Position numbers and translations under genes: made by a program. This document shows positions 1 to 64,000 of a stretch of DNA of 64,000 bases, one piece after another (the first letter of the stretch is position 1; each line of letters opens with the position of its first letter). This DNA is from Phycisphaerales bacterium. Lineage in GTDB: Bacteria; Planctomycetota; Phycisphaerae; Phycisphaerales; UBA5793. The DNA lies in NCBI GenBank assembly GCA_020852515.1, contig JADZAS010000013.1, forward strand, positions 1 through 64,000, written 5' to 3'. The notes beneath the pieces are model-generated. The model ran no database searches and was not told the DNA's origin. It saw only the letters and a list, made by a program, of their open reading frames with translations.

Positions 1-3000
1 ACGAGGGAGTAGGGGCCGGTGCTGCGAGCGTGGATCTTGTCGTCCACGAGGTGCAGCAGCTTGAGGATGTCCATGTAGCCGACGGTGACCTTCTCGTCGA
101 AGGGCTCGCCGGTCTTGCCGCTGAAGAGCCTGACCTTGCCGGACGCCATGCGCCCTTCGGGACGCGAGGTGTCCACGTTCATCTTGATCGGCAGGTCGGT
201 CGTGGTCGCCCAGCGCACCAGCGCCTCGTCCACGTCGGTCTCGGTGGCGCCGTCGAACACGGGCGTCGCCACCGGGTGTGGGTTGGGCGCATTGATCGGC
301 GCACGCGGGTTGACGCCAACGGTGGCGTCGCCGTCCGCGAAGACGCCGTGGGCTGCCGCCCAGCCGAGATGGGTCTCGAGGATCTGGCCGATGTTCATGC
401 GGCTCGGCACGCCGAGCGGGTTGAGCACAACGTCGACAGGGCGTCCGTCCTCGAGGAACGGCATGTCTTCCTCGGGCACGATCCTGGCCACGACACCTTT
501 GTTGCCGTGGCGGCCGGCCATCTTGTCGCCGACCGACAATTGCCGCTTCGTGGCCAGATACACCTTGACCATTTCGAGCACGCCCGAGGGGAGCTCATCG
601 CCGCGCTTCATGTGCGCCAGCTTGCGCTGCTTTTCCTGTTCGATGGCGTTGATGCGCTGGCGGAACTGGTTGTGGATGACCGCGCACTCTTCGCGGATCT
701 CCTTGCCGCCCTTCACCCACTTGATGTCAAAGTCGCGAATCTGTTCGAGGATGACCGCGGCGATGTTCGATGCGCCCACCGTCTGCCGCGTGTTCGGGTC
801 CACGATCGGCGAGCCGGTGATCTCGTTCATCTGCGCGATCATCTGGCGGAAGAGGTCGATGGCTTTTTCGTCCATCGCCTCGCTGTACGCGTTCATCTCG
901 CGCTGCAACTGCTTCTTCTGCTCGTCGGTCATGTGCATGCGGCGGCTGAACCGCTTGGCGCCGATGACAATGCCCTCCGTGCCCGCCGGCACTTCGAGCG
1001 AATCGTTCTTCACGTCTTCGCCCGCCCGGCCGAAGATCGCATGCAGGAGTTTTTCTTCCGGGCTCAGTTCGCTCTTGCTCTTGGGCGACACCTTGCCCAC
1101 GAGAATGTCGCCGGGCCTGACGCGGGCGCCGATGCGAATGACGCCGTTCTCGTCGAGGTTGCGCAGCATCTTCTCGCTGACGTTGGGAATGTCGCGCGTG
1201 AACTCCTCGCGGCCCAGTTTGGTCTCGCGGATTTCCACGTCGAACGCGTCAATGTGAATCGACGTGAACACGTCGTCCTTGAGCAGCCGCTCGTTGATCA
1301 CGATCGCGTCTTCGAAGTTGTACCCGTCGAAGGTCATGAACCCGACCAGCGCGTTCTTGCCCAGCGACAGTTCGCCCATCTTCGTCGAAGCGCCGTCGGC
1401 GATGATCTGGCCCTTCTTCACCCGCTGGTCGAGCATGACCACCGGCTTCTGATTCTGGCACGTGCGCTCGTTGAGCCCCGCAAACTTGCGCAGCGGGTAC
1501 TCGTCGGTGTTGTCAATCACGATCATCTCGGAATCGACAAACGTCACCACGCCGCCGTTGCGGGCGCGGATTACCATGCCGCTGTACTGGCCGACTTCCT
1601 TCTCAAGGCCGGTCGCCACCACGGGCGGATCGGTCTTGATGAGCGGCACCGCCTGGCGCTGCATGTTCGAACCCATCAGCGCGCGGTTCGCGTCGTCGTG
1701 CTCGAGGAACGGAATGAGCGCCGCCGACACGCCCACGATCTGCTTGGGCGTGATGTCGACGAAGTTCAGATCGCCCGAATCAACCTGCGCCAGATCGCCG
1801 TTCACGCGAGCCAGCACAAGCCCCTTCCTGATCTTGCCGTCGAGTTCGAGGACGTCGGCCGGGGCGAGGATGGCGCGCATCTCTTCATCGGCGCGGAGGT
1901 ACTCGATTTCGCCCGTCGCCTTGCCCTTGGTCACCTTGCGATACGGCGTGAGCACGAAACCGTACTCGTCGATCATCGCGTAGATGCCCAGCGAGGCGAT
2001 GAGGCCGATGTTCGTACCTTCAGGCGTCTCGATCGGGCAGATGCGACCATAGTGGCTGATGTGCACGTCGCGCACTTCAAAGCCCGCGCGCTTGCGGTTG
2101 AGGCCGCCCGGCCCCAGCGCCGAAAGACGCCGCTCGTGCGCCAGCATGCTCAGCGGATTCGTCTGGTCCACCACCTGCGACAGTTCGCTGCGACCGAAGA
2201 AGAACTCGATGCTGCTGCTGATGCTCTTGGTGTTCACCAGGTCGGCGATCTTCGACAGTTCGTCCGGGTCCTTGACGCTCATGCGCTCCTGCACCGTGCG
2301 CCGCAACTTCAGGAATCCCTTGCGAACTTCTTCGACGGCCAGCTCATCCAGCGTGCGCAGGCGGCGGTTGCCCAGGTGGTCGATGTCATCGACGTAGGCG
2401 TTGTTGCGAGCGCTGCGCAGATCGAGGATGTACTGGATCACGAGGCGGAAGTCCTCGCCGCGCAAACGCAGAATGTCCTCGGGCACGTCGAGGTCGAACT
2501 TGCGGTTGATGCGGAACCGGCCCACCCGGCCGAGCCGGTAGCGGTTGTCGTCGAAGAACTTCTCTTCGAAGAGCGTCTTGGCCTTGTTCACCTGCGGCGG
2601 GTTGCCCGGGCGCAGCCGCGTGTAGATCTTGAGCAGCGCCTGCTCATACTCGTTGCTCGTCAGTTCGCTGAAGATGTCCAGCCGCTCTTCGGCGATGGTG
2701 TTGAGAATGAGCGGATCGACGCTGCCGGTGATGACGCGCACCTTTTTGAGGTTCGACGCCTGGATCGCGCCCAGCGCCTCGCCGATCTGCCGCCCGACGC
2801 CGACGAGTTCCTCGCCGCTTTCGGTATCGACGATCGTCTCCGCGGCGTAGTGCTCCTCGCGCAGGTTCGCGACCGTCACTTCGCTCACGTCATAGAAGAG
2901 GTCGATGAGCTTGTCGGTGGTGGCGAGGTCCGGATCGAGCGAGCGAAGGAAGGTCGTCGCGGCGATCTTGGTGCTCTGGTCGATGCGCATCGCCAGAACA

Positions 3001-3542
3001 TCCTTCTTGGTCACCTCGAGTTCGATCCACGAGCCGCGCTCGGGAATGATGCGCGCGCTGTGCAGCGGCCGGTCTGCCTCGGCCGACACCACGCCGAAGT
3101 CCACGCCCGGGCTGCGGTGCAACTGGCTGACGATGACGCGCTCGGCCCCGTTGACGATGAACTCGCCTCCGCCCATCATGATGGGCAGTTCGCCGAGGTA
3201 GATCTCCTCCTGGGCGATGTCGGGGTGATTCTCGCGCACCAGCCGCACCGCCACGCGGAACGGCCGCGCATAGGTCAGGCGCAGCTCGCGGCACTCGTCG
3301 GGCGTGTAGCGCGGATTGTCCAGCGTGTAGTAGAGGTATTCAAGCCGCATCGTGCCGTCGTACGACTCAATGGGAAAGACCTCGCGCAGCATCGCCTCGA
3401 GACCCAGCGCGGGGTCGCGGCTGTCGGCGTCCTTGTCCATCTGCAGAAACCGCTCGTAGGCGGCTTCCTGCACGGCGACAAGATTGGGCACGGGCATCGC
3501 ATCGCCACGCTTGGAAAAATTGCGCACGTTCATCGTGGGCAT
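1..3542 (-). CDS. rpoB: DNA-directed RNA polymerase subunit beta, 3'-truncated by the window edge
   Basis: This encodes the catalytic beta subunit of RNA polymerase. About 1180 codons are visible and the last 100-150 residues lie beyond base 1. Near the N-terminus the motif GAERVIVSQLHRSPGV is plain. The rifampicin region near 2.0-2.2 kb reads LSQVVDQTNPLS, then HERRLSALGPGG, keeping the E. coli Q513, D516, H526 and S531 equivalents, while F514 and M515 are both V. The cut C-terminus reads HLVDDKIHARSTGPYSL, a universal beta motif. I chose ATG 3542 because AGGGG sits six bases upstream; ATG 3533 is an in-frame alternative. The gene upstream is a divergent DUF167 gene, not rplL, so rpoB needs its own promoter in 3543-3831. 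Identity is certain; the exact start is not. Confidence 0.97.
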   Translation of the reverse strand, partial: MPTMNVRNFSKRGDAMPVPNLVAVQEAAYERFLQMDKDADSRDPALGLEAMLREVFPIESYDGTMRLEYLYYTLDNPRYTPDECRELRLTYARPFRVAVRLVRENHPDIAQEEIYLGELPIMMGGGEFIVNGAERVIVSQLHRSPGVDFGVVSAEADRPLHSARIIPERGSWIELEVTKKDVLAMRIDQSTKIAATTFLRSLDPDLATTDKLIDLFYDVSEVTVANLREEHYAAETIVDTESGEELVGVGRQIGEALGAIQASNLKKVRVITGSVDPLILNTIAEERLDIFSELTSNEYEQALLKIYTRLRPGNPPQVNKAKTLFEEKFFDDNRYRLGRVGRFRINRKFDLDVPEDILRLRGEDFRLVIQYILDLRSARNNAYVDDIDHLGNRRLRTLDELAVEEVRKGFLKLRRTVQERMSVKDPDELSKIADLVNTKSISSSIEFFFGRSELSQVVDQTNPLSMLAHERRLSALGPGGLNRKRAGFEVRDVHISHYGRICPIETPEGTNIGLIASLGIYAMIDEYGFVLTPYRKVTKGKATGEIEYLRADEEMRAILAPADVLELDGKIRKGLVLARVNGDLAQVDSGDLNFVDITPKQIVGVSAALIPFLEHDDANRALMGSNMQRQAVPLIKTDPPVVATGLEKEVGQYSGMVIRARNGGVVTFVDSEMIVIDNTDEYPLRKFAGLNERTCQNQKPVVMLDQRVKKGQIIADGASTKMGELSLGKNALVGFMTFDGYNFEDAIVINERLLKDDVFTSIHIDAFDVEIRETKLGREEFTRDIPNVSEKMLRNLDENGVIRIGARVRPGDILVGKVSPKSKSELSPEEKLLHAIFGRAGEDVKNDSLEVPAGTEGIVIGAKRFSRRMHMTDEQKKQLQREMNAYSEAMDEKAIDLFRQMIAQMNEITGSPIVDPNTRQTVGASNIAAVILEQIRDFDIKWVKGGKEIREECAVIHNQFRQRINAIEQEKQRKLAHMKRGDELPSGVLEMVKVYLATKRQLSVGDKMAGRHGNKGVVARIVPEEDMPFLEDGRPVDVVLNPLGVPSRMNIGQILETHLGWAAAHGVFADGDATVGVNPRAPINAPNPHPVATPVFDGATETDVDEALVRWATTTDLPIKMNVDTSRPEGRMASGKVRLFSGKTGEPFDEKVTVGYMDILKLLHLVDDKIHARSTGPYSL

Positions 3543-3831
3543 GTACTACCCCTGATCAATGAAACTTGGCCGAACCGGGAACGGTCGGCCTTCACATCTG
3601 GGCTCTGAAAATTAAAACTCACCTCGGCTCGCGCACAGCCAAAAAGGATAGCCCGCCCGAAACTGCAAAACCAATCGCTGTCAAGTAAAAAGTGAAGAAA
3701 AATTCTTCCGCCGTAAATGTCTGCTTTCCAAATACTTGCGCCCAGCCAGGCCCCTGCCGACCCCCGCTGCACGCCCGGATTCGCCCAACCGGTGCCCCGA
3801 ATCTGGCCCGCCGATTGCAGGTCCGCCCGCC
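3543..3831. promoter_or_regulatory. Divergent intergenic region, rpoB / DUF167
   Basis: This is a 289-base region between two divergent genes. It is richer in A and T than its surroundings around 3670-3725. On the minus strand it holds a TTGACA (3684 to 3679) that could be a -35 element for rpoB, but no convincing -10 hexamer lies at 16-19 bases, so the promoter is not resolved. No ORF with a ribosome site is present. Confidence 0.4.
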
Positions 3832-4116
3832 ATGAACCGCTTCCAGACCACGCCGCGCGGCCTGACCATTCGCCTAAAGGTTGTCCCCGGCGCCAGCCGT
3901 GACGCCATCTCCGGCTGGCTGGGTGATCGCCTCAAGGTCCGCGTCAGCGCCCCACCCGAGCATGGCAAGGCGAACGAGGCCGTGTGCCGCCTGCTCGCCA
4001 AAGCCCTCAACATCGACCGCCGCCGTATCCACGTGACCGCGGGCGCCACCTCGCCCGAGAAGACCATCGAGATCGAAGGCCTGACCGAACTCGACGCCGC
4101 CGCCCGCTTGCCTTGA
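3832..4116 (+). CDS. DUF167 (YggU family) protein
   Basis: A 94-residue protein of the DUF167/UPF0235 family, small cytosolic proteins of unknown function. The family core is visible as KVVPGASRDAISG, then LKVRVSAPPEHGKANEAV, then LLAKAL and the SPEKTIEI segment. Length matches the family (about 90-110 residues). I chose ATG 3832 because the family alignment begins within ten residues of it; the longer reading from 3736 adds a low-complexity Pro-rich stretch with no homology. It is divergent from rpoB and convergent with the next gene (36 bases between stops). Confidence 0.88.
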   Translation: MNRFQTTPRGLTIRLKVVPGASRDAISGWLGDRLKVRVSAPPEHGKANEAVCRLLAKALNIDRRRIHVTAGATSPEKTIEIEGLTELDAAARLP

Positions 4117-4152
4117 CGCAGCCCGGCAGACTGGTTCCGACACCAGGTGCTG

Positions 4153-5532
4153 CTATTGGAACTCCCACACGACCAACTGACTGATCGCGCACTCGTTCTG
4201 AACCACGGCCTGGAAGAGGATGGTCTGGCCGCGGGCGATGAGGGGGACGGTGCGGGTGATGGCGGCCACGCCGTTGGCGTCGGCGATGGCGCTGCCGATG
4301 ATGGTCGGGCTATCCAATTGCAGCGCGTTCTGCTGGAGATCGCAGCCGGGGATGCGAGTCCCGCCGCCGCGACGGGAGTAGCAGAAGTAGACGCGCGAGC
4401 CGGGCGTGGCACCCGTCGCGCGCAGCCGGTTAGTTGTTCCGGCGCTGCCCGGTACGGGGCTCTGGAGTGACATCGTCGGGTTGACCGGCGTAAGCAGCAG
4501 AGCCCACGTGTCAGCAGGATTGGACGGCACGTCTGCGGTCGCCGGGATCTGCCCGAAGTCGTTGATGTCATTTACGCGCGTGATGCGCCAGCGTATGCGC
4601 AGCCTCGGAGGAACAAGATCATCCAGGAAGATCATGTCCTCACCTGGATTCAGAATGAACGCGCGTGGGCGAATCACGTTGTGGTTGTCGCCTACAACCT
4701 GGCCCAGGTTGTTGATCCCGCGCGCGGAACTGTTCAGGCCGATCGACGGCGTGTGGATGTCGATGATCTGCTGATCGGTCCATTTCACCGCGTGCGGGGC
4801 GCCATTTGCGGCTTCTGAAAGGCCGACGACGTCGCCAGCATCGTTGATCGCATACGCGCTGCTTCCGAATCCGGTGAGAGCACCGAGATCGATGGGCTGC
4901 TCATTGATCCAGAGCATCGCGCGCTTGGTACCCTCAATACTCAGTCCCGCGCCCACAATCTGACCGCGATCATTGACGCCCCAAACGTCGGAGGAATTGC
5001 GGTCTGGCCAGGGGTCATCCAACACCTGCATTTGACCGGCTTGCCAGACAAAGCCGACGTTTGAGTAGTTGCCGAACTCGTATTCAGATTCCCCCACGAT
5101 CTGTCCCATGGCGTTTACGCCCGTCGCCACGCTGCTCTCACCACCGAGCGTCCCAAGATCGCTCATCTCACCGTCCCGCCATAGGAACGCGTGGCGAACG
5201 TAGATGCCGCTTCCCGGACGAAAGCCGGCCCAGCCGACGATCTCGCCGCGGTCGTTTATCGATGCGGCTGCGCTGTAGTCGCCGCCGAGAGTGCCGAGAT
5301 CGACCACCCCACCGTCATGCGGCCAGAGAACAGCATGAATGTAGTTCGCATCGACTAAGGTGAAGCCGACCACATCCCCAATAGAGTTAATGCCGCCGGT
5401 CCCCGCCCACTGCTCCTGCGTCGTCAGACTTGGGAGTTCGAACACGGCGTACCGGTAGTCCTGGGCGACAGCCTGAGCCGCGCAGGCGAAGAGCAGTACG
5501 ACACACGCTTTGATGTTCTGATTGAGAAGCAT
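4153..5532 (-). CDS. Exported HAF-repeat (probable beta-propeller) protein
   Basis: A 459-residue secreted protein. The N-terminus is a signal peptide: Lys-containing start, hydrophobic VVLLFACAAQAV, then AQ. The body carries repeated units of the extracellular HAF-repeat family, visible as DLGTLGG followed by S/A-rich residues, then a GxIVG turn; two copies are perfect (VVDLGTLGGDYS and MSDLGTLGGESS) and about four are degenerate. The last 100 residues form a separate tail (SPVPGSAGTTN to a final VVWEF) with spaced Cys residues, which I recall from other planctomycete exported proteins. Start ATG 5532 has GGAGG six bases upstream; a longer in-frame reading to 5631 lacks a ribosome site. Function is unknown. 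Confidence 0.82.
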   Translation of the reverse strand: MLLNQNIKACVVLLFACAAQAVAQDYRYAVFELPSLTTQEQWAGTGGINSIGDVVGFTLVDANYIHAVLWPHDGGVVDLGTLGGDYSAAASINDRGEIVGWAGFRPGSGIYVRHAFLWRDGEMSDLGTLGGESSVATGVNAMGQIVGESEYEFGNYSNVGFVWQAGQMQVLDDPWPDRNSSDVWGVNDRGQIVGAGLSIEGTKRAMLWINEQPIDLGALTGFGSSAYAINDAGDVVGLSEAANGAPHAVKWTDQQIIDIHTPSIGLNSSARGINNLGQVVGDNHNVIRPRAFILNPGEDMIFLDDLVPPRLRIRWRITRVNDINDFGQIPATADVPSNPADTWALLLTPVNPTMSLQSPVPGSAGTTNRLRATGATPGSRVYFCYSRRGGGTRIPGCDLQQNALQLDSPTIIGSAIADANGVAAITRTVPLIARGQTILFQAVVQNECAISQLVVWEFQ

Positions 5533-5734
5533 CGGCGCCTCCGAGTCGATCGGCCGGGCGAAGGAGACTTTCGTTGCCGTCGAGCCGACACGATCCGTCG
5601 TACCCGCCTGTTCAAGGTACCCCAGAATCACGACTCCCGCAAGCCCAAACGCGCATTCTCGAGCAGAAAGTGAAACTCGAGCCGCGTGACCGGCACCGCA
5701 GCGCCGCGTTGCCCCGGGCCAAAGCCACCCCCGC

Positions 5735-5740
5735 TATAAT
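5735..5740 (+). promoter_or_regulatory. Consensus -10 hexamer for the TPR-YggX gene
   Basis: A perfect TATAAT lies 41 bases before the start codon at 5781. The best -35 candidate is TTGCCC at 5709-5714, but the spacing of 20 is long, so the -35 is weak. Confidence 0.5.
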
Positions 5741-5780
5741 CCCCTTTCGTTTGCAGCGGCCTCAACGGGCAGGAGTGGTG

Positions 5781-6398
5781 ATGGACGCATCTGAACGCAT
5801 CGCGCAATTTCGCAACATGGCTGAGGCCGATCCGACCAATGAGATGGCCCACTTCAGCCTCGGCAACGCCTTGCTCCAGGCGGGGCAGGCGAAAGAGGCC
5901 GCCCAGTCGTTTCAGCGGTGCATCGAACTCCAGCCGGAGATGAGCAAGGCCTATCAACTCGCGGGCCAGGCGCTCGTCGCGGCCGGCGACTCCTCCGCCG
6001 CGGCCGGCATCCTCACCAGCGGCTACAAGGTCGCGGCCCGGCGCGGCGATCTCATGCCCCGCAACGCCATCGCCGAGTTGCTCCGCAAGATCGGCGCGCC
6101 CGTCCCCGTGGTCAAGGATGCCCCGCCCGAGCCCGAAATCCCGCAAGGAGCCTTCATCTGCCAGCGCACCGGCCGGCCAGGCACACAGATGGACAAGCCC
6201 CCCTTCCGCGGCCCGCTGGGCCAGCACATCTACGAGACCATCTCAAAGGAGACCTGGCAGCAGTGGGTCGGCCAGGGCACCAAGGTCATCAATGAACTGC
6301 GCCTCGATCTCTCGCGCGATGAGCACGCCAAGGTCTACGACCAGCACATGATCGAGTTCCTCGGCCTCGAGGAGTTCGTCGCCTCGCAGCGCCAGTAG
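5781..6398 (+). CDS. TPR protein with C-terminal Fe(II)-trafficking (YggX) domain
   Basis: A 205-residue cytosolic fusion. Residues about 15-100 form two to three TPR helices pairs (AHFSLGNALLQAGQAKEAAQ, KAYQLAGQAL). Residues about 127-198 match YggX, the small protein linked to iron supply and oxidative protection of Fe-S enzymes: FICQRTGRPG with the family's single conserved Cys, LGQHIYETISKETWQQW, then INE and the AKVYDQHMIEFL end. YggX is normally a stand-alone protein of about 90 residues, so the N-terminal TPR fusion is unusual. ATG 5781 follows AGGAG. The next gene starts 130 bases downstream. Confidence 0.85.
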   Translation: MDASERIAQFRNMAEADPTNEMAHFSLGNALLQAGQAKEAAQSFQRCIELQPEMSKAYQLAGQALVAAGDSSAAAGILTSGYKVAARRGDLMPRNAIAELLRKIGAPVPVVKDAPPEPEIPQGAFICQRTGRPGTQMDKPPFRGPLGQHIYETISKETWQQWVGQGTKVINELRLDLSRDEHAKVYDQHMIEFLGLEEFVASQRQ

Positions 6399-6528
6399 GC
6401 TCGGGCGGAGCAGAATCCAAATCCCATTCAATCGCGCGACCGGCATCGCGGCGGGGGGACCCGGCTGGTACGATACCGCTCATCGCACGCGGCCCGATGA
6501 GCCGATGTGCGATCATGGAGGCTGCTGC

Positions 6529-7998
6529 ATGAGGCTGCGATGGGTGGTGATGGGTCTGGCCGGCGCGGCGGTTGCAACCGGCCCGCAATCCACGGCCTGG
6601 GCCCAGGACACAGAGACGTTCGAGCGCCTCGAGCGCACGCTGCGCGACATCGAGATGTCGCGCCAGGCCGGCGCTGCGGACCTCGAGATCGCCGAGTCGG
6701 GCCGGCTGCTGCTGGGCGGCTACACCACCTTTGGATTCATCGCCAGCGACGACGCGAGCAGCAACACGCGGATCCTCCGCCAGAGCGACACCAAACTCTG
6801 GGCCGACTTCTCCATGGCCGGGCACCAGGCTTACGGCCGGCTGCGTTTCAACTACCTCGACTTCAACTCCGGCGACAGTTTCGACGGGCGCGGCGACAAC
6901 CTCGAAGAGCCCATCGCCGACCGCTACTGGTACCGCTTCGACTACCGCACCGCGCGCATGGCCGACGCCGGCGAGCGGCCCGATGACAACTTCTGGTTCC
7001 AGGGCGGGCGGCAGTTCGTAAATTGGGGCTCGGGCCTGGCGCTGAGCGAAGTGCTCTACTCGGCGCAGGCGGGGCTCGAACTTCACAACCTCGAAGTCAT
7101 GGGCCTGATCGGCCTCACGCCCTCCACCGGACCGATCGACTTTGACAGTTCGCGCCCGGGCTACGACACCGACGTCGATCGCAAGTTCATGGGCGTGATG
7201 TTCACCTACACCGGCCTGGACCGCCACCGGCCCTATCTCTTCTTCCTCGATCAGCAGGATCGCAACGAACGCGACAGCCGAACGATCCTGCTGCTGGGCA
7301 CGCCCTTTCCGACGCGGTACCACTACGACTCGCGCTATCTCGGCGTGGGCAGCAGCGGCGAGATCACTTCTGAACTGTTCTACCAGGCGGAGTTCGTGTA
7401 CGAATTCGGCCAGTCGCTCAGCAGCAGCATTTCGCCCTTCGCCGCGCCGGTGGCGCAGACGGAAGAGTCAATCCGCGCGTGGGCGGGCGATGCGCGGCTC
7501 ATCTACGCGCCGCGCTGGGGCCGGCCCAACGGGGTGCGGCTCGACTGGGAAATCGTCGCGGCCTCCGGCGATGACGATCGCCAGCACACCTCCAACACCT
7601 TCGGCGGCAACCTGAGCGGCACCGACGATCGCGCCTTCAATTCGCTGGGCTACGCCAACACCGGACTCGTCCTCGGGCCCAACGTCTCCAACCTCCTGTC
7701 GATGCGCATGGGCGCCAGCGCCACGCCGTGGCGCGGCCAGGGTGTCTTCGACAAGATGCGCATCGGCGTGGACGGTTACCTGCTGCACAAACTCGACTCC
7801 GCAGCGCCCGTCAGTTTCACCACGACCGCCGGCGAGCGGTTTCTCGGCGCTGAACTCGACTTCTTCGTGGACTGGCAGATCTACAGCGACCTGTCGCTCG
7901 ATCTGCGCTACGGCCTGTTCATTCCCGGCGACGCCATGCCCGCCGGCAGCGACGACGAGCGCCACTTCTTCTACGCGGGGTTGAACTATGCGTTCTGA
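6529..7998 (+). CDS. Outer-membrane beta-barrel protein
   Basis: A 489-residue exported protein. It has a signal peptide (residues 1-24, ending TAWAQ) and a body of alternating amphipathic strands rich in Tyr, Trp and Phe, such as GRLRFNYLDFNSG, RYWYRFDYR and FVYEFGQS. It ends in FFYAGLNYAF, with the terminal aromatic residue typical of BAM-inserted barrels. The closest family I can suggest is the alginate-export or porin-like barrels, but I cannot name a substrate. ATG 6529 has GGAGG seven bases upstream. The stop overlaps the next gene by 11 bases, so the two are probably translationally coupled in one operon. Confidence 0.78.
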   Translation: MRLRWVVMGLAGAAVATGPQSTAWAQDTETFERLERTLRDIEMSRQAGAADLEIAESGRLLLGGYTTFGFIASDDASSNTRILRQSDTKLWADFSMAGHQAYGRLRFNYLDFNSGDSFDGRGDNLEEPIADRYWYRFDYRTARMADAGERPDDNFWFQGGRQFVNWGSGLALSEVLYSAQAGLELHNLEVMGLIGLTPSTGPIDFDSSRPGYDTDVDRKFMGVMFTYTGLDRHRPYLFFLDQQDRNERDSRTILLLGTPFPTRYHYDSRYLGVGSSGEITSELFYQAEFVYEFGQSLSSSISPFAAPVAQTEESIRAWAGDARLIYAPRWGRPNGVRLDWEIVAASGDDDRQHTSNTFGGNLSGTDDRAFNSLGYANTGLVLGPNVSNLLSMRMGASATPWRGQGVFDKMRIGVDGYLLHKLDSAAPVSFTTTAGERFLGAELDFFVDWQIYSDLSLDLRYGLFIPGDAMPAGSDDERHFFYAGLNYAF

Positions 7999-8584
7999 TC
8001 TGGCCAAAGCGCTGAGCGCGGCTGCGCTGGCATGCACGCTGCTGATCGGCGGCTGCACGCGCACGCTGCTTGAGGCCTCGGTCGCCGATGCGCACAGCGG
8101 GACGGATGCCACGGCCGAACTCGACTTCTGGGATGGCCTGGCGATGCAGCATGCCGCGAGCAATCGCGACGCCCTGCACGCGCTGCTGCTCACGTTCCAT
8201 CTTCTGCCCGATGCCGCCGCGGAATCCGAGGATGAGGAGGGCGAGGCAGGCGACGCCGCCTCGCCCGCCGGATTCGAGGCCGAACTTCAGATCGCGCGCC
8301 AGCGGGGCTGGATCGCCGAAGATGAAGAGCCGATGCCCAATGAAACGGCCCAGGCCGGCTGGATCGCGCGGGCCATCTGCATCGAGGCCGGCATCGAAGG
8401 CGGGGTGAACATGCGGCTGTTTGGTCCGATACCCCGCTACGCCCTGCGCGAACTCGAGTGGGAAGGCCTCATGGACCGCAAATCGGAGAACCAGGCGCTC
8501 TCGGGAATCGAACTGATGGCGACGATCGGCCGCGTGCAGGACCGGCGCACGGGCCTCGTTTCCGTGCCGCGACAGGACTTCTGA
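7988..8584 (+). CDS. Hypothetical lipoprotein
   Basis: A 198-residue predicted lipoprotein. The N-terminus is a short positive stretch, a hydrophobic ALACTLLIGG and the lipobox Cys at residue 23 (LIGGC). The rest is acidic and mostly helical (EDEEGEAGDAA, then AELQIARQRGWIAEDEEP). I do not recognise a family. It starts inside the end of the barrel gene and is followed after 11 bases by the LysM-FecR gene, so it probably belongs to the same envelope complex or pathway. Confidence 0.72.
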   Translation: MRSDLAKALSAAALACTLLIGGCTRTLLEASVADAHSGTDATAELDFWDGLAMQHAASNRDALHALLLTFHLLPDAAAESEDEEGEAGDAASPAGFEAELQIARQRGWIAEDEEPMPNETAQAGWIARAICIEAGIEGGVNMRLFGPIPRYALRELEWEGLMDRKSENQALSGIELMATIGRVQDRRTGLVSVPRQDF

Positions 8585-8595
8585 CCGGCGGATCG

Positions 8596-9684
8596 ATGAA
8601 ACGGATCATGATGATGCGCACCCAACTTCGACTCGCTCTGCTGTGCCTGCTCGTGTTCGCCATAGCCGCCGGTCGCGCCGGCGCGCAGGAGCAGCCACCT
8701 GCGGCGCCCGAAGCGCCCGAGTCGGCTGAGCAACCGCAGGTGCTCGACGATCAGCCGATCGCCTACACCATTCGCGAAGGCGACACATTTGAATCGATCG
8801 CGGAGAAGTGGTACGGCAACCGCGAATTCGCTTCCGCAATCGCCGAGGCCAATCCGGATGTCGACGCGCAGAACCTCGTCGTCGGCGCCGTGATCACTCT
8901 GCCGCGCATCGATCTTGGCGACCAGTTGGCCAGGATCGAGCCGCTGCCCGAGGGGGAAGTGAAGATCCTCCAGGCCGTCGTGATGAAGGTGGAGGGCACA
9001 GCCCAGTGGCGGCCGGATGTGCAGTCGCCGTGGAAGAACGCGGCGATCAATGACGTGATCGCCACGGGCAGTGAGATCCGCACCGGCTCCGATTCAACCC
9101 TCACCCTGCGCATCGGCATGAACGCCTCCATGCTCATCGACCGCATCTCGCGCATCACGCTGCCCGAGATGATCCAGGCCGGCGACACCCTGCGCACGCG
9201 AGTGACGATGCAGTACGGTCTGGCGGATGTCAAGGTCGATCACGTCGGCCTCTCCAACGACTTCGAAATCAAGACGCCCAGCGCTACGCTGGCCGTCAAA
9301 GGCACCGGCTGGCGCATCGTGTGGGACGGCATCGACGGCTTCCGTGCCTTCGGCGTGCCGACGAATCGCATCCGCGCCATCGAGATCGAGTACATCAACT
9401 CGATCAAGGTCGCGTTGACTGCCGACGACGCCTCGAGCGGGCAGCACCAACTCCCCTCGCTCAACGCATTCGCGCACACCTACTTCCTGCCCCTCGCGGG
9501 CGCCGTGTCGCCCGAGGAAGTGCCGTTCCTCACCATGGTCGTCTCGCACGGGCAGCATCTCATCCGCGATCTCGGTCTCGATGAGTCGTTCGGCCGCGAG
9601 GGCTTCGAAGGAACCCTGCAGGAATTCACCGAGCAAGGCCGCGGCGGCGGCTCCGGCTGCGGCTGCCAATTCGAAGGCAACTGA
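8596..9684 (+). CDS. Exported LysM and FecR domain protein
   Basis: A 362-residue exported protein. Residues 1-31 are a signal peptide ending GRAGAQ. A LysM peptidoglycan-binding domain occupies about residues 55-103 (YTIREGDTFESIAEKWYGN, then ANPDVD and VVGAVITLP). A FecR-type domain follows at about 120-250 (VMKVEGTAQWRPD, then IATGSEIRTGSDSTLTLRIG and KTPSATLAVKGTG). It ends in a Gly/Cys-rich GSGCGCQFEGN. FecR domains commonly sit next to CHASE2 cyclases or sigma regulators and are thought to sense the periplasm; here a CHASE2 cyclase is the next gene (30 bases). ATG 8596 is chosen from the signal peptide. Confidence 0.83.
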   Translation: MKRIMMMRTQLRLALLCLLVFAIAAGRAGAQEQPPAAPEAPESAEQPQVLDDQPIAYTIREGDTFESIAEKWYGNREFASAIAEANPDVDAQNLVVGAVITLPRIDLGDQLARIEPLPEGEVKILQAVVMKVEGTAQWRPDVQSPWKNAAINDVIATGSEIRTGSDSTLTLRIGMNASMLIDRISRITLPEMIQAGDTLRTRVTMQYGLADVKVDHVGLSNDFEIKTPSATLAVKGTGWRIVWDGIDGFRAFGVPTNRIRAIEIEYINSIKVALTADDASSGQHQLPSLNAFAHTYFLPLAGAVSPEEVPFLTMVVSHGQHLIRDLGLDESFGREGFEGTLQEFTEQGRGGGSGCGCQFEGN

Positions 9685-9714
9685 CGGGCGCTGCCTCGAC
9701 CGTCGGAGGATCGC

Positions 9715-12552
9715 TTGGCGTTCATGGCTCGACTGCTCGGTTCCGGCTCCGGACGCGGCTCGCTCATGCCGTGGCTGGTCGGCTCGCTGCTCGCCGCCGT
9801 CACGGCCTACATGCTCACCGTTCCCATGTGGAGCGACCGGGCAGAGGGCCTGGCGAGCGACTTCCTCTTCCGCTTCGGCCGCCTCAACCCGCCGCGCGCC
9901 AGCGACCGCATCGTCCACGTGGATATCGACGACAGTTCGCTCGAGTCCTTCGGCCGCTGGCCCTGGAAGCGCTCGCTCATCGGTAAAGCGATCACGACGA
10001 TCGACTCGTACGGCCCGAGCGTCATCGCCCTCGATCTCCTCTTCGACGAGCGCACGCTCGACGAGCCCGAGCAGGATCGCGCCCTGGTCAACGCCATCCG
10101 CGAGGCCAGGGCACAGACGATTGTCGCGATCAAATTCCCCTCGGTTGGCGAGCAGATCGGGCCGCTGTGGCGCGGTCCGGAAGGCGCTGCAGCGCTGCGA
10201 GGCGTCATCGACGGCCTCAAGCAAAACATCTACATCGACCCGCCTTCGCTCATGGAGCGGGCCGGCCTCGACGAAATCCGCGCGCAGCGCGTCAACGACC
10301 GCTTCCAGTCCTTTCGCGAACTCGCCGTGGAGGAAGCGGCGCTCGAACTCACCGGCAGAGGGCCGCTGACGGTGGAAGCCGTGCTCGATCACATGGCTCC
10401 GCGCGACGCGCCGGGCGTGCGCGACCGCGGCCTCGAGCGCCTGATTCGCAAAGTCGTGGACCGCATTAACGTCACGCGCACCATCGCGCCGCAGATGCCC
10501 GAACTGGGAATCTCCGGCGTGGTGCGCCTTGCCGAGGCGATCGAAGTGCCCGTCATGGAGATCGCCACCGCCGCGACTCACCCGGGCTTCGTCACGACTG
10601 AGACCGATCGCGACGGGGCGGTGCGCCGCGTGCCGCCGGTCATCGGCTTCGGCGGCCGGCTGTATCCCCAACTCGGCGTGGCCGCGGCGATGGCGCACCA
10701 GCGCCTCACCGCCGAAGACATTCGCGTCGATGAATCGTCCATTCGCATCGGGCAGTCGGTTTTGCCAGTCAACGAGGGCCGCTCGCTCATCGCCTGGCCG
10801 CGCACCGAAGACGGCTCGCCGCCGCTCAACCTGCTATCGGGGCACATGGCGCACGCCTCGCAGAACGCGGCGCTGGGCCTGCTGCGCCAGGCCGAGACCG
10901 ACCCACCGACGTTCGGCCACGTCGCCATAGGCGTGCTCATTGACCTCGACGAGAAACTCACCGCCATCAGGGCCAAGCGCGAAGAATACGAGTCCATCGC
11001 GCGCGAACTGGCCGACGCCTTTCTCGGCGTCGATCGCTTCGCTCCCGAAGACTGGACGCAAAGCGAGAAGCGAGCCGCCATCGACGCCGAACTGCTCGAC
11101 CAGGTGCTGTTCGTGCTCGGTTCCACGCCCGAGGGCCGGCCCCGGCCGCCCGGACCCAGCGCCACGTCGGAGGAGATCGCCCTCTGGCGCTGGTACCAGA
11201 TGCACGACAACATCGATCGCGAACAGCGCGAGCTGTTCTCCGCCCGCGATCGACTCACCCAAATGCTGCGCGGCAAGATTGTTTTCGTCGGCTGGGTGAC
11301 CACCGGCTCGCTCAGCGACGTCTACCCGACCGCAGCCGGCCCGCTCACGCCCGGCGTCGTCGTCAACGCGATGATGGCCAACATGGTCCTCACGGGCGAG
11401 GCGTTCTCCGAGGCGCCGCTCTGGGTCGGCGCGCTGCTCACCTTCGCGCTCGGCTCGTTCGCCGCGTTCGTCGCGGGCATGCGCTCCATCCGGCCGCTGC
11501 TGGGCCTGCTGCTGGCGGCGGTGATCGCGCTGGGCTATCTCGTGGTCAACGCGTTTCTCTTCTTTGACGCGAGCCATCAGTTTGTGCCCCTGGCCACGCC
11601 GATGACGGGCATTGCCGTAGGCCTGTTCGGCTCCACGTTCTCGCGCGGGCTGAACGAGCGGCGCGAGCGGTCGCGCCTCACGCGGCAGTTCGGCAACCGC
11701 ATCCACCGCCGCCTCTTTCAATACCTGCTCGAACATCCCGACGTCATCGACATGAGCGGTTCGCAGCGCGAAGTGACGTGCCTCTTTGGCGATCTGGCCG
11801 GCTTCACCAGTGTCTCGGAAACCATGGACTCGCGCTCCACCGTCGCGATCCTCAACAAGTACATGGGCAGCATGAACGCCCTGCTCACGGACCACGAGGC
11901 GTACGTGAACAAGTTCCTCGGCGACGGCCTCATGGCCTTCTGGGGCGCCTTCGAGGAAGACGCGTCGCACGCCGACCGCGCTGTGCGCGCTGCCATCGCC
12001 TGCGTGCAGCGCGTCGAAGAGCTGAACCTCGACGCCATGCGCAGCGGCGAGCCGCGCCTCACCATGCGCTTCGGCCTCTCGTCAGGGCTCGTCACCGTCG
12101 GCGACTGCGGCGCGCCGCCCGAGTTCAGCGACTTCACCGTCATCGGCGACTCCGTCAACCTCGCCGCCCGCCTCGAGTCGGCCAACAAGCAGTTCGGCAC
12201 GTCCATTCTCATCAACGGCCGCACCAACGAGATGATCGGCCCGGACATCCTCCGCCGGCCCATCGGGCTCGTCACCGTGGTCGGCCAGTCCAAGCCCGTC
12301 GAACTCTTCGAAGTCCTCCCCGTCGAACCCGGCACCGACGACGAGGAACTCATCTCGCTCATCGAAGCGACCGCGCAGGCCGTGCGGCTCTACCGTGACC
12401 GCCGGCTCGACGAGGCCAGGTCTGCATGGGAGCAGCTCGTCGCCGAGCACGGCCAGTCGCGACTGTGCGCGCTCTATCTGCGGGAGATTGCCCGGTTTAC
12501 GGCTAACGCGGAAGAACTCTTCGACGGCGTGATTCATCTCGAAAGCAAGTGA
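9715..12552 (+). CDS. CHASE2-domain class III adenylate cyclase
   Basis: A 945-residue membrane sensor that probably makes cAMP. After one N-terminal membrane helix (about 20-35), a periplasmic CHASE2 domain spans about 45-560 (RIVHVDIDDSSLESFGRWPW is its typical start). Three membrane helices follow at about 570-640, then a class III nucleotide cyclase domain at about 684-860. The catalytic features are intact: both metal Asp residues (TCLFGDLAGFTS and FLGDGLMAF), the adenine-site Lys before FLGD and Asp in SDFTVIGDSVN, and the transition-state Asn and Arg in VNLAARLES. The C-terminus is helical. GGAGGA lies four bases before TTG 9715; ATG 9724 is the alternative start. Confidence 0.92.
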   Translation: MAFMARLLGSGSGRGSLMPWLVGSLLAAVTAYMLTVPMWSDRAEGLASDFLFRFGRLNPPRASDRIVHVDIDDSSLESFGRWPWKRSLIGKAITTIDSYGPSVIALDLLFDERTLDEPEQDRALVNAIREARAQTIVAIKFPSVGEQIGPLWRGPEGAAALRGVIDGLKQNIYIDPPSLMERAGLDEIRAQRVNDRFQSFRELAVEEAALELTGRGPLTVEAVLDHMAPRDAPGVRDRGLERLIRKVVDRINVTRTIAPQMPELGISGVVRLAEAIEVPVMEIATAATHPGFVTTETDRDGAVRRVPPVIGFGGRLYPQLGVAAAMAHQRLTAEDIRVDESSIRIGQSVLPVNEGRSLIAWPRTEDGSPPLNLLSGHMAHASQNAALGLLRQAETDPPTFGHVAIGVLIDLDEKLTAIRAKREEYESIARELADAFLGVDRFAPEDWTQSEKRAAIDAELLDQVLFVLGSTPEGRPRPPGPSATSEEIALWRWYQMHDNIDREQRELFSARDRLTQMLRGKIVFVGWVTTGSLSDVYPTAAGPLTPGVVVNAMMANMVLTGEAFSEAPLWVGALLTFALGSFAAFVAGMRSIRPLLGLLLAAVIALGYLVVNAFLFFDASHQFVPLATPMTGIAVGLFGSTFSRGLNERRERSRLTRQFGNRIHRRLFQYLLEHPDVIDMSGSQREVTCLFGDLAGFTSVSETMDSRSTVAILNKYMGSMNALLTDHEAYVNKFLGDGLMAFWGAFEEDASHADRAVRAAIACVQRVEELNLDAMRSGEPRLTMRFGLSSGLVTVGDCGAPPEFSDFTVIGDSVNLAARLESANKQFGTSILINGRTNEMIGPDILRRPIGLVTVVGQSKPVELFEVLPVEPGTDDEELISLIEATAQAVRLYRDRRLDEARSAWEQLVAEHGQSRLCALYLREIARFTANAEELFDGVIHLESK

Positions 12553-12579
12553 TGGCCGATCTGGCATCGGGAGGTCCGC

Positions 12580-13278
12580 ATGAACCCGATAGCCAGAGGC
12601 TCGATTGCTGAATTCGTCGGAGCGTTCGCACTGACCTTCGTCGGCGCGGGCGCGATCATCGTCAACCAGATCATCTCCGGCGGCGGGCTGCTGCCCATCG
12701 CCATCGCGCACGGCCTGACCCTGGCCGTCATGGTCTCCGCCACCATGCACATCTCGGGCGGCCAGATCAACCCTGCCGTCTCCATCGCCCTGGCGGTCAT
12801 CGGCAAACAGGATCCCAGGCGGGCCGCAGCCTTCGTCGCCAGCCAGGTGCTCGGCGCCGTCATCGCGGCACTTCTGCTCAAAGCCGTGTTCACTCCGACA
12901 CACGCCGACGCAGTCAATGCGGCCCGGCTCGGCGCCACGCTCGGCGGGCTGGGGATGAGTTCGGGCGCCATTCTCGTGCTCGAGATCGTCGCCACGTTCT
13001 TTCTCATGTTTGTCGTCATCGGCACGGCCGTGGACAGCCGCGGTGTGGGCAAGGGAGCGATGATCGGCGGATTCGGGATCGGCCTGACCATCGCCGCCGA
13101 CATCCTCGCCTTCGGCCCCGCGACCGGCGCCTCAATGAACCCCGCGCGCAGTTTCGGCCCGGCGCTCATCGGCGGCTACTGGGACATCCACTGGGTCTAC
13201 TGGCTCGGCCCCATCATTGGCGCCACCCTCGCCGCCCTCGTCTGGCAGTTCGGCATCGGACTCAAAGACGGGAAGTAA
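12580..13278 (+). CDS. Aquaporin / MIP family channel
   Basis: A 232-residue inner-membrane channel with six helices and both pore NPA motifs (GGQINPAVS near residue 65 and ASMNPARSFGP near residue 190). Length and motif spacing are typical of MIP water or small-solute channels. I cannot separate water from glycerol specificity by eye, although the compact loops favour an aquaporin. GGGAGG precedes ATG 12580. The gap from the cyclase gene is only 27 bases, so it may be the last gene of the same operon, which would suit osmotic sensing. Confidence 0.9.
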   Translation: MNPIARGSIAEFVGAFALTFVGAGAIIVNQIISGGGLLPIAIAHGLTLAVMVSATMHISGGQINPAVSIALAVIGKQDPRRAAAFVASQVLGAVIAALLLKAVFTPTHADAVNAARLGATLGGLGMSSGAILVLEIVATFFLMFVVIGTAVDSRGVGKGAMIGGFGIGLTIAADILAFGPATGASMNPARSFGPALIGGYWDIHWVYWLGPIIGATLAALVWQFGIGLKDGK

Positions 13279-13421
13279 TCACCTTCGAAACGGCGCCGCT
13301 GGCAGTAGAGCCCGGCGCAGCGCGCCTCGAAAGACTCAGCGATGTGATCTGCTTGCCCTTCGCCCCGGGTTCTCTCAGCGATCTCTGCGCTCTCCGCGGT
13401 AAGCAGGCTCTTCGACAGGGC

Positions 13422-14294
13422 TCAACCGGCCCCGGCGCCCGAGTCGCCCACGCGGCGCATCATGAGCCGGCGGGCGATCAAGCCGTACTTGGGCGAGCCC
13501 ACCATGGCGGCAACGAAGATCAGCGACTGCACCAGTACGATGCACGCGCCCGTCTCTCCATTGAGAAAGTAGCTTACATATGTTCCCGCGACTGAACTCG
13601 CCACCGCGCTGCCGCCGGCGATGAGCAGCATCCGGTCGAAACGATCGCTGAGCAGGTGCGCGATGCAGCCGGGCGTAACGAGCATGGCCACGGTGAGGAT
13701 GATGCCCACCGCCTGCAGCGCCGCCACCACCGTGCCGCTCAGCAGCGCCAGCAGAAGATAGTGAACGAACGTCGTATTCAGCCCGACCGCCCGCGCCTGG
13801 TTGGGGTCGAAGAGATACAGCACGAGGTCGCGCCGCTTGACCACGACGATGGCGAACGTCAGTCCCGCCGAAACGATGGCCTGGATGAGATCGTGGCGCT
13901 CAATGCCCAGCAGGCTGCCGAAGAGAATGTGGTTGAGATGCACGTCGGTGTGGATCTTGGTGAAGAGCACGATGCCCAGCGCAAACAGGCCGGTGAACAC
14001 CACGCCCATGATGGTGTCTTCCTTGATACGGCTGTGGTTCTTGATCCAGCCCGTCGAAGCAGCGCAGACCATCCCCGCGGCAAACGCGCCCAGCCCCAGC
14101 GGCAGCCCGACGATGTACGCCAGCACCACGCCCGGCAGCACCGCGTGCGACACCGCGTCGCCCATGAGCGACCACCCCTTGAGCACGAGATAACACGACA
14201 GCACGGCGCACGCGGCGCCGATCAGCGCCGCCACGAGCATGGCCTGAACCATGAAGCCGTACTGAAAAGGTTCGAGCAGGTGGCTGAGGTTCAT
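13422..14294 (-). CDS. Metal ABC transporter permease (second copy)
   Basis: A 290-residue inner-membrane permease of the ABC-3 family (ZnuB/MntB/TroC type). It has about eight hydrophobic helices and the family signatures [24 protein letters not shown] and AMLVTPGCIAHLL. It is a clear paralogue of the upstream permease, whose stop overlaps its start as ATGA. It is probably the second half of a heterodimeric pore for Mn(II) or Zn(II), as in the mntABCD and troABCD types. The C-terminus is short and polar (MRRVGDSGAGAG). It is the last gene of the operon. Confidence 0.92.
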   Translation of the reverse strand: MNLSHLLEPFQYGFMVQAMLVAALIGAACAVLSCYLVLKGWSLMGDAVSHAVLPGVVLAYIVGLPLGLGAFAAGMVCAASTGWIKNHSRIKEDTIMGVVFTGLFALGIVLFTKIHTDVHLNHILFGSLLGIERHDLIQAIVSAGLTFAIVVVKRRDLVLYLFDPNQARAVGLNTTFVHYLLLALLSGTVVAALQAVGIILTVAMLVTPGCIAHLLSDRFDRMLLIAGGSAVASSVAGTYVSYFLNGETGACIVLVQSLIFVAAMVGSPKYGLIARRLMMRRVGDSGAGAG

Positions 14295-15196
14295 AGCGCA
14301 TCGGCTCCTGCGGACAGTTCGCCGCCCGGCTGGCTCGCCAGAGTGGATTGCGCCGAAGCGCGGGCCTTCCATCGCCCCGCCAGCACGCCGTGGACCGGGG
14401 CAAAGACCAGCGCCGCCAGAAACAGCACCGTCTGCAGCACGACGATGCACCCACCCGTCGAGCCGTCGAGAAAGTAACTCGCATAGGCGCCGAGCATCGA
14501 CGTCGTCACGCCCATCGCCGCGGCCAGGCCCATCATTCGCCCGAACCGATCCGTCAGCAGGTAGGCCGTCGCGCCTGGCGTCACGAGCATCGCCACGACC
14601 AGGCACGCCCCCACCGCCTGCAGCGCCGCCACCGCCGTGGCGGCAAGCAGCGTAAGCAGCATCACGTGCAGCAGGCCCGTGTTCAACCCGACCGCCTTGG
14701 CCTGCGCCGGGTCGAACACGAACAGCAGCAGGTCCTTCCATTTGACCGCCAGCACCACAAGCGTGGCCGCGGAGATCGCCAGCGACTGGATGATGTCGCG
14801 GTTGGCGATGCCGAGAATGTTGCCCAGGACAATCGTCTTCAGGCTGATGTTGCTGGGATACAGCGAGATGAGCAGCACCCCCGCCGCGAAATACGTCGTG
14901 AACACAATGCCGATGACCGCATCCTCGCGGATGCGCGTGCGCGACTTGATAAACCCCATCGTCCCCGCCGCGAGCAGGCCGCTGACAAACGCGCCGGCTG
15001 CGAACGGCAGGCCCGCGAGATACGCCAACACCACGCCGGGCACGATCGCGTGCGACAGCGCATCGCCCATGAGCGACCAGCCCTTGAGCGTGACGTAGCA
15101 CGACAGCAGCGCGCACACGCCGCCGATGAATCCGCTGACCAGGATCGCCTTGACCATGTACTCGTAGTGCAGCGGCGTAAGCAGCGTCTCGATCAT
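14291..15196 (-). CDS. Metal ABC transporter permease (first copy)
   Basis: A 301-residue ABC-3 family permease. Shared motifs with its neighbour include [21 protein letters not shown] and [19 protein letters not shown]. It overlaps the ATPase gene stop (ATGA at its 5' end) and the second permease gene (ATGA at its 3' end), so the three are translationally coupled. The two permeases have diverged clearly, consistent with heterodimer formation rather than a recent duplication. Confidence 0.93.
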
Positions 15197-16125
15197 GGCC
15201 GCTGCTCCGCCGGTTCAGCCGCGTCAGTCGCCTCGGCGCCATCGGCGGCTTGCGACATCATCTGCCGCGCCGGTCGACCGCTTTCGTCAAAGACCAGCGC
15301 CGCTTCATCATCGGTCAGCACGCGCAGTTCATTGGCCAGCACGCCGGGCACATCGGTGTGATCGAAGCGAAGGTTGCGCAGCGCCCCGCCGAAAGCGAGC
15401 GCGAGGTTCTGCTCCGTGAACGTCGTCTCCATCGGTCCCGCAGCCAGCACCGTGCGGTTGATGATCACGACCCGGTCGCAGAACTCGGGGACCGAGCCGA
15501 GGTCATGCGTCGAGACGAAGACGATGTGCCCCTGGGCCCGCAGTTCGCGAAGCAGATCGACGATCGCGGCCTCCGTGCGGACATCGACGCCCGTAAACGG
15601 CTCGTCAAGCAGCACGATGCGCCCCTGCTGCGCCAGGGCCCGCGCGAGAAAGACTCGCTTCTTCTGGCCGCCCGAGAGTTCGCCGATCTGCCGGTGACGG
15701 AACTCCGCCATGCCGACGCGCTCGAGGCTCGCCATGGCGATCTCGCGATCCGCCCGCCGCGCGATGCGCATCATGTTCATGTGGCCGTAGCGGCCCATGA
15801 GCACGACGTCCCACACGCTCACCGGAAAGGCCCAGTCCACTTCCTCGGATTGCGGCACGTACGCGACGAGGTTGCGCCGATGCGCTTCGCGCACGCTCAG
15901 GGGGCCAATGCTCACGCTGCCGCGCACCGGCCGCACGAAACCCATGATGGCCTTGAAGAGCGTGGACTTGCCGCTGCCGTTGACGCCCACCAGCCCGCAG
16001 ATCGTGCCCGGCGAAAGGGAGAACGTCGCATCGCGCAGCGCCACGTGCCCGTTGTTGTACGCCACGGTCACGTCACGCACGCTCAGGTCGACCTGGATAT
16101 CGCGATCAGCGCTGTTCAGTGCCAT
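15193..16125 (-). CDS. Metal ABC transporter ATP-binding protein
   Basis: A 310-residue ABC ATPase that powers the adjacent permeases. Visible motifs are Walker A (GVNGSGKST), the Q-loop ([12 protein letters not shown], typical of the ZnuC/MntB group), signature LSGGQKKR, Walker B (RIVLLDEPF) and the switch His (VSTHD). It carries a C-terminal extension of about 55 residues beyond the usual 250, ending AAEPAEQRP, of unknown role. ATG 16125 lies 10 bases after the stop of the binding-protein gene. Longer in-frame readings run into that gene and are rejected. Confidence 0.94.
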
Positions 16126-16135
16126 GGCGGCTCGA

Positions 16136-17107
16136 TCACTTGCCAAAGCCGGCGACGATCGTCTCGGCGTTGTAGGTGAGCATTTTGAGATACGTCGGCG
16201 CGACGCCGTCCTCACCCGTGAGTGAGTCCACGAAGAGCACGCCGCCGTACGCAGCGCCGGTTTCGCGGCAGACCTGCCGCATCGGCTTGTCGCTGATCGT
16301 ACTCTCCGAAAATGCGACGGGGATCCGGTATTCGCGGATGGTGTCCACGACCTTCTGAATCTGCTGAGGGGTGCCCTCTTCATCCGCGTTGACCGGCCAG
16401 AGGCACAGCTCGCGCATGCCGTAGTCGCGGATGAGATACGAAAATGCCCCTTCCGACGTCACCAGCCAGCGCTGCTCGGCGGGAATGCTCGACAGCCGGT
16501 CGCGCAGGGGCCCGTCGATGGCACGGATCTGCTCGCTGTACGCCGCCGCGTTGGCCGTATACGTCGCTTCGTTGGCCGGATCGATTTCAATCAGCGCCTT
16601 GCGGATGTTCTCGACGTAGACAAGCGCGTTGCGCGGCGACATCCAGGAGTGCGGATTCGGCTTGCCGTTGTACGGCCCCTCGCCAATGCTGATCGGCTCG
16701 ATGCCCTCGCTCAGATCGACGCTGGGCACATCGCGCACGCTGCCCATGAACTTCTCGAACCATCGCTCCAGCCCCAGCCCGTTGCGAAGCACGAGATCGG
16801 CCGACTGCGCCTTGACGATGTCCAGGGGCGTCGGCTGGTACTCGTGGATCTCGGCGCCGGGCTTGGTGATCGACTCGACGATCGCCTTGTCGCCGGCCAC
16901 GTTCTGGGCCATGTCCTGCAGGATGGTGAACGTCGTCACCACGCGCGGCACATCCGGCCCGCCTGGGCCCGCAGGCGCCTCGCCGCCGCATCCCGCCAGA
17001 AGAAGAAGCCCCGCCGCAGCCGCAGCCGCAACCGCCAGCCCGAGCACCGCACCCGATCGCCGTTCGCCGGATACACGCCTGAACCGCTTCCTGAGCCCCA
17101 GCTCCAT
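16136..17107 (-). CDS. Metal ABC transporter substrate-binding lipoprotein (cluster A-I)
   Basis: A 323-residue periplasmic lipoprotein that captures Mn(II) or Zn(II). It has a lipobox Cys (LLLLAGC), then [18 protein letters not shown], the metal ligand motif NPHSWMSP and further TroA/PsaA/MntA-type segments ([21 protein letters not shown]). There is no His-rich loop of the ZnuA type, which together with the MntR-like neighbour favours manganese. GGAGGT lies just before ATG 17107. It is the first gene of the operon and is preceded by a strong promoter and operator. Confidence 0.92.
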
Positions 17108-17134
17108 GTGACCTCCGTCCTGTTGCCCTGGCAA

Positions 17135-17150
17135 TTTTGACTAATCAAAA
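17135..17150. promoter_or_regulatory. Palindromic operator of the metal-transport operon
   Basis: A 16-base inverted repeat: arm TTTTGA, spacer CTAA, arm TCAAAA. It lies immediately after the minus-strand -10 hexamer, over the expected transcription start of the ABC operon, and 79 bases before the divergent DtxR/MntR-type gene. This is the position expected for repression by the metal-bound regulator. Binding by that protein is inference. Confidence 0.7.
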
Positions 17151-17152
17151 AT

Positions 17153-17180
17153 ATTCTAGAGTCTCGTAGGCAGTTGTCAA
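17153..17180 (-). promoter_or_regulatory. Sigma-70-type promoter of the metal ABC operon
   Basis: On the minus strand, a -35 TTGACA (17180 to 17175) and a -10 TAGAAT (17158 to 17153) are separated by 16 bases. The expected start falls inside the operator at 17135-17150. Confidence 0.65.
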
Positions 17181-17203
17181 ATGGGCCGCAGGGGAAGTAT
17201 AAT
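17174..17203 (+). promoter_or_regulatory. Sigma-70-type promoter of the MntR-like gene
   Basis: A -35 TTGTCA (17174-17179) and a perfect -10 TATAAT (17198-17203) are 18 bases apart, 26 bases before the start codon. The -35 shares the heptamer 17174-17180 with the -35 of the divergent operon, so polymerase cannot occupy both at once. Confidence 0.7.
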
Positions 17204-17228
17204 TTGGCTGTCCAGACGCGGAGCCCCC

Positions 17229-17900
17229 ATGCCCAGCAGCACCGTCGAGAACTACATCAAGCGGATCTACCTCGAGCAGCAGGCCGAGCCGGCCGGAGAG
17301 ATCGTCTCGATGAAGAGCCTCGCCGGGGCCATGGGCGTCACCCCGGGCACCGCCACCTCCATGGCCAGGAGCCTCGCCGACTCCCGGCTTGTCGCCTACG
17401 AGCCCTACGGCGGCGTGAAGCTCACCGCCCGCGGCCGCACGCTCGCCCTGCGCGTCCTCCGGCGGCACCGGCTCATCGAGTGCTTTCTCGTCGATGCCCT
17501 TGGCCTGGACTGGTCCGAGGTGCACGATGAGGCCGAGAGCCTTGAGCACGCCATCTCCGACAAACTCCTCGACCGCATCGACGAGTTCCTCGGCTTCCCC
17601 AGCGTTGATCCGCATGGCGACCCGATACCGACCGCCGCGGGCGAGGTGCGGCAGGCGGCGCTCACCGCGCTGACTGAAGTCGAGCAAGGCGCCGAAGTGC
17701 GCATCGCGCGCGTGCTCGATCAGGATGAGCAGTTCCTGCGCTTTGTCGATCGCCACATGCTCCGCCCCGGCACGCGCGCCCGCGTGCTGGCGCACGACGA
17801 CGCCGCTGATGCCGTCACCGTGCAGTCGGGCAAACTCCCGGCCGTCACCATGGGCCGCACCGCGGCTGCCAAGATCATGGTCGAGATCACCAAGGGCTGA
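17229..17900 (+). CDS. mntR: DtxR/MntR-family metal-dependent repressor
   Basis: A 223-residue transcription regulator. The N-terminal winged helix (residues about 5-70) reads TVENYIKRIYLEQQ, MKSLAGAMGVTPGTATSMARSLAD and YGGVKLTARG, typical of the DtxR family. The dimerisation and metal domain follows (RRHRLIECFLVDALGLDWSEVHDEAE, then DKLLDRIDEFLGFP). A C-terminal FeoA/SH3-like domain is present (LRPGTRARVLAHDD). In this context it probably represses the divergent metal importer when Mn(II) or Fe(II) is plentiful. ATG 17229 gives a normal family N-terminus; the longer start at 17181 would lie upstream of the promoter's expected transcript start. Confidence 0.88.
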   Translation: MPSSTVENYIKRIYLEQQAEPAGEIVSMKSLAGAMGVTPGTATSMARSLADSRLVAYEPYGGVKLTARGRTLALRVLRRHRLIECFLVDALGLDWSEVHDEAESLEHAISDKLLDRIDEFLGFPSVDPHGDPIPTAAGEVRQAALTALTEVEQGAEVRIARVLDQDEQFLRFVDRHMLRPGTRARVLAHDDAADAVTVQSGKLPAVTMGRTAAAKIMVEITKG

Positions 17901-17937
17901 GAAGCGACTCGCCGCGCCGCTGACCACCAAAGAAGAA

Positions 17938-17957
17938 CCGTCGGCTCCCGCCGACGG
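17938..17957 (+). terminator. Hairpin after the MntR-like gene
   Basis: An 8-bp perfect stem CCGTCGGC with loop TCCC lies 37 bases after the stop. There is no T-run behind it, so termination is likely but not canonical. The same 8-bp stem core recurs in the terminator at 30821. Confidence 0.5.
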
Positions 17958-18016
17958 CTATGGCCCGATCACCGGAATACCCTGCTGCCTCCATGCCTTG
18001 GCGCCTCAGCAACCAA

Positions 18017-18101
18017 TGCCGGAGGAGGGACTTGAACCCTCACGCCTTTAGGGGGCGACGGATTTTGAATCCGTTGCGTCTGCCAATTCCGCCACTCCGG
18101 C
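18017..18101 (-). tRNA. tRNA-Leu (anticodon CAA)
   Basis: An 85-base class II tRNA without an encoded CCA. The acceptor stem is GCCGGAG paired with CTCCGGC, followed by discriminator A. The anticodon arm ACGGA and TCCGT encloses loop TTCAAAA, giving anticodon CAA for UUG codons. There is a long variable arm and the T-arm GAGGGTTCAAGTCCCTC. Confidence 0.95.
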
Positions 18102-18308
18102 TGAGTGCGCAGTCATGCGCAGCGTAGCGCGGTTTGGGCTTGTTTGCAAGGCTTTTGGGCCCCGGGCGCGGCGGGTGGCTTGCTTCTGTGGTCACGCATA
18201 CGGCGCGGTGCTCCACGGCACGATCGTGATGCCGCGGCGCCGCCTGGAGGATGTCGAAGCGATCGATCCGCGCCTTGCGCATTCGCTCGTCGAGTGCCTC
18301 GCCGTCGC

Positions 18309-18638
18309 CTACGAGGCGTGAAGTTGCTCGAATCGATCCGTCACCCCGGCCAGCCCGAGCGGCTGCACCCGGCGCTCCCGCCCGGGCGCGCGGCCTGCGG
18401 ATGGTTCGACGAGTCGGGAGGTAATGCCGTCGATGCACATCGGCGCAAGCGGCTGGGAACGAAGGGCCTCGGCGAAACCGATCAACTCCGACGTCTCGCC
18501 CTGCACCTCGATATGAATGCGCATGCCCCGGTTGAGGATGCACCCGGCCAGCCCGTGCTGCCGCAGGAGTTGAAACACGAAAGATCGAAAGTCGATCCCC
18601 CGCATCATTCCCTCCACCGTCAGTGCGCGCCGTTTCAT
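18309..18638 (-). CDS. Stand-alone HypF-type acylphosphatase domain protein
   Basis: A 109-residue small protein. Residues 1-75 resemble the acylphosphatase domain found at the N-terminus of the hydrogenase maturation factor HypF: VEGMMRGIDFRSFVFQLLRQ in place of the phosphate loop GxVQGVGFRxFV, then LAGCILNRG with the catalytic Asn and IHIEVQGE. The catalytic Arg (DFRS) and Asn are kept but the loop is degenerate. No zinc finger or carbamoyl-transferase part follows, so it is not HypF. The last 30 residues are Arg-rich. No good ribosome site precedes ATG 18638, so this could be a decaying gene. Confidence 0.5.
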   Translation of the reverse strand: MKRRALTVEGMMRGIDFRSFVFQLLRQHGLAGCILNRGMRIHIEVQGETSELIGFAEALRSQPLAPMCIDGITSRLVEPSAGRAPGRERRVQPLGLAGVTDRFEQLHAS

Positions 18639-18839
18639 GCTCGCGTACCCGCTTCCTGCCGCTTCGCATTCGCCCCGGCGGTCGCTCTCCGCCGAGGTTC
18701 CGAAGTTCTTCCACGCAGAAAATAGGGCGGCGCGCACCGGCTGCCGCACAGCCGCCTGCTGCCAGAGTGATAGGGGATCATCTACTTCCGCCAGCCACCG
18801 GTTCGCATCCGGCTCGGCGAGCCCAGCGAGGCCGCCGGA

Positions 18840-19592
18840 TCAGTCGAGCGTGCGGAACCAGATGTTGCGAAATCGCATGGTGTTGCCGTGATCCTGCAGC
18901 ATGAGGGGCCCGGGCTCGGGGCTTTCGTCACTCAGATTGCCGCCGGTGACGCCCTGCAGTTCGACGTGATCCTGCGTGAGCACGCCGTTGTGGAAGACGG
19001 TGATCGTGCCTGGCGCCACCTTGTTGCCGTTCTCATCAAACTGCGGCGCGTGGAAAATGACGTCGTACGTCTGCCATTCGCCAGGCTTGCGCGATGCATT
19101 CACCAGCGGCGGATACTGGCCGTAGATGGCGCTGCACTGGCCGTTGGGGTAGGTCTCGTTCTCGAAGGAATCGAGGATCTGCACTTCGTAGCGGCCCTGG
19201 ATGTACATGCCGCTGTTGCCGCGCTCCTGGCCCTCGCCGTGCGCTGGCGGCGTGGCGAATTCGAGATGCACCTGCGCGCTGTTGAACTTCGGCTTGGACA
19301 TGATCGAGCCCGAGCCGGGCTTGACGATCATCGCGTCGCCATCGATCGTCCACTGGGCCGCGCGGCCGTCGGTGTAGGTCCAGGCGGCGAGGCTTGAGCC
19401 ATCAAAGAGCACGATGGCATCGGAGGGCGCGGACGAATGAGTTCCGGGCGTGATGACTGGCGGCGCGGCGATCAAGCGCTCGATCGCCGCATCCAGCGGC
19501 AACGCCGCTGCGGCCGCGAGAACCGCCGTGCTCAGCGCCGCAGCGCCGATGATCTGCCGATGGCCGATTCGTGTAACTCGTCGCGACGTCAT
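18840..19592 (-). CDS. Exported DUF1080 (3-keto-disaccharide hydrolase-like) protein
   Basis: A 250-residue exported protein with a signal sequence (residues about 12-35). The DUF1080 LamG-like fold follows: AIVLFDGSSLAAWTY, then WTIDGDAMIV, a SKPKFNSAQVHLEF strand, GNSGMYIQGRYEVQILDSF and a final RFRNIWFRTLD. The family is greatly expanded in planctomycetes and includes 3-keto-glycoside hydrolases; many members are assigned only by fold. AAGGAG precedes ATG 19592. It stands alone, divergent from the Pcm fusion gene. Confidence 0.9.
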   Translation of the reverse strand: MTSRRVTRIGHRQIIGAAALSTAVLAAAAALPLDAAIERLIAAPPVITPGTHSSAPSDAIVLFDGSSLAAWTYTDGRAAQWTIDGDAMIVKPGSGSIMSKPKFNSAQVHLEFATPPAHGEGQERGNSGMYIQGRYEVQILDSFENETYPNGQCSAIYGQYPPLVNASRKPGEWQTYDVIFHAPQFDENGNKVAPGTITVFHNGVLTQDHVELQGVTGGNLSDESPEPGPLMLQDHGNTMRFRNIWFRTLD

Positions 19593-19788
19593 GGTTCGTC
19601 TCCTTCATGTGCAGCCGCTGGATACCTTTGCTTTTTTGATAGCCGCTGGCGCAGATGCGCACTGTAGGCGGAATCCTACCCCTCGCGCTGCCTTGGAGAA
19701 GCGTGCATCGCCCGCCCAGGCACGAGAGCGGCGCGAATCGCGGCGGTTTTCTCTACCGGACCTACGGAATGAACCAGTAAACTCTGGT

Positions 19789-21801
19789 ATGGCGAAACTG
19801 ATCGCCCGGGAGCGCGAGCAAATGGTGGCGCGGCAGATCGCCTCGCGCGGCGTGAAGGATCCGCACGTCCTCGAAGCGATGCGCACCGTGCCGCGCGAAG
19901 TTTTCGTCGCCGGGTGGCTGCACGAATTCGCCTACGAAGACTCGCCGCTGCCCATCGAAGAAGGCCAGACCATCTCGCAGCCCTACATCGTGGCGCTGAT
20001 GATCGAAGCGGCCGAGATTCAGCCCGGTCATCGCGTGCTTGAAGTTGGCTGCGGCTCGGGATACGCCTCGGCGATCCTCAGCCGAATCGCGCGGCAGATC
20101 TACGCCATCGAATGGCACGACGCGCTGGCGCGCCTCGCCAGGCAACGCCTCGGCGATCTGGGATACGACAACGTCGTCGTGAAACAGGGCGACGGCTCGC
20201 TCGGCTGGCCCGAGCAGGCGCCCTTCGATGCGATCATCGTCTCGGCCGGCGGGCCGGTCGTGCCGCCGAGCCTGCTCGAACAGCTGGTCATCGGCGGGCG
20301 GCTGGTCATCCCCGTCGGCGCCGAACCCCGTACGCAGACGCTGCTGCGCATCCGCCGGACCGGCGAGGATCAGTACGATCGCGAATCGCTCGGGCAGGTG
20401 CAGTTCGTGCCGCTGGTCGGAAGCGAAGGCTGGTCGGCCGACGGTCTGCCGATCGCGCCGCACCGGGCGCCCCGGCCGCTGCGCATCCCGCTGCCGCAGC
20501 GCGACCGCCTCAGCGCGCTCATCGCCGAATCGTGCGAGATCATCACCGACCTCGAAACGGCGCCGCTCGACGGCCTGCTCGACCGCATCGGCGCGGCGCG
20601 CATCGTGCTCATCGGCGAGGCGACGCACGGCACGAGCGAGTTCTACCGCATGCGGGCTCGTATCACGCGCGAGCTGATTCTGCGAAAGGGCTTCGACGCC
20701 GTCGCGATCGAAGGCGACTGGCCCGACGTGAGCGCCCTGGACCGCCGTGTCCGCCCGCGGCCGGCGCCGCCGCTGCGCGATGCCCCTTTCTCGCGTTTCC
20801 CCAGCTGGATGTGGCGCAACCGCGAGATGCGCGAATTCGTCGATTGGCTTGCAGCGCACAATGAAACCGTCCAGAGCCGCGAGGGCAAAGTCGGCCTCTA
20901 CGGCCTCGATCTCTACAGCCTGAACAACTCCATCGGCGCCGTGCTCGACTTCCTCGACAAGGTGGATCCGCAGGCCGCGCAGACGGCGCGCGTGCGCTAC
21001 GGCTGCTTTTCGCCGTGGGAAACCGATCCAGCGACCTATGGCCGGGCCGCGGTCAGCGGCCGCCTGCCGGGCTGCGAGCGGGAAGCCGTCTCAACGCTGA
21101 TGAGCCTGCTCGTGCATCGCATCGAGTACTTGAAGAGCGACGGGGATCTCTTCTTCGACGCCCAGCGCAACGCCACGGTGGTGCGCGAAGCGGAGAAGTA
21201 CTACCGCGCGATGTACTACGGCTCGCGCGAGTCGTGGAACCTGCGCGACGAGCACATGTTCGACACCCTTCAGGCGGTGCTCGCCCATCGCGGGCTCGAG
21301 AGCCGCGCCGTCGTCTGGGCCCACAACTCGCACGTCGGCAACGCCGCCGCCACCGAGATGGGAGCGCGCGGCGAGCTCAACATCGGCCAGTTGGCGCGCG
21401 ACGCCTACGGCACTGGCGCGTATCTCATCGGCTTGGGCACTGACCACGGCACCGTCGCCGCCGCGTCCAACTGGGATGAGCCGATGCAGGTCATGAACGT
21501 CCGCCCGGCTCACGAGGACAGTTACGAACGGCTCTGCCACGAATCAGGCGTGAGCGCGTTCCTGCTGCCGCTGCGGCACTCGATTGAAACGGAGTTGCGC
21601 GAAGCATTGCTCACGCCGCGTCTCGAGCGGGCCATCGGAGTCATCTACCGGCCGCAGACTGAACTGCCAAGCCACTACTTCCAGGCGGCTTTGCCCGCCC
21701 AGTTCGACGAGTACATCTGGTTTGACGAGACCGCCGCCGTGCGGGCCATCGAGACGCGCGAATCCGAACTCGCGCCGGAGACCTACCCATTTGGCCTGTA
21801 A
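19789..21801 (+). CDS. Fusion of protein-L-isoaspartate O-methyltransferase and erythromycin-esterase domain
   Basis: A 670-residue two-domain protein. Residues about 1-215 are a Pcm methyltransferase that repairs isoaspartyl damage: SRGVKDPHVLEAMRTVPRE, EGQTISQPYIVALM and the SAM loop VLEVGCGSGYASAIL. Residues about 240-650 are an erythromycin-esterase family domain with its active-site motifs: VLIGEATHGTSEFYRMR (Glu and His) and VVWAHNSHVGNA (His). The second domain's true substrate is unknown, and I do not claim macrolide resistance. ATG 19789 matches the Pcm N-terminus; its ribosome site is weak. The gene is convergent with a DUF892 gene. Confidence 0.93.
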   Translation: MAKLIAREREQMVARQIASRGVKDPHVLEAMRTVPREVFVAGWLHEFAYEDSPLPIEEGQTISQPYIVALMIEAAEIQPGHRVLEVGCGSGYASAILSRIARQIYAIEWHDALARLARQRLGDLGYDNVVVKQGDGSLGWPEQAPFDAIIVSAGGPVVPPSLLEQLVIGGRLVIPVGAEPRTQTLLRIRRTGEDQYDRESLGQVQFVPLVGSEGWSADGLPIAPHRAPRPLRIPLPQRDRLSALIAESCEIITDLETAPLDGLLDRIGAARIVLIGEATHGTSEFYRMRARITRELILRKGFDAVAIEGDWPDVSALDRRVRPRPAPPLRDAPFSRFPSWMWRNREMREFVDWLAAHNETVQSREGKVGLYGLDLYSLNNSIGAVLDFLDKVDPQAAQTARVRYGCFSPWETDPATYGRAAVSGRLPGCEREAVSTLMSLLVHRIEYLKSDGDLFFDAQRNATVVREAEKYYRAMYYGSRESWNLRDEHMFDTLQAVLAHRGLESRAVVWAHNSHVGNAAATEMGARGELNIGQLARDAYGTGAYLIGLGTDHGTVAAASNWDEPMQVMNVRPAHEDSYERLCHESGVSAFLLPLRHSIETELREALLTPRLERAIGVIYRPQTELPSHYFQAALPAQFDEYIWFDETAAVRAIETRESELAPETYPFGL

Positions 21802-21810
21802 GGTGCGATC

Positions 21811-21847
21811 GGGGGGCGCCAAGCGCTCGTGGCGCCTCGCGCCCCCC
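21811..21847. terminator. Hairpin between convergent Pcm-fusion and DUF892 genes
   Basis: A 9-bp G/C stem (GGGGGGCGC with GCGCCCCCC) encloses a second smaller hairpin, between two convergent stops only 57 bases apart. It could serve both directions. There is no long T-run on either side. Confidence 0.5.
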
Positions 21848-21858
21848 TTGGATTCAAA

Positions 21859-22359
21859 TCACACGGCCGCTTCGACGGCCGCCAGGTTCAGATCTTCGGC
21901 GATGCGCGTCAGTTCCGCATCGGCGTTGCGCTCGTCGGCAAGCGAGCGCTGCAGTTCGTCTGCCGCGTCGTGCATCCCCAGCAGGCTGGCCCATGTCTTG
22001 GCGCAACCATAGCCGGCGATGACATCGTGCTTGACGTGCTGGGCCACGGCGATGATCGCCGCATCGCGCACGTGCGCTTCGGCGTTGTCCATCGCGGCCA
22101 GCCTGAGGCAGTCTTCGAGCAGGCCTCTCATCCCGCGCGCTTCAGCCTTGCGCGGCCTGAGGTCCATCTCCGCGAAGATCGGCTCAAGACGGCTGACGTG
22201 CTCCCTGGACAACCGCTGGTAACTCTCGATGGCGTCGCGCAGGCGATGGGAGTTCACAGCCCGCGCGAGTTTGGGCATGACCTGGATGATGTGCCTCTCG
22301 CCGGCGAGCAGTTCATCGAGCTGCTGCGCCAGCAGGTCTTTCATGGTTTTCAGTGGCAT
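21859..22359 (-). CDS. DUF892 (YciE/YciF) ferritin-like protein
   Basis: A 166-residue four-helix protein of the DUF892 family, ferritin-like stress proteins. Recognisable parts are MKDLLAQQLDELLAGERHIIQVMPKLARAV and the later EEHVSRLEPIF-type helix (here REHVSRLEPIFAEM), RGMRGLLEDC and DAAIIAVAQHVKHDVIAGYG with metal-type Glu/His positions. AAAGGA precedes ATG 22359. It lies 77 bases downstream of hsp20 on the same strand, so the two are probably co-expressed under stress. Confidence 0.88.
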   Translation of the reverse strand: MPLKTMKDLLAQQLDELLAGERHIIQVMPKLARAVNSHRLRDAIESYQRLSREHVSRLEPIFAEMDLRPRKAEARGMRGLLEDCLRLAAMDNAEAHVRDAAIIAVAQHVKHDVIAGYGCAKTWASLLGMHDAADELQRSLADERNADAELTRIAEDLNLAAVEAAV

Positions 22360-22436
22360 GGTGTTTTCCTTTCTCGAACGGGCGAGCCCTGCAGCGCGCA
22401 GCGGCGCTACGGCCGCGGCGCGCCGTCGCGGGCGGC

Positions 22437-22925
22437 TCAGGCGCCAAGCGGCACCTTCCGGCCCGATGGCTTGATGTCCACGTGCCGCGGCTTCATGCCC
22501 GGCTTCTTGGGCACGTGCACGGTCACCACGCCGTTCTCCGCGTCCGCCGTGATCTTGTCCGCGTCGATCGTTTCGGGCAGATCGACGCTGCGCCGGAAGG
22601 AACCGAAGCGGCGCTCGCACTGGTAGTAGTTCTCGCCCTTCTGTTCCTTCTTCTCTTCCTTCTTCCCCGCAATGCTGAGCGTGTTGCCGAGGATGTTGAT
22701 GTCCAGATCCTTGGTCTCGACGCCCGGCATCTCCGCGCGCACCGTCACCTCCGCATCGTTCTCGCTCACGTCGACGGCGGGCAGCCATCCTTCGGAGCGG
22801 AACTTCGGCTCAATCGCGCCCCACGGGTCGTTGAAGAAGCGATTGAACATGTTGTCCACCTCGTGGCGGAACCGTACGAGGTCTCCATCAGCGGGGTTCC
22901 GCCGATTCCATGGGATGAGGTTCAT
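22437..22925 (-). CDS. Small heat-shock protein, Hsp20 family
   Basis: A 162-residue alpha-crystallin-type chaperone. The crystallin core is complete (PAVDVSENDAEVTVRAEMPGV, then LDINILGNTLSIAGKK, YYQCERRFGSFRRSVDLPE and AENGVVTVHVPKK). The N-terminus (MFNRFFNDPWG) and a basic C-terminus frame it. AAAGGA precedes ATG 22925. A 24-base perfect palindrome lies 40 bases upstream and may control it. Confidence 0.95.
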   Translation of the reverse strand: MNLIPWNRRNPADGDLVRFRHEVDNMFNRFFNDPWGAIEPKFRSEGWLPAVDVSENDAEVTVRAEMPGVETKDLDINILGNTLSIAGKKEEKKEQKGENYYQCERRFGSFRRSVDLPETIDADKITADAENGVVTVHVPKKPGMKPRHVDIKPSGRKVPLGA

Positions 22926-22964
22926 CGCTGCGTCCTTTCTCCAGACACGGCTGGTTCTTGATCA

Positions 22965-22988
22965 CGCGGCGATCGCGCGATCGCCGCG
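22965..22988. promoter_or_regulatory. 24-base perfect palindrome upstream of hsp20
   Basis: Each 12-base arm reads CGCGGCGATCGC, with no spacer, so the centre is two head-to-tail GCGATCGC octamers. It is 40 bases before the hsp20 start, in the likely 5' leader. It is not a CIRCE element. It could be an operator or, as RNA, a very stable hairpin. Confidence 0.5.
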
Positions 22989-23163
22989 CGCAGGTATCTC
23001 CATCAGATGTATATCGCGCACGCCCGCCGGCGTGGAGCGGGATTTCACCCTCATTCGCGCGCAGTCTCGAAGGCCGCAAAGACGCATCAAAGACGCATCA
23101 GCGCAGCGGCAATTGCCAGCGTCGCGCGCGCCGCCGGCAGACGGTTCGCATTCCGCCAGCCAA

Positions 23164-24987
23164 TCAGCGGTCGTAAAAGCGCCAGTTGGTGGTGTAATCC
23201 CGCGTGAGGGGCACATCCTCGAGTCGAGCGCGAATCATTTCCACCGGAATGCGGTTCATCTTCAGAATCGCGTCGTGGAAGTCGCGGTCGGGCATCTCGC
23301 CGGTCTCGACCAGTTCGCGGTGCAGCGCGCGAAACTGCAGTCCGCCGAGCATGTACGCACACTGGTACAGCGGGCTGTACAGGCCCCCGACGCTGCGCCG
23401 CACCTCCGCCGCCGCGTTGTCGCGCTCGTGACCGACGCGGTCCACGAGGAAGTCAACGCACTCCTGAGGCGTCATCGTTTCAAGGTGAAAGCTCAGCGAG
23501 AAAATGATCCGCGCGCAGCGGTGACTCCGCCAGAACAGCATGCCGATGCGCTCTTCGGGCGTGCGGCCAAAGCCCTTGTCCCACAGCAGCATCTCCCAGT
23601 AGAGCGCCCAGCCCTCGGTCCAGAACGGCGTGCCGAGCATCTCGCGATACGTCGCATGGCGGCTCGTCATGTATCCCTGCAGGTGATGGCCGGGAATGAG
23701 TTCGTGGTGCACCGTCGCGCGCGAAAAATACCGGTTGTTGCCGCGCATGCTCATCATCTTCTGCTCGTGCGTCATCCCCGCGGTGGGAAACGCCACGCTG
23801 ATCACCTCGCCGCCCGTGAAGAACGGCGTGATCAACTGCCGCTGCGGCGACATCATCTCAATCCGCCACAAGTCTTTGCAGAACTCCGGCACCGTCACCA
23901 GATTCCGGCTCTCGACAAACTCCGTCGCCTCCATCGCCAGTTCGCGAATCAACTCCGGCTGCGCGCCCGGCTCGACGTGCTGCGTCTTCACGAACTCCAG
24001 CGCCGCGCGCCAGTCGTCGCCATAGCCCAGTTCGCGGCTGGCCTTGAGCATTTCCGCCTCGCACCATGCAAACTCCTGGTTGGCGATGTCCACCAGTTCC
24101 TCGGGCGTGTACGGGATCATCTCCATGCGCAGATCGCTCAGCAGCGCCTCGCGGCCGATCGGATCGCCGATGATCGACGACTCATCGTCCGGATTCACCC
24201 CCACCAACTGCCGGCGCAGAAAGTTGGCGTATTCATCGAGCGCCTGGTCCGCCGCCTTGTACGGCTCCTGCATCCACCAGTTGAAGATCGGGTCATAGCC
24301 ACTGTAGAAGCCGTTCCACTCGCGCAGCGTCCGCCGCAGGCTGTCCACCTCTGCCGCGGCCCGGTTCGCCACGGTCTTCTTGACCACGATCGGCCCCGGC
24401 TCATCATCGCCGCCTTCGCCCGCGTCGCTCGTCTCACTCTTGCTCCGCAGCCCCTCTTCGACGCGCTGGCGCACGTCGCCCACCTGCTTCACGAGATCGT
24501 TGAGCGCGGCCGCCGCGCCCGGTGAATCGACGTTCTTCATCTCCAGCCGCGCATCATCGAGGCTCGTGACGATCGATGCAAACGAAAGCAGGTCCGCCAT
24601 GTCGCTGCGATATCCCGCGTCGATTTCGATCTGTCGCCGCTGGTAGTCGAGATGATTGCGAAAGAGGATGTAGTCGATCCGGCCGTCCTGGCTGAGCGAA
24701 TCAAAGTCCACCTCTTCGAGCCGCTGCTTCCAGTCGTCGTAGAACGCCGTAAACCGAGCCACGCTCACCGGCGACAGGTCCGAGCCGTTGAGCCGCTGCA
24801 TCGCCCGGCGGTCTGTGTTATAGCGCTCGAGCATCCCCACCAGCGCGCTGGGCTGAGGCGCGATGAGTTCGCCCATCGGCGGCGGGTCATAGTTGACGCG
24901 GTCGCCCTCCTGCGCCGCCGCCCACGGCGCCAGCAGAAGAACGCATCCACACACCACCACGCCCCGGCACACCATTCGATCCAGCAT
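23164..24987 (-). CDS. Exported DUF885 family metallopeptidase-like protein
   Basis: A 607-residue exported protein. The signal peptide spans residues 1-26 (VVVCGCVLLLAPWAAAQ). The DUF885 signature appears near residue 425 as HHELIPGHHLQGY, followed by WTEGWALYWE, the two parts of a zinc site in this helical family. ATG 24987 has GAGGG upstream and starts the signal peptide. The frame stays open for another 84 codons upstream to 25239, where the encoded residues resemble something different (see the entry at 24988). Substrate is unknown. Confidence 0.88.
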   Translation of the reverse strand: MLDRMVCRGVVVCGCVLLLAPWAAAQEGDRVNYDPPPMGELIAPQPSALVGMLERYNTDRRAMQRLNGSDLSPVSVARFTAFYDDWKQRLEEVDFDSLSQDGRIDYILFRNHLDYQRRQIEIDAGYRSDMADLLSFASIVTSLDDARLEMKNVDSPGAAAALNDLVKQVGDVRQRVEEGLRSKSETSDAGEGGDDEPGPIVVKKTVANRAAAEVDSLRRTLREWNGFYSGYDPIFNWWMQEPYKAADQALDEYANFLRRQLVGVNPDDESSIIGDPIGREALLSDLRMEMIPYTPEELVDIANQEFAWCEAEMLKASRELGYGDDWRAALEFVKTQHVEPGAQPELIRELAMEATEFVESRNLVTVPEFCKDLWRIEMMSPQRQLITPFFTGGEVISVAFPTAGMTHEQKMMSMRGNNRYFSRATVHHELIPGHHLQGYMTSRHATYREMLGTPFWTEGWALYWEMLLWDKGFGRTPEERIGMLFWRSHRCARIIFSLSFHLETMTPQECVDFLVDRVGHERDNAAAEVRRSVGGLYSPLYQCAYMLGGLQFRALHRELVETGEMPDRDFHDAILKMNRIPVEMIRARLEDVPLTRDYTTNWRFYDR

Positions 24988-25239
24988 GACGTTCCCTCGA
25001 AGGCCTCGATTTACAGGTCCAGGCAATACGCGGACATCGTAGCGAGCACCCCGGCGCGAGTGCCGCGGACGCTTTGCAGATACCAGGGCGTACGTGTTCG
25101 CCGCAGTGGAAACGGGCCCCCCCTCCAGGTGCGCCACCCACGCCTCCTGCACCGCGTCATCGCGGTCCAGCGCAGGGACAAAGCGCAACTCGATTACGAG
25201 CCGCGCAGGGTCATCCAGAGGTGGAAGCACATGGTCCAT
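24988..25239 (-). pseudogene. Possible sigma-factor-like remnant, in frame with the DUF885 gene
   Basis: An 84-codon open stretch that begins just after a stop and reads in frame into the DUF885 start. Its first half (ARLVIELRFVPALDRDDAVQEAWVAHL) resembles region 2 of ECF-type sigma factors or small planctomycete sigma-like proteins; the second half is Arg-rich then dissolves into unrelated sequence. It contains a run of seven G. There is no ribosome site at 25239. It may be the remains of a small gene that lost its stop. Confidence 0.3.
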
Positions 25240-25259
25240 CCGTCAGGTACGGACGGATG
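25237..25259. other. Inverted repeat upstream of the sigma-like remnant
   Basis: CATCCGTC and GACGGATG form an 8-bp stem around a 7-base loop. There is no T-run. The rest of 25260-25661 holds no supported gene; a second hairpin (GGAGGGC, loop CAGA, GCCCTCC) sits at 25330-25347. Confidence 0.4.
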
Positions 25260-25661
25260 AAACGCTCAGAGATTGCGGATGGGGAGGGGCATAGTACGGC
25301 GGCCGGTGGATCGCGACCGTCTTGTTTTTGGAGGGCCAGAGCCCTCCCCCGCACGTTGTCGGTCCGAGGGCGACATCGGGTTCGCCGGGATCGCTGACGT
25401 CGAACTACAGCCCTCAGGGCAACTCAGAGAGCTTGATCCGCCGCCGTGGCGCGCCCGCGTGATGTGGTCATTCCCGCGCAGCGCCTGCCCCGCCCTTGCG
25501 GTTTCGCGCCATCTGCAGGTTTATCGGCCGCGCCGCCCCTTTCCCCGATTCTCCAGACCGCGAATCACACGCGCCCACGCGGCGCCGCCGGCCCACCTCG
25601 TGCAAGCGCCCGCCGCAGAACGCCGATGTGGTCAAGGGCCTTTCCGCCCTCGGAGCCAACC

Positions 25662-26936
25662 ATGCTGTTGTGCGGAACGAGAGATCTCAGGCCGGGAATG
25701 ACCGTCGGCGTACCGGTCTTTCGATCCGGTCCCTTCCCCGGCGAGTTCCTCGCCGCGGGCACCGTCCTCGACGACGGCCTCATCGCCGAAGCCCAGCGCA
25801 CCGGCGTGCGCGAAGCCTGGGTTGTGCATCCCGCCACCAGTGATCTGGACGAGGCGCCCCTCGCGGGGCTCAACGCCACCGTGCAGCAAATGGCCCGCCG
25901 GCTGCACGAGCAGTTTGCCGCATCGTCCGCTCAGCGCATGACCGCAACGGAAGCGCTCGAGGCCCGGTCCGATATCGTCTCGCTCGTGTGCGACATCATG
26001 CCCCAGCGGCGCTTTATCCGCCCCATCGCGCGGTCGATGGATCCGAAGTACCGCGTCTTCGAGCACAGCCTCAATGTCGCAACGCTCAGCCTCTTCATCG
26101 GAATCGAACTTGAAGCCTATATCGTGCGCGAGCGTCCGCGGCTCTCACCGGCGGAAGCTCGCGACATGGTCTCTCTCGTCTTCGGCGCCGTGTTCCACGA
26201 CGCGGGCAAACTCGCTCTCTCTGAACAAGTGCAGGCTCACCACAGTGTCTACGAGATCATCCGAGCCTCGATTGCACCACCGGACTATCAGCGGCACACG
26301 TCGCTTGGCTACGACCTGCTGCGCGACACCGGCATCGCCGCCTCGGCGCGCCAGGTCACCCTCAACCATCACCAGCGCTTCAACGGCTCGGGATGGCCCA
26401 ACATGGCCCCGCTGACCAACGGCCGCCACCGCGGGCCGCAGCGCGGCCGCGAGATACACATCTTCAACCGCATCGTCGCCGTCGCCGACGCCCTCGATGC
26501 GCTGATGGTCGACGAAGCGGGCAATCCCCGCCCGGCGATCGCCGCCATGCGCGACCTCTCCGATGAGCGCCTCGAGCCGTGGTTCGACCCCATCGTGCGC
26601 GAAGTTGCTCTGCGCCGGCTGCCCGTGTTTCCGATCGGCTCGCTTGTGCGCACTTCCGACGGCCGCTACGGCGCGGTGGTGCGGCGTAATTCGCTCCAGC
26701 CTTGCCGCCCGACGGTGCGCATGCTCGACATGGACTGCCGGCATTGGGACATCCACCAGACCATCGACCAGTGCGAAGTCGTCGACCTCGCCTACCGGCA
26801 CGACCTGCACGTGGTCCGCTGCGCCGGCGAGCACGTGGAGCACTATCTCTTCGACCTCGCCCAACCCAAGCCACACAGCGGCGCCATCGAAGCCGACGGT
26901 TCCACCTCCACCCTCACCCTCGCCGAGGCAGGCTAA
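25662..26936 (+). CDS. HD-GYP-like cyclic-di-GMP phosphodiesterase family protein
   Basis: A 424-residue cytosolic protein. After an N-terminal domain of about 120 residues (PGMTVGVPVFR, then VLDDGLIAEAQRTGV), an HD domain runs from about residue 130 to 320. Metal-binding motifs are EHSLNVATLS, FHDAGKLAL, HTSLGYDLL and NHHQRFNGSGWP, then IVAVADALDALMV. The GYP tripeptide of HD-GYP domains is GWP here. The last 100 residues form a small beta domain (VRTSDGRYGAVVRRN). The role is probably c-di-GMP hydrolysis or a related signal. GGAG lies seven bases before ATG 25662. Confidence 0.83.
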   Translation: MLLCGTRDLRPGMTVGVPVFRSGPFPGEFLAAGTVLDDGLIAEAQRTGVREAWVVHPATSDLDEAPLAGLNATVQQMARRLHEQFAASSAQRMTATEALEARSDIVSLVCDIMPQRRFIRPIARSMDPKYRVFEHSLNVATLSLFIGIELEAYIVRERPRLSPAEARDMVSLVFGAVFHDAGKLALSEQVQAHHSVYEIIRASIAPPDYQRHTSLGYDLLRDTGIAASARQVTLNHHQRFNGSGWPNMAPLTNGRHRGPQRGREIHIFNRIVAVADALDALMVDEAGNPRPAIAAMRDLSDERLEPWFDPIVREVALRRLPVFPIGSLVRTSDGRYGAVVRRNSLQPCRPTVRMLDMDCRHWDIHQTIDQCEVVDLAYRHDLHVVRCAGEHVEHYLFDLAQPKPHSGAIEADGSTSTLTLAEAG

Positions 26937-26988
26937 GCGAGCCCGTCAACGGATTGCGAGCGCCCGACCACGACGCGTCATTCGCGCC

Positions 26989-28569
26989 TCATACCTTGAT
27001 CCGCATCCAGCCGCCGTGCAGGAAGCGGGCGGTGAACATGAGGCAGCGGATCGTCAGTTCGCACACCATCACCAGCCACAGCGGGTAGAGGCCCTTTTCG
27101 GGAAAGAGAAGCGCCGCGATGAGGCATCCGGGCACGCGGATCGCGTAGATGCCGATGCTTGTGATGATCATGGCCATCCGCGTGTCGCCTGCGCCGCGCA
27201 GCCCGCCGCGCAGCACAAGCAGAATGGCGAACGGGACCTGGATGTATCCCGCCAGGCGCAGCAGATCGGGCACCACCTGCCTGTGCATCTCCTGGTCGGA
27301 CATGACCGACACCATCGCCACGGGGTGGAAGATGAAGAAGTAACTGAAGATCGACATGACCACCGCCGCCACGCCGGCGCAGACGAGCGCCGCGCGGGCG
27401 GCCATGCGCGGGTTGCCGGCGCCGAGGTACTGTCCCATCAGCGTCGCCGCCGCCGTGCCCATCGCAAAGCCCGGCAGGAAACTGAACGACTCAAGCCGGA
27501 TGGTGATCTGGTGCGCGCCGATGAGCCCGGGCGCGCCCGCCGCGGCAGCGAGCACCTGGCCGATGACGAGGATGATGAAGAAATTGCCCATCCACATGCC
27601 CAGCGATTCCCACAGGTTCGGCAGGCCGACGTTCATCAGGCGCTTCATTGACGACAGGCGCGGCTTCATGCGGTGCCAGTGCAGGCGCATCACGTCTTCG
27701 CCGCGCCACAGCAGCCAGAGCACAATGACCGCGCCCACGCACCGCGCGATGCACGTCGCCACGCCCACGCCCGCGATGCCGATGGCGATCGATGGAATGC
27801 CGGGCCAGTCGATGGTTCGGCCCATGACGGTGAAGTGCAGCGCCACGCCGGAGAGCAGCCCGTTGAGCGGCAGGTTGATGATGTTCTCGATCATCATGAT
27901 CCACAGCGGGCTGCGCGATTCGCCCGCGCCGCGCAGGCACGCTACGCCCACGTTGGTCACGACCATCGCGGGCATCGACGCCGCGATCGGCCAAAGGTAC
28001 TGCGCCATCAGTTTCGCCGCAACCGGATCGAGTCCGCAAGGGCGGCCGAGGAACGGCGCGGCGATCGCCATCACGATTCCCGCAGCCACGCCGATGATGA
28101 TCGCCAGCGTCATCGACTGACCGAGCACGTCGTTGGCGCGGCTGCGGTGGCCGCTGCCCACGGCGCGGCTGATCAGCGCGGTGGCGCCGATCGCCACCGA
28201 CATCGTGATCACGCCCGTGAACCACATGATGTACGTCGAGAGTCCGACAGCATCGGTCTCTTCGACGCCCAGGCGAGCTGCGACCGCCGTGTCCACCGTG
28301 CCCAGCAGCGCATCGAGGAACGACTGCGCCATGATCGGCCACGACAGCACCCAGATCGCCATGCCCAGCGACAAGCCTGCGAGTTTGCCGGTGCGGATCC
28401 GCCCGTCGCCGCGCGGGTCAGAGCGCGGCGTGACCGGCGATTCGAGACGGTCGGAGGCATGCGCTACGCCCGCCCGGCGCCGAGGCGCGTCGCCGCGGCG
28501 CGACTCAACCCCGGCGTGCGGCTCTGGCGCCACCGCCTCGTCCTGTTGATCCACCGCCGGGCTGTTCAA
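26989..28569 (-). CDS. MATE family efflux transporter
   Basis: A 526-residue inner-membrane antiporter of the MATE family, exporting cationic or organic compounds by sodium or proton exchange. About 12 hydrophobic helices follow a polar N-terminal tail of about 65 residues. Family features include SFLDALLGTVDTAVAARLG near the first helix, ISRAVGSG and IGAHQITIRLESFSFLPGFAMG in the second half. No in-frame ATG fits; TTG 28569 has GAGGAG six bases upstream and I take it as the start. An ATG at 28574 is out of frame. Confidence 0.9.
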   Translation of the reverse strand: MNSPAVDQQDEAVAPEPHAGVESRRGDAPRRRAGVAHASDRLESPVTPRSDPRGDGRIRTGKLAGLSLGMAIWVLSWPIMAQSFLDALLGTVDTAVAARLGVEETDAVGLSTYIMWFTGVITMSVAIGATALISRAVGSGHRSRANDVLGQSMTLAIIIGVAAGIVMAIAAPFLGRPCGLDPVAAKLMAQYLWPIAASMPAMVVTNVGVACLRGAGESRSPLWIMMIENIINLPLNGLLSGVALHFTVMGRTIDWPGIPSIAIGIAGVGVATCIARCVGAVIVLWLLWRGEDVMRLHWHRMKPRLSSMKRLMNVGLPNLWESLGMWMGNFFIILVIGQVLAAAAGAPGLIGAHQITIRLESFSFLPGFAMGTAAATLMGQYLGAGNPRMAARAALVCAGVAAVVMSIFSYFFIFHPVAMVSVMSDQEMHRQVVPDLLRLAGYIQVPFAILLVLRGGLRGAGDTRMAMIITSIGIYAIRVPGCLIAALLFPEKGLYPLWLVMVCELTIRCLMFTARFLHGGWMRIKV

Positions 28570-28684
28570 GACATGCTCCTCGCGCCCCGGCCGCTACGGG
28601 CCGGTGAGAAAAACGATCCTCAAGAATACGCCGGGCCCCCGGAGGAGCCAGCACCGCAGTATCCACCAGTTTCGGGCCCGCCGC

Positions 28685-29323
28685 TCAGAACGGACACGGC
28701 GATACGAGAACCAGCCGCGTCCCGCTCGCCGGGTGGTCAATGCACAGCGAGGTCGCATGCAGCAGCAGCCGGGAACTCATCGCGCACACTTCGGCCGGCG
28801 CATACAGGTCATCGCCGAGAATGGCGTGCCCCGCCGACGCCAGGTGCACCCGCAACTGGTGCGAGCGGCCGGTCTGGGGCGCGAGTTGAACGCGCGTCGT
28901 CGCCTCAGTGCGGTCGAGCACCTCGTAGCGCGTCAGGGACGGCTTGCCGTGCTCGCGATCGACGATCTGCCTCGGCCGGTGCTCGATGTCGGCGCGGATG
29001 GGCAGGTCGATCTCCCCGCGCTCACCCTCGATCCGGCCGTGCGCAATCGCTTCGTATCGCTTGCTCACCGTGCGCTCGCGGAACTGCCGGCACAGCGCGC
29101 GGTGGCTTTCAGGGTTGAGCGCGACGACCATCAGGCCGCTGGTATCCATATCGAGCCGATGCACCTCGCGAGCCCAGCCGAACATCGCGATCAACCGGTT
29201 CACGACACAATCGCTCCCCTGAGGCCCCTTGCCGGGCACACTGAGCATCCCCGATGGCTTTTCGACGCAGACCAGGTGTTCATCGCGATGTACAAGTGCA
29301 AGCGTGTGCATGGGTTCCGTCAC
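28685..29323 (-). CDS. RluA-family RNA pseudouridine synthase
   Basis: A 212-residue pseudouridine synthase. The catalytic motif HRLDMDTSGLMV sits at residues 55-66, with the nucleophilic Asp at 58. Other family parts are VCVEKPSGMLSVPG, RTVSKRYEA and QTGRSHQLRVHLA. It has no S4 domain, so it resembles the RluA/RluC-type small enzymes such as the 23S or tRNA position 32-type synthases; I cannot assign the target base. The start is GTG 29323 or ATG 29311; neither has a strong ribosome site. Confidence 0.9.
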   Translation of the reverse strand: MTEPMHTLALVHRDEHLVCVEKPSGMLSVPGKGPQGSDCVVNRLIAMFGWAREVHRLDMDTSGLMVVALNPESHRALCRQFRERTVSKRYEAIAHGRIEGERGEIDLPIRADIEHRPRQIVDREHGKPSLTRYEVLDRTEATTRVQLAPQTGRSHQLRVHLASAGHAILGDDLYAPAEVCAMSSRLLLHATSLCIDHPASGTRLVLVSPCPF

Positions 29324-29369
29324 TTCCGCCGCCCGTCCGACCTCGTCGCAGACCAGGCGGCGCGAGCCC

Positions 29370-29391
29370 GATCAGGGTCATTTCCCTGATC
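29370..29391. promoter_or_regulatory. Inverted repeat upstream of the beta-propeller gene
   Basis: Perfect 8-base arms GATCAGGG and CCCTGATC are separated by TCATTT. The site lies between the divergent pseudouridine synthase and beta-propeller genes, about 46 bases before a TATACT hexamer at 29438-29443 that may be the -10 of the latter. It has the look of an operator. Confidence 0.45.
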
Positions 29392-29477
29392 AGACCTGCG
29401 GGCCTTTGAGCAGATCAATGCAATGATTGTCTGAGACTATACTGGTGCTGATACGCCCTCTTTCAGGAAGGTGCAAC

Positions 29478-30779
29478 ATGGCTGCGAATGGATCGGTAGT
29501 GGCTGCCTCGCGCAAAGCAAACCTCAGCGGGATTTCACGTCTGGCCGGAGCCGCTTTGGCCCTGGCCGCTTCCGCCGCATTCGGCCAGAACGTCGGCGGC
29601 CCGCCTCCATCGGCTGGGAGCGAAGCCGGTCCAAACTGGCGCGTGGCTGAAAAGGGCATTCTGGCCGACCACGTCCAACTCACCTTCGACGAAGACTTTT
29701 TCAAGGCCGGCGAAGCGTACTTCAGCGGCGACAACCAGTGGGTCATCTACCAGGCGGTCGCCAAACCCGCCGAGGGCGAGGAGCCCGCGCCGTTCTACGC
29801 CATGTACGTGGCCAAACTCAACTGGGAAGACGATCGCCTCACCGGAGCCGGCCGGCCAATTCTCGTCAGCCCGCCCGGGTCGGCCAATACTTGCGGCTGG
29901 TTCGACCCCAACGACCCCTCGCGCATCTACTTCGGCTCGACGATCACGGCTCCCACGGAGAGCGAAGCGCCCGGCTTTCAGCGCGACGGCTCGAAATACA
30001 AGTGGATGTTTCCGACGGAGACCGAGATCATCACCATGATCGTGCCCGAAATCTGGCGCATCCAGCACCCCGGCACGCCGCTGCCGACGCCGACTGAGAG
30101 CGGCATCCGCAAACTCACCCACAACAGCACCTACGACGCGGAAGGCTCGCTCGAGAGCACCGGCCGCTTCATGGTGTACTGCTCGCTCGACGGCGCGCCG
30201 CGCCTGGGCGATCTTCACATCATGGACCTGACCACGGGCCTTTCCAACCTCATCGTCGGCGGCAACGGCTACGACGGCGGGCCGTTCTTCAGCCCCGAGG
30301 GCAAGCGCATCACCTACCGCTCCGACCGGCATGGCAACAACCTCCTCCAACTCTTCGTCGCCGATCTCAAGTTCAACGAGCAGGGCGTGCCCGTCGGCAT
30401 CGAGCGCGAGCATCAGCTCACCGACAACGCCGACGTCAACTGGTGCCCCTTCTGGCATCCCGCCGGCCGGCACCTCGTCTACGCCACCAGCGCCATCGGC
30501 CACTTCAACTACGAAGTCTTCATCACCACCGCCGACCCCGGCAACCTGCCCGGCTCGACCGGCCCTGAGCGCTACGGCCTGCAGACGCGGCGGGTGACGC
30601 ACGCCGGCGGCTTCGATGGCCTGCCCGTGTTCAATTCCGACGGCTCGTACATGATGTGGACCAGCCAGCGGACCATGGACCCGAGGCAGAAGGGCTCGAG
30701 CCAGTTGTGGGCCGCCCGCTTCACCATGGAACTTGACCCCGTCGCTGAGACGCCGGCTGATCCCACTGCGGGTCACTGA
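29478..30779 (+). CDS. Exported TolB-like beta-propeller protein
   Basis: A 433-residue exported protein with a signal sequence (residues 12-36, ending AAFGQ). The body has repeated TolB/WD40-like blades with the PD40 pattern: GGPFFSPEGKRITYRSDR, CPFWHPAGRHLVYATS and LPVFNSDGSYMMWTSQR. It is probably periplasmic and involved in binding. AGGAAGG precedes ATG 29478. A strong terminator follows at 30821. Confidence 0.85.
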   Translation: MAANGSVVAASRKANLSGISRLAGAALALAASAAFGQNVGGPPPSAGSEAGPNWRVAEKGILADHVQLTFDEDFFKAGEAYFSGDNQWVIYQAVAKPAEGEEPAPFYAMYVAKLNWEDDRLTGAGRPILVSPPGSANTCGWFDPNDPSRIYFGSTITAPTESEAPGFQRDGSKYKWMFPTETEIITMIVPEIWRIQHPGTPLPTPTESGIRKLTHNSTYDAEGSLESTGRFMVYCSLDGAPRLGDLHIMDLTTGLSNLIVGGNGYDGGPFFSPEGKRITYRSDRHGNNLLQLFVADLKFNEQGVPVGIEREHQLTDNADVNWCPFWHPAGRHLVYATSAIGHFNYEVFITTADPGNLPGSTGPERYGLQTRRVTHAGGFDGLPVFNSDGSYMMWTSQRTMDPRQKGSSQLWAARFTMELDPVAETPADPTAGH

Positions 30780-30820
30780 GCCGCTGAGACCGCACGGCAT
30801 CGAGGCATCGCGCAGCAGCA

Positions 30821-30854
30821 AACAACCGTCGGCGGAAGCCGACGGTTGTTTTAT
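30821..30854 (+). terminator. Rho-independent terminator of the beta-propeller gene
   Basis: A perfect 13-bp stem (AACAACCGTCGGC) with tetraloop GGAA is followed by TTAT, 41 bases after the stop. The A-rich 5' side would also give a T-run in the opposite direction. The core CCGTCGGC is the same as in the hairpin at 17938. Confidence 0.85.
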
Positions 30855-31024
30855 ATCGCACCGTGGCCGAATCACCTGCAGGTGAGCCGGAAGGCTCAGT
30901 TGGACGATTGAAAACGGGGGGGCACGCGGTGCGGGGGTGCGGACCGTACTATTGACTGCGGCTGATGCCGCCTGCCAGCACAGGATTCTGCGATTGCCTT
31001 GCCGAACAGGGAGATTGTCCTCCG

Positions 31025-34000
31025 ATGATTCTTCAGAGACCCGGCCGATTCGGTCTGCTCGTCTGCACCTGCTGCGCCGCACTGGCCGTGTGCGGCTGTT
31101 CGAATTCGCGCAGCGGCGCCGAAGACGGCAGCCAGGCCCGGACGCCAACTGCGGCCCACTCGAACCCGCCAGCCAACGGCGGCGCGCGGTCCAAGGCGGC
31201 TGTGACCCTTCCCGTTCCGCCCGGCATCGACGCCCAGCGGCTGATGCCGCGCGAGGCGGGCGACGCGAAAGCCTCGCTGGCGCTGGAGGAGGCTTTAGGC
31301 CAGTTGGCCTCGGGCGAATTCATGCCCCAGCCGCGCTCGGCAGCGCCGCCTTCTGAGGATGTGCTGCGCGAAACGATGCGGCTGTACCTGGCGGCGCGCG
31401 AGATGACGCTCGACGGCCGCTACTTTGACTCGATCCGCTCCCTTGAGCAGGCGCTCAAGCTCGATCCCGGAGCCGTGTCGTGCATGCGCCTCATGGCGGA
31501 AAACTACCTTTCGACCATCGGCCCGGCGCGGGCCCTGCGCCTCTATGAGGACATACTGTCTCTCGAACCCGACGACCTCGAAGCGCTGCTGCGGCTGGGC
31601 TCGGCGGCGTGGCAGCGGCGCGATGTGAACAAAGCCGCAGGACTGCTGGGCCGCGCTTACGCGCTGCTGAAAGACGAGCAGGCGGCGGCGAGCCACGCGG
31701 ACATCTGGTTCCTGGTCGCACATGATCTCGGCCAGGTGCTGCTGGCCGAAGGATACGATCGCGCGGGTGTTTCAGTGTGGCGCGCATTGATTCAGCGCCT
31801 GCCGCAGTACCCGCCGGAGTCGGCGCATTTCCAGGCGGAGATCGACCGTCTCTATCGCGTGGCGCCGGAGATGTGGCGCGACCTGGGCGACGCGTACTGC
31901 CGGCTGCAGCGCTACGACGAGGCGGTCGAAGTGTACAGCCAGGCGCTGGGCGCCGCGCGCGTGAGCGATCAGGACATGCTGCCGCGCCTCATCTGGGCGC
32001 TGAGCCAGGCGGGGCGCACGCCTGAAGCGATCGATGCGCTGCTCAAGGCGATCGACGATCCCAAGATGGCCGGGGCGCTCGAACTGGTCGCGCTCTTCCG
32101 CGACTCGCCGCAAGCTGAAGCGCTGGCGACGGCGCTGCGCGGGCGGCTGGCCGAGCAGCCGGGCGAACTGCGATACGTGCAGGCGATCGCGGGGCTCCTG
32201 CCGCCGGAGCGCAGCGACGAAGTGATTCTCGAATTCCTCGGCGAGCACGGCGGCGACGCGGCGGTGCTGCGCGACCTGCTGCCCTGGGCCGTGCAGCGCC
32301 TGGCGCCGTCGCAGCCCGTGCGGCTGATCATCACGCTGGCGCAGGAGAGCGGCGACATCCCCGATTCGCTTCTCGATGAACTCGTCGCGCTCACGGACGA
32401 TCCGCGCCGCTTTCTGGAGGGCTGGGACCAACTGCCAAAGGCGATGCGCGACTCGCTCGAAGGGCAACTCGTGCGTGTCGGGCTGCTGCTGCGCGATTAC
32501 CAGTATGACCAGACCCGCACGGCGCTCGATGCGCTATTGGCCAGGCATCCACGATCGACGGCAGGCCTGCTGAGCAAGGCGACCGTGCTGTTGGTGCTCA
32601 ACCTGAGCGACGAGGCGATTGACGTGCTCAAAGCGACGCCGGGGCAGCAGAGCGATTCGGCCGAACTCGGCTATGACCGCGCCATGTTGCTGGCGCAGGT
32701 GGGTGAGGTTGATGCGGGGCTGGCGCTGCTGGACGAGTTGCAGGCGAAGCGCGGCGAGTCGATCGACGAAGCCGAACACCTTCGGCGCAAGGCTCGACTG
32801 CTGACCAGCGCGGGCCGAGCGAGGGAGGCGGCCGCGGCACTGCGCGGCGCGCTGGAGGTCGAGCCGGGCGACGCCGCGACGTATGGCGCGCTCATCCGCC
32901 TCTACGGCTACGGCGGCCCGCTGCAGGACAGCACGGAGTATGGCAGCGTGGTGCGAGCGCTCTATGCGGCCGCGCCGCAGAGCCGCGAGTTCCGCATGCT
33001 GCGCGCCGAACAGGATGCGGGGCGCGGGCGATTCGATGACGCCATCGCCGCTTACCAGGCGCTACTGGCCGAGGACATCACAGATTCGGTCGCGCTGGAA
33101 GGGCTGGTGAAGATCTGGCTCGCGGCCGGCCGCGCTTCGGAAGCGTCGCCGTGGATCGCCACGCAGCGCATCAACCGGCCCGGCGACCGACGGCTTCGAG
33201 ACGCATGGCTGCGGACGCTCATCGCCGACCAGCGCGGGGGCGAAGCAGTGGAGGTGCTTCGCGCTGCCGTGGCGAAGCGGCCGCAGGATTTCGCGTCTTA
33301 CATCCAACTCGAATCAGCTCTCAAGAGTGTCGGCCGCGAGGACGAGGCGCGGCAGGTGATCGCCCAGCGCTGGAGCCACCAGCCCGAGTCGGTCACGCGC
33401 AGCCTGGCGCTGGCTCAGCTCGACATCGAGCAGGACCTTGGCGAGAGCGCGCTGGCGAACCTGCGCCACGCGCTCGAACTGGCCTCCGAGCACCTCGACC
33501 GGCACGTGGAGAACATCACCGCACTTGCCTCGCGCCTCGCCAGCGAGGCGCTGCGCGCGCAGGCGCTGGAACTGGTCGAATCCATCGGCCGGCAGGCGAT
33601 CGCCAAACAGGTTTCGGCGCCGCCCGCGGTGTTCATCGCCTCGGCGACGGCGATGGTGGAACTGGACCGGCCGCTGCAGGGCATCATTGCTTTCATCGAG
33701 GCGGTGAGTCAGATCGATCCGAAGATCGAGTTCGACCTGACTGCGGTGTGCGCCGTGAGCCTTGGACAGCACGATCGTCTCGATGATGGCTGCGCGCTGA
33801 GCGATCGGTGGCTGGGTGAACAAGGTCCGATCCGCAGGCGCGAAGCCGGCCTGGCGCAGTGGCGGCTGGTGCAGTGCGCCATCCGCGACGAGCCGCAGCG
33901 GGCGATCAATCTGGTGCGGAGGGCGCACGAGCCCGACGGCGACGGGTCAAGGGCATACGAATCGATGCAGATCCTCGACTCGCGGTCGACGGCGGGCGAG

Positions 34001-34663
34001 AGGGACGGCCAGTCCCCGGCGCAGCTGCTGGCGCAGTCACTGTATCTCCTTGCGGGGGCGTTCTCGTCGGAAGGGCACGACGCCTCGCAGGAGATGCTGC
34101 TCGAGGAAGCGCTGGCGGTCGATCCCGATCACGCCATGGCCAACAACGACCTGGGCTACTCGCTGGCGGACCGCAACGTGCGGCTCGAAGAAGCCGAGCA
34201 GATGCTCGTCAAGGCGACCAAGGCGGAAGGAAACAACTCGGCCGTGCTCGATTCGCTCGGCTGGGTGCGTTACAAGCTCGGCAAACTCGAGAATCCCGAT
34301 GATGAGTCGCGTGAGATCTTCGAAAATGCCGCCATTCCGTTGCTCGAAGAGGCGGTGCGGCTGCGGCTCGAAGACCGGAGCGAGATCGACACGACCGTGA
34401 TCCTCGACCATCTCGGCGACGCCTACTGGCGCGCCGGGCAAGAGCAGCGCGCGATGGAAATCTGGCAGAGATCGGTGCGGACCTACGACGAGATCATGCA
34501 GTTGAACGCGGCGACCGTGCAGCAAGACGACGCCAACGCGACGATCGAGTTCTACCGCAAGTACTTCGGCGAGACAATTGAGATGACGCGCACAAAGATC
34601 GAGGCGGCCAAAGCAGGGAAAAAGCCCCCGGTTGCGGCCTCGCCGGGACTGGACAAGAATTGA
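31025..34663 (+). CDS. Large TPR-repeat lipoprotein
   Basis: A 1212-residue lipoprotein. The lipobox is LAVCGC near residue 22. From about residue 90 to the end it is almost entirely TPR helix pairs, clear examples being RYFDSIRSLEQALKLDPGA, RYDEAVEVYSQALGAA and a terminal block DPDHAMANNDLGYSLADRN with LDSLGWVRYKLGK, the latter typical of envelope TPR proteins. It is probably a scaffold for outer-membrane or periplasmic complexes. A GGGAGA lies some 12 bases before ATG 31025. yebC follows after 45 bases. Confidence 0.83.
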   Translation: MILQRPGRFGLLVCTCCAALAVCGCSNSRSGAEDGSQARTPTAAHSNPPANGGARSKAAVTLPVPPGIDAQRLMPREAGDAKASLALEEALGQLASGEFMPQPRSAAPPSEDVLRETMRLYLAAREMTLDGRYFDSIRSLEQALKLDPGAVSCMRLMAENYLSTIGPARALRLYEDILSLEPDDLEALLRLGSAAWQRRDVNKAAGLLGRAYALLKDEQAAASHADIWFLVAHDLGQVLLAEGYDRAGVSVWRALIQRLPQYPPESAHFQAEIDRLYRVAPEMWRDLGDAYCRLQRYDEAVEVYSQALGAARVSDQDMLPRLIWALSQAGRTPEAIDALLKAIDDPKMAGALELVALFRDSPQAEALATALRGRLAEQPGELRYVQAIAGLLPPERSDEVILEFLGEHGGDAAVLRDLLPWAVQRLAPSQPVRLIITLAQESGDIPDSLLDELVALTDDPRRFLEGWDQLPKAMRDSLEGQLVRVGLLLRDYQYDQTRTALDALLARHPRSTAGLLSKATVLLVLNLSDEAIDVLKATPGQQSDSAELGYDRAMLLAQVGEVDAGLALLDELQAKRGESIDEAEHLRRKARLLTSAGRAREAAAALRGALEVEPGDAATYGALIRLYGYGGPLQDSTEYGSVVRALYAAAPQSREFRMLRAEQDAGRGRFDDAIAAYQALLAEDITDSVALEGLVKIWLAAGRASEASPWIATQRINRPGDRRLRDAWLRTLIADQRGGEAVEVLRAAVAKRPQDFASYIQLESALKSVGREDEARQVIAQRWSHQPESVTRSLALAQLDIEQDLGESALANLRHALELASEHLDRHVENITALASRLASEALRAQALELVESIGRQAIAKQVSAPPAVFIASATAMVELDRPLQGIIAFIEAVSQIDPKIEFDLTAVCAVSLGQHDRLDDGCALSDRWLGEQGPIRRREAGLAQWRLVQCAIRDEPQRAINLVRRAHEPDGDGSRAYESMQILDSRSTAGERDGQSPAQLLAQSLYLLAGAFSSEGHDASQEMLLEEALAVDPDHAMANNDLGYSLADRNVRLEEAEQMLVKATKAEGNNSAVLDSLGWVRYKLGKLENPDDESREIFENAAIPLLEEAVRLRLEDRSEIDTTVILDHLGDAYWRAGQEQRAMEIWQRSVRTYDEIMQLNAATVQQDDANATIEFYRKYFGETIEMTRTKIEAAKAGKKPPVAASPGLDKN

Positions 34664-34708
34664 CGCTGTCGATCAGGTTCGGGCAATCAGTCAGGGAGCA
34701 CTCGCGTC

Positions 34709-35458
34709 ATGGCCGGGCATAGCAAATGGGCCAACATCAAGCATCGCAAGGCGAGGCAGGACAAGGCGCGGGGCAAGATGTGGTCCAAGTGCAGCCGCGC
34801 CATCATCGTGGCGGCGCGCCAGGGCGGCGGCGATCCGGACATGAACCTCACGCTCCGCTACGCCATTGACGACGCCAAAGCCGTCAACATGCCCAAGGAC
34901 ACAATCGAAAAGGCGATCAAAAAGGGCGCGGGCGGGGCCGACGACGGCGTGCAGTACACCCCCATGCGCTTCGAAGGCTACGGCCCGGGCGGGGCGGCGA
35001 TCATCATCGACTGCCTGACCGACAACGTGAACCGCACGGCGCCGGAAGTCCGCATGATCTTTGACAAATTCCACGGCAAACTGGGCGTGAGCGGCTCGGT
35101 CGCGTTCGGCTTCACGCAGCGCGGCTATCTCACCGTCGCCGCCGCGGGCGTGGCCGAGGAGACGATCTTCGAGAAGGCGATCGAAGCGGGCGCGGAAGAC
35201 GTGCAGGCCGTTGACGAGTTGTGGGAAGTCTTCACCGCGCCCAACGATCTGCACGCGGTCAAGGAAGCGATCGAGGCGGCGGGCATGACGGTCGAGACGT
35301 CGGAAGTGACCATGCTGCCCAACACCACCGTGCAGTGCGCCGGCGAGAACGCCGAGCGGGTGATGCGGATCATCGAAGCGTTTGAAGATCTCGACGACGT
35401 GCAGAAGGTCTACACGAACGCCCAAATCGCCGATGAGGATCTCGCGCGCCTCAGTTGA
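34709..35458 (+). CDS. yebC: YebC/PmpR family protein
   Basis: A 249-residue member of the YebC family, full length. The invariant start MAGHSKWANIKHRKARQD is present, followed by IIVAARQGGGDP, NMPKDTIEKAIKKG, FEGYGPGG and the acidic C-terminal domain. Members act as DNA-binding regulators or, in recent work, help ribosomes through polyproline stretches. GGGAG precedes ATG 34709. Its last 8 bases overlap the end of the convergent membrane-protein gene. Confidence 0.96.
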   Translation: MAGHSKWANIKHRKARQDKARGKMWSKCSRAIIVAARQGGGDPDMNLTLRYAIDDAKAVNMPKDTIEKAIKKGAGGADDGVQYTPMRFEGYGPGGAAIIIDCLTDNVNRTAPEVRMIFDKFHGKLGVSGSVAFGFTQRGYLTVAAAGVAEETIFEKAIEAGAEDVQAVDELWEVFTAPNDLHAVKEAIEAAGMTVETSEVTMLPNTTVQCAGENAERVMRIIEAFEDLDDVQKVYTNAQIADEDLARLS

Positions 35459-36305
35459 CCACCAGCGTCGTGGTCCAGCGCAGCGGGCCGATGTTCCGGT
35501 ACGAACTAGGCTCCAGATCGACGCGGTAGATGACTTCGATCTCGCAGCGCGGCGACGAATCGGGCGGCGCGTGCAGGCCCAACACGTGAAACTCGACGCG
35601 CGTCGCGTACCAGCCGATGTCAGACTGCGAATCGGCGGCCTCCTCCAGCGTGAACTCCTGGGACTCGCCGTTCACGCGGATTTCGGTAATCTCCAGCCGG
35701 TTCACTCGGTACGGTACGTTGTCGATGCGCTGCCATTCGCGGCCGAACACAGCGGTGATGGAGATCGACGACGGCGACTGGCGCGTGTCGGCGTTGGCGA
35801 GGAACATCGGCGGCGGCACGAGATTGAGCCAGCGGGCCAGCTGTTCATCGCTCAGGCGCGCCTGCTCCATCTGGATGGTGAACCAGCGCTCGCTTTGGCG
35901 CGAATTGTCAAAGAGACGGCGATGCGTTTCATCGAGCCACCAGTCGGCATCGAGCAGCGCATCGGTGATGCCTGACGCCGTGTCCATCGGCAGCGTGTGC
36001 TGCGCGGCGCGGTCGGCGAGCGTGCGCAGGGCGATGCGGCCGTACCACGGGCTGGCCACATCCAGGGTAAGCAGGGCCGCGGGCATCTGGCGGGGAAAGC
36101 CGTCGGCCCGCGTCATGCCAAGGTGGATACCAGCGGCGCACGCGCTGCAGGCGATGGTCATGATGGCCGGGCGGCGGATCGAGCCGGTGATCCACCCTGA
36201 AGCGCGGCCGCGCGCTCGCTGCGCGAGATGCACGCCGACAGCGACCAGCAGCCACAGCGCGCTGAGCGCTGCGGCGGACGCGAGGATAAAGACCAGCAGC
36301 CACAT
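35451..36305 (-). CDS. Hypothetical membrane-anchored protein
   Basis: A 284-residue protein I do not recognise. It has an N-terminal membrane helix (LLVFILASAAALSALWLLVAVGV), a second near residue 50-65 and a large soluble part with Trp-rich WWLDETHRRLFDN and a C-terminal beta-rich half. It is the last of three tightly spaced minus-strand genes (9 bases after the polytopic membrane gene), so it probably works with them. ATG 36305 lacks a clear ribosome site, consistent with coupling. Confidence 0.68.
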   Translation of the reverse strand: MWLLVFILASAAALSALWLLVAVGVHLAQRARGRASGWITGSIRRPAIMTIACSACAAGIHLGMTRADGFPRQMPAALLTLDVASPWYGRIALRTLADRAAQHTLPMDTASGITDALLDADWWLDETHRRLFDNSRQSERWFTIQMEQARLSDEQLARWLNLVPPPMFLANADTRQSPSSISITAVFGREWQRIDNVPYRVNRLEITEIRVNGESQEFTLEEAADSQSDIGWYATRVEFHVLGLHAPPDSSPRCEIEVIYRVDLEPSSYRNIGPLRWTTTLVVN

Positions 36306-36314
36306 CGGATGAGA

Positions 36315-37478
36315 TTAGGCCGCCCCGCGCGGCTCGGCGTGCGCGGCCGGCTCAAGCGCTCCAGCAGGCGCCGCGGCCACGGGGGCTCGCGCGAGCATGG
36401 CGAGCACGAGCGCGACCGATGGCACGAGCGCGAGCCACTCCAGGCCGCCAACCAGAAAGCTCAGCGCCGCAAAGGGAGTGAGGACCGCCACGGCCAGTGC
36501 GAGGACGGCCTGGTGCGCCGCCGGCTGCCCGAGGCGGCGACGAACCATGACCAGCGCGACATATGCCGGGAAGATCAGGCCCGTGAAGAGGAACCACCAG
36601 CGGTAATCGACGATCGGCAGCATCGCCAGCAGCCATGAAATGCCGAGCACGGGCCCGGTCCACCGCCCCACTGCTTCGCCGGCGGACGTCGCCGCGCGAG
36701 CGTCGAGTTCCTTGAAATGCACCGTCATGGTGAACCACGACTGCACGAGGATGTGCACGATTACCGGCCAGCGGAAACCCGCAAGGCTGTAGTAGAAGGT
36801 GAACAGCAGCATCATGCTGAACACGACGCCGAAGAGCGCAAAGGTGGTCTTGCCGGGGCCGCGCCCTCCAACAGCCTTGAATGCACGGTGAAAGGTGAGA
36901 TCGAGATAGGGGCACAGGAGAAAGCCGATGACGAGCGCCGGCGCCAGAAACACGACGCCCGATTCGGGTCGCGCGGCCCAGACGGGTTCTCGCAGGCCAT
37001 AGGCGGCTCCCGCGCTGGTCATGAAGTACATCAGCGCCCACGACAGCACGTACACCCCCGCGGCGAGGCGCACGAGCGAGCGATCCGACAGCCGGCGCGT
37101 CAGCCACGCGGCTGCGACAACCGGCAGGGGCACAAGAGACGTCAGCAGCGCCGAAGCGTGCGGAAACTCGTAGCCCCACACCGCGGCGAGGAAGTAGACG
37201 TGAAACGCGATAGTGATGAGCGAGAACCAGAGCATCGCGCCGCGGTTGCCGGCGATCATCGCCCTGCTCCGCGCAGCCGTGCCGACGCCCAAACCGAAGA
37301 GCACCACGCCGGCGACATTGGGAATGGCGAACGCCACGACGCCCGGCCAGCGGTAATGATCGAGAAGCACCACCGGCAGGTACATGCCGATGCACCACGT
37401 CCACGAGCAGGCGAGGTAGACGGCCCAGCCGAGCAGGCGCAGGAAGTACTGCGGTTCGGCTTCGGGGATGGCGGTCAT
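36315..37478 (-). CDS. Hypothetical polytopic membrane protein
   Basis: A 387-residue protein with about eleven hydrophobic segments and few polar loops. Segments such as FAIPNVAGVVLFGLGVGTAAR and TTFALFGVVFSMMLLFTFYY suggest a transporter-like fold, but no named family is recognisable to me. Its start overlaps the stop of the DUF4442 gene (ATGA), and the next gene follows after 9 bases. The three form one operon. Confidence 0.7.
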   Translation of the reverse strand: MTAIPEAEPQYFLRLLGWAVYLACSWTWCIGMYLPVVLLDHYRWPGVVAFAIPNVAGVVLFGLGVGTAARSRAMIAGNRGAMLWFSLITIAFHVYFLAAVWGYEFPHASALLTSLVPLPVVAAAWLTRRLSDRSLVRLAAGVYVLSWALMYFMTSAGAAYGLREPVWAARPESGVVFLAPALVIGFLLCPYLDLTFHRAFKAVGGRGPGKTTFALFGVVFSMMLLFTFYYSLAGFRWPVIVHILVQSWFTMTVHFKELDARAATSAGEAVGRWTGPVLGISWLLAMLPIVDYRWWFLFTGLIFPAYVALVMVRRRLGQPAAHQAVLALAVAVLTPFAALSFLVGGLEWLALVPSVALVLAMLARAPVAAAPAGALEPAAHAEPRGAA

Positions 37479-38311
37479 CTGGACTTGCGGCGCCGGCGGC
37501 GCCGGCTCAGGCCGCGATTGCCTTCCGGGCCCTTGGGCGCGCAGTGGAAGGTCACCTCGCAGCGGCCGACGCGCGGGTGCTTCTTCCTGCCGCTGACCTG
37601 CTGGAGAATTTCGAGCGTGAGATCGATGTTGAACTCGACGCCGGCGTTGAGCAGGGCCTTGACGTCATGGCGCGGATCGACCTTGTAAATGGCCGGTCCA
37701 AGGCAGGGGCGCAGAAAGCGGTAACTGATGTTTTTGCAGACCACGGTCCATTTGCCGCCGAGTTCGCCGAAGAGATACATGCCCGCGGCGATTTCGGAAT
37801 TGGCCACCAGCGCCGCCCCCGCCATGGCGTCGTAGAAGTTGCGGTTGAAGCGGCGGAACGGCAGCACGTAGGTAAACGTGTGCGGGTCCAGCTTCTTCAT
37901 CGTCAGGCCGCTGTGAAACGCGATGGGCAGGTAGAGCCGCGAGGTGATCTTGCGGATGAACTTGTACCTGTGCGCGAGCCGTTCGACCCACGCTTCGAAC
38001 CGGGGCCAGCCGCGCAGTTCGGAGTCGCGCTTGCGAGCGACTTCGATATCGGCCGAACCCTCGCGCGGGGCGCCTTTGTCATCGGGCTGACCGCCGATCG
38101 CCACCACCTGCGGCGCCACTTCGATGTCGCTCAGTTCCGATTCGCACAGCTCGTACGATCCGAGTTCGTCGGCGCCGGATTCAACGCAGAATTCCGGATC
38201 GGGCGCCTCATCAATGGGCGTCGATTCGGCGGTTGCGGCCCCGCCGCGTGGCTGGGTCTCGTCGGCGAGTCGGGTTTCAATATCGGGCCGGTTCACGCAG
38301 GTCGCATCCAC
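37475..38311 (-). CDS. DUF4442 / hot-dog fold thioesterase-like protein
   Basis: A 278-residue protein whose residues about 115-235 look like a DUF4442 hot-dog domain, related to PaaI-type thioesterases: LYLPIAFHSGLTMKKLDP, VLPFRRFNRNFYDAMAGAALVA and AGMYLFGEL. The first 90 residues are acidic and low in complexity, and the C-terminus is a very basic RRRRRRKSR. GTG 38311 opens the frame but lacks a good ribosome site, so the true start may be internal. It heads the operon with two membrane proteins. Confidence 0.62.
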   Translation of the reverse strand: MDATCVNRPDIETRLADETQPRGGAATAESTPIDEAPDPEFCVESGADELGSYELCESELSDIEVAPQVVAIGGQPDDKGAPREGSADIEVARKRDSELRGWPRFEAWVERLAHRYKFIRKITSRLYLPIAFHSGLTMKKLDPHTFTYVLPFRRFNRNFYDAMAGAALVANSEIAAGMYLFGELGGKWTVVCKNISYRFLRPCLGPAIYKVDPRHDVKALLNAGVEFNIDLTLEILQQVSGRKKHPRVGRCEVTFHCAPKGPEGNRGLSRRRRRRKSR

Positions 38312-38541
38312 CGCCAGCAGCTGTCAAAGATCGGCGTCACAGTGGTCGGGCGAGCGCCGTGGGGCGCTGCTCGTGCGGCGTCGCAATCCCACCGGCCGCA
38401 CGGCGGGCCGGAGGACGCACTGGATTGTGCACCGCTCAATGGCAAAGGTTATTCGACTCGGACCCGGGCGGCCACAGCGCGGCGTGCAGAGAACACGTCC
38501 GGCCGACGCGGCCGGCCGACCCGGGCTGGAAAGGCCGATTC

Positions 38542-39144
38542 GTGCCGGCAGGCAGAGCAAATCCTCGACAGTCATCGACTGACCCCCGCTCGCGGCGGTC
38601 GAGGCGGCTGCGCTGGATCAGCCGCGCCCGAACGCTCGCCGTGCTCGCAGCGCTGGTCGCCCTGAGCGCCGCCGACCGGGCGGGCTGGCTGCTGGCCGAC
38701 CGGCCCGATGGCGAGTTGTACCACCTCATCTCCGCCCGCGTGCTCCGCGTCATCGACGGCGACACGATCGAAGTAGAGATCGCCGATCACATCTACCAAA
38801 CGGCGACGACGCGCGTCCGGCTGATCGGAGTGGACTGCCCCGAGACGGCGCATCCCTCGTTCTCCAACCAACCGGCTCAGCCGCTGGCGGAGGAAGCCGC
38901 GGCGCTGACGCGCGAACTGGTGGACGGCCGGGTCGTCCGACTCCGCCTCGAGCCGCAGGGCACGCGCGATCTCTACGGCCGGTTGCTGGCCCACGTCGAT
39001 CTCCCGGACGGCGCCAGCCTGGCCGAACGGCTGCTCGCGGAGGGTCTGGCGCGGCGCGAAGACCGATGGAACCACTCGATGCTCATGCGCTACCGCCAAC
39101 TCGAACTCGCCGCGAGGCGGGCACGGCGCGGCGTGTGGCAGTGA
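38542..39144 (+). CDS. Thermonuclease (staphylococcal nuclease-like) with N-terminal membrane anchor
   Basis: A protein of about 200 residues with an SNase domain that cleaves DNA and RNA. Active-site motifs are VLRVIDGDTIEVEI, VRLIGVDCPETAHP and TRDLYGRLLAHV, with the catalytic Arg, Asp and Glu positions visible. An Arg-rich N-terminus and a hydrophobic helix (TLAVLAALVALSA) suggest membrane attachment or export. There is no ATG; I take GTG 38542 with GGAAAGG upstream, while GTG 38641 is an alternative. It is divergent from the DUF4442 operon. Confidence 0.78.
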   Translation: MPAGRANPRQSSTDPRSRRSRRLRWISRARTLAVLAALVALSAADRAGWLLADRPDGELYHLISARVLRVIDGDTIEVEIADHIYQTATTRVRLIGVDCPETAHPSFSNQPAQPLAEEAAALTRELVDGRVVRLRLEPQGTRDLYGRLLAHVDLPDGASLAERLLAEGLARREDRWNHSMLMRYRQLELAARRARRGVWQ

Positions 39145-39175
39145 TCGCCTGCCCACGCGCCATGCGGCCGATACC

Positions 39176-40159
39176 ATGCCCGCTATGAAAGTGGACATGC
39201 TTGGAAGCCATCTCTCCGTCGCCGGCGGCTACGTGAACGCTCTCCTCGAAGCCGAACGCCTTGAGATGCAGACGGTGCAGATCTTCACCAAGAACCAGCG
39301 TCAGTGGAAGGCTAAACCGATCGAACCCGCCGCCGTGCGCGACTGGCTCACGGAGCTGCACCGGCTCAAGTGGACGCAAACGGTGAGCCACGCGAGTTAT
39401 CTCATCAATCTTGCCACGCCCGCCGACGAACACTTCCGCCAGTCCGTGGATTCGATGTCGGATGAAATGGAGCGCGCCGAGGCGCTGGAGGTGGCGTACG
39501 TGGTGGTGCACCCCGGCTCATCGCTGCAGTCGTCGCTCGATGACGGCCTGGCGCGGGTCGTCCGGGCGCTCGATGAGGTCACGCGGCGAACTCTGGGCTT
39601 CAAGTCGATCATCTGCCTCGAAACCACCGTCGGCGGCGGCAACCAGATCGGCGGCAAGTTCGAGCACCTCGCCGCGATCCGCCAGGCCGTCGCTCAGCCC
39701 GAGCGCATCGGCACGTGCTTTGACACCTGCCACGTGACGGCGGCGGGCTACGACATGTCCACGGCCAAAGCGGTGAAGGACGTGTTCAGCGAGTACGATC
39801 GCATCGTCGGGCTCGAGCACCTGCAGTGCTTTCACCTCAACGACTCGAAGTTCGGCTGCGGCAGCCACCGCGACCGGCACGAGCACATCGGCCTGGGCGA
39901 CGTGGGAGAGGCGTGTTTTGAGCACATCATGCGGTCGCGGGCCTTCGCCAAGCGGCCGAAGATCCTCGAAACCGAGAAGGCACTGACGGCCGACGGCACG
40001 CCGTGGGATACCATAAACCTCAGACGATTGAGGGCTCTTGCCGAAAAGGGAACGAGCGCTGCCCGCCGGCCGCGGCGGGGCGCCGCCCGGCCGAGTTCGA
40101 GTCCGGCACGATCAACACGCACGCCGTCGCAGCCTCGGCGATCACGGAAAGCCACATGA
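39176..40159 (+). CDS. nfo: Deoxyribonuclease IV (AP endonuclease)
   Basis: A 327-residue endonuclease IV that incises abasic sites during base-excision repair. The trinuclear zinc ligands are all visible in motif order: SHASYLINLA, VVHPGSS, ICLETTVG, CFDTCHVTAAGYD, FHLNDSKFGCGSHRDRHEHIG and ILETEK. The core ends near residue 285, as in E. coli; a further 40 residues are Arg/Ser/Pro-rich and unusual. ATG 39176 or ATG 39185 could start. The stop overlaps the next gene as ATGA. Confidence 0.95.
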   Translation: MPAMKVDMLGSHLSVAGGYVNALLEAERLEMQTVQIFTKNQRQWKAKPIEPAAVRDWLTELHRLKWTQTVSHASYLINLATPADEHFRQSVDSMSDEMERAEALEVAYVVVHPGSSLQSSLDDGLARVVRALDEVTRRTLGFKSIICLETTVGGGNQIGGKFEHLAAIRQAVAQPERIGTCFDTCHVTAAGYDMSTAKAVKDVFSEYDRIVGLEHLQCFHLNDSKFGCGSHRDRHEHIGLGDVGEACFEHIMRSRAFAKRPKILETEKALTADGTPWDTINLRRLRALAEKGTSAARRPRRGAARPSSSPARSTRTPSQPRRSRKAT

Positions 40160-41214
40160 TGCCCCACGCCAACGCCCTTCGCCGCCTATCAAACCGCTGG
40201 ACGTGGCCCGGCCGTGCTGCCGCCTGCCTGAGCCTGTGCGGGGCAGCCTGTCTGCTCATGTCGTGCGAACTGTTCGTGCAGCGTCCGCCATCGGCCGTTC
40301 CCAAGGGGCCCGTCACGCCCGTGGACATGGCTGCAGCGGACGACTACGTCGCCGAGGCGGAGGCGGCTCTGAACACCGGCGACAAGGACGCGGCCCTGGC
40401 GGCCTTTGCTGCGGCGATTGAAGAAAACCCGCGCATCGTCCGTGCCCACATGGGCATGGCGGAGATCTACAAGGAGCGCCAACAGTGGCCCGAGGCGGAG
40501 GTCGCTTCGCGCAAGTGGGTGGAACTCGAGCCGCGCAGTTATGATGCCCGTTACCTGCACGGATTTGTGCTGCACCAGTTGAACCGGCTGCTCGAAGCCA
40601 TCCGCGAGTACCGCCAGGCGCTGATCATCGAACCCAACAGCCACGAGGCGAATCTGAATATCGCCACGGCCTACCTGCAGTTGAGTCAGGCCGTGGAGGC
40701 CCTGCCGTTCGCCGAGCGGGCGGTGCAGGTGCAGCCCAACCACGGCCCGAGCCGGGCGAATCTCGGCGTCATCTACGCTGCCGTTGGCAATCACGCCAAG
40801 GCGGTCGAGAACTACCAGGCGGCGCTGGAACTGATGGAGCCCTCGCCCGAACTTATGCTCAACATGGTTGAGAGCCTGCGCAAACTGCAGCGCTATCCCG
40901 AAATGGTTAACACGCTCGAAGCGCTGATCCGCATGCAGCCTTCGGCCGACGCGTACGAGCGGCTCGGCTATGCGACGTTCAAGATGCGCGAATACGAGCG
41001 GAGCGAATCGTCGTACCGCTCAGCGCTGCAACTCGATAAGAATTACTACCCGGCGATGAACGGGCTGGCGGTGAACCTGCTCAACGATTACATCCGCTCG
41101 AACCGCACGGACAACGAAGCGCGACAGGAAGCGCTCGACCTGCTCCGCCGCAGCCTGCAACTCAACCAGGACCAGCCCAAGATCGTAGAGCTGCTCAGTC
41201 GCTACGGCCGGTGA
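40156..41214 (+). CDS. TPR-repeat lipoprotein
   Basis: A 352-residue lipoprotein (lipobox ACLLMSC near residue 30) with about seven TPR units, for example DKDAALAAFAAAIEENPRI, LLEAIREYRQALIIEPNSHE and YERSESSYRSALQLDKNYYP. It is probably an envelope scaffold. GGAAAG precedes ATG 40156, and the 4-base overlap with nfo implies coupling, an unexpected pairing of a repair enzyme with an envelope protein. The stop is 8 bases from the stop of queF. Confidence 0.85.
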   Translation: MMPHANALRRLSNRWTWPGRAAACLSLCGAACLLMSCELFVQRPPSAVPKGPVTPVDMAAADDYVAEAEAALNTGDKDAALAAFAAAIEENPRIVRAHMGMAEIYKERQQWPEAEVASRKWVELEPRSYDARYLHGFVLHQLNRLLEAIREYRQALIIEPNSHEANLNIATAYLQLSQAVEALPFAERAVQVQPNHGPSRANLGVIYAAVGNHAKAVENYQAALELMEPSPELMLNMVESLRKLQRYPEMVNTLEALIRMQPSADAYERLGYATFKMREYERSESSYRSALQLDKNYYPAMNGLAVNLLNDYIRSNRTDNEARQEALDLLRRSLQLNQDQPKIVELLSRYGR

Positions 41215-41222
41215 TGCCCTGC

Positions 41223-41597
41223 TCAGACAGAGCGCCAGTGCAGCGGCACGCCGCCGTGCTCGGCGCGAATGCGCGAGCGGATGCCGCCGCGCCCCTTCCA
41301 GTCGGTGATGACCTGCAGCCACGTCGGCTTCATCAGTTCGGCGAGATCATCGCGGATGCGGTTCGTCACCGCCTCGTAGTAGATGCCTTCATTGCGAAAG
41401 GACTGGTAGTAGAGCTTGAGGCTCTTGAGTTCGACGCACACGCCGCGCGGCGCCGGCTCGTAGCGCAGCGTAATCATGCCGAAATCCGGATGCCCCGTCT
41501 TCGGGCACACGCTCGTGAACTCCTCGCTCACGTGCTCAATGACAAACGGCGACTCCGTCGGCGCGGGAAAAGTCTCAAGAAGCGAGCGATCTGGCAT
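41223..41597 (-). CDS. queF: NADPH-dependent 7-cyano-7-deazaguanine reductase
   Basis: A 124-residue QueF of the short (unimodular, YkvM) type, which reduces preQ0 to preQ1 on the queuosine pathway. The catalytic Cys and Asp (FTSVCPKTGHPDFG) and the substrate-binding Glu region (SFRNEGIYYE) are present, with ELKSLKLYYQ as the QueF motif. ATG 41597 gives the family length; the longer reading to 41720 adds unrelated residues. No other queuosine gene is in the window. Confidence 0.95.
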   Translation of the reverse strand: MPDRSLLETFPAPTESPFVIEHVSEEFTSVCPKTGHPDFGMITLRYEPAPRGVCVELKSLKLYYQSFRNEGIYYEAVTNRIRDDLAELMKPTWLQVITDWKGRGGIRSRIRAEHGGVPLHWRSV

Positions 41598-41732
41598 GGG
41601 GGATGGTACCGATCCGCCTTCGCTCCGCCAGTCGGCCTTGGCCACGGTTGTCGGCCGGGCGCCGCGCTGGGGAATCGGCCTGAACGCTCGCCCGTCACCA
41701 CCCCACCGTCGTTGACCCATGCGCGCGACCGG

Positions 41733-42638
41733 TCACTCTCCCGCGTGTGGTTCGTCGCCGAGCACGCCAAGGCGCTTGTGCACGTAGCGGTACATCAACG
41801 CGGCCCATCTGGAGTAGAGCGCGAACGCCGGGTCGTCGCGGTTGAGCGTCATCTGCGGAATGCGGATGCGCTTTATTTCGATGGGCGCCTTCCAGAGCGT
41901 GAAGTAGGGATCGACCGTCACGCCGGGCGCCAGATGAATGAGCAGTTCGCACAGCCTCTCGGCGTTGACCATGTCTGACAATCCGCGCTGATCGCCGAGC
42001 ACCTGGAAGCCGAACTTATCGGCGTCGATCTGCAGGACGCGGCCGTCGCGCAGGTGCAGGTCGATCTTGTGGGTGACCCGCGTCTCCGTCTCCGCCGCCT
42101 GCGATAACGCTTCCTGACTGCGCATCCACGAGTAAATGCCTGCGGCCAAGCCATACGAGCCGAGCACCCCGTAGAGTCCGACGGTGGGCGTGCCGAAAAA
42201 CGACGGCTGAGGCTCGGCATCGCGCACTTTGACTTCGCTCGTGCGGCCGCGGATGATGACTTCGATCTCGGCGGGCTCGATCGACGTGGACTCGTGGCGC
42301 CACAACTCAAGCAGCAACCGGCCATCGCTCACGCGCATGTCGCGGATCTTGATCGTCGGCCCGAGCCACTCGATCTCGGCCAGTGTCGGCGCGAAGGCGA
42401 TGCCGCCGGTTTTTTCGATAGCCCGGGCAGCGCGCTGGGCCAGGTGATCTTCGAACATCGCCACGATCATCGGCGGGCGCGTTCCCAGGCGCACCTTCGT
42501 CGTCGCGAACTCCAGGCCGGTCGCGTCGGCGACAAGGCGGGCGTTGTCATCGCGGCTGGCGCCGTCGGGCCAGGCAATGACAGACAGCAGCGCGCCGCCG
42601 CCCGAGCCGCGACTGGATGGACCGCCGCCCGCGCTCAC
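41733..42638 (-). CDS. Hypothetical protein
   Basis: A 301-residue protein I do not recognise. It has one likely membrane segment (TVGLYGVLGSYGLAAGIY) near residue 150-170, with soluble domains on both sides. The first part (LLSVIAWPDGASRDDNARLVADATGL) looks like a small alpha/beta module. The start is GTG 42638, overlapping the stop of the zinc-ribbon gene (GTGA), so it is coupled to it. Confidence 0.65.
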   Translation of the reverse strand: MSAGGGPSSRGSGGGALLSVIAWPDGASRDDNARLVADATGLEFATTKVRLGTRPPMIVAMFEDHLAQRAARAIEKTGGIAFAPTLAEIEWLGPTIKIRDMRVSDGRLLLELWRHESTSIEPAEIEVIIRGRTSEVKVRDAEPQPSFFGTPTVGLYGVLGSYGLAAGIYSWMRSQEALSQAAETETRVTHKIDLHLRDGRVLQIDADKFGFQVLGDQRGLSDMVNAERLCELLIHLAPGVTVDPYFTLWKAPIEIKRIRIPQMTLNRDDPAFALYSRWAALMYRYVHKRLGVLGDEPHAGE

Positions 42639-43009
42639 GGCCGGGCTTTAGCGCGCCAGCGGCGAATGAGATCGCCGGGCGTGTGCTTCTTGAAATCGCG
42701 GAACTCGCCGGCGTCGAAGTAGGCGCCGCCGCACGTGCTGCACTGCTCGTACCAGATGTGCGGCTGGTCGTGATCGACCATGCGGATCATGTGTGCCCGG
42801 CAGCGCGGGCAGGTGATGTCGCCCGTGGCGTTGCCCGCGCGGCCGGCGGCGCGCTCACCGGTATCGATCGTCTCGCTGCCGCGCCGTTGTTTCAATTCCT
42901 CGTGCTCGCGCAAGTCAAACCACAGGCCGCCGCAGGACGTACAGCGATCGACTTCGATGTCTTCGAAGTTGACGGCTTCCATCGCGGCGTTGCATTTCGG
43001 ACAGTTCAT
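42635..43009 (-). CDS. TFIIB-type zinc-ribbon protein
   Basis: A 124-residue protein made of two zf-TFIIB zinc ribbons: MNCPKCNAAM with DRCTSCGGLWFD, and CPRCRAHMIR with YEQCSTCGGAYFD. The CGGxWFD end is the signature of this family of small bacterial zinc proteins, of unknown role. GGAGG lies five bases before ATG 43009. It is 39 bases downstream of the flotillin gene and may share its operon. Confidence 0.85.
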   Translation of the reverse strand: MNCPKCNAAMEAVNFEDIEVDRCTSCGGLWFDLREHEELKQRRGSETIDTGERAAGRAGNATGDITCPRCRAHMIRMVDHDQPHIWYEQCSTCGGAYFDAGEFRDFKKHTPGDLIRRWRAKARP

Positions 43010-43048
43010 GACAGCCTCCACTGGGGCTGGTTCGCGCACTGTAGCCGG

Positions 43049-44665
43049 TCAGCCCTTATCCGGCTCGGGGATGATCTCGCTGCGGCCGGCGTAGAACGGC
43101 CGCGCCGTGTCGCCGTTCTCGCGCACCTTGCCGAGCACGCTGGGCAGTTCGACGCCGGCCTGTCTGGCGAGTTCGTGCATCGCCGGCAGCGAACCGATGA
43201 GACTCGACAGGAAATCGGCCGTCGAGCCGTTCTGGCCGTGGCCGTTGCGGCCGCTGTCCCAGACGGTGATCTTGTCGATCTTGAGATTCTGAATGGCCTT
43301 GACCTGCTCGGCGACGATGGCGGGCAACTGCTCGATCATGAGCAATGTCGGCGCGACCTGCGGGTTCTCGGCGCACGCGGCGACGAGTTTGCGATAACCC
43401 TCGGCCTTTGCTTCGAGCACCTTCTGAATGCCCTCGGCCTCGGCCATATACTTGGCAAGGATCGCGTCCGCGTTGCCGCGCGCCTCGCGGCGCAACTTTT
43501 CGGCTTCGGCCTCGGCGGCGATCTCAATGCGCTTCTTTTCGATCTCCTGAGGCGCGAGTTCGACCTTAGCCAGGCGCGCCAGTTCCTGCTCGCGCTCGGC
43601 GATGAGCACCGCTTCGAGCGCCTTGGCCGCCGCGACTTCGGCGCGCCGCTTGGCTTCGGCCCGAATCTCGGCGAGCCGCGCGTTCGATTCGGCGATCTTT
43701 GCGTTTGCCGTATTCTCGCCGTCAACTGCCAGCGACTCGGCGTCGGCGACGCGGATGCGCTGCTCCTGCTCGGCCGTCTTGGTGGCGGCCACCGTTTCCG
43801 CCATGCGCTGGGCCGTGGCGATCTCCTGGTCGCGCTTCGACTCCACTTCGCCCGTCACCGACGCGGCTTCGAGTTTGGCCAGCGTCACGCGCTGACGCCG
43901 CTCGGCTTCCTTCTTGCCTTCCGCGGCCGAGGCGCTTTCGCGGGCCACGTTGACCATCTTCTCGCGCACCGCGATGGCTTCGCCCGTGGCGCCTTCGCGC
44001 TCCTGCTGCGCGACTTCGACCTTGGCGCGGTTCACGGCTTCGGCGGCGGCTCGCTTGCCGATGGCCTCGATGTAACCGCTCTCGTCGGTGATGTCGCGGA
44101 TATTCACGTTGATCAGTTCGAGGCCGATCTTGTTGATCTCCTGCTCAACGTTTTCGTTGATCAGGGCCATGAACTTCTCGCGGTCCTTGTTGATCTCTTC
44201 GATCGACAGCGTCGCGATGACGAGGCGCAACTGGCCGAGGATGATGTCCTGGGCCTGCTCCCGGATCTTGCGATCATCGAGCATGAGCAGACGCTCGGCG
44301 GCATTGTTCATCAGGACCGGATCAGTCGAGATGCCGACCGTAAACGTCGCGGGGACGTTCACGCGGATGTTGTTGTACGACAGCGCGCCTTCTAACGGGA
44401 TTTCGATGACCAGCGGCTCAAGGGAGAGATACGCGTAGTCCTGGGCAAGCGGCCAGACAAACGTGCCGCCACCGTGCAGACACTTGGCGGCCCGGCTGCC
44501 TCCGACCTTGCCGTAGACGACGAGAATGCGGTTGCTCGGACAGCGGCGGTACCTCGACGCGACAAACCACACCATGCCCAGAAAGACCACCGTTGCGGCG
44601 GCAGGAAAGCCGATGAGGAAGATCGGGTTGACCTGAGCAAGCGTCTCAAGTACGTCGTGTGCCAT
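43049..44665 (-). CDS. Flotillin-like SPFH domain protein
   Basis: A 538-residue membrane scaffold of the flotillin (FloT/YuaG) type, organising functional membrane microdomains. It has an N-terminal membrane helix (residues about 14-37, FLIGFPAAATVVFLGMVW), an SPFH/band-7 domain at about 40-220 (ILGQLRLVIATLSIEEINKDREKF) and a long Glu/Ala coiled coil with repeated AE pairs at about 230-450. It ends in a Pro-rich tail. An NfeD-type gene lies just upstream, the usual flotillin partner. GGGGG precedes ATG 44665. Confidence 0.93.
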   Translation of the reverse strand: MAHDVLETLAQVNPIFLIGFPAAATVVFLGMVWFVASRYRRCPSNRILVVYGKVGGSRAAKCLHGGGTFVWPLAQDYAYLSLEPLVIEIPLEGALSYNNIRVNVPATFTVGISTDPVLMNNAAERLLMLDDRKIREQAQDIILGQLRLVIATLSIEEINKDREKFMALINENVEQEINKIGLELINVNIRDITDESGYIEAIGKRAAAEAVNRAKVEVAQQEREGATGEAIAVREKMVNVARESASAAEGKKEAERRQRVTLAKLEAASVTGEVESKRDQEIATAQRMAETVAATKTAEQEQRIRVADAESLAVDGENTANAKIAESNARLAEIRAEAKRRAEVAAAKALEAVLIAEREQELARLAKVELAPQEIEKKRIEIAAEAEAEKLRREARGNADAILAKYMAEAEGIQKVLEAKAEGYRKLVAACAENPQVAPTLLMIEQLPAIVAEQVKAIQNLKIDKITVWDSGRNGHGQNGSTADFLSSLIGSLPAMHELARQAGVELPSVLGKVRENGDTARPFYAGRSEIIPEPDKG

Positions 44666-44721
44666 GTCGGCCCCCTTCTGATGACGAGCGCGTTGCCGTC
44701 AGTTTCCACTCCCGCGATGGA

Positions 44722-45342
44722 TCATGAATCGTCGCGTGCGATTGTCACGGTGTTGTCACGGTTGACCATCACCACTTTGACGCGCGTATTGCGCGGCAGT
44801 TCTTCGCCGCTGCTGACGGCGTTGAAGATGCGGGCGCGGTTGTTGACGACCAGGCGGACCTTGCCCTTGCCTTCGTTGCGCGCCGGCACGCCGACGTAGA
44901 CGGAACCGGTGCAGCCGACCGCGTCTTGAATGGCGATGTTGCCGCTCGCGTGCAGCAGGCCGATGGACTTGAAGATCATGGCGAGGATCCAGACGATGAG
45001 CGCGCCGCCGGCGACGGCCGCGAGCAGGCTCATCTCGACGTCCCAGCCCAGGCCGCGATACGCGCCCAGGCCGCCCCAGCCAAAGCCCATGATGAAGCCG
45101 GCGATGGACTGGATGGAGAGGACTTTGAAAGAATCGGTCGAGTCATCGTGGTGGTGGCTGGCGCCGTCGCCGGCATCGGCCCCGGCGCCGATGTCGTGCC
45201 CGCCCATGTCGTGCCCGCCGGCGTCGCCGTCGATGCCGGCCCCGGCGATCATCATGATGAAGCGGAGCAGAAAGAAGAACGACCCGGCGATCGCGGGGAT
45301 CGCAAAGAGCGGACCGTACTCGGTGGTCATCTGTTCAAACAC
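44722..45342 (-). CDS. NfeD / YuaF-like membrane protein, flotillin partner
   Basis: A 206-residue protein. An N-terminal membrane helix (LFAIPAIAGSFFFLLRFIMMI) is followed by a Gly/His/Asp-rich loop, two more helices (IAGFIMGFGWGGLGAY and LLAAVAGGALIVWILAM) and an OB-fold domain (GCTGSVYVGVPARNEGKGKV to NTVTIARD). This is the YuaF layout of the B. subtilis yuaFG operon. AAGGAGG fits GTG 45342 best; GTG 45345 and ATG 45330 are in frame. The flotillin gene follows after 56 bases. Confidence 0.88.
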   Translation of the reverse strand: MFEQMTTEYGPLFAIPAIAGSFFFLLRFIMMIAGAGIDGDAGGHDMGGHDIGAGADAGDGASHHHDDSTDSFKVLSIQSIAGFIMGFGWGGLGAYRGLGWDVEMSLLAAVAGGALIVWILAMIFKSIGLLHASGNIAIQDAVGCTGSVYVGVPARNEGKGKVRLVVNNRARIFNAVSSGEELPRNTRVKVVMVNRDNTVTIARDDS

Positions 45343-45416
45343 CACGCACCTCCTTCGCAGGCCGCCGCCGGCCCACCGGTGGACACTGCATTATGACCTG
45401 TTAATGGGAGGCGGAC

Positions 45417-45461
45417 CTGTCCCCATGCCGGAGAATCGGGACGAGTGAGGGGCGGGGACAG
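45417..45461. repeat. Possible REP-like inverted repeat
   Basis: CTGTCCCC and its complement GGGGACAG face each other 29 bases apart, in a 225-base gap between the NfeD-like gene and tRNA-Ser. Short GGGGACAG-type palindromes are common as REP elements in several phyla. Only this one copy pair was found in the window, so the call is tentative. Confidence 0.3.
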
Positions 45462-45570
45462 AACGCGGCGCAAGCCGGGGCAGAGGTTCTGCGCCGCCGC
45501 GGATTGGGGCACCCCGGTCAATTGACCCGCCCGGTCTGCGAGACGATAATCTCCGACGAAGTCTGTTGCC

Positions 45571-45662
<92 letters not shown>

Positions 45663-45826
45663 TTTTTTTCTGCGCCGGGTTTCCCGGGCGTGCTCGCACC
45701 GGCGGGAGACCGCGAGTGTGCGGACGCGCTCGATCGCCCTTCGAGGCCGAAGGCGCGGCACTCAAGAGAACCTGGACTTGCCCGCGTGTGCGCCGATGCC
45801 TGCCCTCGCGAGCATCACGATGTTCG

Positions 45827-46234
45827 TCAGCCGCGCCACTTCTCGATGACCGTTCCATCGCGCATGCGGACGAACGTCAGCACCTGCGGCAGGGTCGGCT
45901 TGTCATCGTCGCCGAGCACATTGACGACGGAGGTGTTGAAGCCCCTCTCGCGGTAGACCCACTTCCAGACCTCGGTGCCGTCTTCGAGTTCGGAGACGAC
46001 CGTCGGCTCGCCGAGCAGGGCAATGACCCAGTCCTCGGTTGTCTCGCCGACCTTGATCCGCTCAAAGAGCGCATCGCTGATGTACATGCCCTCGAAGACC
46101 ATCATCGGGCCTTCGACGCGAATGGGTTCGGACAGGTGCATGCGCATGGTGAGGTCGTGCTGGTTCGAGCAGGCACTCAGCGCCAGCAGCGCCAAGGCCG
46201 AAGCGCCGGCGATGGATCGGCGGCCGCGCGTCAT
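45827..46234 (-). CDS. BamE/SmpA-OmlA-like lipoprotein
   Basis: A 135-residue lipoprotein with lipobox LLALSAC near residue 22. The core (DALFERIKVGETTEDWVIALLGEPTVV, then EVWKWVYRERG and LTFVRMRDGTV) follows the SmpA/OmlA pattern of BamE, which helps insert outer-membrane proteins. Length is a little above BamE's 113. ATG 46234 overlaps the upstream stop (ATGA). It ends the DUF883 operon. Confidence 0.75.
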   Translation of the reverse strand: MTRGRRSIAGASALALLALSACSNQHDLTMRMHLSEPIRVEGPMMVFEGMYISDALFERIKVGETTEDWVIALLGEPTVVSELEDGTEVWKWVYRERGFNTSVVNVLGDDDKPTLPQVLTFVRMRDGTVIEKWRG

Positions 46235-46884
46235 ATCGCGCGCTCGCGGGCGCGCGGGGTTGCCTGGCGCGGCCGCTCGGTGCGACCGTTGCCGCGGTGC
46301 TCATCGGTGCGCTGCTCGTCCGCGTGCTTGAGCGAACTGGCCACGGCGCCGGCGCTGACAATCGCCGCCGCAGTCCGCAGCACCGAAATGGTTCGGCGGA
46401 TGCCCACGAGGCTGGCGGCGGCGAACAGGCCGCTGGCGATGAGTTTGGGATGCGAGGTGATGATCGAGACCGCCTGCTCACCGAGGCCGGGCTTGCCCTT
46501 GTCGGCGCCGGGCTTGGATTCCTCCGGCGTAATCGCTTCGCGGAAGCGCCAGCGCGCCTCGGCAGCCCGTTTTTCAGATCGCTCGACGGCACGCCGGGCT
46601 CTCGCGTACACCACGGCACCGACCGTCGCTGCGGCCAACACCACGACGCCCGAGACGAACATCAGCGCCCAGGTCATGCCCATCGCCGGCGCCAGAGCCC
46701 AGACAATGCTGAGCAGAAATGCGCAGACCGCCGCGCCCGCCACGCAACCGGCCATGACGAGCGCGGCGATGAGCAGTCCGGTCTGGACTGCCCTGCTGCG
46801 GATGAATGCGAACTGGGCTTCCAAGGCGACCCAGCCGCTTTCGCTGATTTGGCGCAAGCGCTCCATCATCTCAGGTGCCTTCAC
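46231..46884 (-). CDS. Membrane protein of the YqjE / phage-holin III-like type
   Basis: A 217-residue membrane protein. A helical start is followed by two strong membrane segments (LLIAALVMAGCVAGAAVCAFLL and LMFVSGVVVLAAATVGAVVY), a charged ARRAVERSEKRAAEARW helix, another weak hydrophobic segment and a polar C-terminus. The pairing with an ElaB/YqjD-like (DUF883) gene recalls E. coli yqjDE, where both sit in the inner membrane. GTG 46884 shares one base with the preceding stop; ATG 46869 is an alternative. Confidence 0.65.
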   Translation of the reverse strand: MKAPEMMERLRQISESGWVALEAQFAFIRSRAVQTGLLIAALVMAGCVAGAAVCAFLLSIVWALAPAMGMTWALMFVSGVVVLAAATVGAVVYARARRAVERSEKRAAEARWRFREAITPEESKPGADKGKPGLGEQAVSIITSHPKLIASGLFAAASLVGIRRTISVLRTAAAIVSAGAVASSLKHADEQRTDEHRGNGRTERPRQATPRARERAI

Positions 46885-47192
46885 TATCTGTGGGGCAGGA
46901 GGCGTGAAATCACCGCGCCCACTCCGAGTGCGATCAGGATTGACGTCGTCGGGTTCTCCGAAACGTACTCGCAGAACCGCTCGTACGAATCGCGCCCGGT
47001 TTCGCTGACCTTGTGACCCGCCTCGATGGCGCGGTCCCTGCCGGCCCGGGCATATTCGCGACCGGCCTCGGCAACGTCCGAGACAGTCCGCGAGGCGTCA
47101 TCCTTGAGCCGGGTCAGGTCGTTCTTGATGTCACGAGCGGCGGACTGACCTTGCTCACGGGTCTGATCGAGTCTGGTGGATGAAGATGTCAT
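46884..47192 (-). CDS. DUF883 (ElaB/YqjD-like) protein
   Basis: A 102-residue protein with a long amphipathic helix (DIKNDLTRLKDDASRTVSDV) and a C-terminal membrane helix (PTTSILIALGVGAVISRLL) preceded by the family motif FCEYVSENP. E. coli homologues are stationary-phase inner-membrane proteins that bind ribosomes. GAGGAG precedes ATG 47192. A TTCA-type box with -10 at 47409-47451 lies upstream through a leader of about 210 bases. Confidence 0.85.
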   Translation of the reverse strand: MTSSSTRLDQTREQGQSAARDIKNDLTRLKDDASRTVSDVAEAGREYARAGRDRAIEAGHKVSETGRDSYERFCEYVSENPTTSILIALGVGAVISRLLPHR

Positions 47193-47366
47193 CGTTCATG
47201 CTCCTCTGTAGCTGAGGTTGAAGTTGGTCAAAAAGGGGGCGGGCCGACGGCTGGGTCAATGCGAACAAGTCGCCTCTATTGAGTCTGACATGGTCGATGC
47301 GGCTTCATCCCCCTGTTCATCTCGCGGCGCGGCTCACACCTTGCCGGGCCCGCTGAATGTTTGATC

Positions 47367-47393
47367 GTCGCCGACAACGTGCGGCGGCTTTTT
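47367..47393 (+). terminator. Plus-strand terminator without an annotated gene
   Basis: The stem GTCGCCG with CGGCGGC (one G-T pair), loop ACAACGTG, is followed by five T. No plus-strand gene precedes it, so it may end a small RNA, or be a chance hairpin in the DUF883 leader. Confidence 0.5.
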
Positions 47394-47408
47394 CTCTGAC
47401 TGCACTTC

Positions 47409-47451
47409 ACTTTACCGATCCATGATGAATCGCGGCTGAGATCGGTGTTAA
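47409..47451 (-). promoter_or_regulatory. Triple 11-bp repeat box and -10, upstream of DUF883 gene
   Basis: Reading the minus strand from 47451, repeats begin TTAA (47451), CTCA (47440) and TTCA (47429), each 11 bases apart. Four bases after the third repeat comes TAAAGT (47414 to 47409) as -10. This is one of seven sites of the same design. Confidence 0.65.
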
Positions 47452-47503
47452 ATTCCACTTAGGCGGCGGCGGGCGCGATCGCGCCTGAAGAACGACGGCA
47501 GGA

Positions 47504-48985
47504 TCAGCCTGAGCCGGGCCGTGTCTCGCCTGCGGCTTCGTCGTCCTTCGCCTCCTCCTCCGCGGCTCGCGGCAGGTCCACCACAAAAACGCAGCCGTGC
47601 GGGCGGCAGTTGTGCACCTCGATCCCGCCGCCGTGCATCCGGGCCACACTCATGGCGATCGCCAGCCCGAGGCCCATGCCGCCCGCGGAGCCGTCATTGC
47701 CGGGCACCTGCACAAACCGGTCGAAGATGCGATGGCGGAACTCCTCGGGCACACCGGGGCCGGCGTCCTGCACGCTGATCCGGGTCCGCCCGTTCGCGTG
47801 GCTCGTGGCAATGCGCACCGATTCGCCCGCGGGCGAGTGCCGCACGGCGTTGCGCAGGAGATTGACGAGCATGGTGCGCAGCAGATCAGGATCGCCGCGC
47901 ACGACAGCGTCTTCACCGCGGGATTCGTTGGCTTCGAGGCGCGTGAGCAGCCGCACGTGCTGCCGCGCGGCCTCGATGTCGCACTCTGACACGGCCTCCA
48001 CGACGAGGTCGTTGAGGGCGACGTCGGTCATGCGCGCCAGCGCCTCTCCCTGATCGGCGCGTGCCAGCGTGAGAAAGCCCTCGACCATTCCGCCAAGGCG
48101 CTGCATTTCGTCGATCATGCTCTCGCGGTAGTCGTTGATCTCCTCGCGCGAGGCTGTCCGCGGCTTCCAGACCTGCGACTCGGCCAGCATGACGGAGATG
48201 GGCGTCTTGAGATCGTGCGCCACGTTGCTGATGAATCGCTCCTGCGCGCGGTAGCCCTCCTCGATGCGCGACAGCGCTTCGTTGAGTTCGGTTTGCAGGC
48301 GCTCGACTTCAGGATCGGGGGATTCCACGGCGATGCGGTCCTGCACGTGGTCGGGATCCAGCCGCTTGGCCGCTTCGCCGATCTGCCTGAGCGGCGTGAC
48401 CGCCCGGCCGGCGATCACCCAGGACGCGACGGCAGCGGCGAGTAGCGCGCCCAGCGCGCCCACGAGCAGCACATCGTACAGAAACGCGCTCTCGGCCGCG
48501 CCCAAGTCCGTTAGATTGGCGAGATCGAGGTAGCGCACCTCGCCAGCCGGCGTGCGGTAGCGGTAGGTGATCATGACCGTTTCGAGCGGTCGGCCGAGCA
48601 GGCGGCTGGCGCGCTCCCCGCTGAGGCGGTGAAACGCGATGCGCCGGGTATTCGCCGGCGCATCGAGGGCGGGCAGGACTTCGGTGTCCACTCGCCAGCG
48701 CGAGGCGATGACCCCGCCCGAACCATCGCGCACGGCGAGAATGGCGAAGGTGCGATCCACGGGTTGAAACGGCACCAGCCCGACGGCGCCGAGGCGCGCA
48801 TCCGCGTCGCGCAAGTCGCCGGCAACGCCTTCCGCAAGCCCCTCGAGATGGGTTTCAATCGCTTCGCGGCCGGTGCGGCGGTGCATCTGCCACACGGCGG
48901 CGAGCAGAGCCAGAAACACCACGGCGAAGATCACGAGGAACCACAGTGTGAGTTTCAGTCGAAGTGTGGCTTTGTAGGCGGACAT
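47504..48985 (-). CDS. Two-component sensor histidine kinase
   Basis: A 493-residue inner-membrane kinase. There are two membrane helices (about residues 10-32 and 160-185) around a periplasmic domain, a HAMP linker, then a HisKA domain with phosphorylated His in NVAHDLKTPISVML and an HATPase domain with LLRNAVRHSPAG (N box), VQDAGPGVPEE (G1) and GGMGLGLAIAMS (G2). It lies 21 bases downstream of an OmpR-type regulator gene and is surely its partner. It is the only kinase in the window, while two such regulators exist. Confidence 0.95.
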   Translation of the reverse strand: MSAYKATLRLKLTLWFLVIFAVVFLALLAAVWQMHRRTGREAIETHLEGLAEGVAGDLRDADARLGAVGLVPFQPVDRTFAILAVRDGSGGVIASRWRVDTEVLPALDAPANTRRIAFHRLSGERASRLLGRPLETVMITYRYRTPAGEVRYLDLANLTDLGAAESAFLYDVLLVGALGALLAAAVASWVIAGRAVTPLRQIGEAAKRLDPDHVQDRIAVESPDPEVERLQTELNEALSRIEEGYRAQERFISNVAHDLKTPISVMLAESQVWKPRTASREEINDYRESMIDEMQRLGGMVEGFLTLARADQGEALARMTDVALNDLVVEAVSECDIEAARQHVRLLTRLEANESRGEDAVVRGDPDLLRTMLVNLLRNAVRHSPAGESVRIATSHANGRTRISVQDAGPGVPEEFRHRIFDRFVQVPGNDGSAGGMGLGLAIAMSVARMHGGGIEVHNCRPHGCVFVVDLPRAAEEEAKDDEAAGETRPGSG

Positions 48986-49006
48986 GGCGGCGGCCGCACG
49001 GGGCTG

Positions 49007-49702
49007 CTACTTTCCCGCGACGGGTTCATCATCCATGATCCCGAACCGGTACCCTGCTCCGATCACCGTGTGAATCAGCGGGCGGTCGAAATCACGGTCC
49101 ATCTTGCGCCGCAAAGCGGAGATGAACACGTCAATCACGTTGCTGGACGGCTCGTAATTCATGTCCCAGACCTTTTCTGAGATCGACTGGCGCGTCAGCA
49201 CGCGATCAGGATTGCGCATGAGGTACTCAAGCAGCGCGAACTCCTTGGCTGAGAGTTTGATCTTTTCCCCGGCACGCGTGGCGGAGCGCTGGTCGAGATC
49301 GAGTTCGATGTCATGGAATTTGAGGATGCGCGACTCGGAGGCCTGACCGCGGCGGAGCAGGGCGCGAATCCGCGCGATCAGTTCATCAAACTCGAACGGC
49401 TTGGCGAGGTAGTCGTCGGCGCCGGCGTCGAGCCCCGACACTTTCTGGTTGGTGCCCGAAAGTGCGGTGAGAAGGAGGATCGGCGTCGCGATATGCCGCT
49501 TGCGCAGGTTGCGGCAGACGTCGATGCCATCGCGGTCGGGCAGCATGCGGTCGAGGACGATGACGTCGTACTCGTTGGCCACGGCTTCGTCTTCACCCTC
49601 GTAGCCGCGGTGACGCACCTCGACCACGTAGTTGTGCTCGACGAGCCCTTTACGAATGGCCTCCGCCATCTTCGGGTTGTCTTCGATGACCAGGACCCGC
49701 AT
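49007..49702 (-). CDS. OmpR-family response regulator (paired with the kinase)
   Basis: A 231-residue regulator. The receiver domain has the acidic pocket (VIEDN), the phosphorylated Asp in DVIVLDRMLPDRDG and the Lys of DDYLAKPF. The winged-helix domain ends with the recognition helix in SSNVIDVFISALRRKMD and the wing IHTVIGAGYRFG. It closely matches the second regulator at 56393. I chose ATG 49702; the extension to 49795 has no receiver homology. A 9-bp hairpin lies in the leader (49759-49782). Confidence 0.96.
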   Translation of the reverse strand: MRVLVIEDNPKMAEAIRKGLVEHNYVVEVRHRGYEGEDEAVANEYDVIVLDRMLPDRDGIDVCRNLRKRHIATPILLLTALSGTNQKVSGLDAGADDYLAKPFEFDELIARIRALLRRGQASESRILKFHDIELDLDQRSATRAGEKIKLSAKEFALLEYLMRNPDRVLTRQSISEKVWDMNYEPSSNVIDVFISALRRKMDRDFDRPLIHTVIGAGYRFGIMDDEPVAGK

Positions 49703-49758
49703 CGCGGCGCTCACTCCATTCTCAGTGCCCGCTGGCGGGCTGGGTTGTCGGAGCCGGA

Positions 49759-49782
49759 CACTCGCAGCACGATCTGCGAGTG
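49759..49782. promoter_or_regulatory. Inverted repeat in the leader of the regulator-kinase operon
   Basis: CACTCGCAG and CTGCGAGTG form a perfect 9-bp stem around CACGAT, 57 bases before the regulator start. It may be an operator or leader hairpin. There is no T-run. Confidence 0.4.
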
Positions 49783-49790
49783 AACGGAAT

Positions 49791-49833
49791 TTCACTGGCT
49801 TTTCAGTAGTGGCTCATTTCGTCCCTGTAGAAC
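49791..49833 (+). promoter_or_regulatory. Triple 11-bp repeat box and -10, upstream of csbD-like gene
   Basis: Repeats begin TTCA (49791), TTCA (49802) and CTCA (49813). Four bases after the third repeat is TAGAAC (49828-49833). It points towards the csbD-like gene through a leader of about 290 bases (49840-50132) in which I see no supported gene. Confidence 0.6.
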
Positions 49834-50132
49834 TCTACTGTCGACCGAACGCATGGTCCTGAAGGTCATGTGGGCGGTTCTGAGAAACACGGGTGGAGGA
49901 ACGAAGACTGGACGTATGCGGAAATCCTAGCCATCGCTTGTGCGATCCGGTTAAGTGATTTCCCGATGGCGTCGGGGACAACAATCTTCGCCTTGCGCAC
50001 GCGCCGGCCCCTCGACGGCGCCGTTTGCCGGCGAAGCCAATGCAGTCTCCGGACCGAAGGGTTCGGGACTGCCCTTTCAAGGTGTGGCGGCATCGCGCCG
50101 CCCGGATCAATGGTCTTCCAAGGGAGCTCATC

Positions 50133-50333
50133 ATGAACTGGCAACAGGTCGAAGGCAAATGGCAGCAGTATCGCGGCAAGGTCAAGGAGCGCTGGGGACG
50201 CCTGACCAATGATGATCTCGACGTCATCGACGGCCGCCGCGACCAGCTTGAAGGCCGCCTGCGCGAGCGGTACGGCAAGACCGAAGAGCAACTTCAAAAG
50301 GAAGTTGACGAGTTCTGCGACCGGCTGGACTGA
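50133..50333 (+). CDS. CsbD family stress protein
   Basis: A 66-residue CsbD-like protein: MNWQQVEGKWQQYRGKVKERWG is the family start, followed by LTNDDLDVIDGRRDQLEGRLRERYG. Such proteins are strongly induced by general stress in many bacteria, with unknown biochemistry. AGGGAG precedes ATG 50133. It begins a run of three small genes and has a direct-repeat box upstream. Confidence 0.92.
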   Translation: MNWQQVEGKWQQYRGKVKERWGRLTNDDLDVIDGRRDQLEGRLRERYGKTEEQLQKEVDEFCDRLD

Positions 50334-50419
50334 CCGCCGCTCAATGATCTGGAACGGGGGCGGCCGGCCGCGGCCGCCGGAGCAGATCCGGCGCGCTGCC
50401 ACGCGAAAGGAAAGTCACG

Positions 50420-50575
50420 ATGCTTGGCTGGGTTATTCTCATCGTTCTCGTTCTGCTGCTGCTGGGTTCGTTGCCGGTGTACCCCTACAGCCGGCGCTGG
50501 GGGTACTACCCCACCGGCGCCATCACCATTCTGGTGATCGTGCTGCTGGTGTTGATCCTGGCGGACTACATCTGA
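50420..50575 (+). CDS. DUF3309 small membrane protein
   Basis: A 51-residue protein: MLGWVILIVLVLLLLGSLP, then YPYSRRWGYYPTG and a second hydrophobic segment ending LILADYI. This is the DUF3309 pattern, two membrane helices joined by a Tyr/Arg/Gly turn. GAAAGGAAAG precedes ATG 50420. It sits 86 bases after csbD and is likely co-transcribed. Confidence 0.85.
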   Translation: MLGWVILIVLVLLLLGSLPVYPYSRRWGYYPTGAITILVIVLLVLILADYI

Positions 50576-50636
50576 TGGCGGACGACATCATCTGAACCAC
50601 TCCGGGTCGCGCCCCGCGCGGCTGCAAGGGAGCCGC

Positions 50637-50795
50637 ATGGACATCCTGCGAATCATCATCGCGATCCTGATCCCGCCGCTGGGAGTATTCCTGCAGGTGG
50701 GGCTGGGCATGCACTTCTGGCTCAACATTCTGCTCACGATTCTCGGCTACATCTCGGGCATGGTGCACGCGGTTTGGATCATCGCCACGCGATAA
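50637..50795 (+). CDS. PMP3/YqaE (UPF0057) membrane protein
   Basis: A 52-residue protein, MDILRIIIAILIPPLGVFLQ then GMHFWLNILLTILGYISGMVHAVW, a classic PMP3/YqaE proteolipid with two membrane helices. In plants and yeast the family guards membrane potential under salt stress. AAGGGAG precedes ATG 50637. It closes the csbD - DUF3309 - PMP3 group. Confidence 0.93.
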   Translation: MDILRIIIAILIPPLGVFLQVGLGMHFWLNILLTILGYISGMVHAVWIIATR

Positions 50796-50958
50796 GCGCA
50801 CGCCCGCGCGATTCAACAACGGCGGTGCTGAATGGAATCGGAAGCGGCGATGATCGGCCAGCAGCGCCCCGACGCGCGCATCGGCTTCTCTCTGCACACT
50901 GCTCCGGCTAAGCAGCGGCCTGACATGGTGCGCGGCAGACTGCCCAGGCGGCGCGGGA

Positions 50959-51855
50959 TCAGATCGGCCCGCCTGTGATGGGCAGAACGATGCCGTTGAC
51001 GTAACTCGAGTCCGCGTTCGACGCGAGGTAGACGTAGGCCGGGGCGATCTCCTCGGGCTGGGCGGGCCGGTTCATCTTCGACGACCCGGTTTCCTTGCCG
51101 AAGTTCGATACATCCTCGGCTGACAGGCCGGTGTCCGCGGGATTCAGCGGCGTCCAGACCGGGCCGGGCGCGACGCAGTTGACGCGTATCTGCTTGTCGA
51201 TAAGTTCCTCGGCGAGCGACTTGGTAATGGCGTGGATCGCACCTTTCGAAGCGCCGTAATCGCTCAGCCGCGCCGAGCCGCTCAGGCCGACGATCGAGCC
51301 GGTCGCAATGATGGACGAACCCGGCTTGAGATGCGGCACGGCGATGCGCGCCAAGCGCAGATACGCGTACACGTTGACTTTGAGCGTGCGGTCCAGGTCC
51401 TTCTCGCTCAGTTCGGTGATGGCCTTGCGGTTCTGCCACGCGGCATTGTGCACGAGGATGTCGAGCCGGCCAAAGCGGGCCAGCGTGGCTTCGACGACCT
51501 GCTCGCAAAACGCCTCGGCGGCGAGATTGCCGATGCAGATTTCGCAGTGGCGGCCGAGGCTCTCAATCGCCTCTTGCACTTCGGCGGCGTCCTCTTTTTC
51601 ATCGGGTGTGGCGGTGATAGTGACATCGGCGCCTTCGCGCGCGAAAAGATACGCGACCGCGCGGCCGATGCCGGAATCACCGCCGGTGACGATCGCCACC
51701 TGCCCGCGCAGTTTGTCCGCAGCACGGTATCTCTCGGCGCGCCAGCGCGGCGCTGGATCGAGGCGCGACTCCACGCCCGGCGGTGACTGGTGCTGGGCGG
51801 GGAACGGCGGTGTGGGTTCGGACATCGGGCGCGCGGTGTCGGGAGTTTTGATCAT
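50959..51855 (-). CDS. SDR family oxidoreductase (YghA/YhdF-type)
   Basis: A 298-residue short-chain dehydrogenase. After an N-terminal extension typical of the YghA/GsiB-neighbour type (PPFPAQHQSPPGVESRLDP), the cofactor loop VTGGDSGIGRAVA, NNAG-position VHNAAWQ, catalytic Ser (IIATGSIVG) and YGASK catalytic pair are clear. It probably acts on sugars or polyols. Homologues are often induced by general stress. AGAGGA precedes ATG 51855. It is the last gene of the BON operon. Confidence 0.93.
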   Translation of the reverse strand: MIKTPDTARPMSEPTPPFPAQHQSPPGVESRLDPAPRWRAERYRAADKLRGQVAIVTGGDSGIGRAVAYLFAREGADVTITATPDEKEDAAEVQEAIESLGRHCEICIGNLAAEAFCEQVVEATLARFGRLDILVHNAAWQNRKAITELSEKDLDRTLKVNVYAYLRLARIAVPHLKPGSSIIATGSIVGLSGSARLSDYGASKGAIHAITKSLAEELIDKQIRVNCVAPGPVWTPLNPADTGLSAEDVSNFGKETGSSKMNRPAQPEEIAPAYVYLASNADSSYVNGIVLPITGGPI

Positions 51856-51967
51856 GAGTGGAGATTCCTCTGGCCACCTGACAGTGCGGGCGGCCGGCTG
51901 GCACCTTCATCGTCAGAGGAAAGCAGAGACCGGCGCAAGGCCGGTCCCTGCCTGGTGCGGGGCTGGC

Positions 51968-52144
51968 TTACCGGTTCCGCTCGCCGGTCTTCTGACGATT
52001 CGTCTGGCGCGAAGTGGTTTCCTCTGCGCGCTCGCTGTCCTTGTTTTCCGGCTGCTGCTCCGGATGCTCACGATCGCGATCGCGATCGCGATCGCGATTC
52101 TCATCCTGCTGGCGATCACGGCGAGTCTTATCTTCACGAGTCAT
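51968..52144 (-). CDS. Small highly charged protein with RD repeats
   Basis: A 58-residue protein with no hydrophobic residues after the start: MTREDKTRRDRQQDEN, then four RD pairs, EHPEQQPENKD and a Thr/Arg/Gln tail. It is predicted to be disordered, like small desiccation or osmotic protectants. AGGAGGA lies nine bases before ATG 52144, strong support for translation. The RD stretch is encoded by about 4.5 tandem copies of CGATCG (52071-52100). It lies between the DUF892 and SDR genes in one operon. Confidence 0.7.
   Translation of the reverse strand: MTREDKTRRDRQQDENRDRDRDRDREHPEQQPENKDSERAEETTSRQTNRQKTGERNR
52071..52100. repeat. Hexanucleotide microsatellite inside the small charged gene
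   Basis: Four perfect and one near-perfect copy of CGATCG in tandem. Length changes by slippage would add or remove RD pairs without changing the frame. Confidence 0.85.
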
Positions 52145-52197
52145 GGCAAGTCCTCCTGTTAAAGGAAACTGAAACAACATTTGATTCATAGAGCATG

Positions 52198-52692
52198 CTA
52201 ACGTGCGTGGTGTCTGTCGCTGCTGAGGCGCGTCGCGATGCGGCACAGCGCCTCTTCCGTGTCCTCCTCCTCCGCGAGGTTTTCTTCGAGCAGGTCGGCA
52301 ACGTCATCGCGGCGCAGTTCGCGAGCCCACTCGATCGCTTCCGAATAGGCCACAATTTGGTAGTGCACGCAGTGGCGCCCGGCGGTGGCGAGCACCACAT
52401 CGCGCGCTTCCCGCTCGCCGTCCTGCCGAATGAGGTCTTCGGCCTCGCGCACAATGCCGACGGCGGCCTTCGACACTCCGCGCGGATGCTCCTGGCACAT
52501 CAGCCGGAAGCACTCTTCCAGGCGCTGGATCTGCACGCTGGTCGCATCGCGGTGCTGCCTGAAAGTGTCGGCAAGCGCTTCGTCGTCCGCTGCATCCGCC
52601 AGCCTGCCAAGGCTCCCGCGAAACTCCTCTTCCGCACTGAGCAAATCGGTCATGACGCGGCACAACGCATCCTCCAGACTCCGGATGACCAT
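52198..52692 (-). CDS. DUF892-like ferritin-fold protein
   Basis: A 164-residue four-helix protein related to the YciE/YciF (DUF892) family: MVIRSLEDALCRVMTDLLSAEEEF, LEECFRLMCQEHPRGVS, AEDLIRQDGEREARDVVLA and HYQIVAYSEAIEWAREL. The helices carry spaced Glu/His residues. GGAAGGA precedes ATG 52692. It is 43 bases after the BON gene on the same strand. Confidence 0.8.
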   Translation of the reverse strand: MVIRSLEDALCRVMTDLLSAEEEFRGSLGRLADAADDEALADTFRQHRDATSVQIQRLEECFRLMCQEHPRGVSKAAVGIVREAEDLIRQDGEREARDVVLATAGRHCVHYQIVAYSEAIEWARELRRDDVADLLEENLAEEEDTEEALCRIATRLSSDRHHAR

Positions 52693-52735
52693 TACGGTTC
52701 CTTCCACCACCCACCGCCGACTCCATGGCGACCTT

Positions 52736-53392
52736 CTACCGCTGCTGCGTCCCGGCGCCCGGCCCGCCGCGCTCGTCTTCCGATTGCGTCTGAACGCGCA
52801 AGCAGTTCTCCACGTGCTCGATCGTCACTGCGTCCTGGGCGAGTCCTTCGATGCATCGCTTCATCCGATGATCCGGCACGGAACCCCGGAGCGTGACCTC
52901 CCGACCGTGCACGTCGATCTCTACGTCGCTGGCGTCGATCGAGGGCTCGCGCATGATGTGTTCGGCGATGTCTTCGCAGACGCGCGCCTCTGAGCGCTGG
53001 TAGTTCCTGGGGCACTTGCCAAAAGTCCGGTGCTGCGGTGCGCGCTTCGCCCACTGCGTCCACCGCCCAGCGCCGCTCTCGGGCGATCGGGACTGCTGCC
53101 GATAGGGCGCCTCTTCGGGGTAGCGAGGCGACTGGCCGGCGGTGGGCGACGTGCGTTGGCCTTGCGGCTCGTACCCCTCGGCGACCCCGTATGAATAGAA
53201 GCCTTCCGGCTCCCCCGGTGCCTGATTGCCCTGATGCCACCGCCGCTCCTCGTGGCCCTGCCGAGCGTCGTTGCGCCGGCCTGGGTGCTCCTCGTGCGAC
53301 CCGACTCTCATCTCGTGTGGATACGGGTTGATGTCATCGTGAGCATACTGCGGCGGCCGTCCGGCAAACGGGCGTTGGGTGAAATCGCTCAT
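52736..53392 (-). CDS. BON-domain protein with disordered N-terminus
   Basis: A 218-residue protein. The first 125 residues are rich in Gln, His, Pro, Arg and Gly. A BON domain follows at about 135-205 (ARVCEDIAEHIMREPSIDASDVEIDVHGREVTLRG is its core). BON domains bind membranes or phospholipid and occur in OsmY-like osmotic stress proteins. No signal peptide is visible, so it may be cytosolic. AAGGAGG precedes ATG 53392. It heads the four-gene stress operon BON - DUF892 - charged protein - SDR, with a direct-repeat box 39 bases upstream of the start. Confidence 0.82.
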   Translation of the reverse strand: MSDFTQRPFAGRPPQYAHDDINPYPHEMRVGSHEEHPGRRNDARQGHEERRWHQGNQAPGEPEGFYSYGVAEGYEPQGQRTSPTAGQSPRYPEEAPYRQQSRSPESGAGRWTQWAKRAPQHRTFGKCPRNYQRSEARVCEDIAEHIMREPSIDASDVEIDVHGREVTLRGSVPDHRMKRCIEGLAQDAVTIEHVENCLRVQTQSEDERGGPGAGTQQR

Positions 53393-53430
53393 TTCCTAGC
53401 CTCCTTGCGGGTCCTCGTCGCGTCAGATGT

Positions 53431-53473
53431 AATATACGATTGCAGGGTGAACCCGGTCTGAAGCGGGAGTGAA
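53431..53473 (-). promoter_or_regulatory. Triple 11-bp repeat box and -10, upstream of the BON operon
   Basis: On the minus strand, repeats begin TTCA at 53473, 53462 and 53451. Four bases after the third is TATATT (53436 to 53431). Expected start is about 30 bases before the BON start codon. It is the best-conserved of the seven sites. Confidence 0.75.
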
Positions 53474-53525
53474 AAGCGCATCATGAACGCGGTTCAAAAG
53501 CGTTCAAGCGACGAACCACGACAAC

Positions 53526-53570
53526 AAAAAGACGATCGCTGCCCCACCGCTTTTGCAGCGGGACAGCGAT
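53526..53570 (-). terminator. Rho-independent terminator of the DUF1579-like gene
   Basis: On the minus strand, arms ATCGCTG and CAGCGAT extended inwards by G/C pairs and wobbles form a stem of about 16 bp around CAAAA, then CGT and a run of five T (53530 to 53526). It lies 50 bases after the stop at 53620. Confidence 0.8.
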
Positions 53571-53619
53571 GCGTGGGGGGCCGGATATGCCCGCGCGGCC
53601 TTGGGCCGCCGAGCAACGA

Positions 53620-54822
53620 TTACGGCTTGTTGTATTCCTGGTTGTTGCGGTGGTTGTCCATGTCCTTGCCCTCCTCGGCCTTGCGGAGAAGGTCGCGGAA
53701 TTCGCCGACTTCCTGCTCGCTCGAGCGGGTGTAAATGGCCTGATAGACCACGTTGGCCGGGAGCGGTTCATTGGCATTGAACTCGCGGTCCGGCGTCTGG
53801 GTCGGGTTGGTCCGCGGATTGGTCTGCCCCGGCGTGGTGGACGGGCGAATGGCAGGAGTCTCAGTTCCCGGCACATCGCCTGCGTACATCGTCACGCGAT
53901 GCTGATCGTCCGAGATGATCTCCACCACGACCCGGACGTTTTCGCCGAATGGGCTAGTGTTGCCGTAAAGTTCGCGGCTGCGCGTGGTAGCAGGCTCGCG
54001 CTCGAAGCCGCCGGAATTGTCCTCATTGAGACCCCGATCCTTGTCGATGCCCGGCGTGTCGTCTTCGTTGAGGTCGCGCTCGCGATTGCCCGGCGTAATG
54101 CGCGTGGGCGTCCGATCGAGCATCGTGGGCTGGTGATCCTCGAAGACGATCTTGCGAGCGGCCACGTCGTAGCGACCCGTGCGGTAATGAATCTCACCAT
54201 CGCGGTCACTCATGAAAACCGCCGTATAGGCGTCGTGCTGAGGATCAAACGCAAAGAACGAGAGGGACTGAATGGAGCGTTCATTGCCGACAATGCGGTT
54301 CGGATTCGGCTGCGGATCCGTCTGCGGAGTCCGGTCCGGATTCGTACCCGGAGTCGTGTCGCCGGGGGTCGTGCTCGGCCTGTTCGGATCCGTCGCAGGG
54401 GCGTGGTCGGCGATGAGGTAGGTCTGTTCGCCGAGGATCTGGTCGTTGAGGATCATGCGCGCCTCGGCCATGCCTCGGAACTTGCGCGGAGAGTCGTCGA
54501 TCATGCCGTCGCCGGGCCGACGATTGGGATCCTGGGCATTGGGCCCGCCCGTGTTCTCGCGCCGGAACGAGTCGTTCTGCCCGTTCCGGTCCAGCGCGTT
54601 CTTGATCCTGTCCCAGTAGAGCGGGTTGACGCGCGCCTCGACTTTCCAGACTCCTTCCATGCGATGAAGGATCGACGGCGCAGCGTCGTCGCGGTTCACC
54701 GGCTGACGGTTCACCGTCGTCGGCTGCCGATTCGCCGGATCCTGCGCCACGTTGGCGCCGCCGAGCGGGGCGAGCGATGCGAGCATCGCGGCACTGCACA
54801 AAAAGCACACGTGAGATTTCAT
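53620..54822 (-). CDS. Exported protein with a split DUF1579-like domain
   Basis: A 400-residue exported protein. Signal peptide residues 1-26 (FLCSAAMLASLAPLGGANVAQ). MEGVWKVEARVNP and FRGMAEARMILNDQILGEQTY resemble the DUF1579 domain of secreted proteins, as do SLSFFAFDPQHDAYTAVFMSD and the later RVVVEIISDDQHRVTMYAG. Long Asn/Pro/Thr/Arg linkers interrupt it. The C-terminal helix (EQEVGEFRDLLRKAEEGKD) is charged. AAAGGTG precedes ATG 54822, and a direct-repeat box with -10 lies 50 bases upstream. A terminator follows. Confidence 0.75.
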   Translation of the reverse strand: MKSHVCFLCSAAMLASLAPLGGANVAQDPANRQPTTVNRQPVNRDDAAPSILHRMEGVWKVEARVNPLYWDRIKNALDRNGQNDSFRRENTGGPNAQDPNRRPGDGMIDDSPRKFRGMAEARMILNDQILGEQTYLIADHAPATDPNRPSTTPGDTTPGTNPDRTPQTDPQPNPNRIVGNERSIQSLSFFAFDPQHDAYTAVFMSDRDGEIHYRTGRYDVAARKIVFEDHQPTMLDRTPTRITPGNRERDLNEDDTPGIDKDRGLNEDNSGGFEREPATTRSRELYGNTSPFGENVRVVVEIISDDQHRVTMYAGDVPGTETPAIRPSTTPGQTNPRTNPTQTPDREFNANEPLPANVVYQAIYTRSSEQEVGEFRDLLRKAEEGKDMDNHRNNQEYNKP

Positions 54823-54871
54823 GGAAACACACCTTTCGTGTATCGAATGCAATGGTCAAAGCAACATCCAC

Positions 54872-54914
54872 ATGCTACCGCAGCACGATGAGACTGCCCT
54901 GAATCCTGCCTGAA
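54872..54914 (-). promoter_or_regulatory. Triple 11-bp repeat box and -10, upstream of the DUF1579-like gene
   Basis: On the minus strand, repeats begin TTCA (54914), TTCA (54903) and CTCA (54892). Four bases later is TAGCAT (54877 to 54872). The transcript would start about 43 bases before the start codon. Confidence 0.7.
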
Positions 54915-55314
54915 GTCGTGTTAATAGAACTTGGCGTCGCAACTCGCACCGATGAACGGGCGGCACAGGGTTCACTTTGGCCTGATGTGCCCCCGCCTTC
55001 TCGGCCGGAGACCCGATCATCAAGGATTCACCTCGGCGCGAGTCGGCGCACTCAGCATTGAGGCGAGTAGCCCACAAGGAATATCCTGCACGGCGTTAAG
55101 GGAGCATCGCGGCGCTCCATGGAATCCAGAGCGTCTGGCGATGGTGCATGCGCAGCATCTCGAGGCGCATATCCATGGACGTGTGCGCAGACGCCGGAGC
55201 GAATGGCGGCTGCTGTCTGGCCTCCTGTTCGCGGCCGCCTGACGACTCGCGGCGGCTCTCGCGCGACCCGTGCCGATGGTGCTCGTGGCCGCGGGATCCT
55301 GGCGTCGGCTCGCG
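54915..55314. other. Non-coding stretch
   Basis: 400 bases between a minus-strand gene's promoter and the stop of the tandem DUF892 gene. I see no ORF with a ribosome site, no terminator with a T-run and no repeat. It may hold a decayed gene. Confidence 0.5.
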
Positions 55315-56310
55315 TCAGTCCGCGGTTCGTTGACTTGTGCTTCGCCTTCCGGACCATGACATCGCTTGCGCTGTGTTCATCGTTTCGAGTGTGACTTCGA
55401 CCGCGTCGTCGAATGTTCCGCCCAGACGCGCCGCCAGCGCTCGCTTGTCCCCCAGCACCTGCCGGCAGATCTGCTCACTGCGCCCATCGCCGGCGCGCCG
55501 CGCAAAGCGAAGCAGCAGTTCGTATCCCCCGATCTGCAGATGGAGAAACGCGAAAGCGAACGCGGCCATCTTGGCGGGTCGGTCCGTCTGCACCTGGAAG
55601 AACACGCCCCAGTTGAATCCACCGAAGGCCATCGCGGCGTCGAGCACGTTCGAAGCGTCCGACCCCGCGTGTTCGCGCGCTTCGCTGAGCATGTTGCGGC
55701 AAGCCTGGTCGAAATTGGCGCCCTGGGGCGACATGTGCCGGGCCCGCTCGAGCAGTTTGTTGGCCTGCATCTCCAGTGCGTGGGCCTCCTTGAGGTGCTT
55801 GCGCAACTGATCGCCGAATTCATCGGGCGCCGTATCGCCATGCGAGGCCTGCTCGGCCCGATCAAAGCACGCTTCGAGGCGCTCCATCATCGTGTGCTCC
55901 TGCGCGGCGATCTCGTGCGCTACGTGCTCAACCTGCGCGTCTTCAGCTTGCGCGGCCAGTCGCTTGAGCATCTCGTAACCCGCCCACTCCATCGCCTCGT
56001 ACGAATAGGAGTGGGCGACAAGGCGGCCGGGCGTCTCGGGCAGCGCGCGCGCAAAGAGCAGAAACGATTTGCCGCCCGTGCGCATGATGGCGTCCTTCAG
56101 CGCCGAGGGCTCGCCACCGCGCGCTTCGAGCAGTTCGTGCACGAGCGCCGCCTGCTGGCGCGTCTCGGCGTAATGGAGTCGAAACTGTTCCGCAATGAAA
56201 TCATCACCCGCCATTTCGGGCGCCGAAACCAGTTGCGCCAGCGCCTGCAGTTCGACCGAGTACATGTCGCTGAGGAAGTGGACAAGCTCTTCGGCTGGAG
56301 TGCGTGTCAT
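55315..56310 (-). CDS. Double DUF892 ferritin-like protein
   Basis: A 331-residue protein made of two four-helix DUF892-type halves. The first half begins MTRTPAEELVHFLSDMYSVELQALAQLV, the second near residue 165 with EFGDQLRKHLKEAHALEMQANKLLERA. Each has Glu/His-rich metal-type helices (YAETRQQAALVHELLEARGG; AQEHTMMERLEACFDR). GGAGG precedes ATG 56310. A direct-repeat box is 33 bases upstream. Tandem fusion of this fold is uncommon. Confidence 0.85.
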   Translation of the reverse strand: MTRTPAEELVHFLSDMYSVELQALAQLVSAPEMAGDDFIAEQFRLHYAETRQQAALVHELLEARGGEPSALKDAIMRTGGKSFLLFARALPETPGRLVAHSYSYEAMEWAGYEMLKRLAAQAEDAQVEHVAHEIAAQEHTMMERLEACFDRAEQASHGDTAPDEFGDQLRKHLKEAHALEMQANKLLERARHMSPQGANFDQACRNMLSEAREHAGSDASNVLDAAMAFGGFNWGVFFQVQTDRPAKMAAFAFAFLHLQIGGYELLLRFARRAGDGRSEQICRQVLGDKRALAARLGGTFDDAVEVTLETMNTAQAMSWSGRRSTSQRTAD

Positions 56311-56342
56311 GGCAATCCTCCGCGGATGTGTCTTGTGCCATG

Positions 56343-56385
56343 AGACTAATCGGCGCCGATTAATCGCGCGTTAACAGCCTGTGAA
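56343..56385 (-). promoter_or_regulatory. Triple 11-bp repeat box and -10, upstream of tandem DUF892 gene
   Basis: On the minus strand, repeats begin TTCA (56385), TTAA (56374) and TTAA (56363). Four bases after the third is TAGTCT (56348 to 56343). A 16-base perfect palindrome (arm TAATCGGC, 56347-56362) overlaps the third repeat and the -10. Confidence 0.7.
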
Positions 56386-56392
56386 AAGCTGC

Positions 56393-57160
56393 TCAGCGGC
56401 CATCGTGCGTCACGGCCTGCGCGGATGCAGCCGGCGACCGCGGCGCCGAAGGGGCAGAGCCATCGCGTTGTACGCCCGCCTCATCGAGCACGCCAAAGCG
56501 ATACCCCGCACCGATGACGGTGTGAATCAGCGGCGTGTCGAACTGCCGATCGGCCTTGCGCCGCAGGTTGGAAATGACCACGTCAATCACGTTGCTCGAC
56601 GGCTCGTATTGGGCGTCCCAGACGCGCTCGGAGATCGCGTGCCGCGTCAGGACGCGGTTGGGATTGCGGATGAGGAACTCGAGCAGGGCAAACTCGCGGG
56701 CGGACAGCCTGATGTGCTCGCCGGCGCGGACGGCGCTGCGCTTATCGAGGTTCAGTTCGAGATCGTGGTACTTGAGAACGCGTGACTCGGTGGCCTGCCC
56801 CCGGCGCAGCAGAGCGCGGACCCGGGCGATGAGCTCGTCAAACTCAAAGGGCTTGGTGAGGTAGTCATCCGCCCCGGCGTCGAGCCCCAGCACCTTTTCG
56901 TTGGTGTCGGCAAGTGCGGTAAGCATCAGGATCGGCGTCCGCACCTCGCGCCGGCGCAGGCTGCGGCAGACCTCCACGCCATCGCGGTCGGGCAGCATGC
57001 GGTCGAGCACGATGATGTCGAATTCGTCCGAGGCCGCTCGACGCTCGCCGGCGGCGGCGCAATCGCAGGTTTCCGACACGTAGCCGTGCTCGACCAGACC
57101 TCGGCGGATGCCTTCGGCCATTCGCGGATTGTCTTCAATCACCAGCACACGCACCGGCAT
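56393..57160 (-). CDS. OmpR-family response regulator without a neighbouring kinase
   Basis: A 255-residue regulator with a full receiver (VIEDNPRM, Asp in DIIVLDRMLPDRDG, DDYLTKPFEF) and winged-helix domain (recognition helix SSNVIDVVISNLRRKAD, wing IHTVIGAGYRFG). It is strongly similar to the regulator at 49007 over its full length, including the recognition helix, so both probably read the same DNA sites. The C-terminus has an extra 25 Ala/Ser/Pro residues. GGGAGAGA precedes ATG 57160. No kinase gene adjoins it; the kinase at 47504 may serve both. Confidence 0.95.
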   Translation of the reverse strand: MPVRVLVIEDNPRMAEGIRRGLVEHGYVSETCDCAAAGERRAASDEFDIIVLDRMLPDRDGVEVCRSLRRREVRTPILMLTALADTNEKVLGLDAGADDYLTKPFEFDELIARVRALLRRGQATESRVLKYHDLELNLDKRSAVRAGEHIRLSAREFALLEFLIRNPNRVLTRHAISERVWDAQYEPSSNVIDVVISNLRRKADRQFDTPLIHTVIGAGYRFGVLDEAGVQRDGSAPSAPRSPAASAQAVTHDGR

Positions 57161-57279
57161 TCTCTCCCACTGCCCGAAGAGGACGGCGCTGTCCCGCTTC
57201 GGGCATGATACCCGCTTCTACTGAAGGAAAGGCGCGCCGCCGCGATTGGCGCGTGCGGAGGCGGCTGGATGAGCGCATT

Positions 57280-57322
57280 TTAACCAGGAACTCAGAAAAG
57301 TTTCACGCCGCGTAAGTACCGT
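57280..57322 (+). promoter_or_regulatory. Triple 11-bp repeat box and -10, upstream of PRC-barrel gene
   Basis: Repeats begin TTAA (57280), CTCA (57291) and TTCA (57302). Four bases after the third is TACCGT (57317-57322). It lies between the orphan regulator and the PRC-barrel gene and points to the latter, 78 bases ahead. Confidence 0.65.
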
Positions 57323-57400
57323 CACAATGGAGCGGCATCACGTTCATGCATTGATCCACGGGCCATTCTGTGGCCCCGACACCGAAAAGGGAGAAAACCG

Positions 57401-58717
57401 ATGAGACCCATTCTTCTTACAGCCATGATCGGAACGCTGGCTTGCGCCGGAACTGTGACGGCACAATCGCCCGAGCGAGACCAGCCAAACAGGAACCAGC
57501 CGCGCGAGCGGACCCAGGACGAAAGACAGGATCAGAATCGCGATCAGTACGCGCGAAATCAAAGTCTCAAAGAGAGCTTCACGACCTGCGACACGCTGCT
57601 TGATGCGTCGATCAAGAGTGAGCGGGACACCGAGCACGAGGCCGAGGTGGACGAACTGATCATGGATACCCGCAACGGCCGTATCCTGTACGCCATCGTG
57701 GATACCAACGAGATTCTCGGCAGCGAGGACAAGATCGTGGCGCTGCCCTACGGCGCGCTGGCGTGGGACGCGGCAACGAAGACTTATCGCATCAACGCCA
57801 GCACCGCCCAACTTGCGGCTCTGCCCAACTTCGACGAGGACAACTGGAAGAACCTCCAGAGCGACTCGTGGTGGAGTTCGCTTCGTGGCGCCTTCGGCGA
57901 TCGCAGCGAATTCCGGGACGCCCGGGACCAGAAGGGCGATGAGTACACCATGTTCTTCCATGATGGACGCGCCGAGACCATGAAGGGGCACGTGGTGTCC
58001 GTCGATCGCCAGATGCCCTCGACCCGCGATTCGAAATACTGCGCCGTGGTGCTTAGTTCGCCCGAGGATAATCAGCGCCACGTCGTGCTGTTGGCGCCGG
58101 TCGAATACCTCGACCAGCAGTCGGTCGCCTTGCCCAAGGAAGGCAGCGAGATCAACGTCACGACCATCAAGGGCTACAACGCCAAAGGCGAGCCGATCCG
58201 CGTGGCGCAGCGCGTCACCATCGACGGCAAGACCGTCGAGTTGCGCGATGACAAGGGCGTTCCCAAGTGGAAGGCAGTCAACGACCGCGGCCCGTTTTAC
58301 CTCGAGCGTGTGAGCGCCCTGACGGACGGCTCGCTCATGATCGAGGGCGAAGAGTTCGGCGACGTGAACCAGGTCATCTTCGAGCCGCAGAGCGGTCAAC
58401 TGGCGTTCTACATCATCTCGGTCGGCGGCGTGCTGGGCATTGATGACACGCTGTACCCCGTGCCGGACGATGCGGTAACCATCGGCCAGGAGGACAACCT
58501 GTACATCGACATGTCCAAGTCGAAGTTCCGCCTCGCGCCCAAGCTCTCGGGCAAGGGAACCGACGACCTCAACGTCGCCGCGTTCGCCTCGAGCGTCTAC
58601 GACTACTACGGCGCGAAACGGCCCGACTTCGACCTGAAGCGCTCCGAGAAGTGGTGCGACGAAGACGAGAAGGCGCGGGACAAGGACGAAGATCACAACG
58701 AACACCCCGATCGCTGA
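57401..58717 (+). CDS. Exported PRC-barrel protein
   Basis: A 438-residue exported protein. Signal peptide residues 1-22 (LACAGTVTAQ). A Gln/Arg/Asn-rich stretch (residues 23-55) precedes a PRC-barrel domain at about 60-125 (LLDASIKSERD, VDELIMDTRNGRILYAIVDT, KIVALPYGAL). Two more degenerate PRC-type units follow, near 190-240 and 320-380 (NQVIFEPQSGQLAFYIISVGG). It ends in an acidic, highly charged tail. GGGAG precedes ATG 57401. Paired with other small stress proteins, it is likely part of the envelope stress response. Confidence 0.85.
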   Translation: MRPILLTAMIGTLACAGTVTAQSPERDQPNRNQPRERTQDERQDQNRDQYARNQSLKESFTTCDTLLDASIKSERDTEHEAEVDELIMDTRNGRILYAIVDTNEILGSEDKIVALPYGALAWDAATKTYRINASTAQLAALPNFDEDNWKNLQSDSWWSSLRGAFGDRSEFRDARDQKGDEYTMFFHDGRAETMKGHVVSVDRQMPSTRDSKYCAVVLSSPEDNQRHVVLLAPVEYLDQQSVALPKEGSEINVTTIKGYNAKGEPIRVAQRVTIDGKTVELRDDKGVPKWKAVNDRGPFYLERVSALTDGSLMIEGEEFGDVNQVIFEPQSGQLAFYIISVGGVLGIDDTLYPVPDDAVTIGQEDNLYIDMSKSKFRLAPKLSGKGTDDLNVAAFASSVYDYYGAKRPDFDLKRSEKWCDEDEKARDKDEDHNEHPDR

Positions 58718-58925
58718 TTGATCACGATTACGCCGCACCGGAGCCTTATCGGTCGCCCCCTCGTCTCGAAAGCTCCGGCGCGGTATTTGAGCGTCTTGCC
58801 GCCTGACCGCGGCAGGACGCCTTCGGATGAAAGAAGTAGGTTTCAGTCGGCGCCACCCCGGCGCTGACTGGCAGTGTGGCGCCTGGATGACAACGAACCT
58901 GCTGGAAGGAGGACGTGAGGACGTC

Positions 58926-59070
58926 ATGAGACGTTGCGCAGTGAACACAATGGCTGGCGCTCATCGCAGCCGCCGCGCACCTCATCCTGCTGGCCGGCTG
59001 CAACACGATCCACGGCGTTGGCGAAGACGTCGAAGCCGCAGGCGACGCCCTGCAGGATGCGGCAGATTGA
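58926..59070 (+). pseudogene. Entericidin-like small lipoprotein, frameshifted
   Basis: Two reading frames joined by one extra base would encode a 47-residue entericidin (EcnA/EcnB) homologue. The 5' part is MRRCAVNT with a good AAGGAGG upstream; the 3' part reads WLALIAAAAHLILLAGCNT, then IHGVGEDVEAAGDALQDAAD and a stop. This matches the entericidin lipobox and GVGEDI core. The length, 145 bases, is 48 codons plus one, and the break falls at the A run 58948-58950. It may be a recent loss or a sequencing error. Confidence 0.7.
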
Positions 59071-59124
59071 ACCCCGCAGTCATCCCAACTGAGCGAAGCG
59101 AGCATGACTTTCACTGCTTGAGGC

Positions 59125-59304
59125 CGTACTGGATGGAGACGGGCGCCTCACCGGCGATGCGCTCGATGCGAGCGCCGGAACATCCGAGGGAGGGTGAGTC
59201 AGCCTGCTGACTTGCCCATGAAATGGGCCGTACGGTGCCGGCCAGTCGGTGCCGCTCCGGCCGATCGAGTCCCGCTCAGTGATCATCCGGGCGGGATTCT
59301 TTTT
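59125..59304 (+). ncRNA. Structured RNA candidate ending in a terminator
   Basis: A non-coding 180-base stretch with nested hairpins: a 7-bp stem with loop ATG (59159-59175), an 11-bp stem with a CCTG loop (59192-59217), then a 6-bp stem GCCCAT with ATGGGC (59214-59228) that competes with the previous one, and a canonical terminator at 59267-59304. It matches no RNA family I can name. It could be a leader, a small RNA or a riboswitch-like attenuator. Confidence 0.4.
59267..59304 (+). terminator. Rho-independent terminator
   Basis: GAGTCCCGC and GCGGGATTC form a 9-bp stem (one G-T pair) around 15 bases, followed by five T. It lies 197 bases after the entericidin remnant. Confidence 0.7.
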
Positions 59305-59377
59305 GCGCAGGAGCGAAGCGACAGGAGCCGGAAGAAATGTGCAATGTTATCCACAATCATGCGGAGATAAGGCGAAT

Positions 59378-59420
59378 TTCATCCGGCGTTTAAGTGGCAT
59401 TCATACGTGCCGGTTACTGT
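59378..59420 (+). promoter_or_regulatory. Triple 11-bp repeat box and -10, upstream of rseP
   Basis: Repeats begin TTCA (59378), TTTA (59389) and TTCA (59400). Four bases after the third is TACTGT (59415-59420). The nearest downstream gene is rseP at 59707. No supported small gene lies between. Confidence 0.55.
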
Positions 59421-59706
59421 CTTGGCGTTGACTCGGGCGAGTCGGCAAACCGGTCCACCACCTCCGCGCGGCGAGTCGTCCTCGCAGCCTCGAACTCGCC
59501 ATTGAGCGGAGCCCATCGCGTTTCGTCGCCTCTAAGGCGGCGAAATGCTTTTTTCTGCTTCCGCGTCACGCCTCGGGCGGCTCCCTTCGCCGCGGCAAAA
59601 GGCCGTGGAGCACGTCCCGGCGAACTGCCGGTCCAGCGCGCGGCCTATCCTTGTCCGACGCCCGGGCTCCTCGACAGGGGCAAAACCGCCGATAATCTCC
59701 AATCAC

Positions 59707-61782
59707 ATGTCCACGTTCTTCGATTTTCTGCTTCTGCTGCTTGGCTTCAGCCTCGTGATCTTTGTGCACGAGCTGGGCCACTTTGCCGTCGCCAAGTGGG
59801 TCGGCATCAAAGTCGAGCAGTTCGCCATCGGCATGGGCCCGGCGGCACTGTCATGGCGCAAGGGCATCGGCTTCCGCTCGGGCAGCACGCAAGGGGCCTA
59901 CGACGCGGCCCTGCGCAAGGGCGTACCCGCGTCGGAGTTGGGAGAGACGGAATACCGCCTGAACTACCTGCCTCTGGGCGGATACGTCAAGATGCTCGGC
60001 CAGGAAGATCTCGACATGGCCGCCATCGTCGATGATCCGCGCTCGTACAGCAGCCGGCCGGTGTGGGCCCGGATGTGCGTGGTCTCGGCGGGCGTGGTGA
60101 TGAACCTCATCTTCGCAATGGTGCTGTTTGTCATCTGCTTCATGTGGGGCATCAAGACACCGCCGCCGATCGTCGGAGGCGTTCAGCCCGAGAGTCTCGC
60201 CGCCGTCACGATGCCGCAGAATGCGCAGGACCACGGCATCGTCACGCCGGGCATCCAGCCGGGGGACCGGGTGGTTTCGATCAACGGCGAGCCGGTCAAA
60301 ACCTGGGAACAGGTGCTCATGTCGGCAGCGCTCGCCAAGCCCGGGCAGTCGTTGCGCGTCGTCGTCGATCGCGGCGGCGTGGAGTTGACCTTCGATCTCA
60401 TGCCCCGCGAAGACCAGCAGACGCAGTTTCTCGCGCTGGGGCTGACGACCACGCAGAGCAACCGGATCATCGACTTCAAGCCCGGCTCGGAGTCGGCAGA
60501 AGTTGTGAGCGCGACCTTCAAGCGTGCCGGCCTCGACGACGTGCGCGTCGAGCCGGGCATGGTGCTGAGCGAAGTGAACGGCAGGCCGGTCGACGCTGTC
60601 TGGCAATTGAGCCAGGCCATCGACGAGTCGAACGGGCAAGACATTGGACTGACGTTTACGAGCACCGGCGGTGACGGCTCGCAGCACGCGTCGCTCCGGC
60701 CCGATCCTGATTTCATGATCGCCCAGGTGCAGCACGATTCGGCGTGGTACGCGCTGCGGCACGTGCTGGGGCTCGTGCCCGCACCGAGCATCATGGCCGC
60801 GGCGCCCGAGCGCGAAGGGAAGGCCGGCCCGCGCGCCGGCGACATCATCAAGCGCATCGGCGACATTCGCTGGCCGCGCGTTGACGAGGTCGGGCAGGTG
60901 CTCGTGCCTCATGCCGTGGCGCCGATGGTGGTGCTGCGCGGCGGCGAAGAAGTCACCTTCGAAGTCAGCGTGCGCCGCAATGGCGCTGTGGGCTTTCAGT
61001 CCAGTGACATGCCCGCCACGTCGCCTCCGATCGTGGCCGACACGCTGAGCACCCTCCCCGCCGGCGAGGGCGAGGCCGTGTCGGCTGCCCCCGCGGCGGC
61101 GCTCAATCTCATGCCCGGCACGCGGCTGGTATCGATCGATGGCGCCACGGTGCCAACCTGGCGCGACCTGTTCATTGCCCTGCGCGCCGCCGTCGATCCG
61201 GATGAGCCGACGACGATTTCGCTCACGTACGAGCTGCCCGTACCCGGCTCGCCGATCGAATCGACGAAGTGGACCATCAGCCCCGAGGCGGCGCGGTCGC
61301 TGTTGGCGCTGCAGTGGCACAGCCAACTCGCGGTGAACGTCTTCGAACCGATGCAGGAAGTGCAGAAGGCCGCCAACCCGATCGAAGCCGTGCAGATGGG
61401 CTTCGATCGAACGTGGAGCATGATCGTCACGACCTACCAGACGCTCGATCGGCTCGTGCGCGGCACGGTGGATGTGAAACAACTCAAAGGCCCGGTGGGG
61501 ATTGCCGAGATCGGCACACAGTTCGCCGGACAGGGTTTACCTTACCTGTTGCTCTTCCTGGGAATCATCAACGTCAATCTCGCGGTGCTCAATTTCCTGC
61601 CCATCCCCATCGTCGACGGCGGGCTGATGGTCTTTCTGATCATCGAGAAGCTGAAAGGCTCGCCCGTCAGCGTGCAGGTGCAGAACGCGGCGACGGTGGT
61701 CGGCCTGCTGCTCATCGGCAGCTTGTTCCTCGTCACGTTCTACAACGACGTGCTGAACCTGATCGGGAACCTGGCAAGCTAA
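59707..61782 (+). CDS. rseP: RIP metalloprotease RseP (site-2 protease)
   Basis: A 691-residue intramembrane zinc protease that cuts anti-sigma factors and signal-peptide remnants. The zinc motif HELGH sits at residues 21-25 in the first helix. LNYLPLGGYVKMLGQE is the conserved loop, and NFLPIPIVDGGLMVF carries the second metal-ligand motif in place of LDGG. Several PDZ-like segments lie between (GIQPGDRVVSINGEPVKTW, RVEPGMVLSEVNGRPV, LMPGTRLVSIDGATV), so it is about 240 residues longer than the E. coli enzyme. ATG 59707 has no strong ribosome site. Confidence 0.93.
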   Translation: MSTFFDFLLLLLGFSLVIFVHELGHFAVAKWVGIKVEQFAIGMGPAALSWRKGIGFRSGSTQGAYDAALRKGVPASELGETEYRLNYLPLGGYVKMLGQEDLDMAAIVDDPRSYSSRPVWARMCVVSAGVVMNLIFAMVLFVICFMWGIKTPPPIVGGVQPESLAAVTMPQNAQDHGIVTPGIQPGDRVVSINGEPVKTWEQVLMSAALAKPGQSLRVVVDRGGVELTFDLMPREDQQTQFLALGLTTTQSNRIIDFKPGSESAEVVSATFKRAGLDDVRVEPGMVLSEVNGRPVDAVWQLSQAIDESNGQDIGLTFTSTGGDGSQHASLRPDPDFMIAQVQHDSAWYALRHVLGLVPAPSIMAAAPEREGKAGPRAGDIIKRIGDIRWPRVDEVGQVLVPHAVAPMVVLRGGEEVTFEVSVRRNGAVGFQSSDMPATSPPIVADTLSTLPAGEGEAVSAAPAAALNLMPGTRLVSIDGATVPTWRDLFIALRAAVDPDEPTTISLTYELPVPGSPIESTKWTISPEAARSLLALQWHSQLAVNVFEPMQEVQKAANPIEAVQMGFDRTWSMIVTTYQTLDRLVRGTVDVKQLKGPVGIAEIGTQFAGQGLPYLLLFLGIINVNLAVLNFLPIPIVDGGLMVFLIIEKLKGSPVSVQVQNAATVVGLLLIGSLFLVTFYNDVLNLIGNLAS

Positions 61783-61869
61783 TTAGAGCAGGCAGCAAGG
61801 CGGCGAGGCATCGAGGGGCACTTGCGGCCCTTGTGTGCCCGAGCGCGGCCCGGCTTATGGTCCAAGCAC

Positions 61870-61899
61870 AGCGCCCCGCGATGGGGGTCGCGGGGCGCT
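61870..61899. terminator. Hairpin between convergent rseP and exported-protein gene
   Basis: A perfect 12-bp stem (AGCGCCCCGCGA) with loop TGGGGG, 87 bases after the rseP stop. There is no T-run on either side, so it may stop both transcripts only in part. Confidence 0.5.
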
Positions 61900-61930
61900 G
61901 GCGTTGAGATTCAGTCAGTCGCGGTCGCGG

Positions 61931-62938
61931 TTACGGGATCTGACCGACGTTGCTGGTCGTGCACGGGTTGGCATCCACGACGACGAGTTGGAGGTAGCCG
62001 CCGCAGGCGCTGGTGCCAACGTTGCCGCTGACCGTGCCCATGCCGCTGCCGGTTGACATGGTGCGGACGAGTTGCAACTGCATTGTGCCCAGGCCGAGCA
62101 TGGTGCCGGCGCACGGCCCGCCGCCGACGGTGAACGAGCCGGTGTTGAGGGCGAAGACGATGCCCATGGTGCTGCTGGGCGTGGCGTTGGACCAGTCGAG
62201 GTTGATCGTGCCCGGGCAGGCGCCCGAGACGCGAAGCCGGAACGAGCCACTGGCGCCCATGACATAGTTGAGGGCGTTGGCCATCATGACGGCGCCGTCG
62301 GTGTTCGCGTCCCAGAAGTCGCTGCGTGAGAGACTCGACGGGGCGTAAAAGTTCAGCCCGACGATCCCTGCCGCAAAGCCGGGCATCTCGACGACCAGCG
62401 GCCGACCGTTAGACCAGTCGGCGATGAGAATGGCGCCTGAGGAGATGCCGCCGGTGTTGTGGTAACTCGAAGTTCCGCCTGAGAAGTTCGACACGCCGGC
62501 CATAACGTCGTGGCTGGGGTCGTGCACGGTCCCGAGGGTGAGCGGCGTGCCTTGAGACTGGCTCGCGGTCTGCAGCGGCGAATAGCCGCCCGAGAACCAT
62601 CGCCCGCCGGGACCGACGTTCCATGAGAACGTGGTCTGCACCACGCCGCCGCCAGAGTCCACGAAGTCAGCCAGAGCGTTGCCCCACGCGGTGGGGTCGA
62701 TCGGACTGGCGTCGGTGAACGAGAGCACCGCGTCGTAGGCCGAAAGATCAGGCGTGCCGGTCGTGAGATTGAACACATCGACATTCTGCCCGCCGAGCAG
62801 GCCCGTAGCGACAATCGTGCTGCGGACCTCGTCGATCCACGTGCCGTTTGCAGCGCCGGCGATGAGAATGTCCGCCTGCGCGCCGCCTGCGCATGCCAGA
62901 ACCGCGGCGCAGAAAGTTCCAAATCGAAGTGATGCCAT
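61931..62938 (-). CDS. Exported protein with a flavodoxin-like (ThuA-type) domain
   Basis: A 335-residue exported protein. Signal peptide residues 1-23 (AAVLACAGGAQAD). Residues about 25-240 have an alpha/beta start (ILIAGAANGTWIDEVRSTI) and strand-turn segments such as YDAVLSFTDASPIDPTAWG and GGGVVQTTFSWNVG, like ThuA or class-I glutamine amidotransferase folds without the catalytic Cys. The last 100 residues are a separate beta domain (VSGACPGTINLDWSNATP, ending CTTSNVGQIP) that I recall in many planctomycete exported proteins. AGAGGAGA precedes ATG 62938. Confidence 0.75.
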   Translation of the reverse strand: MASLRFGTFCAAVLACAGGAQADILIAGAANGTWIDEVRSTIVATGLLGGQNVDVFNLTTGTPDLSAYDAVLSFTDASPIDPTAWGNALADFVDSGGGVVQTTFSWNVGPGGRWFSGGYSPLQTASQSQGTPLTLGTVHDPSHDVMAGVSNFSGGTSSYHNTGGISSGAILIADWSNGRPLVVEMPGFAAGIVGLNFYAPSSLSRSDFWDANTDGAVMMANALNYVMGASGSFRLRVSGACPGTINLDWSNATPSSTMGIVFALNTGSFTVGGGPCAGTMLGLGTMQLQLVRTMSTGSGMGTVSGNVGTSACGGYLQLVVVDANPCTTSNVGQIP

Positions 62939-63347
62939 GCTGGTCTCTCCTCTTCTTGCTCTGTTGGAGCGTTTTCGTCTCCCTCGCCGCCGACCTTCGA
63001 CGGCGAACCACCTCTCAAGTCCACGCGGCGGCACACGGCGCCGAGTGGGGTGCAATCCCGCGGATTGCGGATGCGGGAACATCATACCAGAATCCTGCCC
63101 CGTTTTTGGGCACAACGAGGAGATTCGCAGGCGATAGAACGGATTGCCCGGCGTCCAGCGGGGCACCTGAGCGGAACCGGTGGGCGGTCGAAATGTCGCC
63201 CCAGGCCAGTTTCGGGACCTGCCGGAGCCGGGGGCCTGCCGTACCGTAATAGAAGCGGAGCCTTCCGACCTGAAGGCCGGAGGTCCGAGAACGGCGAGAT
63301 CGTCGGGTCATCGGGTCACATTCGCAGCAGCGAGAAGGAGAGACATC
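62939..63347. other. Divergent intergenic region
   Basis: 409 bases between divergent exported-protein genes. No ORF with a ribosome site is present, and I see no clear promoter or repeat, apart from a short C/G-rich palindrome-like stretch near 63268-63282. Confidence 0.4.
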
Positions 63348-64000
63348 ATGTGGCAACGGATCGCAACGGGGTTCGTCGCGCTCGCGTCAAGCACCAGCAT
63401 CGTTCTTTCCCAGCCACCTGATGCGGCTACGGGGGACGCGCGAGTGCAATGGCAGCGCATGATCGAGTATCTCGAGAGCCTTCCTGCGTATACATTCGAT
63501 CTCACCTCGCGCAACGTCACGACTGCCGATGGGCTGCTCATGGACTACTCCATGCGCTACGCCGTCTCGATCGAGCGGCCGGGCCGCTACGCGCTGCGCT
63601 GGACGGGAGGGATGAAGGGTCCCGAGTACATCAGCGACGGCGCGAACCTCACGATCCACCTGCCGGTGGCCCAGCAGTACCAGGTGATCGACGCGCCGCC
63701 GAACGCCATCGACGCGCTCGATCCCGATCGGCTCGGATACCTCGGGGAGTTCTACGGCTCGTTCCTCGCCGACGCGCCGGGGATGCGCACGCTGCTGAGC
63801 GAGCTTCCAGCGGAATCAGCCGCGGCTCTCGCGGAGCAACTCGTCTACGTCGGCCTCGAGGCGATTGATGGCGTCGATGCCCATCACCTTCGAGTCGACA
63901 ACTCAGCGCGGGCCCACGACGTGTGGATCGCTGCGGGCGATCCGCCGCGACCCGTGCGCTTCTCATTTGAGCCCGAGTCGCCGATGTGGGATGCATCGGA
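63348..64000 (+). CDS. Exported DUF2092-like protein, truncated by the window edge
   Basis: 217 codons are visible. A signal sequence covers residues 1-22 (FVALASSTSIVLSQ). The body (RMIEYLESLPAYTFDLTSRN, YAVSIERPGRYALRW, DGANLTIHLPVAQQYQVIDAP) resembles the DUF2092 family of predicted periplasmic proteins. GAGAAGGAGA precedes ATG 63348. The frame is open to the end of the window. Confidence 0.75.
   Translation, partial: MWQRIATGFVALASSTSIVLSQPPDAATGDARVQWQRMIEYLESLPAYTFDLTSRNVTTADGLLMDYSMRYAVSIERPGRYALRWTGGMKGPEYISDGANLTIHLPVAQQYQVIDAPPNAIDALDPDRLGYLGEFYGSFLADAPGMRTLLSELPAESAAALAEQLVYVGLEAIDGVDAHHLRVDNSARAHDVWIAAGDPPRPVRFSFEPESPMWDAS

Follow-up and report, generated by a model that had tools for sequence, protein, structure and literature searches.

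Few systems are known that carry a signal from the outer membrane across the envelope to the cytoplasm. In Sinorhizobium meliloti, signal-dependent cAMP signalling is reported to depend on NsrA (PMC7529298, PMC13001267), which works with CyaK as a pair of receptor and cyclase (PMC7529298). On the S. meliloti plasmid pSymB (L182) the gene for a 1219-aa FecR-TPR-barrel protein overlaps a CHASE2-cyclase gene; we identified this protein as NsrA by its neighbour and its layout (barrel at 600-1200, PMC7529298), not by a locus tag. A Campylobacterota cluster likewise contains a CHASE2-cyclase together with a FecR-domain outer-membrane protein (PMC9239204). The stimulus sensed by CHASE2 domains has been described as unknown (PMC5192318).

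The window analysed here is a 64,000-nucleotide stretch of a contig from a Phycisphaerales bacterium. An initial annotation had described five co-directional genes in it, and our analysis confirmed their positions, with gaps of -11, 11, 30 and 27 bases (Table 1). Its description of a unit that extends across outer membrane, periplasm and inner membrane and ends in an apparently active cyclase also agrees with the predicted gene products. It knew a CHASE2-cyclase next to FecR, but not with a barrel, a lipoprotein and a water channel; for a barrel with a CHASE2-cyclase there is a precedent in S. meliloti, where NsrA directly precedes CyaK.

Table 1. Positions of the five genes of the locus (numbered from the first base of the window) and of the cNMP-binding redox genes of the same genome
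Feature	Position	Strand	Description
Outer-membrane beta-barrel	6529..7998	+	489 aa; Pfam Alginate_exp partial, E 5e-13
Lipoprotein	7988..8584	+	198 aa; lipobox Cys23; without Pfam match
Secreted LysM + FecR protein	8596..9684	+	362 aa; Pfam
CHASE2 class III cyclase	9715..12552	+	945 aa; Pfam CHASE2 + Guanylate_cyc
Aquaporin, MIP family	12580..13278	+	232 aa; Pfam MIP
cNMP-binding redox proteins	L179:4324-6483 and L179:7346-9049	- and +	G000 contig 25

The conserved unit of this locus consists of the barrel, the lipoprotein, the FecR protein and the CHASE2-cyclase, and excludes the aquaporin. Searches in 61 relatives detected the lipoprotein, the barrel and strong cyclase matches in 23, 24 and 23 genomes, respectively, and these were the same genomes. 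Lipoprotein and barrel occurred together in 23 of the 61, and no genome had the lipoprotein without the barrel (Fisher p 6e-16); lipoprotein and cyclase co-occurred likewise (Fisher p 2e-14). The odd cases (G033, G037, G041) lie at contig ends or on short contigs. These values place the linkage of the first four genes far beyond chance. In most of about 24 loci of the order, the neighbourhoods run barrel, lipoprotein, FecR protein and CHASE2-cyclase. GTDB was scanned with the alignment of the barrel, as that of the lipoprotein has no conserved stretch, and yielded 80 loci, nearly all planctomycete by their record titles plus two from Omnitrophota; the few named for other groups are probably mislabelled MAGs. 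About 38 of the 80, mostly Planctomycetota, display the four genes in this order on one strand and within a short distance, a count that includes some loci where the contig end cuts off the cyclase; in four further loci FecR comes last. In 74 of the 80 loci the gene after the barrel is the lipoprotein, which holds for every planctomycete locus on a contig that extends beyond the barrel; the six exceptions are four barrels at a contig end and the two Omnitrophota. The overlap of the barrel and lipoprotein genes is exactly 11 bases in about 20 loci, a pattern that includes the window, and its recurrence suggests translational coupling of the two. Lipoprotein and FecR protein are fused into one chain in three genomes (L116, L131, L154). 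In a sample of 392 genomes from across the phylum, the lipoprotein was detected in 44.

Some genomes carry two or three separate cassettes; strain ZRK34, a culturable carrier, has two. The duplicates of G013 and G025 pair (L085 with L089, L086 with L090) for barrel, lipoprotein and cyclase alike, so the cassettes are inherited as sets; the matching pairing also suggests that these are separate sets with separate signals, and it speaks against a single housekeeping tether. The third copy in G013 (L091:10509-13949, minus strand) comprises barrel, lipoprotein and FecR protein with no adjoining cyclase, in addition to two complete cassettes in that genome. The initial annotation had named loss of gene order in relatives, or an inactive cyclase, as grounds for abandoning its proposal; the order is kept for the first four genes and not for the aquaporin, and for these four genes the catalytic residues of the cyclase are in place as well.

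The barrel protein displays a signal peptide, about 18 strands and a C-terminal F, and its helix 24-50 is predicted to be periplasmic with low to moderate confidence. Its match to PF13372 (Alginate_exp) is over the cut-off and covers only the C-terminal part. Structures of the barrel and the lipoprotein were predicted from 72-sequence alignments. A Foldseek search with the barrel model (pLDDT 88, pTM 0.85) revealed AlgE as best match (E 2e-20) and also detected the SLH porin OmpM1 and Occ porins; as modelled, the barrel is AlgE-like. The alignment showed a 43-residue loop (346-388) among its most conserved parts. PDB sequence searches with the barrel and lipoprotein profiles revealed no convincing relative with a solved structure.

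In the lipoprotein alignment (72 sequences) Cys23 is 98% conserved. The 15 best PDB fold matches of its model (pLDDT 89, pTM 0.81) are all S-layer homology (SLH) domains, with prob 0.95-1.00, E 0.006-0.12 and moderate TM values of about 0.42-0.50. The predicted fold is therefore SLH-like, of the wall-binding kind; SLH membership by sequence lacks a profile match, as the Pfam profile PF00395 detected nothing at E 0.01 in 61 genomes (that of the window and 60 relatives). Profile comparison showed only a weak internal SLH repeat, so that the assignment comes from the fold alone. OmpM tethers have been described as absent from Gracilicutes (PMC10628300), and the predicted SLH-like lipoprotein is an addition in a group where they are reported missing.

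Pfam searches of 31 FecR proteins from relatives found the FecR domain in 27 and LysM in five. The conserved core is the FecR domain, and LysM, rejected as a core feature on this count, is local. Sensing of the wall state, as initially proposed, is only partly supported: it loses LysM as a general element but gains the lipoprotein, whose fold is predicted to be SLH-like. The C-terminal parts of the FecR proteins vary greatly, with alanine-rich, probably coiled-coil sequence of up to 1748 aa. At L077:1807-5475, L079:8615-13861 and L082:7720-12936 the FecR proteins measure 1222-1748 aa, and their long alanine-rich, probably coiled-coil extensions look suited to crossing a wide periplasm.

Translation of the cyclase starts at TTG 9715 or ATG 9724. 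Hydropathy analysis indicated one N-terminal TM, a periplasmic CHASE2 domain with an inserted stretch and a TM cluster at 569-616, followed by a cytoplasmic catalytic domain at about 684-850. The class III residues are present: two metal aspartates, the KxxGD lysine, a threonine at the second base-selecting position, N and R. The pattern D..KxxGD..T..NxxxR is kept in the window and in the relatives with a full catalytic domain, in line with the intact catalytic site noted initially. We take the K and T to fit a class IIIb adenylate cyclase.

Genomes that have barrel, lipoprotein and FecR genes minus an adjoining CHASE2 gene encode CHASE2 proteins elsewhere, and in all ten such genomes scanned a cyclase domain was found on these unlinked CHASE2 proteins. 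In two loci a CHASE2-SpoIIE protein takes the place of the cyclase near the input module, a few kilobases away and in L121 on the other strand. In the two Omnitrophota a CHASE2-GGDEF gene lies beside a distant barrel and divergent from it. CHASE2 is common to the cyclase, SpoIIE and GGDEF pairings, which makes it the constant receiving point, with an exchangeable output. Loci L068 and L069 of the same order represent a different CHASE2 system: barrel and lipoprotein are missing, and the CHASE2-cyclases, about 700 aa long, lie near proteins of 1617-1741 aa.

The four genes are kept together across many planctomycetes and their products extend from the outer to the inner membrane; they probably serve to pass a signal from the surface to the interior. 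We consider it likely that they form a four-part trans-envelope signalling cassette in which information from the outer membrane or the wall reaches CHASE2 and is turned into cAMP. The AlgE-like barrel and the SLH-like lipoprotein beneath it would constitute the receptor. Its state would be relayed in the periplasm by the FecR-domain protein, to which this genus adds a peptidoglycan-binding LysM domain, and the CHASE2 domain of the inner-membrane class III adenylate cyclase would receive the relay and alter the cAMP output. Support for a signalling cassette comes from the genes and their domains, the kept order, the co-occurrence, the lipoprotein-FecR fusion and the intact residues, from the CHASE2-cyclases encoded elsewhere in genomes without an adjoining one, the exchangeable outputs and the inheritance as sets; the pairings in S. 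meliloti and Campylobacterota are a precedent. We infer the protein contacts, the direction of signal flow and cAMP as the product, and the folds are computed predictions. The stimulus could be a ligand of the barrel or the attachment of the outer membrane to the wall. The recurrent four-gene set is widespread in Planctomycetota, present twice or three times in some genomes, and the fusions and exchanged outputs found in nature offer a way to test the order of contacts.

Alternatively, barrel and lipoprotein could, like AlgE, transport a polymer or, like OmpM, anchor the outer membrane to the wall; they would then form a transport or tethering complex under cAMP control, and FecR and cyclase would merely regulate it or be co-regulated with it. 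The nearness of the barrel fold to AlgE, its match to OmpM1 and the SLH-like lipoprotein are consistent with such a complex, and the highly conserved loop of the barrel suggests a working pore or gate. However, the neighbourhoods, read by ORF position rather than by a full domain scan, contain no further recurring gene. The fusion of the lipoprotein to FecR in three genomes also argues against this explanation, as do the two or three cassettes per genome, which would be odd for a housekeeping tether, and the known role of NsrA-CyaK as receptor and cyclase (PMC7529298). We therefore regard it as unlikely.

The genome of the window encodes four Guanylate_cyc proteins. A search for a cAMP receptor gene, which the initial annotation had suggested, revealed no CRP-type regulator in this genome (97% complete). 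The cNMP_binding domain was detected in only two of its proteins, an NDH-2-like flavoprotein and a ferredoxin-type protein encoded close together on contig 25 (Table 1); matches in the same arrangement recur within the genus. The two genes adjoin ORFs with CxxCH haem motifs, and the ferredoxin has several cNMP stretches. Some relatives have CRP-size ORFs with a cNMP-binding domain. Proteins with cNMP-binding domains are commoner in relatives with the cassette (18 of 23) than in those without it (12 of 38; p 4e-4), and five of the 23 cassette-bearing relatives have no cNMP_binding match. These five and the missing CRP-type regulator count against the proposed cassette with cAMP as its output, as do the moderate TM values and the missing Pfam match for the SLH assignment.

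A more speculative reading, to which we give rather little credence, is that the cassette is a dedicated sensor of outer-membrane-to-wall attachment in Planctomycetota. Lipoprotein and barrel would form a split tether, FecR and CHASE2 would sense how it is loaded, the outputs (cAMP, SpoIIE phosphatase and possibly c-di-GMP) would be interchangeable, and in this genus cAMP would act on the cNMP redox proteins instead of CRP.

The aquaporin adjoins the cyclase in the genome of the window and in G004 (93% identical), two closely related species. In G003 an ORF intervenes and the distance is 2 kb, G002 has it on a separate contig, and none was found in G001; outside the genus no locus showed one next to the cassette. 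With adjacency in two of the five species of the genus and none in the other three, we rejected it as a core part and regard it as a local extra, and the initial view of the water channel as a member of the unit, with a change of water flow as its effect, is not supported. Control of water flow through the adjoining aquaporin by a sensor of osmotic or wall state is highly improbable and largely refuted by gene content: the co-directional arrangement with the aquaporin 27 bases downstream, shared with G004, was not found in G001, G002 and G003 or outside the genus. The other flanks were as follows. Just upstream of the cassette, 5772-6398 (plus strand) encodes a protein that joins TPR repeats to a YggX-like Fe(2+) trafficking domain (PF04362), and an ORF of about this size precedes the cassette in several species of the genus. 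Convergent with the aquaporin, 13422-17134 (minus strand) encodes an ABC-3 type (Zn/Mn-like) permease, an ATPase and a probable solute-binding protein; other congeneric species likewise have minus-strand genes of similar sizes after the cassette. As improbable as the water-flow reading is FecI/FecR-like sigma-factor regulation with an incidental cyclase, for which the FecR domain might speak, since the cassette genes include neither a sigma factor (FecI) nor a TonB receptor (FecA) and a CHASE2-cyclase accompanies the FecR module even when unlinked.

Comparison of the cassette with known systems revealed partial likenesses to several of them. The AlgE alginate exporter of Pseudomonas aeruginosa is the best structural match of the barrel; the identity is about 16% over the structural alignment, however, and the cassette barrel is tied to FecR-CHASE2 signalling genes. 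In the OmpM SLH porin of diderm Firmicutes an SLH-fold wall-binding module is coupled to an outer-membrane barrel, but OmpM is one chain that acts as tether and uptake channel with no cyclase, whereas barrel and SLH-like part of the cassette are two proteins (PMC10628300). The Burkholderia BiofilmReg operon resembles the cassette in its LysM-FecR protein adjoining a CHASE2 sensor; it signals through a histidine kinase and a response regulator, its fourth gene is DUF4136 and it lacks a barrel (PMC5192318). The Campylobacterota cluster differs in its TPR protein and phosphodiesterase, and no lipoprotein is described for it (PMC9239204). On a Shinella plasmid (L176:3108-9278 and following) genes for a TPR protein, a FecR protein and a CHASE2-cyclase immediately precede those for NHLP-type peptide export and for a cNMP-binding protein.

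NsrA-CyaK (CyaD1/D2) has in common with the cassette that an outer-membrane barrel, FecR and an inner-membrane CHASE2 adenylate cyclase are encoded by adjoining genes. A tblastn search with the window barrel gave no match in a plasmid collection that included S. meliloti pSymB, and no sequence similarity to the NsrA barrel was detected. FecR, TPR and barrel are one chain in NsrA, whereas the cassette has separate genes and no TPR. The S. meliloti system acts through the CRP-type effector Clr, in contrast to the genome of the window, in which no regulator of this type was found. Among the papers available to our search, none was found to describe a split variant or to join Phycisphaerae and CHASE2. 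The cassette is a split variant of the NsrA-CyaK type, to which the SLH-like lipoprotein has been added as a new component.
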